A stretch of DNA of 64,000 nucleotides, taken from the NCBI RefSeq assembly GCF_900102315.1, contig NZ_FNBL01000003.1:62001-126000 (forward strand). The letters are read 5' to 3'. The stretch is from Celeribacter baekdonensis (lineage in GTDB: Bacteria > Pseudomonadota > Alphaproteobacteria > Rhodobacterales > Rhodobacteraceae). Below the pieces are notes generated by a model that was given only the letters and a program-made list of their open reading frames with translations, ran no database searches and was not told the origin of the DNA. How positions within the stretch are numbered: the stretch's first letter is position 1; each line of letters starts with the position of its first letter. The position numbers and the translations under genes are program-made. This document shows positions 1-64,000 of this stretch, one piece after another.

Positions 1-1718
1 GCATCACAGGCGTTTTTGACCGCCATACCGTTCAAATCCGTGCCCGACGAGGCGGCGGTGGCGGAGGTGTTGGGAACTTTGCCGGTGTCTGTGGCGGTGA
101 TTTTGACGGTCTCGACCGAGACGCCAAAGACCTGGGCTGCGACCTGCGCGACTTTCAGGAACAGGCCCTGACCCATTTCCGTGCCGCCATGGTTCATGTG
201 GATGGAACCGTCATTATAGACATGGACCAGCGCGCCCGCCTGATTGAGGTGGGTGAGGGTGAAAGAGATGCCGAATTTCACCGGCGAAATCCCAAGGCCC
301 TTTTTGACGATCGGGTTTTCGGCGTTCCATTTCGCCACCGCCTTTTTGCGCGCGGCATAATCGGCATCCTTCAAAAGTCGTTCGGTCATGGCATGAAGGA
401 TGAAATCCTCGACCTCCTGACCATAGGGCGTCAGCTTGCCTCGCGGCGTGAGTTGCCCGCCCGCATGGGCACCATGCCCGGTGTCCGTCTCCGCACCGCC
501 ACGCGACAAAGGATCGCCCACAAGGCTCAGAACATGATCCTCAGGCAGGCCTTCGCCCGCCGTCGGCACCACCATTTCGTCGTAATAATTCAGCCGCCGC
601 ACCTCGGCCGGATCACGGCCCAGCGTGTGGGCGATATGATCCACCACGCGCTCAATCCCCAACACGCCCTGCGGGCCACCAAAACCGCGATAGGCGGTGT
701 TGGATTGCGAATTGGTTTTCAACCGATGGCTTTCAATCCGCGCATTGGGCAGGAAATAGGCATTGTCTGCGTGCAACATGGCACGATCAGCCACGGGCAG
801 GGTCAGGTCCATCGACCATCCGGCCCGCGTGACCTGGACAAACTCGATGCCCTCAATGCGGCCATGTTCATCAAATCCGCAGGTATAGGAGATGCGGAAA
901 TCATGGCGTTTGCCGGTGATGATCATGTCGTCATCGCGGTCATAGCGCATTTTACAGGGCTTGCCCGTGTCGCGCGCGGCGATGGCGCAGGCGATGGCAA
1001 GCCAGTTGCCCTGTGATTCCTTGCCGCCAAACCCGCCGCCCATCCGCCGGGTCTCAACCCGCACCGCATGCATCGGGACATGCAGGGCATGCGCGACCTT
1101 ATGTTGGATCTCTGACGGGTGTTGGGTCGAGGAATAGACCACCATATCCCCGCCCTCTTGTGGCAGGGCGGCGGCGGCTTGGCTTTCGAGGTAGAAATGT
1201 TCTTGGCCACCCATATGCAGCGTGCCTTCGATCACATGGGCGGCGGATTTGATCGCCTCGGCTGCGTCGCCACAGCTGTAAATGCGTGGGCCATCTTCGA
1301 ACCGGCTTTCGGCCGCCAGGGCCTCGTTATAGCCAAACAGCGCGGGTTTCTCATCATAGGTGATCTTGCTCAGCGTGGCGGCTTTGCGGGCCGCATGATG
1401 TGAGGTCGCGACCACCAAGAACACCGGCTGTCCGATATATTGGACTGTGGTGGAGGTGAGCAGCGGTTCATCCCCCAGAGAGGGCGAACAATCGGGGATG
1501 TGATCGCCAAAATCCTCCGCCGTATACACCCGGACCACGCCGGGCGCTGTGCGCACGCGCGACAGGTCCATCGCCGTGATTTCCCCGTGGGCCACTGAGG
1601 AGAGGCCAAAGGCCAGATGCAGCGTGCCCGCGGGCAGCGGGATGTCATCAATATAGCGGGCCTGACCTGTGACATGCAGGCGGGCGGCGTCATGGGGATG
1701 CGAAGACCCAACAGACAT
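1..1718 (-). CDS. xdhB: Xanthine dehydrogenase molybdopterin-binding subunit (partial)
   Basis: Large subunit of xanthine dehydrogenase, which oxidises hypoxanthine and xanthine to urate at a molybdopterin centre. The gene runs off the left window edge, so the C-terminus is missing. The visible 572 residues start [18 protein letters not shown] and contain the family signature segments GGGFGGKE and AYRGFGGPQG, which line the molybdopterin pocket. The start codon overlaps the xdhA stop by one base (TGATG), so the two are translationally coupled in the order xdhA-xdhB. An xdhC maturation gene would be expected further left but lies outside the window. The strong family motifs leave little doubt about identity; hypoxanthine versus another purine as substrate is inferred. 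Confidence 0.93.
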   Translation of the reverse strand, partial: MSVGSSHPHDAARLHVTGQARYIDDIPLPAGTLHLAFGLSSVAHGEITAMDLSRVRTAPGVVRVYTAEDFGDHIPDCSPSLGDEPLLTSTTVQYIGQPVFLVVATSHHAARKAATLSKITYDEKPALFGYNEALAAESRFEDGPRIYSCGDAAEAIKSAAHVIEGTLHMGGQEHFYLESQAAAALPQEGGDMVVYSSTQHPSEIQHKVAHALHVPMHAVRVETRRMGGGFGGKESQGNWLAIACAIAARDTGKPCKMRYDRDDDMIITGKRHDFRISYTCGFDEHGRIEGIEFVQVTRAGWSMDLTLPVADRAMLHADNAYFLPNARIESHRLKTNSQSNTAYRGFGGPQGVLGIERVVDHIAHTLGRDPAEVRRLNYYDEMVVPTAGEGLPEDHVLSLVGDPLSRGGAETDTGHGAHAGGQLTPRGKLTPYGQEVEDFILHAMTERLLKDADYAARKKAVAKWNAENPIVKKGLGISPVKFGISFTLTHLNQAGALVHVYNDGSIHMNHGGTEMGQGLFLKVAQVAAQVFGVSVETVKITATDTGKVPNTSATAASSGTDLNGMAVKNACD

Positions 1719-3079
1719 CACACGCCCTCCTTGATCGAGAGGACCGAGGTCGCGAGGCCAGACCGTTCGGCATAAAGCCGACGCAGCATGTTTTGCGCCG
1801 CTGTCAGGCGATAGCCTGCGGAGGCGCGCATGTCGCTCATCGGGGTGTAATCCTTGGCAAAGGCGGGCAGGGCGGCGGCAATGGTAGCTTCGCTCCAGGG
1901 CTGACCGATCAAAGCCGCCTCAACGGTTTTGGCCCGCGCAGGGGTTCCGGCCATGCCGCCAAAGGCGATCACCGCGCTGCTGATGATCCCGTTCTCAACT
2001 GCGATATTGAACGCGCCGCAGACGGCGGAAATATCCTGATCGAACCGTTTGGAGAGCTTGTAAACGGCAAGATTGGTCAGCCCGGTTTTGGGCACGGTGA
2101 TGCTCTCGACAAATTCAGACGGCTGACGGTCCTGTTTGCCATAGGCGATAAAGAATGCTTCCAGCGGGATCCTGCGCTGATCCTCACCTTTGCGTAGGGT
2201 CACGCTGGCCCCTGCGGCAATCAGCGGTGGCGGGCTGTCGCCAATCGGCGAGCCGTTGGCGATATTGCCGCCCAACGTGGCGGCGGCACGCACTTGGGTC
2301 GAGGCAAAGCGGCGGAACATCTCGGACAGCGAGGGCGCATAGGGTTTGAACAGGGCGATCAGATCGGCGATGGGGGTCATGGCTTTGATCTCAAACGCGT
2401 CCTCCGTCTCGGTGATGCCCGTAAGATCGGTGACGCCATTCAGGAAAATCACCTCGTCCAAATCGCGCATCTGTTTGGTCACCCAAAGCCCGACATCGGT
2501 GGCCCCGGCGATCAAGGTCGCATTGGGGCGCAGGCCGTAAAGTGCTGCCAATTCGTCCACCGTTTCGGGGCGCTGCACCACGGCGGGGGCGGCAAAGGGA
2601 ATATGTTCAAAGCCTTCGGGCACAGGTGCGGTTTCGGCTTTTTGTGCGGCGCGCAGGATCGGCGCATAGCCGGTACAGCGACACAGATTGCCCGCGAGAA
2701 TGTCTTCGTGGTTGGTCTCGCCGCGCGCATGGGCCGTGGCCATCGACATGATAAAGCCGGGGGTGCAAAAGCCGCATTGGCTGCCGTGTTCTTCGATCAT
2801 CGCGCTTTGCACCGGGTGCAGCGTGTCGCCTTTGGACAGGCCCTCGACCGTGGTGACGGATTTTCCATGAAGCTGTGGCAGGAACAGGATACAGGCATTG
2901 AGGGGCTTTTTGCCGCTCTCATCCTCGACCATGACGGTGCAGGCTCCGCAATCGCCCTCGTTGCAGCCCTCTTTGGTGCCACACAGGCCGCGCCCTTCGC
3001 GCAGGTAATCCAGTAAGGTGCGGGTTGCGGGTTCGTGCGTGTGAACGATCTCGCCGTTGAGCCGAAAAGTGATCTCCAT
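1718..3079 (-). CDS. xdhA: Xanthine dehydrogenase small subunit (2Fe-2S and FAD domains)
   Basis: Small subunit (453 aa) that takes electrons from the molybdenum subunit and passes them through two 2Fe-2S clusters to FAD and then NAD+. The N-terminal plant-type ferredoxin domain shows [15 protein letters not shown], the second cluster domain shows QCGFCTPGF and NLCRCTGY, and a CO-dehydrogenase-type FAD domain follows ([28 protein letters not shown]). Length fits bacterial XdhA. It is the first gene of the xdhAB unit and is divergent from dnaE across about 230 bp that must carry both promoters. Confidence 0.95.
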
Positions 3080-3310
3080 CGTGTCAGACCTACCGCTTTC
3101 TCTTTATGACAGACGCGTCCGATGCGGTGGAAAACGCGTGCCCTTCCGGGTCAGAAAACCGGGATGGGCGGCAATTTGCAAGGGTTTCCGACGCTACCCC
3201 TGCACAGAGTTTGAACGTTTGGTGAAAAACTGAGCGCTTTGGGGTGGATCAAAGAGCTGTGGACAAGAGGCGTTTTGCACTTGGCGGCGGTTGTCGCCAT
3301 GCGTTAGCTT

Positions 3311-6300
3311 ATGCCTCAAATGAGCAGTCCCTCCTTCATCCATCTTCGGGTTCATACCGAATACTCGCTTCTCGAAGGCGCGATGCGGCTTAAGAAATTA
3401 AGTGGCATGGTCACCGATATGGGCATGCCCGCCGTGGCGGTCACTGACACCAACAACCTGTTTTGCGCGCTGGAGTTTTCCGAATACGCCAAAGGTGCCG
3501 GGGTTCAGCCGATCATTGGCTGTCAGGTGGATGTGGCTTTTGCCGAAGCAGAGCCGGGTGAGCGGGCCAAGCCGCCCGCGCCTGTCGTTTTGTTGGCGCA
3601 AAACGAACAGGGCTACGCGCATCTGATGAAGCTCAATTCCTGCCTCTACATCGACAAACACGGCGCTCTGCCGCAGGTCACGGTGGAGGAGTTGGAACGC
3701 TATTCCGCGGGGTTGATTTGCCTCACCGGCGGCGCGTTGGGCCCGATTGGGCGGATGATCACCGAGCATCATAAACCGCAGGCCCGCGCGCTGTTGCAGC
3801 GCTTCAAGGAGATCTATCCAAACCGGCTTTACGTCGAATTGCAACGCCATCCGGGCGAAGACGGCCAGCACACCGAAGCCGAGCGGGCGACCGAGCGTTC
3901 CTTTGTCGAATGGGCCTATGATCTGGGCCTGCCCTTGGTGGCGACCAATGATGTCTATTTCCCGAAAGCGGAGATGTATGAGGCCCATGATGCCCTGATT
4001 TGCATCGCGGAAGGGGCCTATGTCGATCAATCCGAGCCGCGCCGCCGCCTGACGGATCAGCATTATTTCAAAACGCCTGCGGAAATGGTGGCGCTCTTTG
4101 CCGATCTGCCAGAAGCGACCTTAAACACGGTTGAAATTGCCAAGCGTTGTGCGTTCAAGGCCTATAAACGCGACCCGATCTTGCCGAAATTCGCCGATGA
4201 TGAGGTCGAGGAGCTGCGCAAACAGGCGTGGGAGGGGCTTGAGGCCCGATTGGCGGTGATCGAACCCGCCGCCCCGCGCGAGGAATATGATGCGCGGCTC
4301 AAATTCGAGCTTGGCATCATCGAGCAGATGGGCTTCCCCGGCTACTTTCTGATCGTGGCCGATTTTATCAAATGGGGCAAAGAACAAGGCATCCCGGTGG
4401 GGCCGGGCCGGGGCTCCGGGGCGGGCTCTCTGGTCGCCTATGTGCTGACCGTCACGGATCTTGACCCGCTGCGCTATTCCTTGCTGTTCGAACGGTTTTT
4501 GAATCCCGAACGTGTGTCGATGCCTGACTTTGACATCGACTTTTGCATGGATCGCCGCGAAGAGGTGATCCGCTACGTTCAGCAAAAATACGGTCGCGAC
4601 AAGGTTGGCCAGATCATCACCTTTGGTGCGCTTTTGTCCAAAGCCGCCGTGCGTGACATCGGTCGGGTGTTGCAAATGCCCTATGGTCAGGTGGATCGCC
4701 TGTCAAAATTGATCCCGGTGGAGGGGGTCAAACCCGTCTCCATTCACCAAGCGTTGATTGACGAGCCGCGCCTGCGCGAAGAGGCCAAAAACGAAGAGGT
4801 CGTGGACCGGCTTTTGACCTATGGCCAACAGGTCGAGGGGCTGTTGCGCAACGCCTCCACCCACGCGGCCGGTGTGGTGATTGGCGATCGTCCGATTGAC
4901 GAATTGGTGCCGCTTTACCAAGATCCGCGCTCTGACATGCCCGCGACCCAGTTCAATATGAAATGGGTCGAACAGGCTGGTTTGGTGAAATTTGACTTTT
5001 TGGGTCTTAAAACCCTGACCGTGATCCAATCGGCGATGAACCTGATTTTCAAATCGGGTCGGCCTTTGCATGTCGCGGCCGACGGCACCACGCTTTATGA
5101 GCCACCCGAGGGCGCGGAAAACGAGATCAACCTCATCCCGCTCGATGATGAAAAGACCTATAAGCTCTATTCAGACGCCAAAACGGTTGCGGTGTTTCAG
5201 GTGGAAAGTTCGGGCATGATGACCGCTCTGCGCCAGATGAAGCCGACCTGCATTGAGGACATCGTCGCCCTTGTGGCGCTCTATCGTCCCGGTCCGATGG
5301 AGAACATTCCGACCTATTGCGACGTGAAACATGGTCGCAAGAAATTGGAATCGGTGCACCCGACGATTGACCACATTCTGGCCGAGACCCAAGGCATCAT
5401 CGTGTATCAGGAACAGGTGATGCAGATCGCTCAGGTCATGGCGGGCTATTCGCTTGGCGGTGCGGATTTGCTGCGCCGTGCCATGGGGAAAAAGATCAAA
5501 GAGGCGATGGACGCCGAACGCCCGAAATTCGAGGCGGGGGCGGCGCAAAACGGCGTTGATAAGAAAAAGGCCTCTGAAGTCTTCGACCTGTTGGAAAAAT
5601 TTGCCAACTACGGGTTCAACAAATCCCACGCGGCGGCCTATGCGGTGGTGTCCTATCAAACCGGCTGGCTCAAGGCGAACCACCCGGTTGAATTCATGGC
5701 CGGCGTCATGAATTGCGATATTCACCTCACCGACAAATTGGCGATCTATGCCGAAGAGGTGCGTCGCGGTCTTGAGATCGAGATCATTCCACCCTGTGTG
5801 AATCGCTCTTTGGCGACGTTCGATGTGGTCGATCAGAAACTGGTCTATGCGCTGGGCGCGCTCAAAAACGTTGGTGGCGAGGCGATGCAATTGATCGTGC
5901 GGGCGCGGGACGCGGGCAAGCCGTTCGTCACCCTGTTTGATTTTGCCCGCCGGGTCGATTTGAAACGGGTCGGCAAACGGCCTTTGGAAATGTTGGCGCG
6001 CGCCGGGGCGTTTGATCTTTTGGACCCGAACCGCCGCCGGGTGTTCGAAAGCCTTGATCCCTTGGTGCAATATTCCGCCGCGATCCATGACCAAAAGGCC
6101 TCGAACCAAGTGTCGCTGTTTGGCGATGCGGGGGACGACCTGCCAGAGCCGCGGCTGTCTCCGGTGGGGGATTGGGTCGCCTCTGAGCGCCTGATGGAAG
6201 AGCAAAAGGCCATTGGGTTTTTCCTCTCCGGTCACCCGCTTGATGACTACGCAAGTGCTTTGCGACGCAAGAAGATCGGTACCATCGCGGACGCTCAGGC

Positions 6301-6835
6301 CAAGGCCGAGGCCGAAGGCTCCGCCATCGTCAAGGTCGGTGTCATGGTGTCGGGCTTTCGCGAGATGAAATCCGGCAAAGGCACCCGCTATTTCCGCATG
6401 AACATTTCCGACAGCACCGGCCAATTGTCCGGCATCGCCATGTTCCCGCGCAAAGATGATTTCGACAGCTCAAGGCAGGTGTTTGAAACCACGGATAAGG
6501 TTGTCGTCACGCTGGAAGGGCGGTTCAACGACGGTCAATTTGATCCCACCATTCGCTCGGTTGGCCCGATGGAAGCCGTCGTGGCCGATGCGGGGGGCGT
6601 GGGCTTGCGGATTTTCTGCGACGATGTGGTGGCGATTGCGCAGGTCGGTGATCTGTTGACCCGCACCACCCGCGAGGCCAAGCAACCGGCACGCGGGGCT
6701 GTGGCCTTTTGCATCATGGCACCGGATTATCCCAACGAAGTCGACATCGACATTCCACAATCCTTTGTTATAACACCCGAAATCAAAGGAGCGATCAAAT
6801 CGCTCGACGGGGTTGTGATGGTGGAGGATCTGTGA
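3311..6835 (+). CDS. dnaE: DNA polymerase III subunit alpha
   Basis: Catalytic subunit of the replicative polymerase, 1174 aa, usual DnaE1 length. The order is a PHP domain at the N-terminus (FIHLRVHTEYSLLEGA), the C-family polymerase core with the catalytic aspartates in PDFDIDFCMDRR (about residues 405-416) and FDFLGLKT, an HhH region, and an OB-fold near the C-terminus (IVKVGVMVSGFREMKSGKG). A second ATG three codons downstream is also possible as the start. The stop overlaps the ATG of the next gene (TGATG), so the lipoprotein behind it is probably co-translated. Confidence 0.97.
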   Translation: MPQMSSPSFIHLRVHTEYSLLEGAMRLKKLSGMVTDMGMPAVAVTDTNNLFCALEFSEYAKGAGVQPIIGCQVDVAFAEAEPGERAKPPAPVVLLAQNEQGYAHLMKLNSCLYIDKHGALPQVTVEELERYSAGLICLTGGALGPIGRMITEHHKPQARALLQRFKEIYPNRLYVELQRHPGEDGQHTEAERATERSFVEWAYDLGLPLVATNDVYFPKAEMYEAHDALICIAEGAYVDQSEPRRRLTDQHYFKTPAEMVALFADLPEATLNTVEIAKRCAFKAYKRDPILPKFADDEVEELRKQAWEGLEARLAVIEPAAPREEYDARLKFELGIIEQMGFPGYFLIVADFIKWGKEQGIPVGPGRGSGAGSLVAYVLTVTDLDPLRYSLLFERFLNPERVSMPDFDIDFCMDRREEVIRYVQQKYGRDKVGQIITFGALLSKAAVRDIGRVLQMPYGQVDRLSKLIPVEGVKPVSIHQALIDEPRLREEAKNEEVVDRLLTYGQQVEGLLRNASTHAAGVVIGDRPIDELVPLYQDPRSDMPATQFNMKWVEQAGLVKFDFLGLKTLTVIQSAMNLIFKSGRPLHVAADGTTLYEPPEGAENEINLIPLDDEKTYKLYSDAKTVAVFQVESSGMMTALRQMKPTCIEDIVALVALYRPGPMENIPTYCDVKHGRKKLESVHPTIDHILAETQGIIVYQEQVMQIAQVMAGYSLGGADLLRRAMGKKIKEAMDAERPKFEAGAAQNGVDKKKASEVFDLLEKFANYGFNKSHAAAYAVVSYQTGWLKANHPVEFMAGVMNCDIHLTDKLAIYAEEVRRGLEIEIIPPCVNRSLATFDVVDQKLVYALGALKNVGGEAMQLIVRARDAGKPFVTLFDFARRVDLKRVGKRPLEMLARAGAFDLLDPNRRRVFESLDPLVQYSAAIHDQKASNQVSLFGDAGDDLPEPRLSPVGDWVASERLMEEQKAIGFFLSGHPLDDYASALRRKKIGTIADAQAKAEAEGSAIVKVGVMVSGFREMKSGKGTRYFRMNISDSTGQLSGIAMFPRKDDFDSSRQVFETTDKVVVTLEGRFNDGQFDPTIRSVGPMEAVVADAGGVGLRIFCDDVVAIAQVGDLLTRTTREAKQPARGAVAFCIMAPDYPNEVDIDIPQSFVITPEIKGAIKSLDGVVMVEDL

Positions 6836-7974
6836 TGACGGCGAGGCTTTCGGTTTATGTGCTGGCGGCCAGCGTGGCCTTGTCTGGCTGTCAGCTTCAG
6901 AGCCCAACAGACCCGCCGATTTCCAACACTGATGTGCCTGCCGCAGGCTACTCTCAGGCGCAATTGTCCCGCGCCTTTGCCGCCGCCGCAGAGGTCGCCG
7001 CAGAGGTCGCCGCAGAGGCCGCCGAAGCCGAGGACACCGCTGAGACGGGTGAAAAGCCGGGTCAGCCAAAGGGACTTTTCGCCTTTTTGAAACCCAGGGA
7101 TGAGGCCTCGCCGCTGACCGGCACCGAGATCGAGGTGGTGGCGGGCACATCCCCTGAGGAGAACGCAACCTTGATTGCGATGCCTGAGACGGTAGATCAG
7201 GCCGTGGATGAGGCACAGGACGTTCCGGTGAAAAAGGCCAATACCGGCGGGCTCTTTGCGTTCTTGAAACCGAAACACCCGGCTGCGCCCTCTGCTCTCG
7301 CTGAAACGGAACCCTTTGCGGCGCGGCCAGAGACACATGGCGTCCCCGCTGTGCTTCCGGTGCCAGATGAGACCTCCGATGTCGCTGTGGCCCCTGAGAC
7401 CCCTCAGACCCCTGCGCCCACAACCTCTGCGGTGCCGAAAAAGCCTCTGTTTGGGTTCTTGACCCCCAAGGCCACGCACGCCGCCCCGAAGTCCACGGTT
7501 CAGCCCGGCGAGATTCTGCCCTTTGGCGAGGTTGGCATCGCTTGCGAAGTCAACAAACGCAGCATGGGGTATGAGGTCGATCAGTTCCCGCGCGAGGGCA
7601 CGACCGTTTGGCGGCTTTTTGATACCGACCCGGCCAACACCGGGCCACGCACACAGTTTATAACCGGCTTTGCCGATGGCTGCCCGCGTCAGGTGACGGC
7701 GGCTTTGGTGATGTTCGGCGCGGCGGACCTGCATGAGGTGTTGCGCTATTCCGAAGGCGATGACCGCGAATGGACCAAGGCCGACAAAAGCTATGAGGCG
7801 ATCAAATCCGCAACCTGTGGCGTGAAGCGCAAACAACGCTGTCCGGCGGATAAGATCGGGCTTTTGGAGAAACAATTGGCCTTTGTGTCAGTCTATCCGA
7901 CCTTTGGCGCGCCGAAAGGGTGGTTGGAATTGTTGCTCCACAATGGCGATGTCATGTCCGAAGAGATCCGCTGA
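6835..7974 (+). CDS. Alanine-rich lipoprotein with three LFxFLxPK repeats
   Basis: Predicted 379-aa lipoprotein of unknown function. The start was set at the ATG overlapping the dnaE stop, which gives a clean type II signal peptide ending in a lipobox LSGC with the lipidated cysteine at residue 19. A low-complexity Ala/Glu stretch follows. Three short repeats, GLFAFLKPR (about 80-88), GLFAFLKPK (139-147) and PLFGFLTPK (204-212), are spaced about 60 residues apart in a Pro/Ala/Glu-rich linker. The C-terminal 160 residues form a cysteine-containing globular domain (IACEVNKRSMGYEVDQFP onward). The linker could span the periplasm or cell wall. I know no function; coupling to dnaE may be only positional. 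Confidence 0.85.
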   Translation: MTARLSVYVLAASVALSGCQLQSPTDPPISNTDVPAAGYSQAQLSRAFAAAAEVAAEVAAEAAEAEDTAETGEKPGQPKGLFAFLKPRDEASPLTGTEIEVVAGTSPEENATLIAMPETVDQAVDEAQDVPVKKANTGGLFAFLKPKHPAAPSALAETEPFAARPETHGVPAVLPVPDETSDVAVAPETPQTPAPTTSAVPKKPLFGFLTPKATHAAPKSTVQPGEILPFGEVGIACEVNKRSMGYEVDQFPREGTTVWRLFDTDPANTGPRTQFITGFADGCPRQVTAALVMFGAADLHEVLRYSEGDDREWTKADKSYEAIKSATCGVKRKQRCPADKIGLLEKQLAFVSVYPTFGAPKGWLELLLHNGDVMSEEIR

Positions 7975-7993
7975 AGCGTATAAGCTTTGGCCA

Positions 7994-8012
7994 TATTTTC
8001 CGACGGAAAATA
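7994..8012. terminator. Hairpin between convergent genes
   Basis: Perfect 8-bp inverted repeat TATTTTCC-GAC-GGAAAATA in the 55-bp gap between the ends of the lipoprotein gene and slyX. The A/T flanks could act as a weak bidirectional terminator. There is no long T-tract. Confidence 0.45.
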
Positions 8013-8029
8013 GACTTTCACCAATGCCT

Positions 8030-8242
8030 TTACCAATGCGGCGGACGTTGATCGGCCAAGGCCACGGTGCCCTCGCCATCGGACTGACGCACCGCTTCCG
8101 CCTGCATCAACATCCCAAGACGCCGACCGATCACTTCGATTTCGCGTTCTTGCCGGGCGACAATATCGGACAGCTCATCCACCGTTTTGCTCAGATGCGC
8201 GACCTGTTCCTCAAGCGCGAGGGTGCGATTTTCGGTACTCAT
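8030..8242 (-). CDS. slyX: SlyX-like coiled-coil protein
   Basis: Small 70-aa protein of the SlyX family, whose function is unknown. It is almost entirely one alpha helix with heptad hydrophobics (LEEQVAHLSKTVDELSDIV), a variable middle, and the family's typical C-terminal PPHW (PPHY in enterobacteria). The start is the ATG preceded by GGGAGAG at good spacing; the longer upstream reading frame is not supported. It stands alone, convergent with the lipoprotein gene and divergent from hisS. Confidence 0.85.
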   Translation of the reverse strand: MSTENRTLALEEQVAHLSKTVDELSDIVARQEREIEVIGRRLGMLMQAEAVRQSDGEGTVALADQRPPHW

Positions 8243-8400
8243 TCTGGCTCTCCCTGTGAGGTATCTGTGACGTGATGTGACCTGTGGTCCAATGATACGG
8301 CGGTTTGTCCCGGTTTTCACCCGTCGGATGCGGTCCCCGGCTTGCCCCTTTGGCCCCCGTGGGCTATGCCGCATCCCGTGACAGACGTAAAGGACAGGCC

Positions 8401-9900
8401 ATGGCCAAGCCCAAGAAAACCCCACGCCCCAAGGCGATCACGCCCAAAGGCTTTCGCGATTATTTTGGCACCGAGGTGACCGAACGCAAAGCCATGCTCG
8501 ATCAGATTGCGGCAGTCTATCATCTATACGGCTTTGAGGCGCTCGAAACCTCGGCGGTGGAGACGGTGGAGGCACTTGGCAAATTCCTACCCGATGTGGA
8601 TCGCCCGAATGTGGGGGTCTTTGCCTGGCAAGAGGAACCTGAGGCGGAAAAGCCCGGTGATTGGTTGGCGCTGCGCTATGACATGACCGCGCCTTTGGCC
8701 CGCGTGGCCGCGCAGTATCGCAATGAGTTGCCTTTCCCCTATCGCCGTTACGCGATGGGGCCGGTCTGGCGCAATGAAAAGCCCGGACCCGGACGGTTCC
8801 GTCAGTTTTATCAATGCGATGCGGACACTGTGGGCGCACCTTCCGTGGCCGCAGACGCCGAGATTTGCGCCATGCTGTCGGACACGCTTGAGGCCGTTGG
8901 CATCCCGCGCGGCGATTACATCATCCGCGTCAACAACCGCAAGGTTTTGGACGGCGTGTTGGAGGCGGCGGGTCTGCCCGACACAGAGGAATTCGCCGAT
9001 GTGCGCGGCATCGTGTTGCGCACGATTGATAAGCACGACAAATTTGGCGATGACGGTGTTATGGCTTTGTTGACCGAAGGCCGCAAAGATGAGAGCGGCG
9101 ATTTCACCAAAGGTGCGGGTCTTGCGACCACGCAGGTCGACTTGATCTTGGGCTTTGTCAACGGTCGCCAAGCGGACAACGATGCAACGATTGCGCGCCT
9201 TGGCGCGTTGGTCGAAGGGTCGCAAACCGGGGTGGATGGCGTCGATGAACTGCGCCAGATCGCCGATCTTCTGGCCGGGCAGGGCTATGGCCCCGATCGC
9301 ATCGTGATTGATCCGGCGGTTGTGCGGGGCTTGGGCTATTACACCGGGCCGGTCTATGAGGCCGAACTGACCTTTCAGATCGAAGATGAAAAAGGCCGGG
9401 TGCGCGATTTTGGCTCGGTTGCGGGCGGCGGTCGCTACGACGATCTGGTCAAACGCTTTACCGGCCAAGAGGTGCCCGCCACGGGCATGTCCATCGGTGT
9501 TGACCGGCTTTTGGCCGCGCTGACCGCCAAGGGCCGGATGGGTGCCCCCGCGCAGGGTCCGGTTGTGGTCACGGTGATGGATCGCGACCGGATGAATGAT
9601 TACATGGCGATGGTCACGGAACTGCGCCAAGCGGGCATTCGCGCCGAAGTGTACCTTGGCAATCCAAAGAATTTTGGCAACCAGCTCAAATACGCCGACA
9701 AACGGATGAGCCCGGTGGCGATCATTCAGGGCGGCGATGAAGAGGCCAAGGGCGTGGTGCAGATCAAGGACCTGATCCTTGGCACCAAACTGGCGCAAAA
9801 CGCCTCGCTTGAGGAATGGAAAGACCGCCCGAACCAATTCGAAGTGCCCCGTGGCGAGATGGTCGCCAAGGTGCGCGAGATCATTGAAAGCTATTCCTGA
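8401..9900 (+). CDS. hisS: Histidine--tRNA ligase
   Basis: Class II aminoacyl-tRNA synthetase charging tRNA-His, 499 aa. The ATG preceded by AAAGGA was chosen; an upstream in-frame start would add 32 residues without similarity. Class II motifs are visible: motif 2 around [20 protein letters not shown] and the histidine-specific segment [14 protein letters not shown], then motif 3 around GGGRYDDL with [11 protein letters not shown]-terminal anticodon-binding domain follows. The stop overlaps the hisZ start by one base, giving a hisS-hisZ-hisG unit as is common in Rhodobacterales. Confidence 0.96.
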
Positions 9901-10997
9901 TGCCCCGCACTGACATTCCAAAAGCCGCCGTGCGCGCCGAGGCCGCACGCCTGAAATCGGGTTTCGAGGCCAAGGGCGCGCATCCGGTTGAGATGGATAT
10001 TCTGTTGCCGGCAGAGGTGCTTTTGGACCTCTACGGCGAAGACATCCGCGCCCGCGCTTATATGACCACGGACCCGGATCGCGGCGAAATGATGCTGCGC
10101 CCGGATTTTACCGTGCCCGTGGTTCAGACCCATATGTCGGACGGTGCCGAACCGGCGCGCTACACCTACGCGGGCGAAGTGTTCCGCAAACAAGAGGTGA
10201 TGCCCGAGCGCGCCAATGAATATGTTCAGGTCGGCTATGAGGTGTTTGACGGCGCAAATCCCGCCGACGCCGACGCCGAAGTCTTTGCCGCCTTTTCCGA
10301 TGCGCTTGCGGGCTATGATCTGCGCGCCGCGACGGGCGATATTGGCATTCTGGTGGCCGCCGTGCACGGGTTGAAAACCACTGAACGCCGCCGGAGCGCC
10401 CTGTTGCGCCATATCTGGCGGCCCCGTCGGTTTCGCGCGCTGATGACCCGGTTTTCCGAGGGCGGAACAGACCTGCGTCAACACAGTCTTGAACGCGTGA
10501 CGGCGAATTTGGCGGAGGCGGAGGCACCTTTTATCGGTTTACGCACCCAATCCGAAATTGACGCGCGTATTTTGGCTTTGCGCGAAGATGCCAATGAGCC
10601 GCCGATTTCAGAGGCGGAAATCGAGCTGCTCGACGATATTCTCTCGTTGAAAGAAACCGTGCCACATGTGCTCTCTGCGCTGCGCGACATCGTGGTGGAT
10701 ATGCCTGCGATCTCTGACGCTGTGACCCGGTTGAGCCGCCGCGCGGATGCGATGGCGGCGCGTGGTGTCGATGTCGAAACTCTCGAATTCGAGGCCTCCT
10801 ATGGCCGTACTTCGATGGAATATTACGATGGGTTTGTCTTTGGCTTCTACGCCGAAGGCCGCCCGGATTTGCCACCTGTGGCCACCGGCGGGCGCTATGA
10901 TGCGCTCACCGCGGTTTTGGGGCAGGGGCGGTCCATCCCGGCCGTTGGCGGCGTGATGCGCCCGGGGTTGATGTTGGCTCTGAAAGGAGACGCGTGA
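9900..10997 (+). CDS. hisZ: ATP phosphoribosyltransferase regulatory subunit
   Basis: HisZ, a catalytically dead paralog of histidyl-tRNA synthetase that forms a complex with short-form HisG and confers histidine feedback control on the first step of histidine synthesis. It is 365 aa with the class II-like core (LRPDFTVPVVQTHMSDG, RYTYAGEVFRKQE) but without the anticodon-binding domain that HisS has. It overlaps hisS upstream and hisG downstream by one base each, so all three are probably translated in a coupled way. Confidence 0.94.
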   Translation: MPRTDIPKAAVRAEAARLKSGFEAKGAHPVEMDILLPAEVLLDLYGEDIRARAYMTTDPDRGEMMLRPDFTVPVVQTHMSDGAEPARYTYAGEVFRKQEVMPERANEYVQVGYEVFDGANPADADAEVFAAFSDALAGYDLRAATGDIGILVAAVHGLKTTERRRSALLRHIWRPRRFRALMTRFSEGGTDLRQHSLERVTANLAEAEAPFIGLRTQSEIDARILALREDANEPPISEAEIELLDDILSLKETVPHVLSALRDIVVDMPAISDAVTRLSRRADAMAARGVDVETLEFEASYGRTSMEYYDGFVFGFYAEGRPDLPPVATGGRYDALTAVLGQGRSIPAVGGVMRPGLMLALKGDA

Positions 10998-11695
10998 TGG
11001 TTGTCAAACTGGGCGTGCCCTCCAAGGGCCGGTTGATGGAAAAGACTTTTGAATGGTTTGCGCAGGCGGGGGTGACCCTGTCGCGTGCGGGCGCTGAACG
11101 TGAGTATTCCGGCGTGGTCGAGGGCATTGACGGACTTGAATTGGTCCTGTTGTCCGCCTCCGAAATTCCGCGTGAATTGGCGGCCGGGCGCATTCATTTG
11201 GGCGTCACGGGCTCCGATCTGGTGCGTGACAAATTGGCGGCTTGGGACAGCAAGGTGATGGAAATCGCGCCGATGGGATTTGGCCATGCCGACCTGATCA
11301 TCGCCGTGCCGAAAGCCTGGGTCGATGTCGATACGCTCGACGATCTCGACGCCGCCGCCGCCGCCTTTCGCGCGCGTCACGGTTTTCGCCTGCGCATCGC
11401 CACCAAATACCACCACCTCGTGCGGGAGTTTTTGAAAACCAACGGAGTGGCCGATTATCAACTGGTTGATTCTCAGGGTGCGACCGAAGGCACGGTGAAA
11501 AACCTGACCGCAGAAGCCATCGCTGATATCACGTCAACGGGCGAAACCCTGCGCGCCAATCACCTCAAAATTCTCAATTGCGAGCCGGTGCATAAATCCC
11601 AAGCGACCCTGTTCAAAAGCCGCACAGCCGCCTGGTCTGATGACACCCGCGCGACCATGGTGGCGCTCAAAGAGATGTTGGGGATGGGGGATTGA
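10997..11695 (+). CDS. hisG: ATP phosphoribosyltransferase, short form
   Basis: Catalytic subunit of the first histidine biosynthesis enzyme (ATP + PRPP to phosphoribosyl-ATP). At 232 aa it is the short form that lacks the C-terminal regulatory domain and depends on HisZ, encoded just upstream. It begins MVVKLGVPSKGRLMEKT, and the PRPP-binding part is near EGTVKNLTAEAIADITSTGETLRAN. The ATG at 10997 has AAAGGAGA six bases upstream; a GTG one codon earlier is also in frame but less well placed. Confidence 0.95.
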   Translation: MVVKLGVPSKGRLMEKTFEWFAQAGVTLSRAGAEREYSGVVEGIDGLELVLLSASEIPRELAAGRIHLGVTGSDLVRDKLAAWDSKVMEIAPMGFGHADLIIAVPKAWVDVDTLDDLDAAAAAFRARHGFRLRIATKYHHLVREFLKTNGVADYQLVDSQGATEGTVKNLTAEAIADITSTGETLRANHLKILNCEPVHKSQATLFKSRTAAWSDDTRATMVALKEMLGMGD

Positions 11696-11720
11696 GGCGC
11701 GGTCTGCGTTTGAGAGACCC

Positions 11721-12143
11721 TTAAATCAATCCAATCTCGGCCAAGGTTTGTGCCAGTTCTGGCGGCAATTCTTGCTCGCTTTCGCGGCCCTTGGGCAGGT
11801 CTGCGGGGGCGTCTTCGGGTTTGAGGTAGCGCCAGCCCTGGAACGGGCGGCGGGTGGCATTTTGGGTTCGGATCAAAGGTTTGGCCAAGACAATGCGACA
11901 GCGCCGCACGCCATCCGCGCCGATGACTTCTTCGAGGCCGGTGATGAGCTGACGCGCCTGAATCACGCCCTTGATCACCCAGTAAAGCGACCCGCCATTC
12001 AAAAGCGCGTCCGCTTGTTTGGGCCACATCCGCGTGACATGGCCGCGCGCCTCGCCGGGGGTCGCGTCAATATAGGCCTGAAGCTGATCAAAACTATCGA
12101 CACCCACGCAAAGTTTTACTAGATTTATGTAGTCGGACATCAT
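11721..12143 (-). CDS. DUF1489 family protein
   Basis: Conserved alphaproteobacterial protein of 140 aa (or 139 if the second of two adjacent ATGs is used), with no known function. Family features are the start YINLVKLCVGVDSFDQL, the basic core RMWPKQADALLNGGSLYWVIKG and the central FQGWRYL. No signal peptide or membrane segment. It is convergent with hisG and divergent from nrdJ. Confidence 0.85.
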   Translation of the reverse strand: MMSDYINLVKLCVGVDSFDQLQAYIDATPGEARGHVTRMWPKQADALLNGGSLYWVIKGVIQARQLITGLEEVIGADGVRRCRIVLAKPLIRTQNATRRPFQGWRYLKPEDAPADLPKGRESEQELPPELAQTLAEIGLI

Positions 12144-12288
12144 CTACCCCTACCTGTGGTGTTCAAATTAGATCTGCACACAAAATGTTCAAGCCACATT
12201 TGCTCGTCTTGCGCGTTGATCTTGGACCTATAGCACGATACATCCCACCCTCTAAACCGCTGACTCGAACAAAATCGGACCCTTGCAC

Positions 12289-14556
12289 ATGACACGTTTT
12301 GCCGCCCCCATCGCCGAACAAATTTGGGATATGAAATATCGCCTGAAAGAGGCGGGCGGAAAAGCGGTGGATCAAACCGTCGAAGACAGTTGGCGTCGCG
12401 TTGCGCGCTCGCTGGCCTCTGTCGAAAAAGACAGCGCGGCGTGGGAAGAAAAGTTCTACGGCGCGTTGGAGGATTTCAAATTCCTGCCCGCAGGCCGGAT
12501 TTTGGCGGGCGCGGGCACGGGCCGTTCGGTGACCCTGTTCAACTGTTTCGTCATGGGCACGATCCCCGACAGCATGGGCGGCATTTTTGACATGCTCAAA
12601 GAAGCCGCTTTGACCATGCAGCAAGGCGGCGGTATCGGTTATGATTTCTCCACCATTCGCCCTAAAGGCGCGGATGTGATGGGGGTGGCGGCGGATGCCT
12701 CTGGACCGTTGTCCTTCATGGATGTCTGGGACGCGATGTGCCGCACGATCATGTCGGCGGGCTCGCGTCGCGGCGCGATGATGGCGACGATGCGCTGCGA
12801 TCACCCCGACATCGAGCATTTCATCGAGGCCAAACAGGACGCCGCCCGGTTGCGTATGTTCAACCTCTCGGTGCTGATCACCGATGATTTTATGGAAGCG
12901 GTCAAGGCCGATGGCTCTTGGGATCTGAAATTCGGCGGTAAGGTTTATCACACGGTTGAGGCGCGCGATCTTTGGAACAAGATCATGAAGGGCACCTATG
13001 ATTACGCCGAGCCGGGCGTGATTTTCATCGACCGGATCAACAAACTCAACAACCTCAATTACGTCGAGACCATTGCGGCGACCAACCCCTGTGGCGAGCA
13101 ACCTTTGCCGCCCTATGGTGCCTGTCTTTTGGGCTCGATCAACTTGGCCACTTTGGTCGCAAACCCGTTTGCGCCGGGGGCCGAGATGGATGAGGCAAAG
13201 CTGTCTGATCTGGTCGCCACCGCGGTGCGGATGATGGACAACGTGGTTGATGCGTCGCGTTTCCCGTTGGAGCAACAAGCCCAGGAAGCTGCCGCCAAAC
13301 GCCGGATCGGCCTTGGCGTCACCGGGCTTGCCGACGCGTTGTTGATGATCGGCCAGCGCTATGGCTCTGAAGAGGCTGCCGCGACCTGTGAAAAATGGCT
13401 CAAAATGATTGCGCGTGCCGCCTATTTGGCCTCTGCCGGGCTGGCCAAGGAAAAAGGGGCTTTCCCGCTGTTCGATGCGGATAAATATCTGGCCTCCGGG
13501 TCACTCAAAGACATGGATCAGGACGTCAAAGACGCGATCCGCGAGAACGGCATTCGCAATGCGTTGTTGACCTCCATCGCACCGACCGGGACGATTTCGC
13601 TCTATGCGGGCAACGTGTCGTCGGGGATCGAACCGGTGTTCGCCTATGCTTACACCCGCAAAGTCCTGCAAAAGGACGGCTCGCGCACCGAAGAAGAGGT
13701 CGTCGATTACGCCGTCAAAATGTACCGCGACACATTCGGCGCGGATGCGGAATTGCCGGAGTATTTTGTCAACGCCCAAACCCTCGCGCCGCTGGATCAC
13801 GTGCGGATGCAGGCGGCGGCGCAGAAATGGGTCGACAGCTCAATCTCCAAAACCATCAACTGCCCCGAAGACATCTCTTTTGACGATTTCAAAGAGGTCT
13901 ATATGGCGGCGTGGGACAGCGGCTGTAAGGGCTGCACCACCTATCGTCCGAACGATGTGACCGGCTCGGTTTTGTCCGTCTCCGAGACCTCGGAAGCGAC
14001 GCCGGAATCGGATGAGGGCGCCGAAGTCGTCTATCTGTCTGAGCCGCTCGATCGTCCGCAACAGCTTGAAGGTAATACATATAAACTGAAATGGCCGGAT
14101 TCTGAGCACGCGATCTATGTCACCATCAATGACATCGTCCATGGCGGTCATCGTCGTCCGTTTGAGATTTTCATCAACTCCAAAAACATGGAACATTTCG
14201 CCTGGACCGTGGCGCTGACACGGATGATTTCGGCGGTGTTCCGGCGCGGTGGCGATGTGTCTTTTGTGGTCGAAGAGCTGAAAGCTGTGTTCGATCCGCG
14301 CGGCGGCGCATGGATGAAGGGCAAATACATCCCTTCGATCTTGGCGGCGATTGGCGGCGTGATCGAAACGCATCTGGTCGAGACCGGGTTTATTGAAGGC
14401 GAAGGCATGGGCCTGAAAACCGACCCGCAAGCCGAGGTCGCCGTATTGGGCCAAAAACCGCGCGGCAAGGCCTGTTCGTCCTGCGGCCAATACGACATGC
14501 GCATGATCGAAGGCTGCATGACCTGCGCCTCCTGCGGCTATTCCAAATGCGGCTGA
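12289..14556 (+). CDS. nrdJ: Vitamin B12-dependent (class II) ribonucleotide reductase
   Basis: Adenosylcobalamin-dependent reductase making deoxynucleotides with or without oxygen, 755 aa. The ATG at 12289 is chosen over the TTG two codons upstream. The visible active-site signature is ATNPCGEQPLPPYGACLLGS (N-x-C-x-E), along with the substrate loop QQGGGIGYDFSTIRPKG. The extreme C-terminus carries paired zinc-finger-like cysteines (CSSCGQYD and CMTCASCGYSKCG) typical of this long NrdJ type and likely used in reduction. I looked for a cobalamin riboswitch or NrdR boxes in the 145-bp upstream gap and could not see any. Confidence 0.95.
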   Translation: MTRFAAPIAEQIWDMKYRLKEAGGKAVDQTVEDSWRRVARSLASVEKDSAAWEEKFYGALEDFKFLPAGRILAGAGTGRSVTLFNCFVMGTIPDSMGGIFDMLKEAALTMQQGGGIGYDFSTIRPKGADVMGVAADASGPLSFMDVWDAMCRTIMSAGSRRGAMMATMRCDHPDIEHFIEAKQDAARLRMFNLSVLITDDFMEAVKADGSWDLKFGGKVYHTVEARDLWNKIMKGTYDYAEPGVIFIDRINKLNNLNYVETIAATNPCGEQPLPPYGACLLGSINLATLVANPFAPGAEMDEAKLSDLVATAVRMMDNVVDASRFPLEQQAQEAAAKRRIGLGVTGLADALLMIGQRYGSEEAAATCEKWLKMIARAAYLASAGLAKEKGAFPLFDADKYLASGSLKDMDQDVKDAIRENGIRNALLTSIAPTGTISLYAGNVSSGIEPVFAYAYTRKVLQKDGSRTEEEVVDYAVKMYRDTFGADAELPEYFVNAQTLAPLDHVRMQAAAQKWVDSSISKTINCPEDISFDDFKEVYMAAWDSGCKGCTTYRPNDVTGSVLSVSETSEATPESDEGAEVVYLSEPLDRPQQLEGNTYKLKWPDSEHAIYVTINDIVHGGHRRPFEIFINSKNMEHFAWTVALTRMISAVFRRGGDVSFVVEELKAVFDPRGGAWMKGKYIPSILAAIGGVIETHLVETGFIEGEGMGLKTDPQAEVAVLGQKPRGKACSSCGQYDMRMIEGCMTCASCGYSKCG

Positions 14557-14596
14557 GGTGAATTTGGGGCTGTTTGTTGTGAGACCCGGCATAAAA

Positions 14597-14647
14597 TGAC
14601 CATTCGTGGAGTTTTTTGACCATTCAGACACAGATCAAATGACCATC
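14597..14647 (+). repeat. Three spaced TGACCAT direct repeats at island edge
   Basis: TGACCATTC at 14597, TGACCATTC at 14617 and TGACCATC at 14640 lie on the same strand with 20- and 23-bp periodicity, just after nrdJ and before the accessory AAA+ gene. Spaced short repeats of this sort occur at transposase-binding ends of IS21- and Tn7-like elements, but no transposase gene is present here, so this is a suggestion only. The sequence up to 14886 contains no gene I can support. Confidence 0.4.
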
Positions 14648-14886
14648 GGCAATCCAGATTGTCGGTGGTTTCCTTTTATTTCAATGACTTAATGCCGTTT
14701 TGGCTGTTTGCTCCTACTGACTTTGCCGTGGGTCAGCGGAGTGCCCTGGTGCCGTTGACCTAGGAAGCGCTATGTTCTCATAACGTTCCTGTGGATCCGG
14801 ATCCTCTTGTTGAAACATGGCAGCCCCACGCTGCCAAATACTGGCCGCCCAAAAAAATGGGCGGGCCGGTTCAGAGAGGACACCAT

Positions 14887-15936
14887 ATGCCACGCATTCA
14901 ATTTGCCCAGGTCAGTTTCCCGGATCACAACATCCCTTCAGCCTACGACATCGAAGTCCGTTTAAAGAAGTTCCTGGACAGCTTCCGAGAACGGATCGGT
15001 AGCCCAAAATTTGACTACGCGCTGTCCGAAGCCGACCGGCTAAAAATCAGACGGAGATCGGCTGCGTATCTCAGCGCCATTTCACGCCGATCAGGCATGG
15101 ACCATCTCGACGACAAAGATCGCAGAAAGTTGCAAGTTTTCCGAGGGGGTGCAGAGCTAAAGTGCGTAGAGACCGAGCACCGCGCGGACGAAATCGCCAG
15201 TTGTCTGCACACGGAGATGCCGTGGATGGCTCCTGCAACAGAGCGTCTTTGGCACGACATGCGGGCCTCGGTCCGCAATGGTGATCTTGGCCCCCGCCTG
15301 AGGCCATTGCTCCTCGTTGGTCCGCCCGGGATCGGTAAAAGCTACTGGTCTCGCCTATTGGGCGCGCAGCTCTCCGTGCCGACGACAATCATAGAGGCCA
15401 CGAGTGAACCCGCTGCATTTGCGGTTACGGGGTCTCAAAAGGGATGGGGATCTGCGGGCCCGGGAAAGGTTCTGGAAGGTATCATGGCCTCTCAGATTGC
15501 GAATCCTGTGATTGTGGTCGACGAGATCGAGAAGGCAGGGGATGTCCAGTCAGCAGGCGGTCAGCGGTATTCTCTGACTGAGGGTTTGCTGCCCTTCCTT
15601 GAGAGGTCCACCGCGCGTCGGTGGTCATGCCCTTACTTCCGTATTGGTTTCGACATGTCTTGGATCACATGGGTCCTGACAGCCAATAGCCTGCGTGGTC
15701 TCGCAGAGCCGTTCCTGAGCCGATGCCCTCCCACCGAACTGCGCGCCCTGACGCAAGAACACCTGTTCGGATTTGCTGAGCGCGAAGGGTTGCGACGTGA
15801 CCTTCCCCCAGATGCCGTTGATGCCGTCAAGGACGTCATCATGGCAATCAAGACGCCGCACAACGTCAGCCTGAGATCAGTCATTCGGATGCTGGATGCT
15901 GTCGACCAGGCGATGAACCGTCCAGTGTTGCACTGA
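14887..15936 (+). CDS. Lon-like AAA+ ATPase without protease domain
   Basis: 349-aa AAA+ ATPase. The start was set at the ATG preceded by GAGAGGAC. An N-terminal helical region of about 130 residues precedes Walker A GPPGIGKS (about 145-152). Walker B is VIVVDEIEKAG (about 208-218), and a sensor/arginine-finger region lies near LAEPFLSRCPP. The GPPGIGKS-to-VDEIEKAG arrangement resembles Lon and related ATPases, but there is no serine protease domain and no Lon N-domain. It is followed 89 bp later by two small genes on the same strand. The island setting fits a phage-defence or mobile-element ATPase, but that is inference; no partner effector is recognisable. Confidence 0.8.
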   Translation: MPRIQFAQVSFPDHNIPSAYDIEVRLKKFLDSFRERIGSPKFDYALSEADRLKIRRRSAAYLSAISRRSGMDHLDDKDRRKLQVFRGGAELKCVETEHRADEIASCLHTEMPWMAPATERLWHDMRASVRNGDLGPRLRPLLLVGPPGIGKSYWSRLLGAQLSVPTTIIEATSEPAAFAVTGSQKGWGSAGPGKVLEGIMASQIANPVIVVDEIEKAGDVQSAGGQRYSLTEGLLPFLERSTARRWSCPYFRIGFDMSWITWVLTANSLRGLAEPFLSRCPPTELRALTQEHLFGFAEREGLRRDLPPDAVDAVKDVIMAIKTPHNVSLRSVIRMLDAVDQAMNRPVLH

Positions 15937-16025
15937 ACAAGGTCGACGGGGCCGAGGTGTGTCTCGTCCGAATGACCTTAATGCCCGTCCCTCAATCACA
16001 CTATCAGAATCTAATGGAGTTCCCC

Positions 16026-16469
16026 ATGACCAATAAAGCCTTTTGGGCCCAGAAACTGCGTTCCGCCATCAAAGCTGCCGACAGTGGCCCTTCCGAAAAC
16101 GACCTCGCCGGCGCACCAATCCTGACATATTGGCGTCCACATGTATCTCGCCATGGCGCCCCCATACTCTGGGGGATCGCGTCTGGTCACCCAAGACTTA
16201 GAGGCGGCTGGATCACGACATCCCAGCTTGTCGCGATTGACGCCAACCAGGGTTGGGCACGCACGGCATCCCGGTGGTATGCGCTGGGTCGTCCATTCTC
16301 CGACTATGAGAGGACCATAGCCAAGGGTCTCGGGATGGAAGAGGCACCTTCCGGATTCGTGCAGATCGAAGTACCTGGGTATCGGCCGCTGGATGACCTG
16401 TCGCTGCTCGACCAACTTTTGATGGCTTGGCGGGACCGTATCCGGCAGGACGACACGGGAGGGGACTGA
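16026..16469 (+). CDS. Small conserved hypothetical protein (DUF6634-like)
   Basis: 147-aa soluble protein, start chosen at the ATG after GGAG. It carries segments I associate from memory with DUF6634-type proteins of Rhodobacterales: GHPRLRGGWITTS, a central DANQGWARTASRWYALGRPF, and an acidic end. No catalytic motif is obvious. It lies between the AAA+ ATPase and the metallophosphoesterase, same strand, within 120 bp of each, so it is probably one transcript. Function unknown; the family assignment is not verified. Confidence 0.65.
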   Translation: MTNKAFWAQKLRSAIKAADSGPSENDLAGAPILTYWRPHVSRHGAPILWGIASGHPRLRGGWITTSQLVAIDANQGWARTASRWYALGRPFSDYERTIAKGLGMEEAPSGFVQIEVPGYRPLDDLSLLDQLLMAWRDRIRQDDTGGD

Positions 16470-16579
16470 AATGTTCAATGAAAAGACCGCAGTTTGGGTT
16501 CGAGAAGGAGACCGGATTCCGCCTACGGTTGACATCGCCCGGGGTCGCTACGAAGCTTCAACCAGAACGGACAATCAAC

Positions 16580-17137
16580 ATGCCCGATGGACTGACAGCC
16601 TTCAATTCCTTCTACTTGCCATGGCGAGACCTTCCTGGTTCTCTTCCAGAAGACATCGATATCTTTGCTGTCGGTGATGTCCATGGGCAGGCTGAGCGAC
16701 TTGAGCAGGTACTCGGCGAAATCAGGAATACCCCACGCGAAGCGCACAAACGGCATCTCGTCTTTTTGGGCGACCTCATTGATCGGGGACCTGCATCCAT
16801 CCGCGCTGTTGACCTGGCGATGAGAGCCGGGCAGCTTGCGGATGTTGACGTTTTGCATGTCCTGCCCGGCAACCATGATCTTGTTCTGATGCTGACGCTC
16901 GAAGGTCCAAAATATCTCGACTTCTGGGGAATGCTGGGCGGTGACAGGGTCATGGCCGAGCTTGGTCTGTCGGCAGAAACGCACAGCTGGGACGAGATAG
17001 CGGCAAGGCTGAAAGATAATCTGCACCCTGAATATCTGAACTCAATGGCTTCGGGGGCGACACATCTCTATGTTGGCGACCTCCTGTTTGTGCATGCAGG
17101 TATCTGCGAAGTCCCAAAACGGTCAATATCAAGATGA
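16580..17137 (+). CDS. Metallophosphoesterase, C-terminally truncated
   Basis: Calcineurin-like phosphoesterase fragment of about 185 aa. Metal-binding motifs are in order: GDVHG, GDLIDRGP, GNHD and finally HAGI. In Ser/Thr-phosphatase-1-like relatives the HAGI motif is followed by 50 or more residues; here the frame ends nine residues later in CEVPKRSISR, so the 3' part is missing. The 5' end is also uncertain: another frame starting at 16471 behind a strong GGAGGGG site encodes protein-like sequence (VREGDRIPPTVDIARGRYEA) before it breaks, which suggests a frameshift near 16560-16590 joining the two. Most likely a decayed gene at the right edge of the island. Confidence 0.65.
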   Translation: MPDGLTAFNSFYLPWRDLPGSLPEDIDIFAVGDVHGQAERLEQVLGEIRNTPREAHKRHLVFLGDLIDRGPASIRAVDLAMRAGQLADVDVLHVLPGNHDLVLMLTLEGPKYLDFWGMLGGDRVMAELGLSAETHSWDEIAARLKDNLHPEYLNSMASGATHLYVGDLLFVHAGICEVPKRSISR

Positions 17138-17373
17138 TCGTGAGGTGCCATGCGGGGAACGGAGCATTCGCACCCGCGCAGACAAAATGCGATATAATTT
17201 TTGCGTATATTTTGTGCGCGTATAGAGCCGTTTGATTAAACTTTGATCCCTCCCGCCCATTTGCGCCCTTACCATGTGTTCGCATTTTCATTGAGTTGAC
17301 TCACAATCTTGCGGGCGCCGAAAATTTCTTGAAACAAACGTTTGATTGCCTTCGTGGCGTGAGGAGAACCATT

Positions 17374-18300
17374 GTGAATGGCGGAAAGCCTCTGACCACG
17401 CGTGATTTGCATGTGCTGTTGCACCTGCTCGAAGAACGTAGCGTGACACGGACCGCCGAGGCACTTGATCTGAACCAGCCTTACGTCAGCCTGGTGCTTA
17501 AACGTCTGCGGGAGGCGACAGGCGATCCTATTCTTGTACGGAGCGGCGCGAAACTGGTGCTGACCGTTCGTGGCGAGCGAATGATCGCTCCATTGCGGAA
17601 TGTGCTCAATGGGATTGATGCGGTCGTCGGCCCTCCTGCGGACTTTGATCCGCTGACCGCGACAGGCGAGTTTCGGATTGCTTCCGCTGATTGCATGGAG
17701 GCGATCATTCTGCCCTCACTCATTGCCCGACTTCAAACCACTGCGCCGGGGATGCGTGTGGTGGTCCGGGCCATTGATCAGGCCTTCTACTACGCGGACG
17801 CTTTGGAGCGTGACGAGCTTGATGTGGTGATCAGCAATTGGCCCGGAGCACCGCAGCATCTCAAGACGATGCGATTGCTCAGCGAAGAGGTCGTCTGTCT
17901 TTTTGGCCCGGAACATCCGTTTGCCGGGCAGGATCAGATCACCCTTGAAGACTATCTTGCAGCTGACCATTTAGCACCGGTTGCGCGCTCAAAATCTGAT
18001 CCCGGTCCGATCGATAGCCACCTGGCCGACGCAGGGCTGAAGCGCGATATCCGAGTGATGTTGCCCGAGTTCAACCTCATCCCACATATGTTGTTGAAGG
18101 GACAGCTGGTTTTCACCAGCAGTGCCAATTTCGCCCAGTATCAATGTGCGATCCTACCGCTTTCGAACCTGCCAGCGCCCGAGCAATGCGGCACTCTGGA
18201 TTTCTACCTGCTCTGGCACGAGCGCGCCCAAGAGGATGCGCGCAACACTTGGCTGCGGCAACAGGTGATGGCCGTCGCGCGTGGATTGAAATCCGCATGA
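17374..18300 (+). CDS. LysR-family transcriptional regulator
   Basis: 308-aa LysR-type regulator. An upstream TTG at 17296 keeps the frame open, but the GTG at 17374 has GAGGAGAACC at good spacing and the helix-turn-helix starts soon after it. The winged HTH is at about residues 8-65 (RDLHVLLHLLEERSVTRTAEAL, LNQPYVSLVLKRLRE), followed by a periplasmic-binding-protein-like effector domain. It lies upstream of and in the same direction as the COG0212/BMP transporter genes, so it is the likely regulator of that unit. The effector is unknown. Confidence 0.85.
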   Translation: MNGGKPLTTRDLHVLLHLLEERSVTRTAEALDLNQPYVSLVLKRLREATGDPILVRSGAKLVLTVRGERMIAPLRNVLNGIDAVVGPPADFDPLTATGEFRIASADCMEAIILPSLIARLQTTAPGMRVVVRAIDQAFYYADALERDELDVVISNWPGAPQHLKTMRLLSEEVVCLFGPEHPFAGQDQITLEDYLAADHLAPVARSKSDPGPIDSHLADAGLKRDIRVMLPEFNLIPHMLLKGQLVFTSSANFAQYQCAILPLSNLPAPEQCGTLDFYLLWHERAQEDARNTWLRQQVMAVARGLKSA

Positions 18301-18441
18301 TCCTCGCTCACATTATATCGAATTAGATATAGACTATTTATAGCTCGGGCGGCTTTCGGCATACGGAGGGCGCGGCTAGGCTTTCTGCAAGTGCGAAGTA
18401 AACAGGTTCTCCGGGTGGAGACTGGCCGGACAGGAAGCGAC

Positions 18442-19257
18442 ATGACACATTCGACGATGCAATCAACATTGGTGGCGACCGAGGCTGAGAAATCCGGTCG
18501 TTGGGCCGGGCGCAATGCCGACAAAGATCAATTGCGCAAAGAAATTTGGCAGGCGCTTGAAGAGAGTGGCATGAATGTCGGCCCGGTCTGGAGCCGGATC
18601 TCGAATTGGGTCGGTGCCGATGTTGCGGCAAAGCGGCTGTCCGAACTGGAGATTTGGAGAAAGGCGGACGTGATCAAATGCAACCCCGACCCGCCGCAAA
18701 TTCCGGTGCGACTGCGCGGGCTCTACGACGGCAAAATTATTTTAATGCCAGTCCCCGAATTCGGCACTGGAGATCTGCCTTGGGTGCTTTTGGACCCAAA
18801 AGAGTTGGAACGACAAGGTGTGCAGTTTGAATTGGCGGCCACCTCCGTCGGGGCCGTGCAAGTCGGGCAAAAAATGTCCTTTGAGAATCTGCCCAAGATT
18901 GATCTTGCCATCTGTGGCTGTGTTGCGGTGACCCAGGCCGGGGGGCGCACGGGCAAGGGGGGTGGTTTTGCTGATCTCGAGCTTGGGCTGTTCCGCGATC
19001 TGGGGAAAATCGACGACACGACTCCGATTGTAACCACGGTGCATTCCTCGATGGTGGTCGAGGATGGTCGTCTGCCCGTGATGGAACACGACTCATTGCT
19101 CAACTGGATCGTCACAGAATGCGATGTGATCGAAACCCAGCCATCGCACCCACAGCCCGGCGGTGTGCATTGGGATTTGGTCTTGCCGGACCAGTTTGAA
19201 AGCATCTGGTTTCTGAAAGAGCTGAAGGAAAAGATTCTCGCCGCAAAGGCAGATTAG
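18442..19257 (+). CDS. 5-formyltetrahydrofolate cyclo-ligase paralog (COG0212 type)
   Basis: 271-aa member of the 5-formyl-THF cyclo-ligase superfamily. The nucleotide-binding signature is GRTGKGGGFADLE (about 168-180). True cyclo-ligases usually have GxGxGYYD here, whereas the FADLE variant is what I associate with the longer COG0212 paralogs, for which a role linked to thiamin metabolism has been proposed. The start ATG follows AGGAAGCG. It is the first gene of the transporter unit, 148 bp before the BMP protein, with a hairpin at its stop. So it may process or salvage whatever the importer brings in; a folate role is also possible. Confidence 0.75.
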   Translation: MTHSTMQSTLVATEAEKSGRWAGRNADKDQLRKEIWQALEESGMNVGPVWSRISNWVGADVAAKRLSELEIWRKADVIKCNPDPPQIPVRLRGLYDGKIILMPVPEFGTGDLPWVLLDPKELERQGVQFELAATSVGAVQVGQKMSFENLPKIDLAICGCVAVTQAGGRTGKGGGFADLELGLFRDLGKIDDTTPIVTTVHSSMVVEDGRLPVMEHDSLLNWIVTECDVIETQPSHPQPGGVHWDLVLPDQFESIWFLKELKEKILAAKAD

Positions 19258-19275
19258 ACCGGGGTTCCGGTCTTT
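19256..19275 (+). terminator. Hairpin at the end of the COG0212 gene
   Basis: Perfect 7-bp stem AGACCGG-GGTT-CCGGTCT starting inside the stop codon, followed only by TTTAT. It may act as a weak terminator or as an RNA processing barrier that sets the level of the downstream binding-protein mRNA. Confidence 0.45.
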
Positions 19276-19404
19276 ATGGGAGGAGAAAAATGGCGGTCGC
19301 GCCCCTGTCGCGACAGCCAGTCGATCTGGGACAGCTCAAAGAGCGACCAGTTAAAACAAACCTATAAATTGCCGAAATCCGGCACCCAACAGACGGAGAC
19401 TGCC

Positions 19405-20511
19405 ATGATGAAGACACTCATTTCCCGCCGTAGACTTTTAAAAAACGGCGCCGCCGCGCTTGCGGCCTCTACGATGCCGTTCGGTGCCGCCCATGCCGCA
19501 GACAAGATCACCATCGGCGCGATCTATGTCGGAACGCGCGACGACTTTGGCTGGAACCAGTCGCATGCTGCTGCAATGGATATCCTGCGCCAGGTTCCGG
19601 GGGTAAGCGTGGTTGAGGAAGAGAATGTGGCGGAAACTGATGCGGTCGCCAAGTCTATGGAGTCGATGATCAATTTTGACGGGGCGAACCTGATCCTTGC
19701 GACTTCGTTCGGATATTACAATCCGTTCGTGCTCGACATCGCAACACAATATCCGGGGGTACAGTTACGTCATTGCGCACCGCTGTGGAACCCGGACACC
19801 GATCCGCAAAACGCTGGCAGCTATTTTAGCTATCTCAATCAGGCGCATTACGTGAACGGCGTCGCCGCAGGGCTGTCGAGTATCTCTGGCAAGCTCGGTT
19901 TCGTTGCCGCGAAACCGGTTCAGACCGTGCTCTCCAACTGCAATTCCTTCCTTCTGGGTGCACGCAGCGTCAATCCAAATGCCACGGTACAAGTGATATT
20001 TACGGGGTCTTGGTCCATGCCAGTGCGCGAGGCCGAGGCAACGAACGCGTTGATCGACGCGGGCTGCGATGTGATCTCTTGCCATGTGGACAGTCCTAAA
20101 GTGGTGATCGAGACTGCAGAGGCGCGCGGTGTCAAAACCTGCGGCCACAATGCCGACCAACGGGATTTGGCCCCCAACGGGTTCATCACCGGTGCCGAGA
20201 GCAATTGGTCCACAACTTATAAGATCTATGCTGATGCGCTGATGAAGGGGGAAACTGTACCGAATTTGATCGCAGGCGGGTATCACAATGACATGGTGAT
20301 GAACACGCCCTTCGGGGCGGGGGCCACGCCAGACGCGCGCGCGGCAGCGACTGCGGCGATCAAGGGACTAAAGGGCGGTAAGCCGATTTATGTCGGCCCC
20401 TTGAAGGACAATACGGGCAAGATCGTCATCGAAGGCGAGGTGGACAATTACGCGCCTGAGCTAGAGACAATGAATTATCTTCTCGAAGGGATCATCGGTT
20501 CGACGACTTGA
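19405..20511 (+). CDS. BMP-family ABC transporter substrate-binding protein
   Basis: 368-aa periplasmic binding protein of the BMP (PnrA/Med) family. The start ATG follows CGGAG; the reading frame is open earlier but the signal peptide begins here. The N-terminus has twin arginines (SRRRLLKNGAAALAAS) and an AHA cleavage site, so export may be by Tat or Sec. The mature part shows typical BMP segments: GAIYVGTRDDFGWNQSH, ILATSFGY, GKLGFVAAKP, and the C-terminal GPLKDN. BMP proteins bind nucleosides or related small heterocycles; the COG0212 neighbour hints at a vitamin-related ligand, which is inference. Confidence 0.9.
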   Translation: MMKTLISRRRLLKNGAAALAASTMPFGAAHAADKITIGAIYVGTRDDFGWNQSHAAAMDILRQVPGVSVVEEENVAETDAVAKSMESMINFDGANLILATSFGYYNPFVLDIATQYPGVQLRHCAPLWNPDTDPQNAGSYFSYLNQAHYVNGVAAGLSSISGKLGFVAAKPVQTVLSNCNSFLLGARSVNPNATVQVIFTGSWSMPVREAEATNALIDAGCDVISCHVDSPKVVIETAEARGVKTCGHNADQRDLAPNGFITGAESNWSTTYKIYADALMKGETVPNLIAGGYHNDMVMNTPFGAGATPDARAAATAAIKGLKGGKPIYVGPLKDNTGKIVIEGEVDNYAPELETMNYLLEGIIGSTT

Positions 20512-20615
20512 TCGTTTGGCTGGTGCGGTCAACCGAGCCGCACCTCCGCCAAACGTCGGCCGGAGCCTTCGGGCTCTGGCGGATTTGACTTTTGTATAGG
20601 AGTGTCCCAGCTTAC

Positions 20616-21734
20616 ATGTCCCTCCCTTCCGCTTCTTCTGTCGCACGCCCGCATCGCAAACCACGCCTTGATCCACGAAGCCTGGCCCTGATCGAGGCCT
20701 CGGTTATCCCAATGGGCGCATTGCTCGCCTCGGCTTTGATTTTTTCCCTGTTCCTTCTGATGCTGGGCAAGGACCCGATCCGGTTTTTCAGCCTCGTCTG
20801 GACCGGCGGCGTGGCTTCGTCCTTTTCAATCCAGAACACGTTACAGCGCGCGGCGCCGCTGATCCTTACTGGCTTGGCGTTTGCTGTGCCTGCGCGGATC
20901 GGGATGACCCTTCTGGGGGCTGAAGGGGCGCTGGTGCTGGGTGGCCTTGCCTCGGCGCTCATTGCCATTCCGATGATGCTTGGCGGCTGGCCGGTTTGGC
21001 TTGGTCTGCCGATCATGGCTCTGACCGCCATGGCGGTCGGCGGCGCGTGGGTCGGGCTTGCGGGCTGGTTACGGCACTATCGTGGGGTCAATGAAACCAT
21101 TTCCTCGCTGCTGCTGACTTATATTGCCGTGGCGATCATGAATTTTCTAGTCGAGGGCGTGTTCCGCGATCCGGGCTCGACCAACAAGGCTTCGACCATG
21201 CCACTGGGTCCCGATTGGCGCGTTGGCGACATTCCGGGCACTTCGGTGCATTGGGGTCTCGCCACCGGGTTGATCATTGCTGCGCTCCTTTGGGTCTTGA
21301 TGGAGCGTACGACTTTCGGATTTTCGGCACGGATCGCAGGTGGCAATCTGCGCGCGGCACAGGCACAAGGGCTGCCGGTCGGACGCTTGGCAGTTGCAAG
21401 CTGTGCCATCGCCGGGGCCTGTGCCGGGCTGGCCGGCTTTTTTGAAGTGGCCGCCGTGCATGGACAGGCCAACGCATCGCTCGCTGCGCAATACGGCTTC
21501 ACCGGAATTCTTGTCGCCTTTCTGGCGCGGCAAAACCCGCTCGCTGTCGTGCCCGTGGCGTTTTTATTCGGAGCTTTGGCAGCTTCTGGGGGGTTGATAC
21601 AGCGGCGCATGGAGATGCCCGATGCCACGATGCTGGTGTTACAGGGAATTATATTCGTCACGCTTCTCACCAGTGAGTCCCTTTATGGCCGCCTGCCGTT
21701 TCTATCAGTCTCGCAAGCTGGGGATCGCACATGA
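20616..21734 (+). CDS. ABC transporter permease (BMP system, subunit 1)
   Basis: 372-aa inner-membrane permease of the BPD_transp_2 family (branched-chain amino acid/ribose/nucleoside type) with about nine to ten hydrophobic segments, beginning around ASALIFSLFLLML. The conserved GAEGALVLGGL and LPVGRLAVASCAIAG stretches are typical. The start is ATG at 20616, with AGGAG rather far upstream; a TTG at 20592 is an alternative. The stop overlaps the second permease start (ATGA), so the heterodimeric channel is made in coupled fashion. Confidence 0.9.
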   Translation: MSLPSASSVARPHRKPRLDPRSLALIEASVIPMGALLASALIFSLFLLMLGKDPIRFFSLVWTGGVASSFSIQNTLQRAAPLILTGLAFAVPARIGMTLLGAEGALVLGGLASALIAIPMMLGGWPVWLGLPIMALTAMAVGGAWVGLAGWLRHYRGVNETISSLLLTYIAVAIMNFLVEGVFRDPGSTNKASTMPLGPDWRVGDIPGTSVHWGLATGLIIAALLWVLMERTTFGFSARIAGGNLRAAQAQGLPVGRLAVASCAIAGACAGLAGFFEVAAVHGQANASLAAQYGFTGILVAFLARQNPLAVVPVAFLFGALAASGGLIQRRMEMPDATMLVLQGIIFVTLLTSESLYGRLPFLSVSQAGDRT

Positions 21735-22648
21735 GTGATGCAGTCTTTATGGTTATGATGGCAATGTTCGGCGGCGCGATCCGGGTGTCCACACCGTTTC
21801 TATTGGTCGCCTTGGGGGAAACCCTGACCGAGAAAACAGGGCGGATCAACCTTGGGCTAGAGGGCAACCTGGTGCTGGGCGCGATGGTCGCCTATGCGAC
21901 GTCCTATTCCACAGGTAGTCCATGGTTGGGCGTGTTGGCCGCCGCAGGCACCGGCACAGTTTTGAGCGCGGGCCATGGCTGGATTTGCAAATTGCCAAAG
22001 GTAAACGACATTGCTGTTGGTATTGCTTTTATGACCCTCGGCACGGGGTTGGCGTTCTTTTTCGGCAAGCCATTCATTCAACCTACTGCACCGCGACTGG
22101 ATGCGATCGAACTGGGCAACTGGTCATCGAACCCGCAGGTTCAGCAGGCGCTGAAGATCAATCCACTGTTTTTTGTCGGTCTGGCGCTGGCCGTCGTTCT
22201 CTGGTGGATGCTGAAAAATACCCGTTGGGGATTGATCATCCGTATGACCGGTGACAACGCCGCTGCGGCGCGCGCCATGGGGATATCAGTCGATCGTGTG
22301 CGTTTGGTGGCGACGGCAGCGGGCGGATCTCTGGCCGGGATCGCTGGTGCTTTCCTTTCGCTTTATTATCCGGGGAGCTGGAACGAAAGCTTGTCCTCCG
22401 GGCAGGGCCTGATGGCTGTGGCCTTGGTGATCTTTGCTCGCTGGAGCCCGATCCGCTGTGTTTGGGCGGCGCTTCTTTTTGGGGCGAGCGGTGCCTTGGG
22501 CCCTGCGCTGCAATCCATTGGGATCAGCAAGGGGTATTATTTCTTCAATGCTGCGCCTTACATTCTCACGCTGATCATCATGGTCCTTTCGGCCCGCTCT
22601 CAGAAAGCTGCGCATGAGGTGCCCGGCGAATTGTCGATAGTGAAATGA
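21731..22648 (+). CDS. ABC transporter permease (BMP system, subunit 2)
   Basis: 305-aa second permease of the same family, shorter than its partner as is usual in BMP importers. It carries GRINLGLEGNLVLGAMVAY near the N-terminus and the cytoplasmic loop MTGDNAAAARAMGI that contacts the ATPase. It overlaps the first permease by four bases and is 9 bp from the ATPase gene. Confidence 0.92.
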   Translation: MSDAVFMVMMAMFGGAIRVSTPFLLVALGETLTEKTGRINLGLEGNLVLGAMVAYATSYSTGSPWLGVLAAAGTGTVLSAGHGWICKLPKVNDIAVGIAFMTLGTGLAFFFGKPFIQPTAPRLDAIELGNWSSNPQVQQALKINPLFFVGLALAVVLWWMLKNTRWGLIIRMTGDNAAAARAMGISVDRVRLVATAAGGSLAGIAGAFLSLYYPGSWNESLSSGQGLMAVALVIFARWSPIRCVWAALLFGASGALGPALQSIGISKGYYFFNAAPYILTLIIMVLSARSQKAAHEVPGELSIVK

Positions 22649-22657
22649 CGAGGATCG

Positions 22658-24223
22658 ATGATGACTAAAATTTTCAAGACGTTCCGCGCCCCTTCGCTCG
22701 AAACCCTGCATATGAGTAAGAGTTTCGGGAGGAACAAGGCGCTCGACGATGTTTCGCTTAAGGTGGCAGCAGGGTCCTTTCATGCGCTCTTGGGGGAAAA
22801 CGGTGCCGGCAAATCCACCCTCGTAAAATGCATGATGGGCTTTTATGAAGCCGATGCAGGTCAGATGATGATCGACGGCCAAGAGATCCGTATTCACAGT
22901 CCACGCGACGCGCAGGCGCTTGGCATCGGCATGGTCTATCAGCATTTTACGCTCGTGCCTTGTCTGACCGCCGCAGAAAATCTGGTGATTTCACGTCGTG
23001 ACATCCCAATGGTGATCAATTGGAAATCCGAACGGCAGCGACTTGACGCGTTCATGGAGACCATGCCCTTTCGTGTGCGGCTTGATGCACAAGTTTCGAC
23101 CCTTTCGGCTGGTGAAAAGCAAAAGCTGGAAATCATCAAGCTGCTCTATCTTGATCAGCGTTTCTTGATCCTTGATGAGCCGACCTCCGTTCTTACGCCA
23201 GCAGAAGCCGACGAGATTTTGGGCGTGCTCGGCGAGATGGCGCTTCGACGCGAGGTTACGGTATTGATGATTTCCCACAAGTTTCGCGAAGTGAAAGCCT
23301 TTTGCGACAGTTTCACCGTGCTGCGCCGCGGTCGGTTTGTTGGGGCCGGAGATGCCCGTCGCGTCAATGCGGCTGAGATGAGTTCGATGATGATCGGGGA
23401 TGTGGGGATGCGCCCACCTGCAACCCGTCTGAAGACAATACAGGACGGGCCAAAGTTGGAATTGCGCGGCGTTTCTACGCTGGGCGATGAGGGGCGGCGT
23501 GTGGTTTCGGATCTGTCTCTCAAACTGTGTTCCGGCGAAATCCTCGGGATCGCCGGTGTCTCCGGCAATGGGCAAAGCGCCCTGATCGAAGTGTTGTCGG
23601 GGCAACGGCCACTCTCGGGCGGAGAGATCAAAATCAACGGCGCGCCTTTTGAGCCGACACGACGCAATTTTGATCGGTTCAAGGTGTTCGGCCTGCCCGA
23701 GGAACCGATGCGAAACGCGGTGGTGCCGCGTATGTCGGTGGCAGAGAACATCGCCTTTCGCAGTTTTGATAAACCGCCCGTCCTTAAGCGTTTTGGCCTA
23801 ATGTCGTCTGCGCGCATGCGGCAAAGAGGGATGGAGTTGATCCAGCAATTCAACATTCATACCAGCTCGCCGGACGCGCCGATCGAGACGCTGTCAGGGG
23901 GCAATGTCCAACGCACAGTGCTGGCCCGCGAACTGTCCGGTGAGGTTGATATTCTGATCGTTGCGAACCCGTGTTTCGGGTTGGACTTCGCCTCGGTCGC
24001 CGATATCCGTGGCAAGATCATGGAGTGCAGGAACCGAGGTGCGGCTGTGCTGCTGGTCAGTGAGGATCTCGACGAGATTTTCGAGATGTCTGATAAAATT
24101 TCGGTCATGTCGGCGGGCAAAATATCTGATCCGGTATCAACATTGGCAACAGACGCAATGCGCATTGGAAAACAGATTGCAGGGCAAACAGACGAGATTG
24201 TCGCTGGGCCACAGGCTGAGTAG
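22658..24223 (+). CDS. ABC transporter ATP-binding protein (BMP system, dual ATPase)
   Basis: 521-aa ATPase with two fused nucleotide-binding domains, as in nucleoside and sugar importers. The first half has Walker A GENGAGKST, signature LSAGEKQ and Walker B FLILDEPTS. The second half has a degenerate Walker A (GVSGNGQSAL), signature LSGGNVQR and a weak Walker B (ILIVANPCFGLD), which is normal for the non-catalytic half in this family, although NPCFG for the usual QPTRG is a little unusual. It completes the importer with the binding protein and two permeases upstream. Confidence 0.93.
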   Translation: MMTKIFKTFRAPSLETLHMSKSFGRNKALDDVSLKVAAGSFHALLGENGAGKSTLVKCMMGFYEADAGQMMIDGQEIRIHSPRDAQALGIGMVYQHFTLVPCLTAAENLVISRRDIPMVINWKSERQRLDAFMETMPFRVRLDAQVSTLSAGEKQKLEIIKLLYLDQRFLILDEPTSVLTPAEADEILGVLGEMALRREVTVLMISHKFREVKAFCDSFTVLRRGRFVGAGDARRVNAAEMSSMMIGDVGMRPPATRLKTIQDGPKLELRGVSTLGDEGRRVVSDLSLKLCSGEILGIAGVSGNGQSALIEVLSGQRPLSGGEIKINGAPFEPTRRNFDRFKVFGLPEEPMRNAVVPRMSVAENIAFRSFDKPPVLKRFGLMSSARMRQRGMELIQQFNIHTSSPDAPIETLSGGNVQRTVLARELSGEVDILIVANPCFGLDFASVADIRGKIMECRNRGAAVLLVSEDLDEIFEMSDKISVMSAGKISDPVSTLATDAMRIGKQIAGQTDEIVAGPQAE

Positions 24224-24917
24224 TATTTTGCTTGAGGGATAGTTTTCTAAGATTGCACTGTTGCGTCTTGCGGCAGTTCACACCCTGTGCCGCGAATGAC
24301 GTCTCTAATTGGCTGTCTGGGTCACGCTTCCCTTTGCAGTCTGGTGTGGCGCTCAAAGGATGCCACTGGATGCATGTGCCGTCATGGAAATGAAAGAGAA
24401 ATGAAAGAGCCCCGCTTTTCGCGATGCGTTAAGTTGCGCAGCATACATTTTCGGCTTCGTCCACGACCCTTTCCGGGTTTGGACGATCGCGTCAGGATAA
24501 GTGGTAGGCGACTTGATCATGCTGCGCGACCAACGCGTTTCTGACAGAATTCTGTGCCGTCAAATCACATAGGATGCATGAGCAAGGTCACTTTGGGGCG
24601 ACCGTCGCTATGCTGGGGCGACAGAGCGTATTTTTACTGCGACAGCAGATTTAAGTTACAATCAACAGTGTAACTTTGAAAATTTCATGTTTTCGCGGCC
24701 TGAAAAAACAGTGTCAAAACATGTAGATAATTAGAATTTCCATAAGAGTGAAAACTTTAGATTGTGAAATGACCTCAAAGTTAAACAAAAACTTAATTCG
24801 GACAGAGATGATAATCTAACGCGCTATTTTGAATCTTAAGAACATCCCTTTACGCGAATGTGTTCCGGTCTCTTCCTGCGTGATGTCGTAGCCTGACGGA
24901 AACGCGTGGAGAATATT
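24224..24917. other. Gene-poor, AT-rich spacer before the surface-fibre cluster
   Basis: About 690 bp with no supported gene. The first 350 bp are GC-rich with only short frames lacking ribosome sites. From about 24640 to 24860 the sequence becomes markedly AT-rich and stop-dense, consistent with a promoter and regulatory region for the lipoprotein/HfaB-like cluster that starts at 24918. I could not identify a specific operator. Confidence 0.5.
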
Positions 24918-25472
24918 ATGAACATCCGACTTAGTGCCATAATTTTGGCGATTCCGACGCTTTCTGCGTGTGGACAGAGCTTGAGCCTGACCATGCAGGA
25001 TCCGTACTGCATAGCCGATAAAGCAGGGAAATCAGTCGAAGACTCCTTCTTTGTCGTCGATGGCGAGTACTATGTTTTGAGCGACACTTATGTTGCGACG
25101 AATGGCAAAATGACACAATACCCGGACGAATGCCCGGTAACGAATTTCTACGTCGTGCCAGCGGTGCGTCTTTCCGATGGCAGCGTGCGGTCTACGCAAA
25201 GTGTTCCAAACAATATTCCATCACCGGCTGGCACTCCAGAGATTGTAGCTGAGAGCGCAGAAGCAGGAACCGCGCAGGCGTCCGAAGTGGTTTCTGGTGG
25301 GACGGTGGCTGAGAGTGCGAGTACCGGAAACGTGTCTGTGTCTGAAGTGAGTATGACAGATGCGCCCAATGACACTGGAAAGGATGGAGACGACGCAGCT
25401 GTGACGGCGGGCAACATCACGATCCACCGTGATGGTAGCGTTACAACGCCCAATCTTGGGCGCGTAAAATGA
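24918..25472 (+). CDS. Small predicted lipoprotein, first gene of the HfaB-like cluster
   Basis: 184-aa predicted lipoprotein. The start ATG follows GGAGAAT; the signal ends in lipobox LSAC with the cysteine at residue 18. Residues 25-75 look folded (DPYCIADKAGKSVEDSFF, with further cysteines). The rest is Ser/Thr/Ala/Glu-rich and contains a short internal repeat (AESAEAGTAQASEV and AESASTGNVSVSEV), ending NITIHRDGSVTTPNLGRVK. It overlaps the next gene by four bases (ATGA). Function unknown; position suggests an accessory of the secretion system, in the way CsgE/CsgF accompany CsgG, but no sequence similarity to those was visible to me. Confidence 0.75.
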   Translation: MNIRLSAIILAIPTLSACGQSLSLTMQDPYCIADKAGKSVEDSFFVVDGEYYVLSDTYVATNGKMTQYPDECPVTNFYVVPAVRLSDGSVRSTQSVPNNIPSPAGTPEIVAESAEAGTAQASEVVSGGTVAESASTGNVSVSEVSMTDAPNDTGKDGDDAAVTAGNITIHRDGSVTTPNLGRVK

Positions 25473-25981
25473 AACAACTCGTTCTCGGCCTTTCTCTGCT
25501 TCCATGTCTCGCATGGGGCCAAACCTATAGTACGTCTGGACAGAATTGGTCGGGAAGCTATGCGTTTCCGAGCGCATCTGACCGTAGCCTCGTGTTGCAG
25601 CAAGCGCAGGTGATCAACGACGCCGAAAACCCGACGGCTGCGGCACAGACGAACTACTACATTACAAACGATAACCGCACTGGCTACGTTGAGGTGACAA
25701 CGGATGGTGATGTCACGACTGATTTGCAGATTGGTGACGAAATCGGTCAACAGACCTATGCTGTTGGATCTCTAAACACAGGCACGACGGATGTGTCGGT
25801 GGAGGGCGATGGCAACATCATTACCGCAGACAACACGGCCGACAACAGTGGCTGTATTGATGCATCTATCTTGTCATCCTTGCAGACCCCTGAAGGCGAC
25901 GCCGCAACGGATGTGTCGTCTCTCTCAGTTCTTGATCTTGCCGATGCGCTCGCTGCTTTTGCGGCGGGAAACTGCAATTGA
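25469..25981 (+). CDS. Small exported protein, curlin/HfaA-like
   Basis: 170-aa exported protein with a clear Sec signal (MKQLVLGLSLLPCLAWGQ). The middle is rich in Asn, Thr, Gln and Asp and reads like a curlin-type strand-turn region: IGDEIGQQTYAVGSLNTG then VSVEGDGNIITADNTADNSG. YAVGSLNTG resembles the ALGAVNTG repeat of the exported proteins further down the cluster. The gene overlaps the lipoprotein upstream and is 20 bp from the CsgG/HfaB-like gene. In Caulobacter the small secreted HfaA lies next to HfaB, so an HfaA-like role is the best guess; similarity is by character and context rather than by a diagnostic motif. Confidence 0.6.
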   Translation: MKQLVLGLSLLPCLAWGQTYSTSGQNWSGSYAFPSASDRSLVLQQAQVINDAENPTAAAQTNYYITNDNRTGYVEVTTDGDVTTDLQIGDEIGQQTYAVGSLNTGTTDVSVEGDGNIITADNTADNSGCIDASILSSLQTPEGDAATDVSSLSVLDLADALAAFAAGNCN

Positions 25982-26000
25982 TCTTGTGTTTGGGGGCAAC

Positions 26001-27296
26001 GTGAAACCGTTTCCAGTGATCGCAAGTGTTGTTGCTCTCCTTTCAGGATGTGCCAGCCTTGGACAGGCTGTGGCGCCAATGGATCAGGATGTATTCATGG
26101 TTGATGGGCCGCCCGTCCGCCGTGTCGAGACTGCATATGACGAAGCGCTCGCTTGCATTGGCAACCGCGCACCGAGATCGCTGACCTTCGCCGTCGGTGC
26201 CATCAATGATGCGACCGGCAAAGAAAGTTATGCCGACGCAGGCAGCGGGAAAATGGTCACGCAGGGTGCAGGGGATATGATCCAGACCGCCCTGTTCAAT
26301 GCTGGTGTGAAGGTCGTAAACCGGCGCGACCCGGCCATTGCGGCGACTGAGCACAACTGGGGTATCCGCGATATTACGTCGATGAAGCCGGCGGATCTTT
26401 TCATCACGGGAAGTATCAACAGTCTCGATTTTATTCCAGGAGCCGGGGCGTCTGTGACCGTCTCGGGGGTTGGGCCGAAAGCGCGGCAGAACCGTTTGTT
26501 GGTTGGAATGGATCTGGCCATGACCAATGCGCTGACCGGGGAAATTGTCGCAAATATCGCGATTCAAAAACAACTCGTAGGCAAAGAAATTGGATTTGCG
26601 ATTGGTCGGTTCTTTGACACCAGCCTCGTTGATATTTCGGCAGGCGCAATGGAACGCGAAGCCACCAATGCTGTGTTCCGGCAGATGCTTTACTACGGTG
26701 TATATCAGCTCCTTTTACAAGCAAGTGACGCAGCAGAAAGTGCTGGCGAATGCAATGCAAACCTGACTGCGACAATTGCAGAAGACTTGGTCTGGGAAGA
26801 TCCTGCTGGGCGCGCATCCTTGCGGGCAATTGCCTCAGAGGTAGAGGCGGCTCGTCCGCCTTCCGAACAAGAAGTCGCTGAGATGCGTGCAGAAATGACG
26901 ACAGCCGCTCCGGTTGAGCTGTCCGCCGAGGCACGCAAGCTTGCCAACAACGTTACGACACAGGCGGCACGCGCCATATCGATGTTTGATACTGTCGTGT
27001 CGGCGAAAAATGCCCAGGCCGCGCAAACAGCCTTTGAGAAGGGCAAAATCTACCTGTCCATTGCCATTCGCGATCTGCGCGCTGGGGCCAGTGTGGGTTT
27101 GACTGGTCCCGTAGGCGATGCCGCCGCGACGCTTGTCGAACAGGCGATCCGCGCAGGCTCAGCCGCCGAAATTGCGCTCGCTGTAAAAATTGCTCCGAAG
27201 GATGAGGAAGAGGCTGTGATCGCGCCCGAAACGGCGACGGATCCGGCGTCACCGTCCAGCCCGGCTAAACCGTCAAACGTGGAGGGAAAGCCATGA
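26001..27296 (+). CDS. hfaB: CsgG/HfaB-family outer-membrane lipoprotein
   Basis: 431-aa lipoprotein of the CsgG/HfaB family. The GTG start after TGGGGGCAAC gives a short signal with lipobox LLSGC, cysteine 17. The CsgG-like core follows: RSLTFAVGAINDATGKE, an amphipathic segment with GAGDMIQTALFNAGVKVVNR, DLFITGSINSLDF, and the membrane-strand part SVTVSGVGPKARQNRLLVGMD. A long C-terminal tail of about 150 residues beyond CsgG size is Ala/Glu-rich and probably helical. CsgG forms the curli secretion pore; HfaB anchors the Caulobacter holdfast. Neighbours upstream and downstream are exported repeat proteins, which supports a secretion-pore role. Confidence 0.82.
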   Translation: MKPFPVIASVVALLSGCASLGQAVAPMDQDVFMVDGPPVRRVETAYDEALACIGNRAPRSLTFAVGAINDATGKESYADAGSGKMVTQGAGDMIQTALFNAGVKVVNRRDPAIAATEHNWGIRDITSMKPADLFITGSINSLDFIPGAGASVTVSGVGPKARQNRLLVGMDLAMTNALTGEIVANIAIQKQLVGKEIGFAIGRFFDTSLVDISAGAMEREATNAVFRQMLYYGVYQLLLQASDAAESAGECNANLTATIAEDLVWEDPAGRASLRAIASEVEAARPPSEQEVAEMRAEMTTAAPVELSAEARKLANNVTTQAARAISMFDTVVSAKNAQAAQTAFEKGKIYLSIAIRDLRAGASVGLTGPVGDAAATLVEQAIRAGSAAEIALAVKIAPKDEEEAVIAPETATDPASPSSPAKPSNVEGKP

Positions 27297-27448
27297 TGCA
27301 TCCTTCTACATCCAGTTTTCTTTGCGAGACCCGCAAAGAAAGGTTTGTGGTCATACACCACAACTCAAACGGGGCCCTCGAATATGCCCTATTTAAGGAC
27401 GGCCTGTTCTCGAGGGAAGAACAGGCACAAACGAGGACATCACTATGA
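27293..27448 (+). CDS. Possible 51-aa coupled small ORF
   Basis: A short frame starting MMHPSTSSFLCETRKE and ending AQTRTSL. Its ATG overlaps the stop of the HfaB-like gene (ATGA) with GGAGGG well placed upstream, and its stop overlaps the start of the repeat protein (ATGA). Four-base overlaps at both ends are what a coupled operon gene looks like. Against it: no recognised domain, and a 10-bp inverted repeat lies inside. It may be translated only to couple ribosome flow, or be a chance frame in a leader. Confidence 0.4.
   Translation: MMHPSTSSFLCETRKERFVVIHHNSNGALEYALFKDGLFSREEQAQTRTSL
27317..27341 (+). repeat. 10-bp perfect hairpin ahead of repeat-protein gene
   Basis: TTTCTTTGCG-AGACC-CGCAAAGAAA is a perfect 10-bp stem with a 5-base loop, without a T-tract. 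It sits about 100 bp before the start of the ALGAVNTG protein gene, inside the possible small ORF. It could stabilise or process mRNA so that the downstream subunit is made in excess over the secretion pore. Confidence 0.55.
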
Positions 27449-28293
27449 AAAAGCTTCTTGCTACTACCGCCGTCGCACTGATCGCAATGTCGGGCGCAGC
27501 GTCCGCACAATCCGTTCTGGAGCGTGTGCTGACTTCTTTGGATGCAGCGACATCCACAGAACTGAACGGCACTTTTGCGAACATCGCTGAAAACCTCGGC
27601 GGTGGAACGACAACTGCATATATGGATGCAAACGGCGATATCATTTCTGAAGGTCAGTATGATATCCTTTTGAATGCTGCACTGGATTCGATCGATGCAG
27701 TTGCTGGGACAGGAACCATCATCGGCTACCAATATGGCAGTGACACCTATTCAACTATGGCTGAAGCTGTAACTGCTGCTGAGAACGATATTGCTGACAA
27801 TTACACCTCGTTCCAAACGCAAGGTGGCGGCATCGACGGTTCGATCACAAACACCATCGAAGGCGTGACCAGCGCTATTGCTGATGCGACCCAGTCTTCG
27901 ACAGCTGGCACTACGATTGCATATGAATTCAACTTGCCGACTTACGATCTGGGTGCTCTGTCCACAACCGCACTTGGCGCTGTGAACACCGGCGACATCA
28001 CTCTCGGTGTGAACTCCACCGTGGATGACGCAAAAACCACGTCGACACAGGCCGTGTCCTCTGTGATGCAACAACTGGGTGGTACTGTCGATAACGGCGC
28101 TCTGGTGCTGAACATTGCATCGAACATGACCGCTGTTGATGGTTCGATCACCAACTCGATGAACAACGTGAACGGTGTACTTGCATCCGCGTCGACAACT
28201 GCACTTGGTGCGGTCAACACCGGTACAATCACATCCGGTGTGAATGCTGCTGTTCAGGGCATCGTCGGCACTTCGGGTTCAACCACCAACTAA
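27445..28293 (+). CDS. Exported repeat protein with two ALGAVNTG modules
   Basis: 282-aa exported protein with a standard signal peptide (MKKLLATTAVALIAMSGAASA). The head of the mature part is SVLERVLTSLD...FANIAEN, shared with the protein encoded at 30052. Two modules follow: DGSITNT (131-137) leading to STTALGAVNTGDITLGVN (173-190), and DGSITNS (232-238) leading to STTALGAVNTGTITSGVN (250-267). There is no cysteine and few charged residues, so a beta-rich fibre- or matrix-forming protein exported through the neighbouring HfaB/CsgG-like pore is plausible. An HfaD-like role is possible but I cannot show it. A terminator-like hairpin follows. Confidence 0.8.
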   Translation: MKKLLATTAVALIAMSGAASAQSVLERVLTSLDAATSTELNGTFANIAENLGGGTTTAYMDANGDIISEGQYDILLNAALDSIDAVAGTGTIIGYQYGSDTYSTMAEAVTAAENDIADNYTSFQTQGGGIDGSITNTIEGVTSAIADATQSSTAGTTIAYEFNLPTYDLGALSTTALGAVNTGDITLGVNSTVDDAKTTSTQAVSSVMQQLGGTVDNGALVLNIASNMTAVDGSITNSMNNVNGVLASASTTALGAVNTGTITSGVNAAVQGIVGTSGSTTN

Positions 28294-28322
28294 TCTACGC
28301 TTCGTAGGTTGATAAAGCTAAG

Positions 28323-28347
28323 GGAGGGGGCAGTCATTGCCCCTTCC
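28323..28347 (+). terminator. Hairpin after the repeat-protein gene
   Basis: Stem GGAGGGGGCA paired with TGCCCCTTCC across a 5-base loop: ten pairs including one G-T wobble. No clear T-tract follows. It likely ends or attenuates the transcript that began before 24918. Confidence 0.55.
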
Positions 28348-28420
28348 ACATATAATAAGATTGAAAGGTGGTAGGTTATCATGACTGACACATCTGTTCC
28401 ATGCGCTCTTCAAAAATGAC

Positions 28421-30010
28421 ATGAAAATTACAAATAAACAGTTCAAGACGATCATAAAAGACTGTGTGGCGAGGAATGACATCTTCGGTGCGGAATTAGT
28501 GTGCGCAGAGGTAATTAAAAATGGGAGATTATGCCAAACCGCGCGCATAATGAAGTCAAAGTTAGAAAAGAAGAGAGATGCTGCGAATGCAGGGTTTGCA
28601 GAACTATTTCGATCTTATCGCTCCTTTCTAAAGGATGAACGTAATTCAGAAGCACTTAAGTGCTGCACTGAAATGAAAAAAAAATATCCTCATATGTGGA
28701 GTGCTTGGGCCTGTCTAGGTGAAGCATTATTAATAGTACATAGTTACAAACTTGCAGAGTTTGCGCTTGTTCGTGCTATTGAATTGAATCCTTATAATAA
28801 GAGTGCGTCGCTTAATTTATTAACTTGCTTGGTCGAAACGCAAAACGTAGTTGCTTCTGCTACTTATGCGCAAAAAATATTGGATATTTGGGGTGACTCC
28901 GTCGAAATAAGAAGGACTTTGCAGAAACTTCATTCCGGCACTGGCGACAAGTCTGCTGAAAAAAAAGACCTTGAGTTTCTACTGTCCAAAATGCCTAATG
29001 ATGTTCCATCTCTCGTAAGACTCGCGGAAATCGAAAAACTAGATAAGCAAAGCGATATCTATAAAGTATCAGTCGAACTGCTTAATGCCGAAAAAAGTGT
29101 AAAAACGTCGGTTTCTTTGTGTTGGTTGATAGCAAAACTAAGTGAAAGAAGTGGTGACTATGCTGAGAGTGCTGCTTACCTAAAGAAAGGCGCGGCATTA
29201 CAGTTTGATCCAGAAAAAGACAATCTTTCTCACTATAGAAAGCGTTTTGAGGATTCTCTTGAGCTGGCATCCTTTCGTGGCGTGGTAGACTCTGAAATCC
29301 CCTTTACACCTATTTTTGTTGTCGGACTGCCCAGGTCCGGAACTTCATTGATGGAACAACTCTTATCTGAGGCAAAAGATGTCACTGGCGCTGGAGAGTT
29401 GCCTTATTTTACGAGAAATCAGCACGCTTCTGATGACAAAGGAGTATTGTCTGAGCGACTATCAATGATCAGGGCAAACTATTCCCGTGATGTTCATATG
29501 CTGGCAAAAGATAGATTTGTTGTTGATAAAATGCCTCATAACTTCTTATCGATTGGCGCTATAAAACGTGCCTTTCCAGAAGGTAAGATCATCTACATGA
29601 AGCGTGACCTTCGTGCGATTGCCTGGTCGCAATTTAAAAGTAAATTCAGTTCGGATGGACTGGCATACACTTACAATGAAGGTTCTATAGTAGAGCACTT
29701 TGAGTTCTATATGTCTGTTATGGATAGGTGGGCAGAGTTGCATCCACAGGACTTTTTGGAGGTTGATTATGATAAAATGGTTCAAGATCCTGCTTCATAT
29801 TTACCCCAAGTGTTTCAATACTGCGGTTTAGAGTTTAATGAAAATTATTTAGATTTTCATAAGAAAGGCAAGGTCACGTTCACCGCCTCTGTGGATCAGG
29901 TCCGCAAGGGAATTTATGGCGGTAGTTCTAATAGTTGGAAGAATTATGAACCATACTTTTCCGAATTTTTTGAAAAACTTACCAAACTTGAGATGGATCG
30001 CAAGCACTAG
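28421..30010 (+). CDS. TPR-containing sulfotransferase
   Basis: 529-aa cytoplasmic protein with TPR-like helices in roughly residues 60-230 (ALVRAIELNPYNKSASLN is the clearest) and a Sulfotransfer_3-type domain from about 290. The PAPS 5'-phosphosulfate loop is GLPRSGTSLMEQLL (about 301), the 3'-phosphate segment is YMKRDLRAIAWSQF, and the family's late motif FTASVDQVRKGIYGGSSNSW is present. Such enzymes move sulfate from PAPS to hydroxyl groups on glycans or proteins. The gene is much more AT-rich than its surroundings, has no strong ribosome site, and sits between two repeat-protein genes. Transfer from elsewhere and a role in modifying the surface polymer or its glycans are inferences. Confidence 0.85.
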   Translation: MKITNKQFKTIIKDCVARNDIFGAELVCAEVIKNGRLCQTARIMKSKLEKKRDAANAGFAELFRSYRSFLKDERNSEALKCCTEMKKKYPHMWSAWACLGEALLIVHSYKLAEFALVRAIELNPYNKSASLNLLTCLVETQNVVASATYAQKILDIWGDSVEIRRTLQKLHSGTGDKSAEKKDLEFLLSKMPNDVPSLVRLAEIEKLDKQSDIYKVSVELLNAEKSVKTSVSLCWLIAKLSERSGDYAESAAYLKKGAALQFDPEKDNLSHYRKRFEDSLELASFRGVVDSEIPFTPIFVVGLPRSGTSLMEQLLSEAKDVTGAGELPYFTRNQHASDDKGVLSERLSMIRANYSRDVHMLAKDRFVVDKMPHNFLSIGAIKRAFPEGKIIYMKRDLRAIAWSQFKSKFSSDGLAYTYNEGSIVEHFEFYMSVMDRWAELHPQDFLEVDYDKMVQDPASYLPQVFQYCGLEFNENYLDFHKKGKVTFTASVDQVRKGIYGGSSNSWKNYEPYFSEFFEKLTKLEMDRKH

Positions 30011-30051
30011 AGGATCAATTTTACAGGAATTGTGAGCGGAAGGGGGAACCA

Positions 30052-31395
30052 ATGAAAAGTCTATCCAGAGTTCCTACAGTTGTGGCGAAAATTCTTTTGG
30101 CGTCTGTTCCGTATAGCGTATCAGCATCTATCCTAGAACGCGTGCTTCCGTTATTGGATGTAGCATATCCCCATATCGAAGCGTCCAATATATCTGCAAA
30201 CATTGCTGAAAACATAAGCAATCCAAACACTCAGAACAGAACGTTGGCAACTGGTGACCGTGCGACCATCGGACATGGCACGTCCGGCACTGCGGTCTTG
30301 GGAACCGCTGACGCCTTTGGTGTTTGCGTTGATCGAGAAAGCCCTCATGAGATGCAGAGCGAAGGAGTTGAAATCTTGCATAGTTTTCGCAGTTTTGTCT
30401 CTCGTTGCTTGCACAGGATGTGTCGCGGACTGTCGCGCCGTCTGAGCCACAGCCTACCCAGAGTTGCTTTGAAACGAAGCAGATACCCCTTTGAGAGGTT
30501 CCCAAACCTGCGCGGCATTGTGATCTGCGTCCTTTCAGGACTGTCGCTTGCGGCCCCTGCGTCCGCAGAGACTCGTCTTGAACGTATTTTTGCCGCTTTG
30601 GCAGAAACAGGGTTTGGTGCTGACGTCTTGTTTATGGTCAATGTTGCCGAAAACACGTCAAGTTTTATGAGCCAACCGGCACGTCTCAAATCCGGACAAA
30701 CTGTCGTCATCGGATATGATACCGTTGGTGCGCCCGTCATCGCGCAATCCGACGATTTTGGCGTGACTGTGACCGCGGCGCAGGCTTTGGAGCTTGAGCG
30801 TGGTCTTCCGCCTGGTTTCTATCCGACCGGCAGCGGGCTTTTTTCCATTCCGACAGGTGCTCAGCTGTCCCTGTACGAAGCGGACCGGGATGGGCAGGCG
30901 ATTGCAACAGCGCGCGAACTTGTTTCGACGCGGATTGATGGCCAGATCCTGACGGTTATCGGACTTTCCCCAAGATTTGCCGAATTTGGGGACCTGGCGT
31001 TGGTTGCAGGACAAAACAGTGCCTTGCGTGCCATCACTCAAATTGATGCGCTTCAAACGACGGTACTTGGCGCAGTGAACAACGGGATCGCTGTCACAAA
31101 CGTCGTTGCCAATTATGGCACGGATGTCTTGGTCCCAACGGATCTTATCGCCTCAAAAGTCTCGCGTGGTGCCAACATGAGTTATATGCAGGCGGCTACG
31201 GATCAGGTCGAGGCGGTGCATCTGGTGCAGGTTGTCACTTCGGGTCCCAGTGTTTTGATGAATTTGGCGTCGAATGATATGGATATAATTGGTAGCATCC
31301 GTCTGCGCGTGTCTGATCAATCGGGGTCAGCCCTCAAGGTTGTCACGACGGCAATCGGTGCTGTGAACAGCGGAATTATCTCGAATACGAATTAG
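30052..31395 (+). CDS. Exported repeat-family protein: truncated copy fused in frame to a full copy
   Basis: An open frame of 447 codons behind an AAGGGGG site. Residues 1-93 form one copy: signal peptide, then SILERVLPLLD, ISANIAEN, TIGHGTSGTAVL and DAFGVCV. Residues 94-153 look like non-coding sequence read through. Residues 154-172 are a second signal peptide (GIVICVLSGLSLAAPASA), followed by a full second copy: TRLERIFAALA, MVNVAEN, VIGYDTVGAPVI, DDFGVTV, and later TTVLGAVNNG and TTAIGAVNSG, ending SNTN. So this is either a fused duplicate or two genes, with the second starting internally around 30418-30470 where no good ribosome site is visible. The same family as the protein at 27445. 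Confidence 0.65.
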   Translation: MKSLSRVPTVVAKILLASVPYSVSASILERVLPLLDVAYPHIEASNISANIAENISNPNTQNRTLATGDRATIGHGTSGTAVLGTADAFGVCVDRESPHEMQSEGVEILHSFRSFVSRCLHRMCRGLSRRLSHSLPRVALKRSRYPFERFPNLRGIVICVLSGLSLAAPASAETRLERIFAALAETGFGADVLFMVNVAENTSSFMSQPARLKSGQTVVIGYDTVGAPVIAQSDDFGVTVTAAQALELERGLPPGFYPTGSGLFSIPTGAQLSLYEADRDGQAIATARELVSTRIDGQILTVIGLSPRFAEFGDLALVAGQNSALRAITQIDALQTTVLGAVNNGIAVTNVVANYGTDVLVPTDLIASKVSRGANMSYMQAATDQVEAVHLVQVVTSGPSVLMNLASNDMDIIGSIRLRVSDQSGSALKVVTTAIGAVNSGIISNTN

Positions 31396-31421
31396 AGATT
31401 TGAGCACGTTTTCAGGTCAAT

Positions 31422-31449
31422 TGGTTATAAACACTGGTTATAAACACTG
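31422..31449. repeat. 13-bp tandem repeat over the kinase stop codon
   Basis: TGGTTATAAACAC occurs twice in direct tandem (31422-31434, 31435-31447) followed by TG, between two convergent genes. The stop codon of the minus-strand histidine kinase lies in the second unit, so copy-number change would not alter the rest of the protein but could shift its end. Confidence 0.6.
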
Positions 31450-34125
31450 TGACGATAGCAATTGTGTAAGCCCTTGTAGGCGTACAATTTCTGCTTTGCG
31501 GCAGCATTTTTCGATCTCACCCAAAAGACGCCCGAGTTTCGGGTAGCCAAGAAACAGCAAACTCCCCGCAACAAAGTGCGAAAATTGCGCAATCTCATCA
31601 AGGTCTTTAGCCCCCGGGTCATTTTGCAGCATGCCTCGTAGCATGCCTCCAAGTGTTTCCACCTCTGTTTTGGCGCGACGGGTCAGTTCGACCAAATTGG
31701 GATTTTCCTCAAAACTCATGAGCGGGTTGGAAAGTCGTTCGAACTCGAACGCCTCTTGCTGCTCGACATCGTCCATCGAGTCGCGTTCTAAAATGGCTTT
31801 TTCAATGTGCGACCGAAGCTGATGCATGGTGAATGGTTTGTGGAGAATAGAGTCGATGCCGCTTTCAAAGAGCTCAAGTGTCTCTTCCATTTTCATGCTC
31901 GCTTGCGCCGTCACGGCAATGATGCAGGCTTTCGAGGATCTTGACCCCAGTCGGATGATGGATGAGGCTTCTAAACCTGACATGTTCGGCATATTCAGAT
32001 CGGTCAAGATAAGATCGTAGGCTGTCGCACAGGCCTTTTGAACCGCTTCAAACCCGTCAATGGCGGTGTCCACATCATAGCCGATTTGTTCGGCCATTGC
32101 CTTGAGCAATGTTCTATTGGTGGGGTGATCTTCGACCAACAAGACATGTCCTTTTGGTGCGCCGGTATGTTTCACATCCTCGCGTGTGGGTGTGTCTGGG
32201 GCTGGCGTGCTATTTGGCGTCCGATCGGAGCGCCCAGACATTTTCCCCCATGGGATATTCGCGGGCATGTCGTCTTCGGATTGTTCCTGTTTCGCGGAAG
32301 ATGGCACCCGGATCGCGTCATTCTGCTCATCGTGTACAAAAGAGGGGATCGTGAAACAAAACCTACTGCCACTTCCCAGAGTACTTTCCAATGTGATTGT
32401 CCCGCCCATGAATTCCACGGATCTCTGGACAATTCCGAGGCCTAGACCGGTGCCGGGCAAAACCGGTGCAACTTCGTCGGATAGAGAATAGAAATCTTCG
32501 AAGATGCGCGCTTGATCTGCCTGGCTTATGCCAATGCCCGTATCAATCACCTCGATACGTGTTTCCCATGCACTATTTACCAACGAGTTTGTGCCGAGCA
32601 CAGTGATCGAGCCAGCATTTGTAAACTTGATGGCATTGGAAATGAGGTTGTAGATCGCATTTGAAAACGCGCGCCGGTATCCGATGTTTTCATCCGGACC
32701 CCGCCAGTTGAGTGTCAGGGCGTTGCCCTTTGATTTGGCCAATGCCTCGAGCTGCTCACATATCTGCTGTACTGTGTTGCGAGGGTTATAAGGCTGCGGG
32801 GTGAGCTGAGATGACATGGCATCATGCCGCGCAATGTCGAGAACATCGTCAATTTGCTCAAGAGCTGTTGCCGCGGCATCGCGTGATATCTGAATATATT
32901 CGCGACGTTTTATTGCTTCCGTCTCGGTTTCTGCGAGATCAAGAGCCGCGACAACGCCATGCAGAGGCGTCCGCATTTCGTGACTCATCGTCGCGAGAAA
33001 ACGGCTCTTTGCAGACGCATCACTGCGTGCGCGGGCCAACGCTGTGCGTGCTTTTAGGCGTGCATTCCATTCTTGAGAAGTGTCACGCACGAAGCCGATT
33101 AAGACCGGTTGCCCGTCCATTCCCGTCTCTCTTACGATGCTAAGAGATGCGGGAAATGTTTCTCCATTGAAGCGACGGGCCCTTACATTTGAACGATGTA
33201 AGGCGTTGTTGCCGCTTTCTTTGCGGGCAAACATGATGCGGAGTTGTTTTTCGAAAGGTGCCCAGCTTTTTTTGGGTGTCAGGTGCTTTAAAACGGATTG
33301 TCCATAGGCCTCTTTGCGTTGACATCCAAACATGGCCTCGGCAGCAGCATTGAACTCTATGACTTTAAAATCACAGTCCATTACGATGATTGCATCGTGA
33401 GAGACCTCAAGTAGTTTTGCGAGATAGGATGACAATTTTTTTTGAGTGAGATTGGTGGTTGCGATCCGCCTCAAAAGAAACACCACGGATATGAAGCTCA
33501 GGAGAAGTAGACCGATTAGAACAAGAGAATAAAAGAGGTAGTTGTTCAAAGATGAATGCAGGACGCTGCGTCTCTCTTCTTGAGAGTCGATTGCCGACTG
33601 CAGAGCCGACAACGCAAAGATTCGGCTAAGCGTTGCGGCATATTCGATTAAATCGAAGATTGCTCGCACATCATCGACCGTTTTCAAATGCCCTGCATCT
33701 ATTTCAATTGCAGCCTTGTCACGCAGTGTGGTCAATTCCGATAGGGCGTCACGGGCATCTTGTTCGACGGGAAATGTTCGCAACCTTTGTGCAACTGTGT
33801 CCACGCGCGCATAAAAGATGTCGAAACGCGTCTCAATTTCGAGATGGGTCTCGTCGGATATCGGAGACCCGTCTTGCGTTTCCATTAAGGCTTGAGCAAG
33901 GGCTAGCTGAAGGCGATGCAGTTCCACTTCGACCTGAACGAAGTTCCAGGTTTCGCTGTCAGAGCGTGCAAAAGAAAAGGAATTAACTTTGCGAGACAAG
34001 TCAACGGAAATGGTCAAGAGGATCAGCAGGACAAAGCTGAAAATCGTTACTGAAACGTACATTTTCCGTCGTGTCAGGCGCCAATGCGGAGACACGTTCA
34101 GAAATTTCGGAATGTGGCGTTTCAT
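31438..34125 (-). CDS. Hybrid sensor histidine kinase with receiver and Hpt-like domain
   Basis: 895-aa inner-membrane hybrid kinase. Two membrane helices (about 22-42 and 196-220) bracket a roughly 150-residue helical periplasmic region. A PAS domain follows (LLEVSHDAIIVMDCDFKVIEFN), then the HisKA H-box SHEMRTPLHGV (His near 381) and HATPase motifs NLISNAIKFT, DTGIGIS and GTGLGLGI. A receiver (VLLVEDHPTN, DLILTDLNMP, Asp near 708) comes next, and a C-terminal Hpt-like segment with FSHFVAGSLLFLG (His near 850). It overlaps the upstream gene for a periplasmic molybdopterin-fold protein by four bases (ATGA), so the two are made together and probably sense together. Confidence 0.9.
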   Translation of the reverse strand: MKRHIPKFLNVSPHWRLTRRKMYVSVTIFSFVLLILLTISVDLSRKVNSFSFARSDSETWNFVQVEVELHRLQLALAQALMETQDGSPISDETHLEIETRFDIFYARVDTVAQRLRTFPVEQDARDALSELTTLRDKAAIEIDAGHLKTVDDVRAIFDLIEYAATLSRIFALSALQSAIDSQEERRSVLHSSLNNYLFYSLVLIGLLLLSFISVVFLLRRIATTNLTQKKLSSYLAKLLEVSHDAIIVMDCDFKVIEFNAAAEAMFGCQRKEAYGQSVLKHLTPKKSWAPFEKQLRIMFARKESGNNALHRSNVRARRFNGETFPASLSIVRETGMDGQPVLIGFVRDTSQEWNARLKARTALARARSDASAKSRFLATMSHEMRTPLHGVVAALDLAETETEAIKRREYIQISRDAAATALEQIDDVLDIARHDAMSSQLTPQPYNPRNTVQQICEQLEALAKSKGNALTLNWRGPDENIGYRRAFSNAIYNLISNAIKFTNAGSITVLGTNSLVNSAWETRIEVIDTGIGISQADQARIFEDFYSLSDEVAPVLPGTGLGLGIVQRSVEFMGGTITLESTLGSGSRFCFTIPSFVHDEQNDAIRVPSSAKQEQSEDDMPANIPWGKMSGRSDRTPNSTPAPDTPTREDVKHTGAPKGHVLLVEDHPTNRTLLKAMAEQIGYDVDTAIDGFEAVQKACATAYDLILTDLNMPNMSGLEASSIIRLGSRSSKACIIAVTAQASMKMEETLELFESGIDSILHKPFTMHQLRSHIEKAILERDSMDDVEQQEAFEFERLSNPLMSFEENPNLVELTRRAKTEVETLGGMLRGMLQNDPGAKDLDEIAQFSHFVAGSLLFLGYPKLGRLLGEIEKCCRKAEIVRLQGLTQLLSSQCL

Positions 34126-34628
34126 TCTGACGTTAAAACCCTAATTTCAACGAGTTGCCAGACGGCGGCTCCATACACAGGTTCTGTTTGGTATTCTTTG
34201 CGTTTGTCGAAGGGATACATGATCCACAGAGGGCCTTTCTCCCGGAGAGAAAACGGCATCCCATCGATCCTGTTGGCAATGATTGGATAGGTGTCATCAA
34301 TCAAAGCCGGGCTAATATCAACCTTGTAGTCATTGGCTCCAACAAACGTCATTGAATTTTGTTCGTGGATTCCCACCATGGAAAGGACGCTGGTAAGAGA
34401 AGGGCCACTATAACTTGGACTCCCTTCTGTCCAAAGCGAAGATGTTTGGAAGGATTGCTGTTCCAACTGCAGAAGCATGTCGTCCGTAATCTCGAAACGT
34501 TCATCTGTCCCTTCTATAGAAATTGTCAGAAGCACATCCTGAGCACAGACCATTTGCGGCGATAGCGCGAAACAACCCGCGAAAGCAATCATTTGGGCAG
34601 CTTTAAGAGTAAAACCGTGTGGGAACAT
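34122..34628 (-). CDS. Periplasmic molybdopterin-fold sensor partner
   Basis: 168-aa exported protein (signal around AAQMIAFAGCFALS...VCA). The mature part resembles the small stand-alone version of the oxidoreductase molybdopterin-binding fold: a SYSGPSLTSVL stretch, FVGANDYKVDISPALI, and a late GPLWIMYPFD. These small versions usually lack the cofactor cysteine, and here no conserved Cys is seen in the pocket region, so it is probably a non-enzymatic binder. The start at 34628 was preferred because AAGGA is well spaced from it. It overlaps the hybrid kinase downstream and is divergent from the response regulator, which suggests a ligand-sensing partner of the kinase. Confidence 0.7.
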   Translation of the reverse strand: MFPHGFTLKAAQMIAFAGCFALSPQMVCAQDVLLTISIEGTDERFEITDDMLLQLEQQSFQTSSLWTEGSPSYSGPSLTSVLSMVGIHEQNSMTFVGANDYKVDISPALIDDTYPIIANRIDGMPFSLREKGPLWIMYPFDKRKEYQTEPVYGAAVWQLVEIRVLTSE

Positions 34629-34833
34629 AGTCATTTCCTTGAGATAAAACGCTTTTAGGGAGATTTTCACCAAAAAAGTTTTTTATACAATGCGCAAAAG
34701 TAAAATAGCATCATCTTTAGTTTCCACGTTATTCCACCAAGGATTTATTTGCTCTTAATAGTTTCTGCATATGGCGGCGGCGCTAAAATTCATACAAATA
34801 GTAAAAAATTGTATATCATATAGAGAAAATCCT

Positions 34834-35505
34834 ATGCACAAACCTCAAAGGCAGTCGAACACAGAGATGCAACAGCGCATGGTTTCCGTCCTTATTGCTG
34901 ATGATCATAAACTGATCTCAGAGGCTTTGAAGATTATACTCGTTGAAGAGGGAGATTTCTCCGTCGAAACGAGCGTCTCCTTGCAAAGCACCCTCGACGT
35001 TCTGCGCGCGCACCCCAAGTCTTTTGACGTTGTGATGCTTGATATCTCTATGCCGGGAATGGAAGGTCTGCGATCCGTGAAGCAGGTCGTAGATGCAACC
35101 CATGAGGGATCAGTTGTCATTTTTTCTGGAACTGCTGACGATGACTTCGTCTGGCAGGCCATTGAGATCGGGGCAAAAGGCTTTATCTCCAAAGGGCAAC
35201 CTTTCCGCAGTTTTGCCGCGACACTCAGATTGATCGCCGATGGCAACGAATTTGTCCCGCTGTCACTGTCGAGAAGTGTTAAAAACGCAACCAAAGGCGC
35301 AGACGGACCCGATGAGCAAGAGCGGCGCATTCTCAAGCTGGTTGCTGAAGGAAAGACAAACAAGGAAATCGCGTTCGAGCTGAATTCGAGCGAGGTCGCA
35401 ATTAAAATGAAAATGCGGTCGATATGTACGAAACTAGATGCCAAGAACCGCGCACATGCAGCTATCCTTGCGCAAAGACATGGGCTCATAACAATTGACA
35501 CCTGA
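34834..35505 (+). CDS. LuxR/NarL-type response regulator
   Basis: 223-aa two-domain response regulator. The receiver runs from about residue 17 (SVLIADDHKLISEAL) with phospho-acceptor Asp near 70 in MLDISMPGMEG, the conserved Thr/Ser in FSGTADD and Lys in ISKG. The C-terminal LuxR HTH has EQERRILKLVAEGKTNKEIA and VAIKMKMRSICTKL. The frame is open for 21 codons upstream but the ATG at 34834 is preferred. It is transcribed divergently from the molybdopterin-fold/hybrid-kinase pair and is its likely output regulator. The AT-rich 205 bp between them must hold both promoters. Confidence 0.88.
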   Translation: MHKPQRQSNTEMQQRMVSVLIADDHKLISEALKIILVEEGDFSVETSVSLQSTLDVLRAHPKSFDVVMLDISMPGMEGLRSVKQVVDATHEGSVVIFSGTADDDFVWQAIEIGAKGFISKGQPFRSFAATLRLIADGNEFVPLSLSRSVKNATKGADGPDEQERRILKLVAEGKTNKEIAFELNSSEVAIKMKMRSICTKLDAKNRAHAAILAQRHGLITIDT

Positions 35506-35680
35506 GCAGCGCTAAGAACAACCAATTGTTTTGGCTATTTAGATCCGCTCATACGATCAATGCACATCACGGAGTTCACCCGGAGGTCGCGTTTATCAGA
35601 GATCTGCAGCATGTCTTTCACCTTGATGTGTAACAGGTGAGCGACTGCCCTAAACATATTACGACAAGTCGTAAAATTTC

Positions 35681-35848
35681 TTATTTATATCTGTCACATG
35701 CCTCGAAACAAGCCGCAACGATAATCACGGCCAAATTTGCGATAAGCAGGCCCAATGAAAGCGAAAATAGAACATTGAGGCCGATGAATATCATCACGAG
35801 GGATGTAAAGATGAATGCTACGAGAGCCAAAACCCCAAAAAATATCAT
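35681..35848 (-). CDS. Small hydrophobic protein, two membrane helices
   Basis: A 55-codon frame encoding MIFFGVLALVAFIFTSL, a central LNVLFSLSLG and a second helix ANLAVIIVAACFEA, ending CDRYK. Two membrane spans with a short loop and a charged tail look like a real small membrane protein rather than a chance frame. The ribosome site is weak (GAAG). Downstream, in the same direction, of the receiver-like gene. A similar two-helix protein is encoded at 39265-39435. Function unknown. Confidence 0.45.
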   Translation of the reverse strand: MIFFGVLALVAFIFTSLVMIFIGLNVLFSLSLGLLIANLAVIIVAACFEACDRYK

Positions 35849-35881
35849 ATTTCACGTCTTCTATTTCGGTACTCATTAATC

Positions 35882-36379
35882 TTATGGGTGATTTCCGAAA
35901 TCGCGTTGTCCAAGCTTCAAGGATTGCGCAACCGATCGCGTGGGCGCGTGTGTAAATGCAGAGTTGAGGCGTTGAACCCAGACGCGATTGTTCACCGGCG
36001 CTTGCAGCAGTGCGAGTTCAAGGCATGAGTAGGTAACAGGCAGTCGGAGAGAGACATCGGCGAGAAATAATCTGTGCGTTCCGAATTCATCTGTGCTGAA
36101 ATCTGAAGATACCAGAATTGTCGCCACGTCCGGGAACCGCTCTCGCATTTCCCGAATCCGATCATACTGAGCGGCAATGCCGCCGAAACTGTCGACGTCG
36201 ATGAATGCAAAATTGATCCCAGGAATGGCGTCGAGATACCGCATGAACTCGCTGTAATCTTCGCAACAGGTCACGGTTGCATCGTTTTCGACCAGCATGA
36301 TTGGCAAGGTGTGCGCCAGAATTTTCGATTGGCTCAGGAACAGACATTTTGCATCCATCCCGTCGAAGATACTGAACAT
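35882..36379 (-). CDS. Orphan receiver-like protein
   Basis: 165-aa protein with the layout of a degenerate CheY-like receiver. The ATG at 36379 follows AGGTGG; the frame is open a further 130 codons upstream, but that part is low-quality sequence without a start site. The likely phospho-acceptor position is FAFIDVDSFGG, followed by VATILVSSDFS in the place of the Thr/Ser strand, and LRLPVTY, where Pro occurs but the usual Lys of a KP pair is missing. So it may be a pseudo-receiver. The C-terminal 30 residues are basic. No DNA-binding domain. Confidence 0.6.
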   Translation of the reverse strand: MFSIFDGMDAKCLFLSQSKILAHTLPIMLVENDATVTCCEDYSEFMRYLDAIPGINFAFIDVDSFGGIAAQYDRIREMRERFPDVATILVSSDFSTDEFGTHRLFLADVSLRLPVTYSCLELALLQAPVNNRVWVQRLNSAFTHAPTRSVAQSLKLGQRDFGNHP

Positions 36380-37635
36380 GATTTGCCACCTGCGTTTGAA
36401 TTTAAATCTTTCTTCCTTCATACTTACAGCGGATTGATCACTGTCGCGTGCGCCCGAAAGGTGAATGAGATTCTCTTTAGTTGTTTGGCCACTCCAATGA
36501 TCGCCTTCACTGAAGGGATCTGAGGAAATCGGACATTGGCCTAAGCTGCATCTTAAATCTTTGAAGGCATCGCAGGCCGCAAAGCGCGAAAATTTTGCAA
36601 ATCGGTTTAAGACAAGGTTGCTTTGGCGGCATTGCGAACCTGTCCCAAAAGAGGGGACCACTTCATACCTCAGCGCAAACAAAACTGTCAGCCCATAAGG
36701 TTTTGCCCGACCAGTATGTATCCAGGCATTGGGACATTTACCGGTGATGCATTCTGATCGGGCAGGCAACACGAGATATGTATTTGCTGCGCGGTCTCGG
36801 GGGGGTGATAAGCGCAGCGCCTACCTGAAGTCTCGTGTGTGATACGGGCGGTATCTCAACCAATATGAGGTGGTTTACGCGCGATGCCAAAGTGTCTTTC
36901 GTTTGGCGCGTGATCGAAAGTTGCATTCGGGATGCACGACCTCGGAACGCTGGTTCAGCCGAAGCAGGTATGCGGTTGGCCTGATCGAAGTCTGTAAAGA
37001 GATCGTCTGACCCGCTGAACGGTCATCGCGCGAAACCCTGAGCGTCTTCGGGTGTCTGCGCAAGTTTCTGAAGAGGCGAAATAGTTCAGGGCCAAGTCAG
37101 GTTGGACGTGCTGCATGGTCACATTAAAAAGACCGGCTTAAATGCGATGATGAGTGCCGGGGTGGGCAATCATAGCGTTAAAATCACCATTCAAGTTTGG
37201 CCATGTGATGCGCCTTTGAGTTTATGCATGCGCAAAAGTTTCCGCTTTCCTATAGCGCCTCTCTAAAGGGAATAGGCATGTACTAAAGAGAATTTGATTT
37301 GAAGGGCACCAAGTGATTTGAATGCAAGCGTGTTCAGCCAGTTTTGAATTTGCTGTGCTCGACCTCACCGCTCAACACCTTCTCCACGCCAATTTGGCGT
37401 GGTTTTTTTTAATAAGGGGACGAAAATATTGAGTATTCGCTGTGGTCCCAAGTCGACCTTCTTGGGGTGCGTTTTATGCGCAGAAATTGCAGGCGTTTTG
37501 ACCCGCAAGCACACCTAACGCTACGGCTCAAAGGCATGTCCATGCAAGATCAGGGGCCTTTGAAACCGTGATGCAAGCCGAGCGGCCCTGAAAATTGCGC
37601 CCGGGAAATCAACAAGAGGTTCCAAGAGTTTCACT
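36380..37635. other. 1.25-kb stretch without a recognisable protein gene
   Basis: Only short frames (62 codons or fewer apart from the unused upstream part of the receiver-like frame) with no ribosome sites or known motifs. The GC content is mixed and the segment looks like decayed accessory DNA. Its one clear element is the strong plus-strand terminator at 37385-37411, which has no protein gene upstream of it. Confidence 0.5.
37385..37411 (+). terminator. Strong intrinsic terminator without an upstream gene
   Basis: Perfect 8-bp stem CCACGCCA-ATT-TGGCGTGG followed by eight Ts: a textbook Rho-independent terminator on the plus strand. The nearest plus-strand protein gene upstream ends at 35505, so it probably ends a small RNA or marks a lost gene. 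Confidence 0.8.
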
Positions 37636-38382
37636 ATGTCCGTAAAGATCAAAAAAGGAAAAGGTATCCTGTTCGATGCGATACCTGACAGTGGCCAAGT
37701 TATGGTGAAGGTCGCGCAACATGGGCGCCCACTTTACATCTGGCCCAACCGCCTTGGATTTCCAGAAAGTCTCCTGCCGAAGATTAAAAAACAGTCTGTT
37801 CCCTTCCTTTACCCACCGCAGACCCCGGTTGAATACAAAGGTGGGAGCTGGATTGTAAACATGTGCGCGGACGCAGACGAATATCGCAATGCACTCATTG
37901 GTCTTGACCGGGCCTTTGGCGACAAAATTCCTATATTTAATCATCCTCGGGCTGTGGCGATGACTCGTCGCGATCTCAGCGCAAAACGTTTGGCAGGGAT
38001 ACCCAACCTGGTCGTTCCTAAATGTGTGCGTTTCTTGGCTGATGAGAACAACAGTTTTCAGAGAGCTTTTGAAGCAAACGGTTTCAATTACCCGGTGCTC
38101 GTGCGCCCGGCTAAATCTCAAACTGGTCGCGATCTTGTCAAAATCGACAATCCGTTCGACTGGCCAAAAATTTACAAGACGCATTGGCAAGGTAAGCCCC
38201 ATTTCATGACCCAATACGTCGATTATTCAAACACATCTGGGGACTTCATTAAGTCTCGGATTGTTTATGTCGGCGAGCGCATGTTCGTGCGGCATGTAAA
38301 GCGTGCAGAAAACTGGCGCATCCACAACCAGACCGCATCCAGCAAAACAACGGATGAAGCGTGGGAGGCCTACCAGAGATAG
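37636..38382 (+). CDS. Short ATP-grasp-like protein
   Basis: 248-aa soluble protein with ATP-grasp-type features: a pre-ATP region ending FNHPRAVAMTRRDLSAKRLA, the nucleotide-binding strand YPVLVRPAKSQTGRDLVKID, the linker HFMTQYVDYS, and SGDFIKSRIVYVGERMFVRHVKRAENWRIHN. That layout is like glutathione-synthetase/RimK-type ligases. The frame stops soon after, before a C-terminal DxNxN magnesium motif would be expected, so the protein is either a natural short variant or truncated. The ribosome site AAGAG is near the start. No metabolic context is visible. Confidence 0.65.
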   Translation: MSVKIKKGKGILFDAIPDSGQVMVKVAQHGRPLYIWPNRLGFPESLLPKIKKQSVPFLYPPQTPVEYKGGSWIVNMCADADEYRNALIGLDRAFGDKIPIFNHPRAVAMTRRDLSAKRLAGIPNLVVPKCVRFLADENNSFQRAFEANGFNYPVLVRPAKSQTGRDLVKIDNPFDWPKIYKTHWQGKPHFMTQYVDYSNTSGDFIKSRIVYVGERMFVRHVKRAENWRIHNQTASSKTTDEAWEAYQR

Positions 38383-38452
38383 GCCCGCTTCTGGTCCGTG
38401 GGCGCATCTCGGCGCGTGATGTTGGCTTTCGGAAATCCTTGAGAAAAACTTC

Positions 38453-38989
38453 ATGCTGGCAACGCAGTTGAACGGCTTTCACTGGCTTCTACGTCCCAGC
38501 ATCATCTGCGCTGTGGTCGTCTTGATCGCTGTTCTCTTTATGCGAAGGAAATACGCGCACAATCGCCTTCGAGAGGCTTCGCGACCCGAAGGGGGGTCCT
38601 TACAGTGGGCTCTTATTGCCCTATCTTTTGGTCTGGTTGCTCTTGTCGCGATCGGCTCCTACAGTTTCAAAATGCAGGCTGCGGTCTTTCCTATAATGAC
38701 CGCCGGCGGTCTGTTTGTTGTTACTCTGACCCTGGCTAAGTCCGCCATTTACTCCGGGATCGCACCGGGATCGCAATTGCCGAAGGCACTTCAAGCTGAC
38801 GCAAAGATTCTTCTTCTTTTGTTGGCGTTCGTTACCATGAGCGTTTTTATTGGTGCCACGGCTGCCGTCTTTCTGTCTGTGACCATCTTCAGCAGCCCTG
38901 GCCAAAAAACTTGGTGGCACAGTTCTGCAATTGGTGCGATTTGCGCACTTTTTGTGGGCGGTTTGGAGTTCTCCTTGTATGGTTTGTAA
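38453..38989 (+). CDS. Membrane protein, possibly TctB-like
   Basis: 178-aa integral membrane protein with about five hydrophobic segments (near 14-30, 52-68, 77-95, 117-142 and 158-176). Segment lengths and the AAVFPIMTAGGLFVVTLTLAKSAIY stretch resemble the small TctB subunit of tripartite tricarboxylate transporters, but no tctA or tctC gene is near, so the assignment is weak. The ribosome site is weak. It is 70 bp after the ATP-grasp-like gene on the same strand. Confidence 0.5.
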   Translation: MLATQLNGFHWLLRPSIICAVVVLIAVLFMRRKYAHNRLREASRPEGGSLQWALIALSFGLVALVAIGSYSFKMQAAVFPIMTAGGLFVVTLTLAKSAIYSGIAPGSQLPKALQADAKILLLLLAFVTMSVFIGATAAVFLSVTIFSSPGQKTWWHSSAIGAICALFVGGLEFSLYGL

Positions 38990-39264
38990 ACAACCTTAAC
39001 TGACGCGAAAGACAAATCATCGTTAGGTTGCGTATCTTTTTCAATGGCTTGTCTGCTGCGCGGCTAAGGATCGCCCGACTGGACGCCATACATCTTAATC
39101 GGTGACAGCAAGCACAGCGAAATGCGCACACGAATGTAGAACGTTTGACAGAACACATCGAAGAATGTCTGGCAGAATGCGACCTCGTCCCTGCGGTGAA
39201 GTCGCTGTATGCTCTAAAGGCCGAGGTTTCTCGGACGAAACATCACCCCGGTGAGAGTGAATGA

Positions 39265-39435
39265 TCACCAATCTGTTCTCGTGAAATATATGTAAGTGCT
39301 TATTATCGCGAGCGTGCCATATCCAGCTGCAAGATAGCTTGCGAACATCCAGAATAGTGAAACTCCAAGATATGCCGAAACACAAAGCGTGACCAAGGCA
39401 ATGACACCCGCGAGCATTACAGTGATACTACTCAT
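39265..39435 (-). CDS. Small hydrophobic protein, two membrane helices
   Basis: 56-aa protein starting MSSITVMLAGVIALVTL with a second hydrophobic segment around FWMFASYLAAGYGTLAIIS and ending YFTRTDW. GTAAGG lies just before the chosen ATG, although very close; an ATG five codons upstream is possible. It resembles the two-helix protein at 35681-35848 in size and topology. Function unknown. Confidence 0.5.
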   Translation of the reverse strand: MSSITVMLAGVIALVTLCVSAYLGVSLFWMFASYLAAGYGTLAIISTYIYFTRTDW

Positions 39436-39564
39436 GACCTTACATCCCATTCGAAAATAGTCTTGAGAACTATGTTACCAGTGGGTCATGCGTGAGTGAG
39501 CTGTGCATTCAGCGAGCCGAGTGTGCGAAAGGTTTTCTGAGTGCAAAAGTTTCTCCGGGAACCT

Positions 39565-40440
39565 TCATCTTTCGCGTCGCAACAGGTCGCCAAGTTTTCC
39601 AAAGAGTTCATGCCGTGCCGATCCGGGTCGCCATGCGAGGACCACATGGCGCGGGCAGGCGTCAGGGAGTGGTGTCAGTTGAACCTTTTGCGAACCGACC
39701 ACCCCGGCCTCAATCGCGAGATTCGGCAAGAGCGTGATCCCCAACCCTTCTGACACCATTGCGATCAATGTCGTGAGACTGGTCGCTGCAAAACTGTCCT
39801 GCGCCGCGAAGATGCGGCCCGGATAGGCGGCAAGCGCATGACGTTGCAGGCAATGACCTTTTTCAAGCAGCATGAGGTGCCCGCTTTGGGTGAGGGCCTC
39901 GGCCCCGTTTGGCACCGGCCAATCTGCGGGAGAGGCCAGTTGATACCCGTCGACAAACAGCGGCAAGGTTTCCAATGCCCCCGTTTCAAACGGCAGTGCA
40001 ATCAGGATCAGATCAAGACGCCCGGTAGTGAGGCCCTCAATCAGGCTCTCGGTCATCTCCTCACGCAGGTAAACCCGTAAATCAGGGTAGGCTTTGCGGA
40101 TTGCTGGCAATGCAGGCGGCAACAGGTAGGGACCAATCGTCGGGATCGACCCGAGTTTGAGATCGCCTTTGAATGGATTTTGATGTGCCCGCGCCAGCGT
40201 TTCGATCTCGGCCGCATCCAAAAGCAGACGCCGTGCTCTTTCGGCGATCTCTTCGCCCAGTGGGGTCAACATCACGCTGCGCCGGGTGCGTTCAATCAAC
40301 GGCACACCCAAACGATCTTCGAGTTCTTTGATGCCCGCGCTCAGCGTGGGCTGTGTGACAAAACACAGATCGGCCGCACGCGAGAAATTCAGCGTATCGG
40401 CGACGGCGGTTAGAAAGCGCAATTGGCGAAGGGTTGGCAT
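39565..40440 (-). CDS. oxyR: OxyR-type LysR regulator with one redox cysteine
   Basis: 291-aa LysR-family regulator closely resembling OxyR: HTH TLRQLRFLTAVADTLNFSRAA, effector domain, and the redox region LLEKGHCLQRHAL followed by ATSLTTLIAMVSEGLGITLLP. The peroxidatic cysteine (C199 in E. coli) is present at about residue 197, but the resolving cysteine (C208) is absent; the segment reads HALAAYPGRIF. Divergent from a 1-Cys peroxiredoxin gene with a four-part OxyR site right at its own start codon, so it probably represses itself and controls the peroxiredoxin. Confidence 0.85.
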   Translation of the reverse strand: MPTLRQLRFLTAVADTLNFSRAADLCFVTQPTLSAGIKELEDRLGVPLIERTRRSVMLTPLGEEIAERARRLLLDAAEIETLARAHQNPFKGDLKLGSIPTIGPYLLPPALPAIRKAYPDLRVYLREEMTESLIEGLTTGRLDLILIALPFETGALETLPLFVDGYQLASPADWPVPNGAEALTQSGHLMLLEKGHCLQRHALAAYPGRIFAAQDSFAATSLTTLIAMVSEGLGITLLPNLAIEAGVVGSQKVQLTPLPDACPRHVVLAWRPGSARHELFGKLGDLLRRER

Positions 40441-40442
40441 TG

Positions 40443-40479
40443 ATAGAAAATTCCTATGACAGATGTAGATATATTCAAT
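40443..40479. promoter_or_regulatory. OxyR tetramer binding site
   Basis: ATAG-N7-CTAT-N7-GTAG-N7-CAAT matches the OxyR consensus ATAG-N7-CTAT-N7-ATAG-N7-CTAT in spacing throughout, with two single-base deviations in the second half. It abuts the oxyR start codon at 40440 and lies about 65 bp upstream of the peroxiredoxin gene. Confidence 0.75.
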
Positions 40480-40544
40480 TTCTCCTATAACTGTCCATCC
40501 TCTATCACTGTGTCATCAAGACGATACAGAGAAGGACTGCAAAA

Positions 40545-41189
40545 ATGACCGACCAAACACAACACCCCGGCGCACGTTTGAACGAACCCGCGCCGGCCTT
40601 TGATGCTCCCACGACCCATGGCCGCAAAGCGCTTGAGGACTATCGCGGCAAGTGGCTGGTGCTGTTCTCGCACCCTGCCGATTTCACGCCGGTCTGCACC
40701 ACCGAATTCATCGCGTTTGCCAAGAAACATGATGATTTTGCAGCGCGCAATACCGAGCTTTTGGGCCTGTCCATCGACAGCCATTACAGCCACATCGCTT
40801 GGATGCTGAACATCAAGGAAAAATTTGGTGTTGAGATCAAATTCCCCATCATCGCGGATTTGAACATGGCGGTGGCGCAAGCCTATGGCATGATCCAACC
40901 TGGGGCGTCCGACACAGCCGCCGTGCGTGCGACCTTTCTGATTGACCCAGAAGGCGTGTTGCGGGCGATGGTCTATTATCCGATGAATGCCGGGCGCTCG
41001 GTGGATGAAATCTATCGCTTGCTGGTGGCGATGCAGACCGCAGACGAACACAAATGCGCGATGCCCGAGAACTGGACCCCCGGCAAGCCGGTGATCGTGC
41101 CGACCCCGGCAACACCCGAGGCAGCCATGGCCCGCGCAAGTGAAGGCTATGAAACGGTCGACTGGTATTTCTCGACCCGCACACTTTAA
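40545..41189 (+). CDS. 1-Cys (Prx6-type) peroxiredoxin
   Basis: 214-aa thiol peroxidase. Peroxidatic Cys51 lies in HPADFTPVCTTEF. The long C-terminal domain (about residues 160-214: CAMPENWTPGKPVIVPTP, YETVDWYFSTRTL) is the Prx6 type. It reduces hydrogen peroxide and organic peroxides in the cytoplasm. The ATG follows AGAAGGAC. It is divergent from oxyR with the OxyR site between, so induction by peroxide is likely. A strong hairpin follows the stop. Confidence 0.92.
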   Translation: MTDQTQHPGARLNEPAPAFDAPTTHGRKALEDYRGKWLVLFSHPADFTPVCTTEFIAFAKKHDDFAARNTELLGLSIDSHYSHIAWMLNIKEKFGVEIKFPIIADLNMAVAQAYGMIQPGASDTAAVRATFLIDPEGVLRAMVYYPMNAGRSVDEIYRLLVAMQTADEHKCAMPENWTPGKPVIVPTPATPEAAMARASEGYETVDWYFSTRTL

Positions 41190-41197
41190 TGTAAACA

Positions 41198-41218
41198 GGC
41201 GGGCCGTTGCGGCCCGCC
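41198..41218 (+). terminator. Hairpin after the peroxiredoxin gene
   Basis: Perfect 9-bp GC-rich stem GGCGGGCCG-TTG-CGGCCCGCC eight bases after the stop codon. The T-tract is poor (GCTCTCGCTTGTT), so termination may be partial. Confidence 0.6.
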
Positions 41219-41254
41219 GCTCTCGCTTGTTCATTCGTTTTGGGAGCAAACATC

Positions 41255-41637
41255 ATGACTACCATATTCCAAATCAACATCGAGGCTTTGAACACAGTGC
41301 TGTGACAAGCGTTTCGTTTGTATGCGCAGATCCACGGCTATCACTGGAATGTGGAGGGGCCGAATTTTCGCCAACTGCACGCAACCTTTGAAGAGCAATA
41401 TCAGAACCTCTGGGCTGCGCTCGACGAGATCGCTGAACGCATTCGCAGCCAAGGAGCCTATGCGCCGGGCTCTGTCGCCGATCTGATGGCGCTGGCCGCA
41501 CCGGAGGATACGCCCGCACAATTGGCCCATGAGATATCACCAAACTGATCGCGAGGCACGAAGCCCTTGTGGCATCGAACAATGCGCTGCGTTCCGCGGC
41601 GGGAAGGTCAACGATTGTCTTCAGGTCAATCACTTGA
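41255..41637 (+). pseudogene. dps: Broken Dps (ferritin-like DNA-protecting) gene
   Basis: Remains of a Dps-family gene behind a GGGAG site. It starts MTTIFQINIEALNTVL, then codon 17 is TGA (41303-41305). The frame continues with unmistakable Dps sequence, LYAQIHGYHWNVEGPNF and LWAALDEIAERIR, including the His/Trp ferroxidase-centre motif. After AQLAHE the similarity jumps frame (DITKLIARHEALVASNNALRSA) near 41535, consistent with a one-base loss, and the helix-4 end is missing. Two independent lesions plus a lost 3' end argue for a true pseudogene rather than a read error. It lies beside the oxyR/peroxiredoxin pair, where a working dps would make sense. Confidence 0.8.
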
Positions 41638-42259
41638 TTCATCAGACATATGGTTCATCAGGTTGACGAATTCCTGCTCGGTGAAGTTTTTGGGGAGTTG
41701 CTTGGCGAAGCCTGCACGTTTCATGGGGGTGCCTTTTGTGACATGGATGGTGTCGGTGGGTTTCCTCAAAATGGGGAGCTGCTCCGCGACGGGAGGCAGA
41801 TTGCGTGCCATTTTTTTCTCAAAACCACCTTATGGATTTCTCGGGAAGGGTAAGGGCAGGGACCGTCGTAGAGCTTCGGCAACATGACATGCATCATGTT
41901 GAGGGTCAGATGGCCTGATTCCTCCGTAATCAACTGGCCCAGGATGGAAAACCCGAACTTCGCATCAAGATGCGGTGACGGTCTCGCAGGAGCACACCTG
42001 CCGGACGCTGCGCGGTGCGCCGATGGTGGCAGTGCGCAGGGAGGCGGCTTTGCAAAGTCAAAGCTCGCAATTCAAACTCAGGGGTACTCGCTGCAATGCA
42101 GCACGTGAAGGCGGGCGTAGATCACGAACAGTTCAGCTCAAGGAAATTGAGACGCGCAGGATACATTATTTGCATAGGTGTTTGGCCAAATTTGACACGA
42201 TCTGACATCGGCGAGGTGCCGATGACGTGGAGGGATGTGGCCGTTAGGAGGAAACCACC
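41638..42259. other. Decayed spacer between dps and integrase relics
   Basis: About 620 bp without a supported gene. Short overlapping frames on both strands lack ribosome sites and recognisable motifs. It sits between two pseudogenes and is probably scar DNA from mobile-element turnover. Confidence 0.45.
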
Positions 42260-42510
42260 ATGTCAGTTCAAAACCTTCCCACCCTCCGCATACAGCACAG
42301 AGCCTGGAACAAAGGACGTATTGTAGGGCAAAACGCCCGCTTCCCCCCAGCATGTCTGGGCTATTGGAATTCGTTGGGAGTTCGCAAATCAGCTTTGCGA
42401 TCTGGTGCTTTATAACATGGCCATCGACACCAAAACTATCCACCCCGATCGACTGGGCCGGGAAGTCCAGCCGGGATTGTCAGAGCGACATGCAAACGCC
42501 AGGCAACAGG
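42260..42510 (+). pseudogene. Relic of a tyrosine recombinase (integrase)
   Basis: An ATG behind AGGAGG opens SVQNLPTLRIQHRAWNKGRIVGQ, which matches the N-terminus of a common small integrase type (NLPT...TRAWNKGR). It stops after 51 codons (42415). The next conserved piece, CDLVLYNMAIDTK (family form RDLALFNMAIDSKLR), continues in another frame, so at least one frameshift has occurred. The catalytic C-terminal half is absent. The relic's far end runs into the 3' end of the neighbouring azoreductase gene. Confidence 0.6.
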
Positions 42511-42516
42511 CCAAGA

Positions 42517-43202
42517 TCATACGGACAGGTCGGCTGAAACAGACTGTCTGGTCGTTTTTCCAAACCGCAGTGCCAGTTCGCGCGTCGCTTTTTCTGCGGC
42601 AACAACGGAACGGTCGTGACGCGCATCCTTGAACTCCTGATATTCGATGGCGACGGTCTGGATGTCCGCTGCGTCGACGCCGAAGTAATGTGCGCAGGCG
42701 GCAATTGCGGGGTCCAGCGCGTTCATGTGCGCCCGTGGCCCGCCGGGTTCAAATCCGAACTCGCCGCGCGATGACAGCACGATCAGCTGTTTGCCCTGCA
42801 GGATCGGTTCGATCGGGACATCGCCCCGCGCCAGATCGAAGGAAAAGGTGCGACCGATCCGGGCGATGTGGTCAATCCAGCCTTTCAATGCGGCAGGCAT
42901 CCCGTAATTATACATCGGCGCGCCCAGAACGATAACATCTGCGGCCTCGACCTCGTCGATCAGCGCATCTGACAGTGCCAGCCGGTCGGACATCCAGCCT
43001 TCGCGTGCCTCAGGTGGGGTAAATGCCGCGTGGATAAAGCGGTGATCAATCGCCGGAACGGGGTCTTGCCCGATGTCGCGGGTCATCACATTGGCATCCG
43101 GGTTGGCCGCCAGAAATTCGGTCGGAACAGCGTTGTCAGCATGCGCGTCAGGGAGCGGTCTTTCAGCTGTGCGCTGGCGTCGATGCGAAGCAGTGTCGTC
43201 AT
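42517..43202 (-). pseudogene. azoR: FMN-dependent NADH-azoreductase, frameshifted
   Basis: AzoR-type flavodoxin-fold quinone/azo reductase. The true start is the ATG at 43202 behind AGGAGAAACCC, giving MTTLLRIDASAQLKDRSLTRML. The rest of the protein lies one frame away: EFLAANPDANVMTRDIG, then VIVLGAPMYNYGMPAALKGWID and LSSRGEFGFEPGG. Homology moves between frames near 43123-43126, as expected from loss of one base in a CGN codon. Unless this is a read error the enzyme is not made. It is divergent from a LysR regulator, the same layout as the intact azoreductase pair at 56.5-58.2 kb. Confidence 0.8.
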
Positions 43203-43266
43203 GGGTTTCTCCTGTGTGTGGGGTGGTTGATCCCGTCGCAGCAGGAGCTAACAGCCGTAAAACCCT

Positions 43267-44166
43267 TTGGCCAAAGCGAATACTTCCCCCCTGCATGCCC
43301 TGCGTGCGTTCGAGGCTGCCGCGCGGCATCTGCATTTCGCCCGCGCCGCAGACGAACTTGGCCTGACGCCAACCGCAATCAGCCATCAGGTGCGGCAGTT
43401 GGAGGCGATCTTGGGGGTAGAATTGTTCTGCCGCTTTCCACGTCCGGTGCGTTTGTCTGCGGCGGGGGAAAAGCTGTTTCCGGTTCTGCGCACCACGCTG
43501 GACCAGATTGCAGGCACAATTGACCAACTGACCGTCACCACGCCCGAAACACCGCTGCGCCTGTCGGTCACCATGGCCTTTGCCAGCCGCTGGCTGATGT
43601 CGCGCCTGCCACGTTTGCGCGCTGAAACGGGGATGAATATCACGGTCGAAGCCGCCGACCTGCCCGCTGACCTGCATGCCTCAGACATCGACATGGCAAT
43701 CCGCTATGCCGGGCAACCCGATGATCGGGCTCAATGGCACCGGCTGTTTGCGGACACAATCATTGCGGTCTGCGCGCCGCAGGTGGCCAAGGATGCGCCG
43801 CTGACGCCGGATGGCATCCTGTCGCTGCCCTTGCTGCAATACCGTTGGAAATCCGCCTCAAGCAACGCGCCCAGTTGGAGCCGCTGGCACGCCCATGCCG
43901 GCGTCACAGCGCCGCTGCCCGCCGTGACGCAAAGCTTTTCCGAAGAAGTCCACGCGATTGACGCGGCCGTGTCGGGGCAGGGGGTGGTGCTGGCCTCACA
44001 ACATCTGGTGGCGGACCGGCTTGCGGCGGGGACCCATCAGAGGCTGGGAGAATTGCATGTCGACGGGTTTCAATATTACACCGTCGCCAATCATCCTTCG
44101 CGTTCCAAGCCAGCCACAAAGGTTTTTATAAACTGGCTGCAAAGGCTCGCTCGTGAGGCGACCTAA
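43267..44166 (+). CDS. LysR-family regulator (GcvA-like)
   Basis: 299-aa LysR regulator. HTH near the N-terminus (SPLHALRAFEAAARHLHFARAA, TPTAISHQVRQLE) and an effector domain with LRLSVTMAFASRWLMSRLPRL, typical of the GcvA/AmpR-like subgroup. There is no ATG in the proper place; the frame begins at a TTG, without a strong ribosome site. It is divergent from the frameshifted azoreductase, its likely target. Confidence 0.82.
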   Translation: MAKANTSPLHALRAFEAAARHLHFARAADELGLTPTAISHQVRQLEAILGVELFCRFPRPVRLSAAGEKLFPVLRTTLDQIAGTIDQLTVTTPETPLRLSVTMAFASRWLMSRLPRLRAETGMNITVEAADLPADLHASDIDMAIRYAGQPDDRAQWHRLFADTIIAVCAPQVAKDAPLTPDGILSLPLLQYRWKSASSNAPSWSRWHAHAGVTAPLPAVTQSFSEEVHAIDAAVSGQGVVLASQHLVADRLAAGTHQRLGELHVDGFQYYTVANHPSRSKPATKVFINWLQRLAREAT

Positions 44167-44902
44167 CATGTTGAAAACTCCGAAATCCAACTCTGAACGG
44201 GCTTGAATGGCACCCCTGCTTTTGGGCCAGAAACAAATCTTTAATGATCCCATCATCACTGACCTGACACGCGGTTTCGGATTGCTTTTACGTTATTCTC
44301 AGGGGCTGCTCTGCCCTCCCGACAGCAGGGCTGGAGGAGCCTTGCAACCCGGATCAATTCCCTTTGACCGACAGCTCTGTCCGCATCTTACCAGTTCGCG
44401 GAACGCTTTAGGTGATGGCAGCTATCGCAGTTTCGAGCCAAGACCGCTAGGTCCGCTTCGGGGCTGGCTGCGGTCAACCGAAGCGGCGCGGAAATCCAAT
44501 CTGCCGCTGTCCAAGTCGAAAATCGGGCTGACATCTGTCTTGAGGTGCCAAGGTAGGGCGTTTTCGCAGCGTGCGCTCACCAGACCGTCGTGCGCCCCGC
44601 GTCGAAAAGCTGTTTGGGTCGGCAATGCTTGATGGCAGGACGGGTTCCTGCGATTTGGAAGTGGGCGTATTTGTGTCGGTGACTGCTTTCTCGATGATCA
44701 AGGCGTCGCGGCAGTTGCCGTGAGACAGCAGCGTATTGAACAGTTCCTATCGCATTGGCGGTGATCCGCCTTGGTGTCGAGCGCACGGGTGTCGCGCGCA
44801 CGTCAGAAGGGTGTCGTCTCAGAATTACAGACAATATTTCATTTGTTCTAAAACGCCCCGTCGCAGCCAAGGTGGTAGCAAACGACGTATGACGGTGGTC
44901 CC
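44167..44902. other. 736-bp spacer without a supported gene
   Basis: Frames up to 141 codons occur on both strands, but none has a ribosome site, a known motif or protein-like composition. Probably remnant DNA between transferred gene pairs. Confidence 0.4.
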
Positions 44903-45427
44903 ATGATCGAATTTCGCAAGCTCACTGATGACAATCCCGCCTTGCAATATTCCCCACTGCTCCGGGCGGCGCAGTACACCATGGCGTATGCCGCCGAGAA
45001 CAATGGCATCGGCCTGACCGCCACGAAAACTTTCCAACGCAAGTTCGTTCACTGGACCGTCGAACATGTCAATTGGCCGGGGTTCGGCCTTGAGGAGGCC
45101 TTCAGCGTCAGCAAGGTCGTCAACGAATACGAATTTCCACCGATCCAGTTCGTGCATTTCCTGTTGCTCCGACGAAAACTCGGGCGTCCCTACAAGGGAA
45201 AGTTCCTCCTGACCAAGAAAGGGAAGGACCTGCTGAAATCCCCCGCGCAACTGTTCCATGTGCTGATGCCGTTCTTCATCCTCGAAGTGGACCATGCCTC
45301 ATATGCGCGCCTTGATGAGTGGCCCTTTGGGAAATGGCAAAAGCTGAATGGAGTAAACCGAATGCCGGAGATTATTCAGGGCATTGCTTGCATCGACGGC
45401 ATCAAGCAAATTCAAACCGCCGCCTGA
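44903..45427 (+). CDS. Conserved hypothetical protein
   Basis: 174-aa soluble protein belonging to a hypothetical family I recall from alphaproteobacteria and plasmids. It begins MIEFRKLTDDNPALQYSPLL and contains NNGIGLTATKTFQRKFVHW, VVNEYEFPPIQFVHFLLL and RPYKGKFLLTKKGKDLL, an arrangement that suggests a winged-helix-like fold. The last 30 residues do not resemble what I remember of the family, so the end may be replaced. Function unknown. Confidence 0.6.
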   Translation: MIEFRKLTDDNPALQYSPLLRAAQYTMAYAAENNGIGLTATKTFQRKFVHWTVEHVNWPGFGLEEAFSVSKVVNEYEFPPIQFVHFLLLRRKLGRPYKGKFLLTKKGKDLLKSPAQLFHVLMPFFILEVDHASYARLDEWPFGKWQKLNGVNRMPEIIQGIACIDGIKQIQTAA

Positions 45428-45550
45428 TCAGGCCGCCACCAACTTTCGGGCATAGCTCCTGCACCTCCCTCAGCGGTTCAGTCTGAGCAGAAAGGATGTC
45501 TTTCTGTCATGGGCACTTTCGGCGCCCTTCTGAACTGGGACGTCTGTGGG

Positions 45551-46090
45551 TCAGTGAGAACTGCGGATCATCCACTCCCGCCGCAGGAGGGCGTATTGCA
45601 TGGTATTTTCGTAGACCGGATTGCCTGCGGGGTCATTGGTGAATGAGATATATTCGACAAAGAGGCCCTCCTGCCGCATTCCCAGCCGTTCGCAAAGGCG
45701 CTGCGAGGGGAGATTGTGATCTTCAACATAGGCGTAGACGCGGCGTGCCCCCACAGTGTCGAACACATGCGCAAAGAGTGCGCGCGCGGCCTCCGTCGCA
45801 TAGCCTTTCCCTGAGAACGCCGGGTTGAAGTTCCACCCGACCGAGACCGTATCCTCTTCGACATGCGCGAAAAGATCGCCAATAAGCGTACCGGTATCCT
45901 TGAGGCAGACGGCGATTTGTTCATTATCTTGGCTGCGCTTTCCCGCCTCGGCCAAAGCAGCGTCCATATCCGACAGTTTGAGAGACAGAAAACAGTTGGA
46001 AACGGGTGAGCGCAGATAAGCGTAGAGGGCCTCCGCGTCGCTCTCTCTGAAATTCCTGAGAATAAGGCGTTCTGTTTCGATGGGTTGCAT
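45551..46090 (-). CDS. GNAT family N-acetyltransferase (RimJ/RimL type)
   Basis: 179-aa acetyl-CoA-dependent transferase. It opens ETERLILRNFRESDAEALYAYL, has the acetyl-CoA loop region FSGKGYATEAARALFAHVF and the RimJ/L segment ARRVYAYVEDHNLPSQRLCERLGM. The target could be a protein N-terminus or a small amine; nothing nearby decides. It lies 38 bp beyond the end of the MFS pump gene in the same direction, so it may share its transcript and TetR control. Confidence 0.88.
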   Translation of the reverse strand: MQPIETERLILRNFRESDAEALYAYLRSPVSNCFLSLKLSDMDAALAEAGKRSQDNEQIAVCLKDTGTLIGDLFAHVEEDTVSVGWNFNPAFSGKGYATEAARALFAHVFDTVGARRVYAYVEDHNLPSQRLCERLGMRQEGLFVEYISFTNDPAGNPVYENTMQYALLRREWMIRSSH

Positions 46091-46128
46091 AGCTTGTTAC
46101 CTTTCCAAGATTTATGGATTTTTGACGA

Positions 46129-47652
46129 TCAATGTTGCGATGTCACCGGTGATCTGTGGTCCCGTGCAATGATGATGAAGACCATGACAGCCAGCGTCGC
46201 GATCACGATGGCCGAGGTGGTCAGCAGCACGGAATGGGTCTGGCTAAAGGCGGTCTTGCCGGCCTCGATCAGTGCCGCGGCTTGTTCGGGGCCCAGTTGG
46301 TTTGCCACGATGTAGACATCGCCGATTGTCTGGGCGGCCTGTGCAGCCAAGGCAGATGGCAGGGTGTCGGGCAGGTCTATCGCGCGGCTGAATACGCCCG
46401 ACATGAACATCCCGAAAAAGGCAATCCCCAGACCGGTCCCCAGTTCATATCCGGTTGCCTCCAACGCACCTGCCGCGCCGCCTTTGCTGGCCTCGATTGC
46501 ACCCATGATCGCGATGGACGAGGCGGTCAGCCCAATGCTGAGCGTCAGCCCCAAGACGGCAAGTGCCAGCGGCACCAGAGCGCCTGGCTGGTGGAAATCG
46601 CTTCGCGCCAGAAACAGCAGCGCCGCCCCCGAGATCAACAGTGACAGGCTGGCAACGCGGCGCAGGCCGAAGCGATTGGACAGGTAACCCGCGACTGGCC
46701 CGCCCAGAGCCGCCGCTGCCATGATCGGGATCATGAACAGGCCCGCCTGCAACGGGGTCTTTGCCAGCACATATTGCAGTTCTTGTGCCAGTGTCAGTTC
46801 GACCCCGGCTAATGCGCCCGAGGCAACAATCGCCATCATTAGACCAGCAACAATGGTGGGATGGGACAGTAGAGAAAGGTCCAACATCGGCGCAGTTGCG
46901 CGCAATTGCTTGCGTGCAAACAGCGTCAGAATTGCAATGCCGAAAGTGAGGATAAGGGCGACAACCGACAGGGGGTGCTTGGCACCGAAACCGGCCTTAA
47001 TCGCGTAGACGACCGATATCATGCCGACAATCAGCAGCAGCGCCTGACCGATGGGCCATTTGCCCGGCGTGGTCTGTTCGATGCGGGGCAGCAACAGCCA
47101 GCACGTCGGGGCCACGATCAGCATGACCGGCACGTTGATCAAGAAGACAGATCCCCACCAGAACTGCTCCAGCAGGGCCCCGCCGATCAGCGGCCCGACA
47201 GCGGCTCCTGCCGCGCCGACTGTGCCCCAGAGCCCAAGCGCCATGGCGCGCTCGCCTTCCTCTTCGAAGGTCTTGCGGATCAGGCCCAAGACGCAAGGCA
47301 TGATCATTGATCCCCCCAGCGCAAGGCACACCCGTGCGGCAATCAGGGCGGTTGCACTTTGGGCAAAGGCTGCCCAGGTCGAGGCGGCGGCAAAGAGCGT
47401 CAGCCCGGTCAGCAGGATCCGGCGATTGCCGACCCGGTCGGACAGCGTGCCCATCGGCACGAGTAATCCGGCCATCAGCAGGGGGTAGATGTCGATGATC
47501 CACAAGACCTCGGTCCCCGAAGCGTTCAGTGCCTGAGTCAGGCTGGGCACCGCGACATGCAGGATTGTCATGTCCAGCACCACGGGCAGAAAGGCCAGCA
47601 TGACCGCCAGCAACACAAGCCAGCGTTTTGGATCGGGGGCATGGGCGGACAT
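46129..47652 (-). CDS. DHA2-family MFS drug efflux transporter
   Basis: 507-aa inner-membrane antiporter with about 14 membrane segments. Motifs are DMTILHVAVPSLTQAL in helix 1, GTLSDRVGNRRILLTG (motif A) and GPLIGGALLEQFWWGSVFLINVP (motif C), closely resembling SmvA/QacA-type pumps for cationic dyes and quaternary ammonium compounds. A TetR gene is divergent across 85 bp containing a palindrome, so induction by a pump substrate is likely. Confidence 0.92.
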   Translation of the reverse strand: MSAHAPDPKRWLVLLAVMLAFLPVVLDMTILHVAVPSLTQALNASGTEVLWIIDIYPLLMAGLLVPMGTLSDRVGNRRILLTGLTLFAAASTWAAFAQSATALIAARVCLALGGSMIMPCVLGLIRKTFEEEGERAMALGLWGTVGAAGAAVGPLIGGALLEQFWWGSVFLINVPVMLIVAPTCWLLLPRIEQTTPGKWPIGQALLLIVGMISVVYAIKAGFGAKHPLSVVALILTFGIAILTLFARKQLRATAPMLDLSLLSHPTIVAGLMMAIVASGALAGVELTLAQELQYVLAKTPLQAGLFMIPIMAAAALGGPVAGYLSNRFGLRRVASLSLLISGAALLFLARSDFHQPGALVPLALAVLGLTLSIGLTASSIAIMGAIEASKGGAAGALEATGYELGTGLGIAFFGMFMSGVFSRAIDLPDTLPSALAAQAAQTIGDVYIVANQLGPEQAAALIEAGKTAFSQTHSVLLTTSAIVIATLAVMVFIIIARDHRSPVTSQH

Positions 47653-47688
47653 GATTCACCTCAGGATTCGGTTGCATGCGTCGATATA

Positions 47689-47706
47689 AATACATACGTA
47701 TGGATT
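47689..47706. promoter_or_regulatory. Palindromic operator, probably for the divergent TetR regulator
   Basis: AATACATAC-GTATGGATT is an 18-bp near-perfect palindrome (one mismatch; core CATACGTATG perfect) centred between the divergent pump and TetR genes. Confidence 0.6.
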
Positions 47707-47737
47707 TCAATGGGGATGTGAACGGATCAGGGGACAG

Positions 47738-48274
47738 ATGGGTAGGACACCGACAATCAGCCGCGACAGGTTGCTAGATCTGGCAGACGAGATCGTGCGC
47801 AGTGGGGGCGGCGCGGCGCTGACCATTGGCGCATTGGCGCAGGCGGCCGGTATCTCGAAAGGCGGCGTGCAATATTCTTTCGCCAGCAAGGACGCGCTTG
47901 TGCGTGGCCTGATCGACCGCTGGACCATACAGTTCGAATCCCTGCTGGGGGACGTGGAAGCGGCTGATCCGATCGGTTTCGTCCAGCGCTACATTGCGGC
48001 GACACGGGCGTCGCAGCAGGCGATGAATGCGAAGATGGCGGCGCTTTTGGTCAGCTATCTGGAGGACCCGGCCAATTTGCAGGAAACACGTGACTGGTAT
48101 CGGGGCATCTTCGCGCGCCTTGCTGAAACGACGCCTGACGCGCAGGCTGCGCGCGTGGCCTTTCTCGCCGTCGAGGGCCTTTTCCTAATGCGGATCAATG
48201 GGATTGACGAAGATGGAGACTGGACGGGCCTTCTGGACGATGTCGAGGCAATCCTGCTGCGCCTGACGAAATGA
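47738..48274 (+). CDS. TetR-family transcriptional regulator
   Basis: 178-aa repressor-type regulator. The N-terminal HTH is visible (DRLLDLADEIVRSGGGAALTIG, AQAAGISKGGVQYSF), followed by a C-terminal ligand domain of the type that often follows this HTH in pump regulators (WYRGIFARLAE...FLAVEGLFLMR). It is divergent from the DHA2 pump with a palindrome between, so self- and pump repression is likely. Confidence 0.9.
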   Translation: MGRTPTISRDRLLDLADEIVRSGGGAALTIGALAQAAGISKGGVQYSFASKDALVRGLIDRWTIQFESLLGDVEAADPIGFVQRYIAATRASQQAMNAKMAALLVSYLEDPANLQETRDWYRGIFARLAETTPDAQAARVAFLAVEGLFLMRINGIDEDGDWTGLLDDVEAILLRLTK

Positions 48275-48628
48275 CAGCCACAGAATTCGGCAAATCAGCC
48301 GCCACAGCCCCGCCGCTGTCTGTAGGGTCGCGCCAATCCGGCCAGCGGCGCAGGCGGCCCTGAAGGAAAACTCCGAAGCCATGAGCGCAAGATACCGTGG
48401 CCGGTTCACCCGGACGATCCAAGAGTGTGATAAGAGCGGCTTTTGTCGGCTCGGATAAGGCAATCGTTCTGAACGCGTTCAAGCGCTTTCAGCCCCCGGC
48501 AAAGTTACCCTTCGTGCCCTGCGTAACAAACGACCGGAATCCGGCTCTGTGTCAAATTCTGTGTTGAGGTTTGCTGCGCGCTTTATGCTCTGGCGTTTCC
48601 CATGCCTGTTGGGAAGGGGTGGCACAGA
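48275..48628. other. 354-bp spacer without a supported gene
   Basis: Separates the TetR gene from the end of the TrmB-like gene. Frames up to 95 codons exist on the minus strand but lack ribosome sites and known motifs. Confidence 0.4.
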
Positions 48629-49375
48629 TCACATGTCTGAAGAGGTCGCCCACAACGCTTCAAACAATTGCCGCTGCATTGCCGCGAATTCTACGCTTTC
48701 AATGATCATGCCATAGTTTTCGCGCATGGATGAGATGAGGCAGACTTTGTCATCATAGATAAATGTGGTCATCGACAAGAGAACGTTCTCGGGCGCGAAA
48801 CGGAGGTGGCGCAGGTCGCTTGGGTCGGACGGCCAAATGGAGGCCACATCTTTTGTGCGGGATCTGATCACCCGTAGCCAAATCCCTTTCTCTATCCGAG
48901 AGGCGATAAATTGCTCCATTTCCTCAAGCCCCGGAACATCACGCAGCTCATCCATGGACAAAATCCCCATCAACGTCGGATTTGCCCCTTTGATGGTCAA
49001 TGTGTCTTTCAGCGCGATTAAAATACCGTCGCGCCCCTCGTAATACCGGATGCGAGGTTTGCCTTTCGCGCGATTGTAGAGCGAGCGCAACTCCGGCATC
49101 ACGTCGTTGAGCATCTGTTTGCGGGCTTCTATCCGCTCCAGCAACACAGATGGGTCTTCGGCGACGACGATGCGCTTGTTGCCGCTTTTCACGATGGCAA
49201 CGAGGCCCTCCTCTTCCAAACGGGAAAGCGCGTCATATGCCGTGGTGCGCACCAATCCTGCGCGTGTCGCGACATCGGAGATCGGCGCCTCACCCAACTC
49301 AATGGCGGCCACATATAACCTGTAGAGCGTGCCACTAATGCCCAGCTTCGACAGTTTGCTTTGAAAATCATACAT
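48629..49375 (-). CDS. TrmB-like transcriptional regulator
   Basis: 248-aa regulator with an N-terminal winged HTH of TrmB type (LYVAAIELGEAPISDVATRAG, RTTAYDALSRLEEEGLV) and a C-terminal phospholipase-D-like effector domain (RIRYYEGRDGILIAL, IWLRVIRSRTKD, VCLISSMRENYGMIIES). Similar bacterial regulators control sugar or amino-acid and osmolyte genes. It is divergent from the nitrilase-TRAP genes across 296 bp that contain three related inverted repeats, its likely binding sites. Confidence 0.85.
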   Translation of the reverse strand: MYDFQSKLSKLGISGTLYRLYVAAIELGEAPISDVATRAGLVRTTAYDALSRLEEEGLVAIVKSGNKRIVVAEDPSVLLERIEARKQMLNDVMPELRSLYNRAKGKPRIRYYEGRDGILIALKDTLTIKGANPTLMGILSMDELRDVPGLEEMEQFIASRIEKGIWLRVIRSRTKDVASIWPSDPSDLRHLRFAPENVLLSMTTFIYDDKVCLISSMRENYGMIIESVEFAAMQRQLFEALWATSSDM

Positions 49376-49444
49376 CAGGCACTCCTCAATCCCCTAAGCC
49401 TATAAAATAATGTGGCTTCATATCGCATACAAGGGAATCTTTCC

Positions 49445-49462
49445 TGTCGAAACTGCTCGACA
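49445..49462. promoter_or_regulatory. Inverted repeat TGTCGA-N6-TCGACA, site 1
   Basis: Perfect 6-bp arms around AACTGC. It lies about 70 bp upstream of the TrmB-like gene start and 34 bp centre to centre from site 2. Confidence 0.65.
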
Positions 49463-49478
49463 TGTTGCGGTTAATTTG

Positions 49479-49496
49479 TGTCGAAAATGATCGACA
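49479..49496. promoter_or_regulatory. Inverted repeat TGTCGA-N6-TCGACA, site 2
   Basis: The same perfect arms as site 1 around a different spacer, AAATGA. Identity of the arms but not the spacer is what a protein-binding site shows. Confidence 0.65.
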
Positions 49497-49638
49497 CTAT
49501 TGTGCATGCCTGAAGATACTGCACAATAAATAGGCAAAAACATCAAGACTTGGCGATATATACGCCAATTACACTGGAAATTTCCGAATTTTTTGTGTGG
49601 AATTGACATAAAGCTTCAAAATTAGCACAGAATAAGAG

Positions 49639-49656
49639 TGTCTATAATGATCGACT
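49639..49656. promoter_or_regulatory. Degenerate third copy over a TATAAT box
   Basis: TGTCTA-N6-TCGACT keeps the arm spacing with one change in each arm. It covers a perfect TATAAT (49643-49648) 24 bp before the nitrilase ATG, so a bound regulator would block that promoter. Confidence 0.5.
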
Positions 49657-49671
49657 AATGTGAGGTGACCG

Positions 49672-50604
49672 ATGACTTTCAAAGCGGCAGTGATTCAGGC
49701 AGGGGCTGTGCCATTCGATATCGAGGCAAGCCTGTCCAAAGCGGAGGCGTTGATTGCCGAAGCTGGCGCGCAGGGCTGTCACCTTGCCGTTTTCCCCGAA
49801 GCTTATATTTCGGCCTATCCCAAAGAGCAGACGTACGACATCTCTGTCGGTGTCCGAACCCATGCAGGCCGCGAAGAGTTCCGCCGCTATGCGGACAGCG
49901 CCATTGAAATCCCCAGCGCCGAGACGGATCGGTTGGGGCAGGCCGCAGCCGCAGCCGGGCTTCACCTCGTCATGGGGGTCATCGAACGCGATGTGGGCAC
50001 GCTCTATTGTACGGTCGTCTTTTTTGGTCCCGATGGGCAGCTTTTGGGCAAGCATCGCAAATTGATGCCGACGGGCGCAGAGCGTCTTGTTTGGGGCTTT
50101 GGCGATGGCTCGACCCTGCCTACGTTTGATACGGAAATCGGCAAACTCGGCGCTGTGATCTGCTGGGAAAATTATATGCCGATGATGCGCATGGCCATGT
50201 ATGGGCAGGGCATCAACCTGTATTGCGCGCCCACCGCCGATGATCGAGACAGTTGGCAAGCGACAATGAAACACATTGCCCTCGAAGGGCGTACCTTTGT
50301 GTTTTCAAGCTGCCAAGTGCTTTGGGAAAAAGATTTCCCTGAGGATTATGCGTTCAACCGCACCGACCCCGAGCGCATCATGATGCGGGGCGGTAGCGTG
50401 ATCCTTGATCCGTTGGGCAATGTCCTTGCCGGGCCGTTGTTTGACGAAGAGGGCATCCTTGTCGCGGAGATTGATCTTGACGCTGTGACGCGGGCCAAAC
50501 TCGATTTTGACGCCGCAGGACACTACGCGCGCCCGGACGTTTTCGAACTGCGGGTGAATACGACAGCCCGCGCGCCTGTCACCTATTCCAAAGCGGATGG
50601 GTGA
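49672..50604 (+). CDS. Nitrilase (carbon-nitrogen hydrolase family)
   Basis: 310-aa enzyme of the nitrilase superfamily, branch 1 type. The catalytic triad is Glu43 (VFPEAYISAYP), Lys130 (KHRKLMPT) and Cys164 (VICWENYMP). The CWENYMP form is typical of true nitrilases, which turn R-CN into R-COOH and ammonia, rather than amidases. The ATG follows GAGGTGACC. It starts a plus-strand unit with TRAP transporter genes only 7 bp behind, so the imported compound may be the nitrile or the product of a related reaction. Confidence 0.9.
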   Translation: MTFKAAVIQAGAVPFDIEASLSKAEALIAEAGAQGCHLAVFPEAYISAYPKEQTYDISVGVRTHAGREEFRRYADSAIEIPSAETDRLGQAAAAAGLHLVMGVIERDVGTLYCTVVFFGPDGQLLGKHRKLMPTGAERLVWGFGDGSTLPTFDTEIGKLGAVICWENYMPMMRMAMYGQGINLYCAPTADDRDSWQATMKHIALEGRTFVFSSCQVLWEKDFPEDYAFNRTDPERIMMRGGSVILDPLGNVLAGPLFDEEGILVAEIDLDAVTRAKLDFDAAGHYARPDVFELRVNTTARAPVTYSKADG

Positions 50605-50611
50605 GGGGTCG

Positions 50612-51142
50612 ATGATGCAGCGCCTGTCCACCTTTATAATCCAAATGCTCGACCTGCTCTCGGGGGGCGCATTCGCCGCGGCCCTGCTGATCAACGCCGC
50701 CAATGTTGCGGGGCGTTACCTGTTTCACAGTCCGATCTTCTGGGCCGAAGAGGTCACAACCCTGCTCATCATCTGGTCGGTCTGCCTGATGTCATACCGG
50801 CTGACCTTGCGGGGTGAAAACCTGTCCGCTGAAATTCTCAAACCGCTGCTGTCGCGCTCAGCACAGCGATGGGTCGCGTTTGGCCTTGCCGCCACCGGCA
50901 CGGCCCTGTGCGGATATTTCGCCTATAATGCTTACCTTGTTGTCGAACTGGTCGCCCGTTTTTCACAAGTGACCAATGTGGCCGAAATCCCCAAGCAATA
51001 TGTCAATGGCTCTATCCTCGCCGCTTTCGTGTTGGCCTGCCTTGGCGGCATGGCGCGCAGCCTCTCGCTTCTCGTCTCAGATAAACGCCTTAACACCTCC
51101 GACCCCGTCGAGGTTCAAGATGCACTGGCAGGTTCCAAATGA
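50612..51142 (+). CDS. TRAP transporter small permease (DctQ)
   Basis: 176-aa membrane subunit with four hydrophobic segments and the typical SPIFWAEEVTTLLIIWSVCLMSY region. The second of two adjacent ATGs (50612, 50615) or the first may start it; an ATG at 50597 overlaps the nitrilase end but is less well placed relative to GAGGGG. It pairs with DctM, whose gene overlaps by four bases. Confidence 0.9.
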   Translation: MMQRLSTFIIQMLDLLSGGAFAAALLINAANVAGRYLFHSPIFWAEEVTTLLIIWSVCLMSYRLTLRGENLSAEILKPLLSRSAQRWVAFGLAATGTALCGYFAYNAYLVVELVARFSQVTNVAEIPKQYVNGSILAAFVLACLGGMARSLSLLVSDKRLNTSDPVEVQDALAGSK

Positions 51143-52413
51143 CACTTATTGCTATCCTCGGCGGCGTGCCGTTGCTTTTGTTGATCATAGGTCTGCCAAT
51201 CTATTTGGTCCTGCTCACCACCGCGAGCGTCGCGATCATGACACAGATGAGCGTACCCGCCACGATGGTGCCGCAAATCATGTTCGGCGGCCTTGATAAA
51301 TTCGCCTTGCTCTCGGTGCCGTTCTTTATCTTCGCAGGCGAAATCATGTCGCGCGGCGGCGTTTCGCGGCGCATTGTCAATTGCATCTTGATGCTCTGCG
51401 GTGGATTGAAATCTGCCCGACCGATGACGGCCATCGGCGCGAGCGAGTTTTTCGGTGCGGTCTCCGGGTCAAGCCCCGCGACTGTCGCAGCCATCGGCCG
51501 ACTGATGTATCCAAGCCTGCGCGAAGGGGGATATAGCGAGAAGTTTTCGCTTGGCCTCATCACCTCTGCGGGCGGTATCGCCAGTGTCATGCCACCAAGC
51601 ATCTTGATGATCCTCTATGCGGCATCGTCTGAGCAATCCGTCACCGCGCTCTTTGCCGCGGGGATCGTGCCCGCTTTGTTGCTCGGTCTTGTGATTGCCG
51701 GATACATCCTTTGGGTGTCGCGCAAAATGACCCCGTCTCCCGCCAACAAACCGCAAAAGGGCGAGGCGCTTTCGCTCTTTCTTGCTGCTCTGCCTGCGCT
51801 TGGCACACCTGTGGTCATCCTGGGGGGCATCTATTCGGGTATATTCTCACCGACGGAGTCGGCGGGCATGGCGGGCGTCTACGGGGTCTTGGTCGCACGG
51901 TTCTTTTATCGTGAAATCACCTGGCGCGAAATTTGGGCCGTTGTGCTCAGCTCTGCCCATCTGACCGCGCAAATCTTGCTCGTCGTCGCGGCCTCTGGCG
52001 TGTTTTCATGGGTTCTCACGACCAGCGGCGTTCCGCAAACGCTCGTCAATTTTGTCGAAGCCGCGTCAAGCGAGCCTTGGGTGGTGTTGCTGACCATCAA
52101 CGTGTTCTTGTTGATCGTCGGCTGTCTGATGGACCCGGTCTCCGCGATCGTTCTTTTGACGCCGATGCTGGTGCCTGTGGTCACGCATCTTGACGTGAAC
52201 CTTGTCCACTTTGGCGTCATCATGGCCGTGAACCTGAGTATCGGCATGTTCACACCGCCCTTCGGCCTGAACATTTTTACCTCCCACGCCCTGTTCGGCG
52301 TTCCGATTTCGCGCATCAGCGCAGGGTTGGTGCCCTTTATCATCCTGCAAACGCTGGCGCTGCTTTTGATCACCTATGTGCCAGCGATCTCCCTCCCCCA
52401 ACTCTTGTTTTGA
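51139..52413 (+). CDS. TRAP transporter large permease (DctM)
   Basis: 424-aa channel subunit with about 12 membrane segments. Family segments include FALLSVPFFIFAGEIMSRGGVSRRI, GASEFFGAVSGSSPATVAAIG and the C-terminal FGVIMAVNLSIGMFTPPFGLN. It drives sodium-coupled import together with DctQ and the periplasmic DctP downstream. Confidence 0.95.
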   Translation: MTLIAILGGVPLLLLIIGLPIYLVLLTTASVAIMTQMSVPATMVPQIMFGGLDKFALLSVPFFIFAGEIMSRGGVSRRIVNCILMLCGGLKSARPMTAIGASEFFGAVSGSSPATVAAIGRLMYPSLREGGYSEKFSLGLITSAGGIASVMPPSILMILYAASSEQSVTALFAAGIVPALLLGLVIAGYILWVSRKMTPSPANKPQKGEALSLFLAALPALGTPVVILGGIYSGIFSPTESAGMAGVYGVLVARFFYREITWREIWAVVLSSAHLTAQILLVVAASGVFSWVLTTSGVPQTLVNFVEAASSEPWVVLLTINVFLLIVGCLMDPVSAIVLLTPMLVPVVTHLDVNLVHFGVIMAVNLSIGMFTPPFGLNIFTSHALFGVPISRISAGLVPFIILQTLALLLITYVPAISLPQLLF

Positions 52414-52456
52414 ACTGACACTCTCACCTCAACCTCAACATGAATGGAGCTCCCCT

Positions 52457-53485
52457 ATGTCAATTTTCCGCCCCAACCGACGCAGTGTGGTCAACGCCGC
52501 AGGTGCATGTCTCTTGTTCGCCACCCTCGGGGCCGCACCCGCGCTTGCACAAGAGTTCACAATGAAACTCGCAACCGCCACCGTGAATGACGTGCAAACC
52601 GAAGCCATCAAACGCTTTGCCACACGGGTCGAAGCGCGCTCCGAGGGGCGGATCAAAACCGAACTCTACCCCGCAGCACAGCTTGGGTCGAACGCCCGCA
52701 TGATCGAGGGTCTGCAATTTGGGACGGTCGAGTTCTACACGGGGCCCGCCGCCTACCTCGTTGGCGTCGACTCGCGCTATCAGGTCACCGACCTTCCCGC
52801 GATTTTTGAAGACGCCCGCCACGCCCAACGGGTGTTCAGCGACCCGACATTTCGCGAGACATTTCTCAATCTCGGCACCGACAAGGGCCTCGTGGGTCTC
52901 GGCACATATATCTACGGCAACACGGCCTTTGCGACCGCCTTTGAGGGCGACACGGTTGCGGCATTTAACGGCAAAAAGCTCCGCGTTCTCGCCTCAAAGG
53001 TTGAGCGCAAAGGTGTGGAACTCATGGGTGCCACGGCTGTCCCGATTGACTTCAGCGAGGTTGCCACAGCGTTGCAACAAGGGACCGTGGATGGGATGAA
53101 AAGCTCCCCGCCTGCATTCACGTCCCTCAAACTTTACGACATCGTGAAACACATCACCGCCACCGAAGATGGCGTGATGGGCGAAGTCATGATGGTCAGC
53201 AAAATCTGGTGGGACACTTTGCCAGAAGACCTGCAAGCGATGCTGCGCGAAGAAGCCACAGCTCTGGAGCCAGAGCTTTACGACTATGTTTTGGAAGATC
53301 AGGCCAATGCTTACAAAACCTGGGAAGAAATGGGCGGCACCGTCCACTACCTCCCCAAAGAAGAGCGCGACGCCCTTCTCTCTGAGATGCGGGTGGCCGT
53401 TCTTGAGCTTTTGAACGACGACCCAAAAACCGCCGAAATGCTCGCGGTCCTGCTTGACGCTGCAGACCGTACAGCAACACAATAA
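52457..53485 (+). CDS. TRAP transporter substrate-binding protein (DctP)
   Basis: 342-aa periplasmic binding protein. The start is the ATG after TGGAGC; the signal peptide contains twin arginines (NRRSVVNAAGACLLFATLGAAPALA). The mature part shows EFTMKLATATVNDVQTEAIKRFA, GSNARMIEGLQFGTVEF and GTVDGMKSSPPAF, where the family's ligand-pocket residues lie. Gene order Q-M-P with DctP last. Substrate unknown; TRAP systems mostly take carboxylates, so a cyano- or aryl-carboxylate would fit the nitrilase neighbour. Confidence 0.93.
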   Translation: MSIFRPNRRSVVNAAGACLLFATLGAAPALAQEFTMKLATATVNDVQTEAIKRFATRVEARSEGRIKTELYPAAQLGSNARMIEGLQFGTVEFYTGPAAYLVGVDSRYQVTDLPAIFEDARHAQRVFSDPTFRETFLNLGTDKGLVGLGTYIYGNTAFATAFEGDTVAAFNGKKLRVLASKVERKGVELMGATAVPIDFSEVATALQQGTVDGMKSSPPAFTSLKLYDIVKHITATEDGVMGEVMMVSKIWWDTLPEDLQAMLREEATALEPELYDYVLEDQANAYKTWEEMGGTVHYLPKEERDALLSEMRVAVLELLNDDPKTAEMLAVLLDAADRTATQ

Positions 53486-53491
53486 TGCCGC

Positions 53492-53521
53492 GCTGCCCTG
53501 TCATTCATATGGCGGGGCAGC
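53492..53521 (+). terminator. Hairpin after dctP
   Basis: GCTGCCC paired with GGGCAGC across a 16-base loop, seven bases after the stop and ahead of the flavin reductase gene. No T-tract. Probably attenuates rather than ends transcription. Confidence 0.4.
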
Positions 53522-53542
53522 CATGTTTATAAAGGGGTTTCA

Positions 53543-54172
53543 ATGCAATACGATATGCTGTCCTTAGAGGCACGGAAGCGATATAAACTCCTGTCTTCCC
53601 TCGTGGTGCCGCGTCCGATTGCGTGGGTCTCAACCCTCTCTCCCAATGGCGTCGTCAACCTTGCTCCCTATAGTTTTTTCAATGTGATGGGCCATGACCC
53701 TGCGGTGGTTGCGCTTGGGATTTTGGAACATCCCGAAAAATCGCTCAAAGACACGGTGCGCAACATCACACAAACCGGGCGCTTTACGGTGAATTTGGTG
53801 ACCGAAGAGCTTGCTTTGTTGATGAACCAAACCGCAACGGATTTGCCCTGTACCGAGAGCGAAGCAGACATGGCCGCCGTTGCGCTTTGCCCTGCCGTCG
53901 CCAATGGCGTTCCTGGGGTTGCGCATTCTCCCGTCCGGCTGGAATGTCAGTTGATGCAAGTCATATCGACGCGCACGCAACAGAAAATCGTCCTGGGAGA
54001 GATACTGTCTCTTTACATTCAAGATGAACTGATGATCGACCCAAGCGCGGCCACAATTGATCTTGACGCTTATACCCCCATTGCGCGCATGGGAGGCGCG
54101 GGCCTCTATTGCAGAACATCAGATCGTTTCAATCTCGCGCGTCCCGACAGTCAAACTCAGCCGCTTGATTGA
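53543..54172 (+). CDS. Flavin reductase-like (FMN-binding) protein
   Basis: 209-aa FMN-binding split-barrel protein of the flavin reductase domain type: LSSLVVPRPIAWVSTLSPNG, NLAPYSFFNVMGHDPAVV, TGRFTVNLVTEE and the end MGGAGLYCRTSDRFNLARP. Such proteins supply reduced flavin to oxygenases or act as reductases themselves. Preceded by AAAGGGG and 57 bp after dctP, so perhaps the last gene of the nitrilase-TRAP unit. The final five residues (TQPLD) overlap an IS3-type transposase relic on the other strand, so the original 3' end has been replaced. Confidence 0.82.
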   Translation: MQYDMLSLEARKRYKLLSSLVVPRPIAWVSTLSPNGVVNLAPYSFFNVMGHDPAVVALGILEHPEKSLKDTVRNITQTGRFTVNLVTEELALLMNQTATDLPCTESEADMAAVALCPAVANGVPGVAHSPVRLECQLMQVISTRTQQKIVLGEILSLYIQDELMIDPSAATIDLDAYTPIARMGGAGLYCRTSDRFNLARPDSQTQPLD

Positions 54173-54231
54173 CTTTGAACAACTTGTCGCTCGAAGGCGA
54201 CCGGGCTTTTGCATCCGAGTAGTGCTGTGCC
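54157..54231 (-). pseudogene. C-terminal scrap of an IS3-family transposase
   Basis: About 24 codons reading ALLGCKSPVAFERQV and ending QSQSSG then stop. The form [HS]ALG-x-x-SP-x-x-FE is the usual end of IS3-family OrfB transposases. A stop codon immediately precedes it and no more of the element is visible up to the hydrolase gene. Confidence 0.5.
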
Positions 54232-54433
54232 TTACTGTGAGATTTCGCCGTGTCGTCTCAAAGGCCACACTTTGGCGGGTGGTTTCGGGCCATGCGGATC
54301 TATGCGTTTGCGCTTGGTCTTGGACGCGCCGTCTTTAAGCGTTTCGGATGGTCCACTTTGTCAAAGTCACTGACAAAGGCAGGGGACAGGCGAACGCCTG
54401 CCACCCCACCCGTGGTTTCGGTTTCGGTTTCGA

Positions 54434-55381
54434 TTACGCTTTGGCAAAGGCCAGCAGATCGGCGTTGACCAGATCGGGATGCGTTGCAAAGGCGGCGTGC
54501 GACAGACCCGGGTAGGTTTTCAGCGTGCCGTTCTTCAGCATCTTCACAGCTCGGCGCGCCGTGTTGTCGATGGGCACAAGCTGGTCATCCTCGCCGTGCA
54601 GGACCAGGACCGGCACATCCAGAGATTTCAGATCTTCAGTGAAATCAGTCTCCGAAAAAGCCTTGATGCAATCGTAGTGCGCTTTCGCGCTGCCCGTCAT
54701 ACCTTGCTGATACCAATGGCGGATCTGTCCTTCGCTGATCTCGGCACCCTCGCGGTTGAAGCCAAAAAACGGGCCTGACGCGATGTCGAGATAGAATTGC
54801 GCCCGGTTCTTGATCAGCGAAGCGCGGAACCCGTCGAACACCTCAAGCGGAATGCCTTCAGGGTTCGATGCGGTCTGGGCCATGACTGGCGTCACCGCGC
54901 CGATCAGCACGACCTTGGCAACCCGTCCAGGTTCGGCGATGGCGGCATAGCGCGTGGCCTCGCCACCGCCAGTGGAGTGGCCGATATGGATGGCGTTCTT
55001 CAGGTCCAAGGCGCGGGCCAGTTCGACGACGTCCTGCGCATAGGTGTCCATGTCATGCCCGTGTTCGGGCTGGTCCGAGCGGCCGTGGCCGCGACGGTCA
55101 TGGGCGATGACGCGAAAGCCCTGCTCAAGGAAGGCGAGCAACTGGCCGTCCCAGTCGTCGCTCGACAGGGGCCAGCCGTGGTGGAAGACGACCGGTTGCG
55201 CGTCGCGCGGGCCCCAGTCTTTGTAAAAGATGTTTGTTCCGTCGGTGGTGGTGAATGTCGACATGATGATGTCTCCTTGTGTTTGTGTTTGTGCGTTGGC
55301 GCTGTTGCGTTGCAAGATGAGTAGGGCGGCTGCGGCTGCCGCAGAGGTGATCAGTGTCCGTCTTGTGATCGTTGTGTTCAT
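54434..55381 (-). CDS. Alpha/beta hydrolase (non-haem haloperoxidase/arylesterase type), exported
   Basis: 315-aa hydrolase with an N-terminal twin-arginine-type leader (TRRTLITSAAAAAALLIL). Nucleophile Ser is in GHSTGGGE, acid in LVLHGEDDQLVP and His in GLSHAAFATHPDL; the oxyanion region is FHHGWPLSSDDWDGQ. An internal ATG (MSTFTTTDGTN, behind GGAGACATC) would give the usual 276-aa cytoplasmic form, so two forms or a secondary leader are possible. It is divergent from a GlxA-type regulator 65 bp away, which probably controls it. Confidence 0.87.
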   Translation of the reverse strand: MNTTITRRTLITSAAAAAALLILQRNSANAQTQTQGDIIMSTFTTTDGTNIFYKDWGPRDAQPVVFHHGWPLSSDDWDGQLLAFLEQGFRVIAHDRRGHGRSDQPEHGHDMDTYAQDVVELARALDLKNAIHIGHSTGGGEATRYAAIAEPGRVAKVVLIGAVTPVMAQTASNPEGIPLEVFDGFRASLIKNRAQFYLDIASGPFFGFNREGAEISEGQIRHWYQQGMTGSAKAHYDCIKAFSETDFTEDLKSLDVPVLVLHGEDDQLVPIDNTARRAVKMLKNGTLKTYPGLSHAAFATHPDLVNADLLAFAKA

Positions 55382-55446
55382 CGCGGTGCCTTTCGTTTCG
55401 GTATGGACAAACTATGCGGTGGAGACGAAGGATGGACGTGGCGTAA

Positions 55447-56430
55447 ATGACAATGAGCGGGGCAAAAGTGACAAACGATGTGATCGTCGCAGATATTGGC
55501 CTGCTGCTTTATCCAGGCTGCCAACTGGCCGCTATCTATGGGTTGACGGATCTGTTCCGTATCGCGGGGGAATGGACAGGAGAGGTCGCACGCGAGGTGC
55601 GCGTGTCGCACTGGCAGTCAGATGACGACGGCGTCACCTGTATCTGGGACAGCCACCCTGGCAGCCCGCACCAGCTGACGCATGTGATCGCCCCGCCCAG
55701 CATCATCATGCCCGACCGCATGGCGCCCGCGCCCGTCGCCGCCGCCTGGATGTCTGATCAGCATTCAAAGGGGGCCACGCTGTGTTCGGTCTGTGCCGGG
55801 GCCTTCGTGTTGGCCGAAACCGGGCTGATCGATGGTCGAAGTGCGACGACGCACTGGGCTTTTGCCCGTCAACTGGCGGAACGGTTTCCCAAAATTCATC
55901 TGGCGGACGAACATATGGTGGTGGATGACGGCGACATCATCACTGCAGGCGGAATTCTTGCATGGGCCGATCTTGGCCTGACTCTTGTCGATCGCCTGCT
56001 TGGTCCGGCCACGATGCTGGCAACGGCACGGTTCCTCTTGATCGAACCGCCGCGGCAAAGCCAGCGGCCCTTTGCGCAGTTTGTTCCGCGGTTTGATCAT
56101 GGCGATGATGCCGTGCGCGCCAGCCAGCACTATATTCATGCCCATGCCTCGACGATGCAGGGTGTGGCCGACCTGGCTGACAGGGCGGGGATGACGGGGC
56201 GAACATTCCTGCGCCGGTTCCGTGCGGCGACGGGCTTTACGCCCGTTGAGTATTTGCAACAGGTGCGGATCGCAAAAGCACGCGAGGCGCTGGAGCGTTC
56301 GCTGACTCCCGTTGAAAACATCGCTTGGGATGTCGGATATTCCGACGCGGCGGCATTTCGCAAACTTTTCCAAAAGCTGACCGGGCTGGGCCCGGCGGCC
56401 TACCGCCAACAATTCGGCATCGCCGGATGA
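55447..56430 (+). CDS. GlxA-family AraC-type regulator
   Basis: 327-aa regulator with an N-terminal DJ-1/PfpI-like domain (VADIGLLLYPGCQLAAIYGL, nucleophile-elbow-like CSVCAGAFVLAETGLIDG) and a C-terminal AraC HTH pair (GVADLADRAGMTGRTFLRRF and TPVENIAWDVGYSDAAAFRKLF). The amidase-like domain normally senses a ligand rather than catalysing. Divergent from the exported alpha/beta hydrolase. Confidence 0.92.
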   Translation: MTMSGAKVTNDVIVADIGLLLYPGCQLAAIYGLTDLFRIAGEWTGEVAREVRVSHWQSDDDGVTCIWDSHPGSPHQLTHVIAPPSIIMPDRMAPAPVAAAWMSDQHSKGATLCSVCAGAFVLAETGLIDGRSATTHWAFARQLAERFPKIHLADEHMVVDDGDIITAGGILAWADLGLTLVDRLLGPATMLATARFLLIEPPRQSQRPFAQFVPRFDHGDDAVRASQHYIHAHASTMQGVADLADRAGMTGRTFLRRFRAATGFTPVEYLQQVRIAKAREALERSLTPVENIAWDVGYSDAAAFRKLFQKLTGLGPAAYRQQFGIAG

Positions 56431-56523
56431 CACGAGGGCCAAGGCGATGTCAGTTGTCGTCGCACAGCGACTGAAACGGACACCGCCTTGGCGCTGCGGA
56501 CTCTGTGTCAGAGAGAGCAGGGC

Positions 56524-57150
56524 TTATACAAGTTCGGCCAATGCGATTTGAAACGCGTCAATGATCTTGTCCTTTGCCAGGCCCATCGACGCTTTGCGTT
56601 CCTCAGGCCCCAAGGCGAGCTTCTCTGCCAGCACGAACTTCTGATCCGTGATCCCGACGAAGCCGAGAAGCGCGCGCAGATGCGGTGCCTGGGCATCCAT
56701 CGCGCTGGCCGGCCCATCGCTGTAAGACCCGCCACGGGTCAATACGACGACGGCGGATTTTCCGGTCAACAGACCCTCTGGGCCGGTTTCGGAATACCGA
56801 AACGTGACGCCCGCGCGCAGTACATAGTCGAACCAGCTTTTCAGTGCCGACGGGATTCCAAAATTGTACATAGGCGCGCCAATCAAGAGGATGTCCGCCG
56901 CCTGAACCTCCTGAATCAACGCGTCAGACAAGGCACGCGCCTTGCGCTGTTCGGCGTTGAGCGGATCCTGCCGAAGGCCGTTTGCTGCGTCGCCGTCAAA
57001 ATGGGGGATGGGGTTGGTCACCAGATCCCGCTCGATGATCCGTATTGTGGGCTCCTGAGTGCGCAGGCTGGCGATGGCTTCGTTGATGAGCTGGTTTGAG
57101 GCAGAAGCGTCACCGAGGATACTGCTTCGCAGGGCTAGAACATTGGTCAT
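56524..57150 (-). CDS. azoR: FMN-dependent NADH-azoreductase
   Basis: 208-aa flavodoxin-fold oxidoreductase that reduces quinones and azo compounds with NADH. Motifs: VLALRSSILGDASASNQLI, ILLIGAPMYNFGIPSALKSWFDYVLRAG and VVVLTRGGSYSDGPA. Intact, unlike the frameshifted copy at 42.5-43.2 kb. It is divergent from a LysR gene over 130 bp that contain a tandem and an inverted repeat. Confidence 0.93.
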   Translation of the reverse strand: MTNVLALRSSILGDASASNQLINEAIASLRTQEPTIRIIERDLVTNPIPHFDGDAANGLRQDPLNAEQRKARALSDALIQEVQAADILLIGAPMYNFGIPSALKSWFDYVLRAGVTFRYSETGPEGLLTGKSAVVVLTRGGSYSDGPASAMDAQAPHLRALLGFVGITDQKFVLAEKLALGPEERKASMGLAKDKIIDAFQIALAELV

Positions 57151-57165
57151 GGCCGGGAACTCCGT

Positions 57166-57199
57166 AAGGGGTGATTGTCTCGAAGGGGTGATTGTCTCG
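57166..57199. repeat. 17-bp perfect tandem duplication
   Basis: AAGGGGTGATTGTCTCG occurs twice head to tail just upstream of azoR. It extends the 5' leader; it may be a recent slippage duplication that spaces the promoter from the gene. Confidence 0.7.
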
Positions 57200-57207
57200 T
57201 AGCTCCT

Positions 57208-57238
57208 ATCTAGTGTTACGAAATTTGTGTCGCTAGAT
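57208..57238. promoter_or_regulatory. ATCTAG-N19-CTAGAT inverted repeat
   Basis: Six-base perfect arms 19 bp apart in the azoR/LysR intergenic region, a plausible LysR-type operator although LysR sites usually have a shorter T-N11-A core. Confidence 0.35.
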
Positions 57239-57280
57239 TGGAATATTGCGCTATGGTGTTGCTAAATTAGGAACAGTAAA

Positions 57281-58183
57281 ATGAGCGGATTCGAGGATAT
57301 GCGGTGCTTTGTCGAAGTCGCCAACTCCGGCGGCGTCAATCGTGCGGCATCCCGGTTGGGCCTGTCCAAGTCCATTGTCAGCCGTCGAATCTCTGCGATG
57401 GAGGAGGATCTTGGGGTGCAACTCTTTACGCGATCCACGCGGGGTGTTGTGCCGACCGAGGCCGGGCAGGAATTTCGGATGCGCTGCGAACGGATACTGT
57501 CGGAAGTGGCCGAGGCACGAGAAGCGGTGATCGGCAAGGGGGGCGATCTGACCGGACAGCTTCGGTTGACGGCCCCGCAGTCAATGGACAAGGTTGTCGC
57601 CCCTTTGCTTGGCGTGATCGCAAAGCAATATCCACGCTTGCAGATTGACGCAGTCTTCACCGACCGTATTGTCGATCTGGTGGGCGAGGGGTTCGATCTT
57701 GCCATACGGATTGGCGAGCCACGCGAAGCCAGCCTGATTGGTCGCAAAATCGCACCGATCCGTGCGGTGCTGTTTGCCAGTCCCGCATATCTGGAGCGCA
57801 AAGGTGTCCCGCAGGTCCCGGCCGATCTGGAAAATCACCAATGTATCTCCTACACGGGAGGCGGCGATTGGCGGTTTCGCGTCGGGCGCCGGTGGGTTTC
57901 GATCCGTCCGCAGGGCCGGTTGCGGACAGACAGCGGCGAAACCATTTTGCAATGGGCGTCAGCCGGCCTTGGGATCGGGAACGTTCCTGCCTTTCTGGCT
58001 GCGCGCCACTTGGAACGGGGCGACCTCGTGCCGCTTCTTACGGAGTTTCCGTCGCCTGAATACGGCATCTACACGCTGCGCCCGCCAAACCCGCGCGCAC
58101 CCGCCAAGGTCACGCTGCTGATCGAGGCTTTGATCGAAGAGTTGAAAAACGGTAAGGGCTTGGTTGGGCAGGTTGATACATGA
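57281..58183 (+). CDS. LysR-family regulator divergent from azoreductase
   Basis: 300-aa LysR regulator of the common CrgA/DsdC-like branch: HTH MRCFVEVANSGGVNRAASRLG, SKSIVSRRISAMEEDLGVQL, and effector domain with GQLRLTAPQSMDKVVAPLL and VGEGFDLAIRIGEP. Divergent from the intact azoR, its likely target, with quinone-like inducers expected by analogy. Confidence 0.9.
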   Translation: MSGFEDMRCFVEVANSGGVNRAASRLGLSKSIVSRRISAMEEDLGVQLFTRSTRGVVPTEAGQEFRMRCERILSEVAEAREAVIGKGGDLTGQLRLTAPQSMDKVVAPLLGVIAKQYPRLQIDAVFTDRIVDLVGEGFDLAIRIGEPREASLIGRKIAPIRAVLFASPAYLERKGVPQVPADLENHQCISYTGGGDWRFRVGRRWVSIRPQGRLRTDSGETILQWASAGLGIGNVPAFLAARHLERGDLVPLLTEFPSPEYGIYTLRPPNPRAPAKVTLLIEALIEELKNGKGLVGQVDT

Positions 58184-58296
58184 TCCGTCCCGTTGCGGCG
58201 CAAAACGCGCGCCGTGCAACCGAAAGCCTTTGACCTGACGGCCTCTGCACATCAAAAACCCGGCGTCTACCGGGGCTTTGCGGCAAGCCGGAGCGT

Positions 58297-59205
58297 TCAG
58301 CACTTTTGGGACGAGCGGGCGAGTTCGCGCGCAAGGTCGACAAAGACCTTGAAGGCCGCAGGCGGGTTGCGACGACTGGGATAGTAAAGACACAGCGGTG
58401 CGATTTTTGGCGTCCAGTCTTCAAGAAGTCGCACCACTCTTCCGGTCTCGATGTCATTGAGCACATCGGATTCCATGAAAAAGCCAATGCCCACCGAATT
58501 CAACACAGCCGTGCGCGCCAGACTGGCTTCGTCCAAAGTGACAGGGCCGCGCACATCTACCTGTAAAAGGTGATCGTGGTCTTTGAACTGCCAGCGAAAC
58601 ATCGCTCCATTTGGCAAACGTGTGCAGACGCAAGCGTGTGCCAGAAGATCGGACGGCACGCGGGGCTGATTGCGATTTGCAAGATACGATGGTGTTGCGA
58701 CCACCGCGTATCGCCGCGCAGGACCAAGAGGGATCGCAATCATATCCGTGGGGACGCGATGTTCGCTACGCACCCCGAAGTCAAAGCCTTCGGCCACGAT
58801 GTCGACGAAATTGCCTTCGGTCACCAGATCAATGTGAACTTCGGGAAACCGTCGCAGGAATTCGATGATCAAGGGTTCGATGATCTCGCGCGCGGCCGTC
58901 GCGAATGCATTGATGCGCAATGTGCCCGACGGCGTCTCTTGTTCGGAGCGCACAGCGTCGAGGGCTTGATAGATGTCCTTCAGGGCAGGTGTCATCTGAT
59001 CAACAAATCTGCGCCCCGCATCGGTGAGCGAGACACTGCGCGTCGTCCGATTGAAAAGTCGCACGCCCAGCTGCCCCTCCAGCTTGGCAATCGCATTGCT
59101 CAGAGCCGTGGTCGACAGTCCGAGATCAAGCGCAGCGGCACGGAACGAGCCTCTGCGACTTATCGCAATCACTGCATCGAAATCTGTGAGATTGTAGCTG
59201 CCCAT
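58297..59205 (-). CDS. LysR-family regulator
   Basis: 302-aa LysR regulator: [44 protein letters not shown], and effector part [35 protein letters not shown]. It is divergent from the CutA-like/NTF2-like gene pair, which is the probable target. Convergent with the preceding LysR gene. Confidence 0.9.
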
Positions 59206-59300
59206 TGTCCTGAAAATCGAAATTCCTCATCCATATTTGTCCCTATTATCAGGATTCAATCAAGACCCTAAGGTGTAAGCACACAGAAACGGAGCAAGAA

Positions 59301-59771
59301 ATGCAGTATTACCAAGCCTTCATCAGCGCCGAGCAAACGGCTCAGGCATACCGAATTCTCGATGCACTCATCGCCAAGCAACTTGTGTTTGGCGGTCCGG
59401 TGGTTGGCGGTCCCGCAAAGTTCTTGTGGAACTTCAGGGACAGCGATGTGCCGGCAAGCCTGCGAGAGTCCAAGCTCTATACCCTTGATCAGGATTACAA
59501 ATACATCATCACCTACACACGTGAAGATCTTAAGGATGAGCTCATCGAGGTGGCTGAAGCAGCTTCGCTCGAAGAGGTCTGCATGATCTCCTTCCTGCCG
59601 ATGGAGACCAACAGATCATTGCGTTTGTTGCTTGATGCATCCTTTGAGGGCCGCGACGCACATGCCCAGCCCGAAACCGTCGACGCGGTTGCTGCTCTGA
59701 CCTTCGTGCCCAAGGCGCAAATCCCGACCCGAACCAAAAGCTCGGACGGCCCCGTTGGCGGCCGCCGCTGA
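59301..59771 (+). CDS. CutA1-like alpha/beta protein
   Basis: 156-aa soluble protein. The start after GGAGCAAG gives MQYYQAFISAEQTAQAYRILDALIAK, then a WNF segment and KYIITYTREDLKDELIEVAEAAS, an arrangement like the ferredoxin-fold CutA1 trimer proteins. The C-terminal 40 residues (EGRDAHAQPETVDAV onward) are extra. CutA1 is linked to metal tolerance, but similarity here is only general. It is 26 bp from the NTF2-like gene, same operon. Confidence 0.55.
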   Translation: MQYYQAFISAEQTAQAYRILDALIAKQLVFGGPVVGGPAKFLWNFRDSDVPASLRESKLYTLDQDYKYIITYTREDLKDELIEVAEAASLEEVCMISFLPMETNRSLRLLLDASFEGRDAHAQPETVDAVAALTFVPKAQIPTRTKSSDGPVGGRR

Positions 59772-59797
59772 TCCCCCCAATTCAAAGGAGACACATC

Positions 59798-60127
59798 ATG
59801 TCCATCGACCTCCCAACCCCGATCGCCGCATATTTCGCCACGGACAAAAAAGGCACTGCACAGGCGATTTCCGAATGCTTCACGCAGGACGCCGTCGTCA
59901 TGGATGAGGGCAATACATATACGGGCCGCGATGCCATCCGGCAATGGATGGCGAATGCGTCCACGCAATACACCTATACGGTCGAGCCCTTTTCCATCCA
60001 TGAGGAGGGCGGGAAAACTGTCGTCAGCAGCCATCTCGTGGGAAACTTCCCCGGCAGCCCAGTGGATTTGCGTTACTTCTTTGTCCTTGAAGGGGACAGG
60101 ATCGCCGAGCTGAAGATCATCGTATAA
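59798..60127 (+). CDS. NTF2-like (SnoaL-type) protein
   Basis: 109-aa protein with the SnoaL/NTF2-like cone fold pattern: IAAYFATDKKGTAQAISECFTQDAVVMDEG, YTGRDAIRQWM and SHLVGNFPGSPVDLRYFFVLEGDRIAELKI. Such proteins act as small isomerases or binding proteins. The ATG follows AAAGGAGACACATC. Second gene of the unit controlled, by position, by the LysR gene at 58297. Confidence 0.85.
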   Translation: MSIDLPTPIAAYFATDKKGTAQAISECFTQDAVVMDEGNTYTGRDAIRQWMANASTQYTYTVEPFSIHEEGGKTVVSSHLVGNFPGSPVDLRYFFVLEGDRIAELKIIV

Positions 60128-60242
60128 CATCCTCCCTGAATCTGGAGGGGAAATGCGCCTCCCAGCGCGTGCCGACCTCATGGGCCTTATGGGATATGAG
60201 GGTGGCCACGCTGCCGGGAGGCCGTATTTTGGCTGTGTTGCC

Positions 60243-61613
60243 TTAGCCCAAAACGGATGTCACCGCTTTTGTCGTGGCATCGACCACCTTGTCGGCCTCT
60301 TCTTTCGTCAGGCAGAAAGGCGGGGCAAAGCCAAGGATGTCGCCTTGCGGCATTGCACGTCCGATCACGCCTTCGGACAACAAGGCCGCGGCCAGCGCAT
60401 ACCCAACCTTATCCGCCGCATCAAAGAAGGTGCGCGTGTCGCGGTCTTTGACAAACTCCACCGCACAGAGCATTCCCTCGCCGCGAATGTCACCAACATG
60501 CGGGTGGTCGGCCAAAGCCGCCTTCATCGTGTCGTTGAGATATTTGCCAATGGTTCCGGCATTCTCAATCAGGTTCAAATCGTCAATCAGCTTGAGGTTG
60601 GCCACCCCTGCCGCCGCGCCAATCGGATGCGCCGAATAGGTCCAACCATGACCGATCGGGCCGTTTTCATCGGTGCCTTGCTCCAGCACCTGCCATATTT
60701 TGTCTGAGACGATGGAACCCGAGAGCGGCGCGTATGCGGAGGTCAACCCCTTGGCGATGGTGATCAGATCGGGTTTCATCCCGTAGTGGTCTGAGCCAAA
60801 CATGGAACCCAAACGGCCAAAGCCCGTGACCACCTCATCCGCGACCAAAAGGATGTCGTGTTTGTTCAGAACCGCTTGGATCGCGTCCCAATAGCCCGCA
60901 GGCGGTGGAACAATCCCGCCCGTGCCCAACACCGGCTCGCCGATAAAGGCCGCAATCGTGTCCGCGCCTTCGCGGGCGATCAGTTCTTCGAGCTTGGCAA
61001 CGCAATCGGCGACAAACGCCGCCTCGCTCATGGCAAGATCGGCCCGGCGGAAATAATAGGGCGCTTCTGTGTGCACGACACGGTCGAGCGGCAGGTCGAA
61101 TTTCTTTTGAAACGCTTCAAGCCCGGTGAGAGAACCGGTCATCAACCCAGAGCCGTGATACCCGCGCCACCGCGAGATGATTTTCTTTTTCTCAGGGCGA
61201 CCAAGGATGTTGTTGTAATACCAAATCAGCTTGATGTTGGTCTCATTGGCGTCTGAGCCGGATTGGCCGAAATAGACTTTCGACATGTGATCCGGCGCCC
61301 GGTCCAGCACCATTTTCGCCAGCGTGATAGAGGCTTCGGTGCCGTGGCCGACATAGGCGTGGTAATAGGCCAATTCGCGGGCCTGATCGGCAATCGCTTC
61401 GGCAATTTCCTGACGTCCGTAACCGACATTGACGCAGTAAAGCCCGGCAAAGGCATCCAATGTTTCCTTGCCGTCGCGGTCCACAATATGCACGCCCTTG
61501 GCGGTTTTGATCACCCGCGTCGGGGTTTCACCGCGCGCGTGTTGTGCCAAATGTGTGGAGGGGTGAAAGAAGTTTTCGCGGTCCCATTGGCCAAGTTGAT
61601 CATTTGTCAGCAT
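60243..61613 (-). CDS. doeD: Class III aminotransferase, probable diaminobutyrate transaminase of ectoine breakdown
   Basis: 456-aa PLP enzyme of the omega-aminotransferase family: FAGLYCVNVGYGRQEIAEAI, substrate-side SGSDANETNIKL, EPVLGTGGIVPPPAGYW, VADEVVTGFGRLG and the PLP lysine in ITIAKGLTSAYAPL. The ATG at 61613 follows AAAAGGAAAG; an ATG seven codons upstream is less likely. Last gene of a minus-strand run eutC-like/Lrp/dehydrogenase/aminotransferase, which matches the asnC-ssd-atf end of ectoine catabolic operons in Ruegeria. By that context it would convert L-2,4-diaminobutyrate to aspartate semialdehyde. Sequence alone shows only the family. Confidence 0.75.
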   Translation of the reverse strand: MLTNDQLGQWDRENFFHPSTHLAQHARGETPTRVIKTAKGVHIVDRDGKETLDAFAGLYCVNVGYGRQEIAEAIADQARELAYYHAYVGHGTEASITLAKMVLDRAPDHMSKVYFGQSGSDANETNIKLIWYYNNILGRPEKKKIISRWRGYHGSGLMTGSLTGLEAFQKKFDLPLDRVVHTEAPYYFRRADLAMSEAAFVADCVAKLEELIAREGADTIAAFIGEPVLGTGGIVPPPAGYWDAIQAVLNKHDILLVADEVVTGFGRLGSMFGSDHYGMKPDLITIAKGLTSAYAPLSGSIVSDKIWQVLEQGTDENGPIGHGWTYSAHPIGAAAGVANLKLIDDLNLIENAGTIGKYLNDTMKAALADHPHVGDIRGEGMLCAVEFVKDRDTRTFFDAADKVGYALAAALLSEGVIGRAMPQGDILGFAPPFCLTKEEADKVVDATTKAVTSVLG

Positions 61614-61658
61614 GTTCTTTCCTTTTCCGTTCAAGTCTTTGCATCCGTGCGCGCGGGG

Positions 61659-63134
61659 TCAGCCCCAATCGCGACAGACGTATTTCAGCTCCATAAACTC
61701 CTGCATCCCCATCCGCGCACCTTCGCGGCCCAGCCCAGATTGCTTGACGCCGCCAAAGGGGATCGGCGCGCCGGTGACCTTGGTGCGATTGACCGCGACC
61801 ATGCCGTATTGCAGCGCCCGTGAGAGGCGATAGATGCGTTTCGGGTCTTGCGAATGGACATAGGCGACAAGGCCATATTCGCTATCATTGGCCCGTGTGA
61901 TGACCTCGTCTTCGGTGTCAAACGGCGTGATCGGCGCGACGGGGCCAAAGCTTTCCTCATGCATGATTTTGGCATTGTCGGGCACGTCGGTCAGCACAGT
62001 GGCCGGATAGAACAACGGGCCAAGATCGGAAACCGCGCCACCACAGGCCAGTCGCGCGCCCTTGGCCAGCGCGTCGTCGACATGTGCCTGTTGTTTGGCC
62101 ACAGCGCGGGCGTTCATCAACGGGCCGAGATCGGCGTCCTCCATGCCCGGCGCAAGGGTGAGCGCCTTGGCCGCCGCCACGAATTTCGCGCAAAACGTGG
62201 CATAGATCGGACGCTCGACATAAATCCGGTTTGCACCCAGGCAATCCTGCCCAGAGGTGGCGAATTTGGCTTTGATCACCTCCGCCACAGCCCGGTCCAA
62301 ATCGGCACCTTTGAACACGATCACCGGCGCATGGCCGCCGAGTTCAAGCACCAATTTTTTCACGGTCTGCGCCGATTGGCGATACAAAAGCCGCCCCACT
62401 TCGGTAGACCCCGTGAACGACAGCGCCCGCACGCGGGGGTCTTTCGTCCATGGTTCCACCACGGTGGGCGCATCCCCGGTCACGACGTTGAACACGCCCG
62501 CGGGCATGCCCGCGCGTTCGGCCAATTCCGCCAGTGCCAGCGCCGAATAGGGTGTCTCAGCCGAAGGGTGCGCCACGATGGTACAGCCCGCCGCCAAAGC
62601 CGCCGCCGCTTTGCGTGTGAGCATGGCGGAGGGGAAATTCCACGGCGTGATCAGGGCGACAACGCCCACGGGTTCCAGCCAAAGCTCGACTTCTGCATCG
62701 GGCAAATGCGAGGTCACGCCTTCAACATTCGGACGCTTCGCCTCTTCGGCGTAATAGTCAATGAACGCCGCAGCATAGTCGATCTCGCCGCGCGCTTCCG
62801 ACAGCGGCTTGCCCTGTTCGAGCACCATGATCCGCGCGAGATCCCCTTTGGCCGCGATCATCAGATCATGCCAGCGGCGCAGCACGGCGGCGCGGTCCTG
62901 TGGCAAACGTTGCGACCAGGCGGGAAAACTCGCCTGCGCCGCCTCCACGGCGGCGGTGGATTGCGCGGCGCTCAGTGCGGCGACATCGCCCAAATGCGCC
63001 CCTGTGGCCGGGTCGGTCACGGCAAAACAGGCGCCCGTCTCGCCGGAGGTCCATTTGCCATTCACATAGGAAAAGCCCCGCAAAAGACGTTTGTCGCCAA
63101 TATCTGGGCGGGCAGAAATCGCAGTGTCACGCAT
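61659..63134 (-). CDS. doeC: NAD(P)-dependent aldehyde dehydrogenase, probable aspartate-semialdehyde oxidising enzyme of ectoine breakdown
   Basis: 491-aa aldehyde dehydrogenase of the succinate-semialdehyde (GabD) type: cofactor region ITPWNFPSAMLTRKAAAALAAGCT, SFTGSTEVGRLL, general-base Glu in LELGGHAP, catalytic Cys in SGQDCLGANRIY, and MHEESFGPVAP. Usual length. It is 45 bp upstream of the aminotransferase gene. In ectoine clusters the gene at this place (ssd/doeC) oxidises the semialdehyde made by the transaminase. Plain succinate-semialdehyde dehydrogenase activity is the alternative. Confidence 0.8.
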   Translation of the reverse strand: MRDTAISARPDIGDKRLLRGFSYVNGKWTSGETGACFAVTDPATGAHLGDVAALSAAQSTAAVEAAQASFPAWSQRLPQDRAAVLRRWHDLMIAAKGDLARIMVLEQGKPLSEARGEIDYAAAFIDYYAEEAKRPNVEGVTSHLPDAEVELWLEPVGVVALITPWNFPSAMLTRKAAAALAAGCTIVAHPSAETPYSALALAELAERAGMPAGVFNVVTGDAPTVVEPWTKDPRVRALSFTGSTEVGRLLYRQSAQTVKKLVLELGGHAPVIVFKGADLDRAVAEVIKAKFATSGQDCLGANRIYVERPIYATFCAKFVAAAKALTLAPGMEDADLGPLMNARAVAKQQAHVDDALAKGARLACGGAVSDLGPLFYPATVLTDVPDNAKIMHEESFGPVAPITPFDTEDEVITRANDSEYGLVAYVHSQDPKRIYRLSRALQYGMVAVNRTKVTGAPIPFGGVKQSGLGREGARMGMQEFMELKYVCRDWG

Positions 63135-63233
63135 GTTGGCCTCCTATCCCCTGTCACTGTGACGGATCACGGCAGAGGGGGAGACCAAAGTGAGGGCCAA
63201 TGCGCGATATTCGGACTGCCGGGGTGGGGTGCG

Positions 63234-63719
63234 CTAGTCCAAATGGTCTGTGAACAGCCCAAGCGGCGGAGCGCCACCGCCTTTGACCTGTTTGGTGACG
63301 ATATAGGTAAAATAGCGCGCGATGCCGATGCGCGCGTCCAACAACGTGTCAATCAGCCGTTGATAGGCGTCGATGTCGCGGGTGACGATCTGTAACAGAT
63401 AGTCAAACCCGCCGCCCAAGGCCCAACAGCCCAGGATTTCCTCATGCGATTGCACCGAGGCTTCAAAGGTCTGAAACGAGGCTTGGGTGTGATCGGCAAG
63501 TTCGGCGGCGACGAACACCGTCACAGTCGAACCCAATTTGCGCAGGTTGATTTCGGCGTGATAGCCCTCGATCAGCCCGGCTTTTTCGAGCTTTTTCAAC
63601 CGCTCCCATGCGGGCGTCGGCGACAGGCCAATCGCTTCGGCCAGACGTGCCTTTGACATCCGCCCCTCCCGAGACAGGGCGCGCAGAATGTCGAAATCAC
63701 GGGCGTCCAGTTTGATCAT
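63234..63719 (-). CDS. doeX: Lrp/AsnC-family regulator, probable DoeX
   Basis: 161-aa feast/famine regulator: N-terminal HTH (LDARDFDILRALSREGRMSKARLAEAIGL, TPAWERLKKLEKAGLI) and a C-terminal RAM ligand domain (ILGCWALGGGFDYLLQIV). Ectoine catabolic operons of halophiles and roseobacters carry just such a regulator between the hydrolytic genes and the dehydrogenase/aminotransferase pair. Nine bases separate it from the eutC-like gene, so it is in the operon. Confidence 0.82.
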   Translation of the reverse strand: MIKLDARDFDILRALSREGRMSKARLAEAIGLSPTPAWERLKKLEKAGLIEGYHAEINLRKLGSTVTVFVAAELADHTQASFQTFEASVQSHEEILGCWALGGGFDYLLQIVTRDIDAYQRLIDTLLDARIGIARYFTYIVTKQVKGGGAPPLGLFTDHLD

Positions 63720-63728
63720 GGGGCAAGG

Positions 63729-64000
63729 TTACGCGGAAATCACCGTGCCCGCATCCCCCAAACGGGTCGCGACATGGCTGGCGATGGCGGTGTCTTGCAC
63801 GCCGGTTCCGGTCAGATCGCAGATCGTGATCTGACGTGGATCGGCGCGGCCTTGGGCGACTCCCGTGATGATCTGGCCCAACTCTGGCGGGGTTTGCCGC
63901 ATCAGCCCTTGCGCGCGTGCCGCCCGCAATTCGCCCAGCACCTCGCATTGGCTGACCCGATCACAGACATAGAGACCGGCGGCGGCCAAGGCCTCTGGCG
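63729..64000 (-). CDS. eutC: Ornithine cyclodeaminase-family protein, EutC-like (partial)
   Basis: Only the last 90 residues are in the window; the gene enters from the right edge. The segment LYVCDRVSQCEVLGEL, then LGQIITGVAQGR and ICDLTGTGVQDTAIASHVATRL, is the C-terminal NAD-domain end of the ornithine cyclodeaminase/mu-crystallin family. With the Lrp, dehydrogenase and aminotransferase genes behind it, the ectoine-utilisation member EutC is the best fit. Confidence 0.75.
   Translation of the reverse strand, partial: PEALAAAGLYVCDRVSQCEVLGELRAARAQGLMRQTPPELGQIITGVAQGRADPRQITICDLTGTGVQDTAIASHVATRLGDAGTVISA

Follow-up and report, generated by a model that had tools for sequence, protein, structure and literature searches.

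A conserved HfaABD-like gene cassette with a structured leader RNA in Celeribacter baekdonensis: a probable surface-assembly system

Organization of the locus

The window analysed here is a stretch of 64,000 nucleotides from Celeribacter baekdonensis (assembly GCF_900102315.1, contig NZ_FNBL01000003.1, positions 62,001 to 126,000). It carries genes for a small lipoprotein, a small HfaA-like exported protein, an HfaB-like lipoprotein and two exported repeat proteins, denoted D1 and D2 (Table 1). The lipoprotein gene and the HfaA-like gene overlap by 4 nt, and 19 nt separate the latter from hfaB. An initial annotation of this DNA described a continuous run of genes, joined by overlaps or a 20-bp gap, that extends into the first repeat protein; the genes and their coordinates are as described, but hfaB and D1 are not contiguous, as they lie 148 nt apart and the gap contains a structured RNA. 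Likewise, a second D gene does follow the first one, but it is separated from D1 by a gene for a TPR-sulfotransferase.

Table 1. Features of the cassette and its neighbourhood, in window coordinates
Feature	Position	Strand	Basis or remark
Small lipoprotein gene, leads the cassette in its Rhodobacterales form	24918..25472	+	Lipobox LSAC by eye; low-complexity tail
HfaA-like small exported protein	25469..25981	+	Motifs, profile, position beside hfaB
hfaB: HfaB/CsgG-family outer-membrane lipoprotein, GTG start, long C-terminal extension	26001..27296	+	Profile matches, tree
Kissing-loop RNA element, leader of D1	27371..27426	+	Two hairpins, complementary loops
D1: exported, two STTALGAVNTG modules	27445..28293	+	Repeat and conservation
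TPR-sulfotransferase (529 aa), between D1 and D2	28421..30010	+	No B30 counterpart
D-type head fragment, in the reading frame of D2	30052..30324	+	No B30 counterpart
D2: the second exported protein of type D, modules TTVLGAVN and TTAIGAVN	30352..31395	+
Sensor histidine kinase, possible regulator	31438..34125	-	Related kinases in 8 loci
LuxR-type response regulator	34771..35505	+	Relatives near 15 loci of Rhodobacterales type, among them B30

The TPR-sulfotransferase is probably outside the core cassette because it is absent from strain B30, and since only one other locus (L112) was matched by BLAST we do not count it as a member. The open reading frame at 30052-31395 consists of a D-type head fragment fused in frame to a complete D2, whereas B30 has D2 without the fragment. 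The start of D2 is uncertain; the ATG at 30352 is common to the window and B30. An open reading frame with a lipobox lies directly 5' of the HfaA-like gene in 23 of the 29 Rhodobacterales-type loci that have more than 800 bp of room, as opposed to 0/9 Aureimonas-type, 1/24 Acinetobacter and 1/5 other loci. The term Rhodobacterales-type denotes our own grouping, which includes a few metagenome-assembled genomes named only Alphaproteobacteria and one named Gammaproteobacteria (L076) that the tree places there.

The HfaB-like pore protein

The interpretation of the locus was made to depend, beforehand, on the CsgG/HfaB identity of the product of the gene at 26001, and both profiles match it: Pfam CsgG at 36.5 bits (gathering threshold 20.8) and NCBIfam HfaB at E 7.6e-27. 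The latter score, 94.1 bits, is short of the curated cut-off of 300 bits for the HfaB equivalog (NF037935). A profile built from six relatives matches the solved CsgG sequences (E 6.7e-5), with positions 66-231 aligned. The protein is thus a CsgG-domain lipoprotein with a profile match over the pore-forming region, its lipobox being recognised by eye, and belongs to the CsgG/HfaB superfamily. Window-type HfaB does not fall inside the classical HfaB clade in a tree of 89 rows: a branch (98/96) separates a group of 22 rows, which contains every one of the 11 classical HfaB proteins, from the 65 rows of the window-type clade, in a tree that is midpoint-rooted and whose bootstrap is not fully settled.

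The D proteins and the HfaA-like protein

D1 contains STTALGAVNTG exactly twice, in agreement with the two modules noted initially. The two copies differ at 6 nucleotides, all of them third-position and silent, and the longest internal repeat of the protein is 11, compared to 9 at most in 2000 residue shuffles. The motif pattern is confined to the two D open reading frames among the 221 in the window of at least 80 aa. The silent-only copy differences, the shuffles and the conservation rule out a chance low-complexity repeat. Neither can D be assigned to a known family, as D1 stays below cut-off in both Pfam and NCBIfam. Pfam gave nothing above gathering for three further D proteins, and NCBIfam, searched with 59 D proteins at E up to 0.01, returned one match only, a FabG model at 0.0061 in a single member. 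One match of the D profile (E 1.8e-4, in L060) was rejected, as it is a porin by its sequence. The exported repeat proteins had been proposed to be a new family at an HfaB/CsgG locus, and this is supported: the family is real, conserved and unnamed.

The D proteins that were aligned have two modules and no long repeat array; the alignment behind the D counts given below consists of D1 and 58 of 71 non-redundant D sequences. AlphaFold models of two distant D proteins place strands at the same motif elements, with modest confidence (pLDDT 64-67, pTM 0.44-0.47), and a structure search with these models found no PDB match. Residues 51-128 of D1 differ strongly between the window and B30: 22 of 78 aligned residues are identical and there are 22 gap columns, as compared to 178/190 identical residues in the head and modules and 10/14 in the tail. 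This suggests, at the sequence level, that the middle of D1 has been replaced between the two strains, as expected of an exposed surface. Compared with their B30 counterparts, the HfaA-like protein, HfaB and D2 have dN values of 0.005-0.013 and dS values of 0.08-0.12 and are, judged by these rates, under purifying selection.

For the HfaA-like protein, too, Pfam and NCBIfam give nothing above cut-off. It is recognised by a WS near the mature N-terminus and by TxxVGsxNTGT..I.V.G.gN near the C-terminus; the alignment used for counting it consists of the window protein and 59 of 61 sound non-redundant rows. Its YAVGSLNTG segment had been thought to look related to the D motif, and this is supported: the HfaA-like and D profiles align over that segment with an hhalign score of 30.5, the best of 60 column shuffles being 12.1. 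The beta motif common to both proteins can be written as TxA(I/L)GAxNTG. The similarity to HfaA itself is marginal with the signal peptides cut (hhalign 16.5, shuffle maximum 15.8); with the signal peptides kept the score is 23.2 versus 15.2, from an alignment that included some wrong rows. HMMER matched one HfaA at E 0.0014 with an uncleaned, iterated profile, and the best E was 0.28 with a clean one. The iterated HfaA-like search (104 open reading frames, apparently 80/80 loci) over-included, and its rows, 80 after an adjacency filter, still had four non-exported open reading frames among them; the counts below rest on a different search.

Conservation and distribution of the cassette

One scan of species genomes provided the sample, 80 of 87 confirmed loci, 77 of which have an intact hfaB open reading frame. 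One of the loci (L070) comes from a strain almost identical to that of the window. The genes for the HfaA-like protein, HfaB and D are conserved as a cassette: among the 77 loci an HfaA-like gene lies just upstream of hfaB in 76 and a D gene adjoins hfaB in 69, as counted with HMMs that were built from these same loci. With first-pass HMMs built from only six Rhodobacteraceae genomes the numbers are 73/77 and 63/77, respectively. More than one D copy is found downstream of hfaB in 11/77 loci. The cassette occurs in Rhodobacterales, in Aureimonas and its relatives, in Acinetobacter, in some Betaproteobacteria, Polynucleobacter being one of the carriers, and in one Desulforhopalus; one copy is on a plasmid of Pacificitalea.

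The D homologues were expected beside hfaB and not mostly elsewhere, and this is what we find. A search of 295 genomes of the same family with the D profile gave 7 matches, 6 of which coincide with the 6 genomes that have a strong window-clade hfaB, while the seventh covers 31 residues at a signal peptide. We also examined 20 whole genomes chosen among the 80 loci: the D matches of each are grouped on a single contig, no more than a few kb apart, except in Nioella ostreopsis, which has two extra D genes unlinked to any hfaB found.

A double hairpin in the leader of the first D gene

The leader of D1 contains two hairpins, with stems at 27371-27374/27387-27390 and 27402-27409/27419-27426, the loops of which (27375-27386 and 27410-27418) are complementary as CCCTCGA:TCGAGGG. 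Double hairpins of this kind lie mostly 70-89 nt before the D start codon. In a geometry-locked test with a single descriptor for both leaders and controls, a score of at least 18, a limit chosen after the scores were seen, is reached by 50/72 first-D leaders and by 19/492 leaders of other genes, a control in which several Acinetobacter loci are represented by the same conserved genes; the other controls gave 1/71 for stretches before hfaB and 0/216 for shuffles. One of the six leaders from outside Alphaproteobacteria and Acinetobacter, that of Polaromonas, reaches this score. Without the score limit 57/72 first-D leaders and 113/492 leaders of other genes (23% background) pass, so a single leader that does so proves little. 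The 14 leaders of second, third and unlinked D copies are about at this background, with three passing when no score limit is set (at 14.3, 18.5 and 19.9).

The loop complementarity of the hfaB-D leader is conserved. There are 26 different paired segments, some differing in length alone, and the complementarity is kept despite the sequence change. When loop 2 was permuted among 23 Rhodobacterales-type leaders the observed pairing was reached in 0/2000 permutations; all rows behind this permutation, the per-position pair types and the ribosome-binding-site counts given below were preselected for loop pairing. The MAFFT alignment of the Rhodobacterales leaders shifts the loops by at least one base and was left out of the pair counts. 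Rfam has no leader match at gathering (24000-31600 of the window and ten loci), and at E up to 1 the region 27290-27460 matches Enterococcus-1 alone, with 16.8 bits versus 71.4.

We lean towards the view that a structured RNA of a new class occupies the hfaB-D junction in Rhodobacterales, relatives of Aureimonas, Acinetobacter and, as single cases, Polaromonas and Desulforhopalus, and that it controls the synthesis of cargo for an HfaABD-like surface structure that is widespread and undescribed. Intercistronic stem-loops that favour the downstream gene are common, a terminator-like stem is also present in the window (27316-27342), and the unscored test has a background of 23%, all of which would agree with a double hairpin that merely stabilises the mRNA or terminates weakly, its loop complementarity being incidental. 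The scored comparison and the complementarity retained by differing segments, including the permutation of the preselected rows, speak against this, and we regard it as improbable. A translational switch in which loop 1 alternatively pairs with the ribosome-binding site of D is suggested by the minimum-energy fold of the window, where loop 1 pairs with CGAGG before the start codon. However, at least five Watson-Crick pairs between the first 8 nt of loop 1 and the region from hairpin 2 to the start codon are possible in only 0/25 Acinetobacter, 1/6 Aureimonas-type, 0/2 other and 2/24 Rhodobacterales-type leaders. Sequestration of the Shine-Dalgarno sequence by loop 1 is therefore disfavoured as a conserved mechanism, and the switch as a whole is highly improbable.

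Comparison with other CsgG-type systems

It is instructive to compare the cassette with HfaABD of Caulobacter, which the initial annotation held not to match. This is only partly right because the gene order is that of hfaA-hfaB-hfaD, with a small exported protein, a CsgG-type lipoprotein and a larger exported protein; the HfaB profile matches and the small and large cargo have a common beta motif. What stands of the claimed mismatch is the separate clade of window-type HfaB, far under the equivalog cut-off, and the lack of convincing sequence homology between D and HfaD: the hhalign score is marginal (17.4, shuffle maximum 16.6) and no HfaD is among the up to 30 HMMER matches listed for D. 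The motif alignment of HfaA with HfaD (21.2, shuffle maximum 18.2) is weaker than that of the HfaA-like protein with D. Multiple D genes, the extra lipoprotein of the Rhodobacterales and the structured RNA leader further set the present cassette apart.

Curli resemble the cassette in having a CsgG-family pore and repeat-bearing exported cargo; CsgA and CsgB have repeats in common, and the CsgG pore is nine-fold. The cargo motif differs, however, and at E up to 0.001 the genome of the window contains no detected curlin repeat (PF07012; the E. coli control was matched), CsgE or CsgF. The HfaA-like protein, D1 and the D2 open reading frame match no curlin family at E up to 1. Many alphaproteobacterial curli loci are also described as being without CsgE/CsgF (PMC3521004). 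In the parts of that study considered here, Dueholm et al. 2012 assign 171 of 601 Pfam-CsgG matches to curli systems and regard the non-specific matches as likely paralogues, in whose description there is no cassette of HfaA-like and repeat proteins and no RNA (PMC3521004). An island operon of A. baumannii likewise has a CsgG homologue with two co-encoded partners, but these are described, in the portion of the source used, as lipoproteins, the operon consisting of three of them (PMC3224125). PMC8446060 mentions a CsgG/HfaB protein and cites PMC7910304 (its reference 11), which we discarded as a source since neither term is in its text; 'HFab' in PMC12843791 is the name of a strain.

Possible function of the cassette

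The gene identities, the conservation of the cassette, the motif and the loop complementarity were computed; what we say of secretion route, co-assembly, surface function and RNA mechanism we infer. The locus is probably an HfaABD-type surface-assembly cassette, the pore of which exports two types of cargo while the RNA leader sets the level of cargo versus pore. The outer-membrane pore, of CsgG type, would be formed by the HfaB-like lipoprotein, and two kinds of Sec-exported cargo would leave through it: a small one, the HfaA-like protein, and a larger one, the D protein or proteins. As far as the source describes it, surface placement of HfaA and HfaD in Caulobacter requires HfaB (PMC6707917). 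We propose that the two cargo types, which have a beta motif in common, pack together on the surface. The HfaA-like protein would be the nucleator or base, D would form the extended part and expose a region that varies between strains, and the assembly would be an adhesive or anchoring structure. We further propose that the hairpins of the leader, locked by loop-loop pairing, set cargo output relative to the pore, most likely through protection or processing of the downstream mRNA.

The proteins of the cassette could also attach a polysaccharide, polar or unipolar, to the outer membrane, as HfaABD does in Caulobacter. The shared order and protein types and the HfaB profile match would fit such an anchor, but window-type HfaB is a separate clade and the cassette occurs in Acinetobacter and Polynucleobacter, which are not known for holdfasts, so that this is possible though not likely. 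Somewhat more doubtful is a curli-like functional amyloid, with D as the major fibre subunit, the HfaA-like protein as nucleator and no involvement of a polysaccharide. A CsgG-family pore, small and large cargo with a common beta motif, beta-rich models and the LuxR-type regulator near 15 loci (CsgD is a LuxR-type regulator) point in that direction; the missing matches to curlin, CsgE and CsgF, within the limits given above, and the two modules of the aligned D proteins in place of a long array point away from it.

CsgG-family pores have two worked-out settings, curli and holdfast anchoring. Many CsgG homologues are reported to lie outside curli loci (PMC3521004, as far as consulted). One clade of the family now gains a cargo pair that can be recognised by its motif, from marine Rhodobacterales to Acinetobacter. 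Should the cassette make an adhesin or an anchor at the cell surface, it points to the genes whose deletion would be informative. With the leader RNA another question becomes testable, namely how a nine-fold pore is balanced against cargo that is needed in excess, as simple swaps would suffice to disrupt and re-establish the pairing of its loops.

Locus organization and comparison with strain B30

The window lies in a 4.44 Mb genome. Its cassette consists of a small HfaA-like exported protein, the CsgG/HfaB-family lipoprotein HfaB and an exported ALGAVNTG-type repeat protein, here called D (D1 and D2 are the first and second D genes).

Features of the cassette region in the window
Feature	Position	Remark
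Small lipoprotein	24918-25472	
HfaA-like exported protein	25469-25981	
CsgG/HfaB-family lipoprotein	26001-27296	GTG start
hfaB-D1 gap		148 nt
Two further hairpins	27316-27365	inside the gap, 5' of the kissing-loop element
Kissing-loop element	27371-27426	
D1	27445-28293	two STTALGAVNTG modules
TPR-sulfotransferase	28421-30010	
D-type ORF	30052-31395	head fragment fused in frame to complete D2
Region of the histidine kinase, the small exported protein and the LuxR-type regulator	31438-35505	
Small exported protein	34122-34673	between kinase and LuxR-type regulator
LuxR-type response regulator	34771-35505	

The HfaB of another strain of the species, B30 (locus L070), is 99% identical to that of the window. 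The two loci align continuously to 28277, except for 27615-27825 inside D1, and the alignment resumes at 30324. B30 is thus without the approximately 2 kb between D1 and D2 (window 28277-30324 versus L070 10346-10502), which in the window hold the TPR-sulfotransferase and a D-type head fragment. Because the alignment resumes from 30324, the last D-type ORF is read as this fragment joined to D2.

The dN/dS values between the strains are 0.0145/0.131 for the lipoprotein, 0.005/0.123 for HfaA-like, 0.005/0.088 for HfaB, 0.013/0.080 for D2 and 0.20/0.48 for D1, the last being high because residues 51-128 are mostly replaced relative to B30 (of 78 aligned residues there 22 are identical, and a further 22 columns hold gaps). 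Elsewhere in D1 the identical residues number 46/50 in the signal and head, 77/82 in module 1, 55/58 in module 2 and 10/14 in the tail; judged from these sequences, a constant frame around a replaced middle would fit a surface-exposed protein. The two 33-nt module copies of D1 have 6 differences, all at third codon positions, and its longest internal repeat is 11, as compared to a maximum of 9 over 2000 residue shuffles. At least two strict motifs occur in 38 of the 82 D ORFs of related loci and in 1 of 2155 non-D ORFs, this one being the D ORF of locus L085, which was overlooked by the adjacency rule and hence counted as non-D.

Conservation of the cassette

Window-type hfaB was found in 8 of 295 genomes of the same family at E≤1e-10, 6 of them strong at E≤1e-66. 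The D profile matched 7 of the 295, i.e. exactly the 6 strong-hfaB genomes and a seventh with a 31-residue match to the signal peptide. When 84,980 species genomes were scanned, the pattern matched 149 times; 87 of the matches were confirmed and 80 loci kept. The cassette counts use the 77 loci with an intact hfaB ORF. HfaA-like is directly upstream of hfaB in 76 of these, while in the Desulforhopalus locus it is directly downstream instead. D is next to hfaB in 69 (the profile identified 68; the other is L085, whose D ORF overlaps hfaB), on the 3' side except in two Polynucleobacter loci where D precedes hfaB. The expectation of the initial annotation that D homologues lie beside hfaB is thus borne out both in the family and in the wider set. 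In five of the eight remaining loci the sequence ends within 905 bp past hfaB, and in L096, L113 and L115 an exported protein with repeats similar by eye follows hfaB. First-pass profiles, built from six genomes only, had found HfaA-like in 73/77 loci and D in 63/77.

We grouped the loci as Rhodobacterales-type, Aureimonas-type, Acinetobacter and other. More than one downstream D is present in ten Rhodobacterales-type loci and one other. Where there was room, a lipobox ORF precedes HfaA-like in 23/29 Rhodobacterales-type loci; the corresponding numbers are 0/9 for Aureimonas-type, 1/24 for Acinetobacter and 1/5 for other loci. The D profile matched all of 20 whole genomes picked from the 80 loci, on one contig and within a few kb of each other, except in Nioella ostreopsis, where two additional D genes lie on a different contig and neither hfaB nor HfaA-like was matched in the 16-kb stretch fetched there. 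In Pacificitalea manganoxidans the cassette is carried by plasmid pDY25-D (annotated hypothetical, hypothetical, CsgG/HfaB, hypothetical), and an annotated ATP-binding protein and a molybdopterin-dependent oxidoreductase lie 5' of it.

The putative pore protein and the exported proteins of the cassette

The product of the gene at 26001 matches Pfam CsgG and, below the curated cut-off, NCBIfam HfaB, in agreement with its earlier assignment to CsgG/HfaB; a profile from six of its relatives matches solved CsgG. In a tree of the HfaB/CsgG core (89 rows, midpoint root, bootstrap not wholly settled), the 65 rows of the window's clade group together (92/91) and all 11 classical HfaB fall in a separate 22-row group (98/96).

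Related proteins also occur in other settings. The alphaproteobacterial genome of L069 (G309 C1) has five HfaB-family matches, three within about 10 kb. Several loci of another CsgG/HfaB group (L062, L064-L068) contain hfaB, a large exported protein with ATAVGN-like repeats and then a small exported protein. Distant homologues are found in large Caulobacter and Brevundimonas phages (ON529852.1, MH588545.1, JX100810.1 and others; 9 records matched, with 29-30% identity among the 8 matches listed). Published work describes Caulobacter HfaA and HfaD as HfaB-dependent surface proteins (PMC6707917), assigns 171 of 601 Pfam-CsgG matches to curli systems (Dueholm et al., PMC3521004), and mentions in A. 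baumannii a CsgG/HfaB-family protein repressed by H-NS (PMC8446060) and a CsgG in the envelope proteome (PMC12727854), either of which might correspond to the cassette. By title or abstract opening, none of the open-access matches listed describes the cassette or its RNA; most subscription papers are outside this scope.

Aligning the profile of HfaA-like with that of D over TxxVGsxNTGtxxI gives a score of 30.5 (best of 60 shuffles 12.1), which supports the suspected kinship of YAVGSLNTG in the small protein with the D motif. Classical hfa loci are alike in that their small and large exported proteins align mutually, more weakly (HfaA versus HfaD 21.2, shuffle maximum 18.2). Between the systems the scores are marginal: 16.5 against 15.8 for HfaA-like and HfaA (7 HfaA rows only), and 17.4 against 16.6 for D and HfaD (6 HfaD rows only). 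Therefore we would say that D resembles HfaD in working by position, and do not claim that it is HfaD.

AlphaFold2 models of D1 (P0004; 59 sequences, pLDDT 67.4, pTM 0.47) and of an Acinetobacter D (L141; 47 sequences, pLDDT 64.2, pTM 0.44) both place strands at NxAxN, at the (D/N)xS(V/I) element, on the stretch ending in the TTAIGAVN motif and directly after it. This set is present twice per chain, L141 having two more strands. Foldseek against the PDB gave no match for either model at E≤0.001. The initial annotation suggested checking the modules for beta-solenoid or amyloid folds; the models suggest that they are likely beta-rich, and establish neither specific fold.

Leader RNA

When the hfaB-D gaps of 12 loci were folded, strong structure appeared in three (window z -4.4, L083 -3.6, L141 -3.2), the other nine lying between -0.4 and -2.2. 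Two hairpins with complementary loops recur 5' of the first D gene. The sequence of the two further hairpins in the window's gap is identical in B30.

The first test used a single descriptor throughout: the two loops had to share at least 5 Watson-Crick pairs, and hairpin 1 had to start 60-88 nt 5' of the start codon. It found the element in 45/71 distinct D leaders (Rhodobacterales-type 18/28, Acinetobacter 24/28, Aureimonas-type 1/9, other 2/6), as compared to 37/492 leaders of other genes, 3/71 stretches before hfaB, and 4, 0 and 3 of 71 when the leaders were dinucleotide-shuffled three times. The second test required the pairing to start from base 1 or 2 of loop 1, with one G-U allowed and hairpin 1 within 55-95 nt. 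Unscored, it found 57/72 first-D leaders (Acinetobacter 25/28, Aureimonas-type 6/9, Rhodobacterales-type including the window 24/29, other 2/6) on a high background (113/492 other genes, 9/71 before hfaB; shuffles 5, 9 and 6 of 72). When the score had to be 18 or more, a limit picked once the scores were known, 50/72 remained (Acinetobacter 25, Aureimonas-type 6, Rhodobacterales-type 18, other 1) against 19/492, 1/71 and 0/216 shuffles. Of the leaders of D genes that come second or third or are unlinked, 3/14 passed the unscored test, not above background. In the non-Acinetobacter matches listed, the distance from the start of hairpin 1 to the start codon is 70-89 nt, apart from two with 61-62 nt.

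The paired loop segments comprise 26 different ones, part of them distinct in length alone, and two to six pair types are seen at each of the loop-loop pairs 1 to 6 (rows preselected for pairing). Among 20 Acinetobacter leaders, 96.4% of cells are paired, both partners have changed in 7 pairs, and none of 500 shuffles reaches the covariation score. Their loop-loop helix varies at one pair, on a single side, so the variation in this helix stems from Rhodobacterales and from comparison between lineages. When loop 2 was permuted among 23 Rhodobacterales-type leaders preselected for pairing, 0/2000 trials reached the observed pairing. A covariance model built on the Acinetobacter form and scored on 150 candidates per genome picked out a single one at E≤0.01 in every one of 10 genomes. 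Rfam had no match in the leaders searched. A separate Rfam match, PYLIS_3 at L072 2868-2967 in a Limimaricola MAG, lies just above gathering (42.4 versus 38 bits).

Proposed mechanism and possible regulators

We propose that the HfaB pore would export HfaA-like and D, which may then co-assemble on the cell surface, and that the leader RNA would tune the level of the cargo relative to the pore. In the window's own fold loop 1 is paired with the ribosome-binding site of D; this pairing is not conserved across leaders, so an SD switch is unlikely as a general mechanism. By analogy with other operons in which a downstream subunit is needed in excess, we prefer a role in protecting or processing the mRNA downstream, which the leader RNA may have.

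Within the flanks fetched, 15 Rhodobacterales-type loci, B30 among them, have relatives of the LuxR-type regulator, and 8 loci, two of them not Rhodobacterales-type, have relatives of the histidine kinase. The link to the cassette is only suggestive, because such regulators are common. Relatives of the small exported protein encoded between them are in the flanks of 5 fetched loci.

Taken together, we consider it somewhat more probable than the opposite that the kissing-loop double hairpin between hfaB and D is a new class of structured RNA, which would control the cargo of a widespread, undescribed HfaABD-like surface structure.
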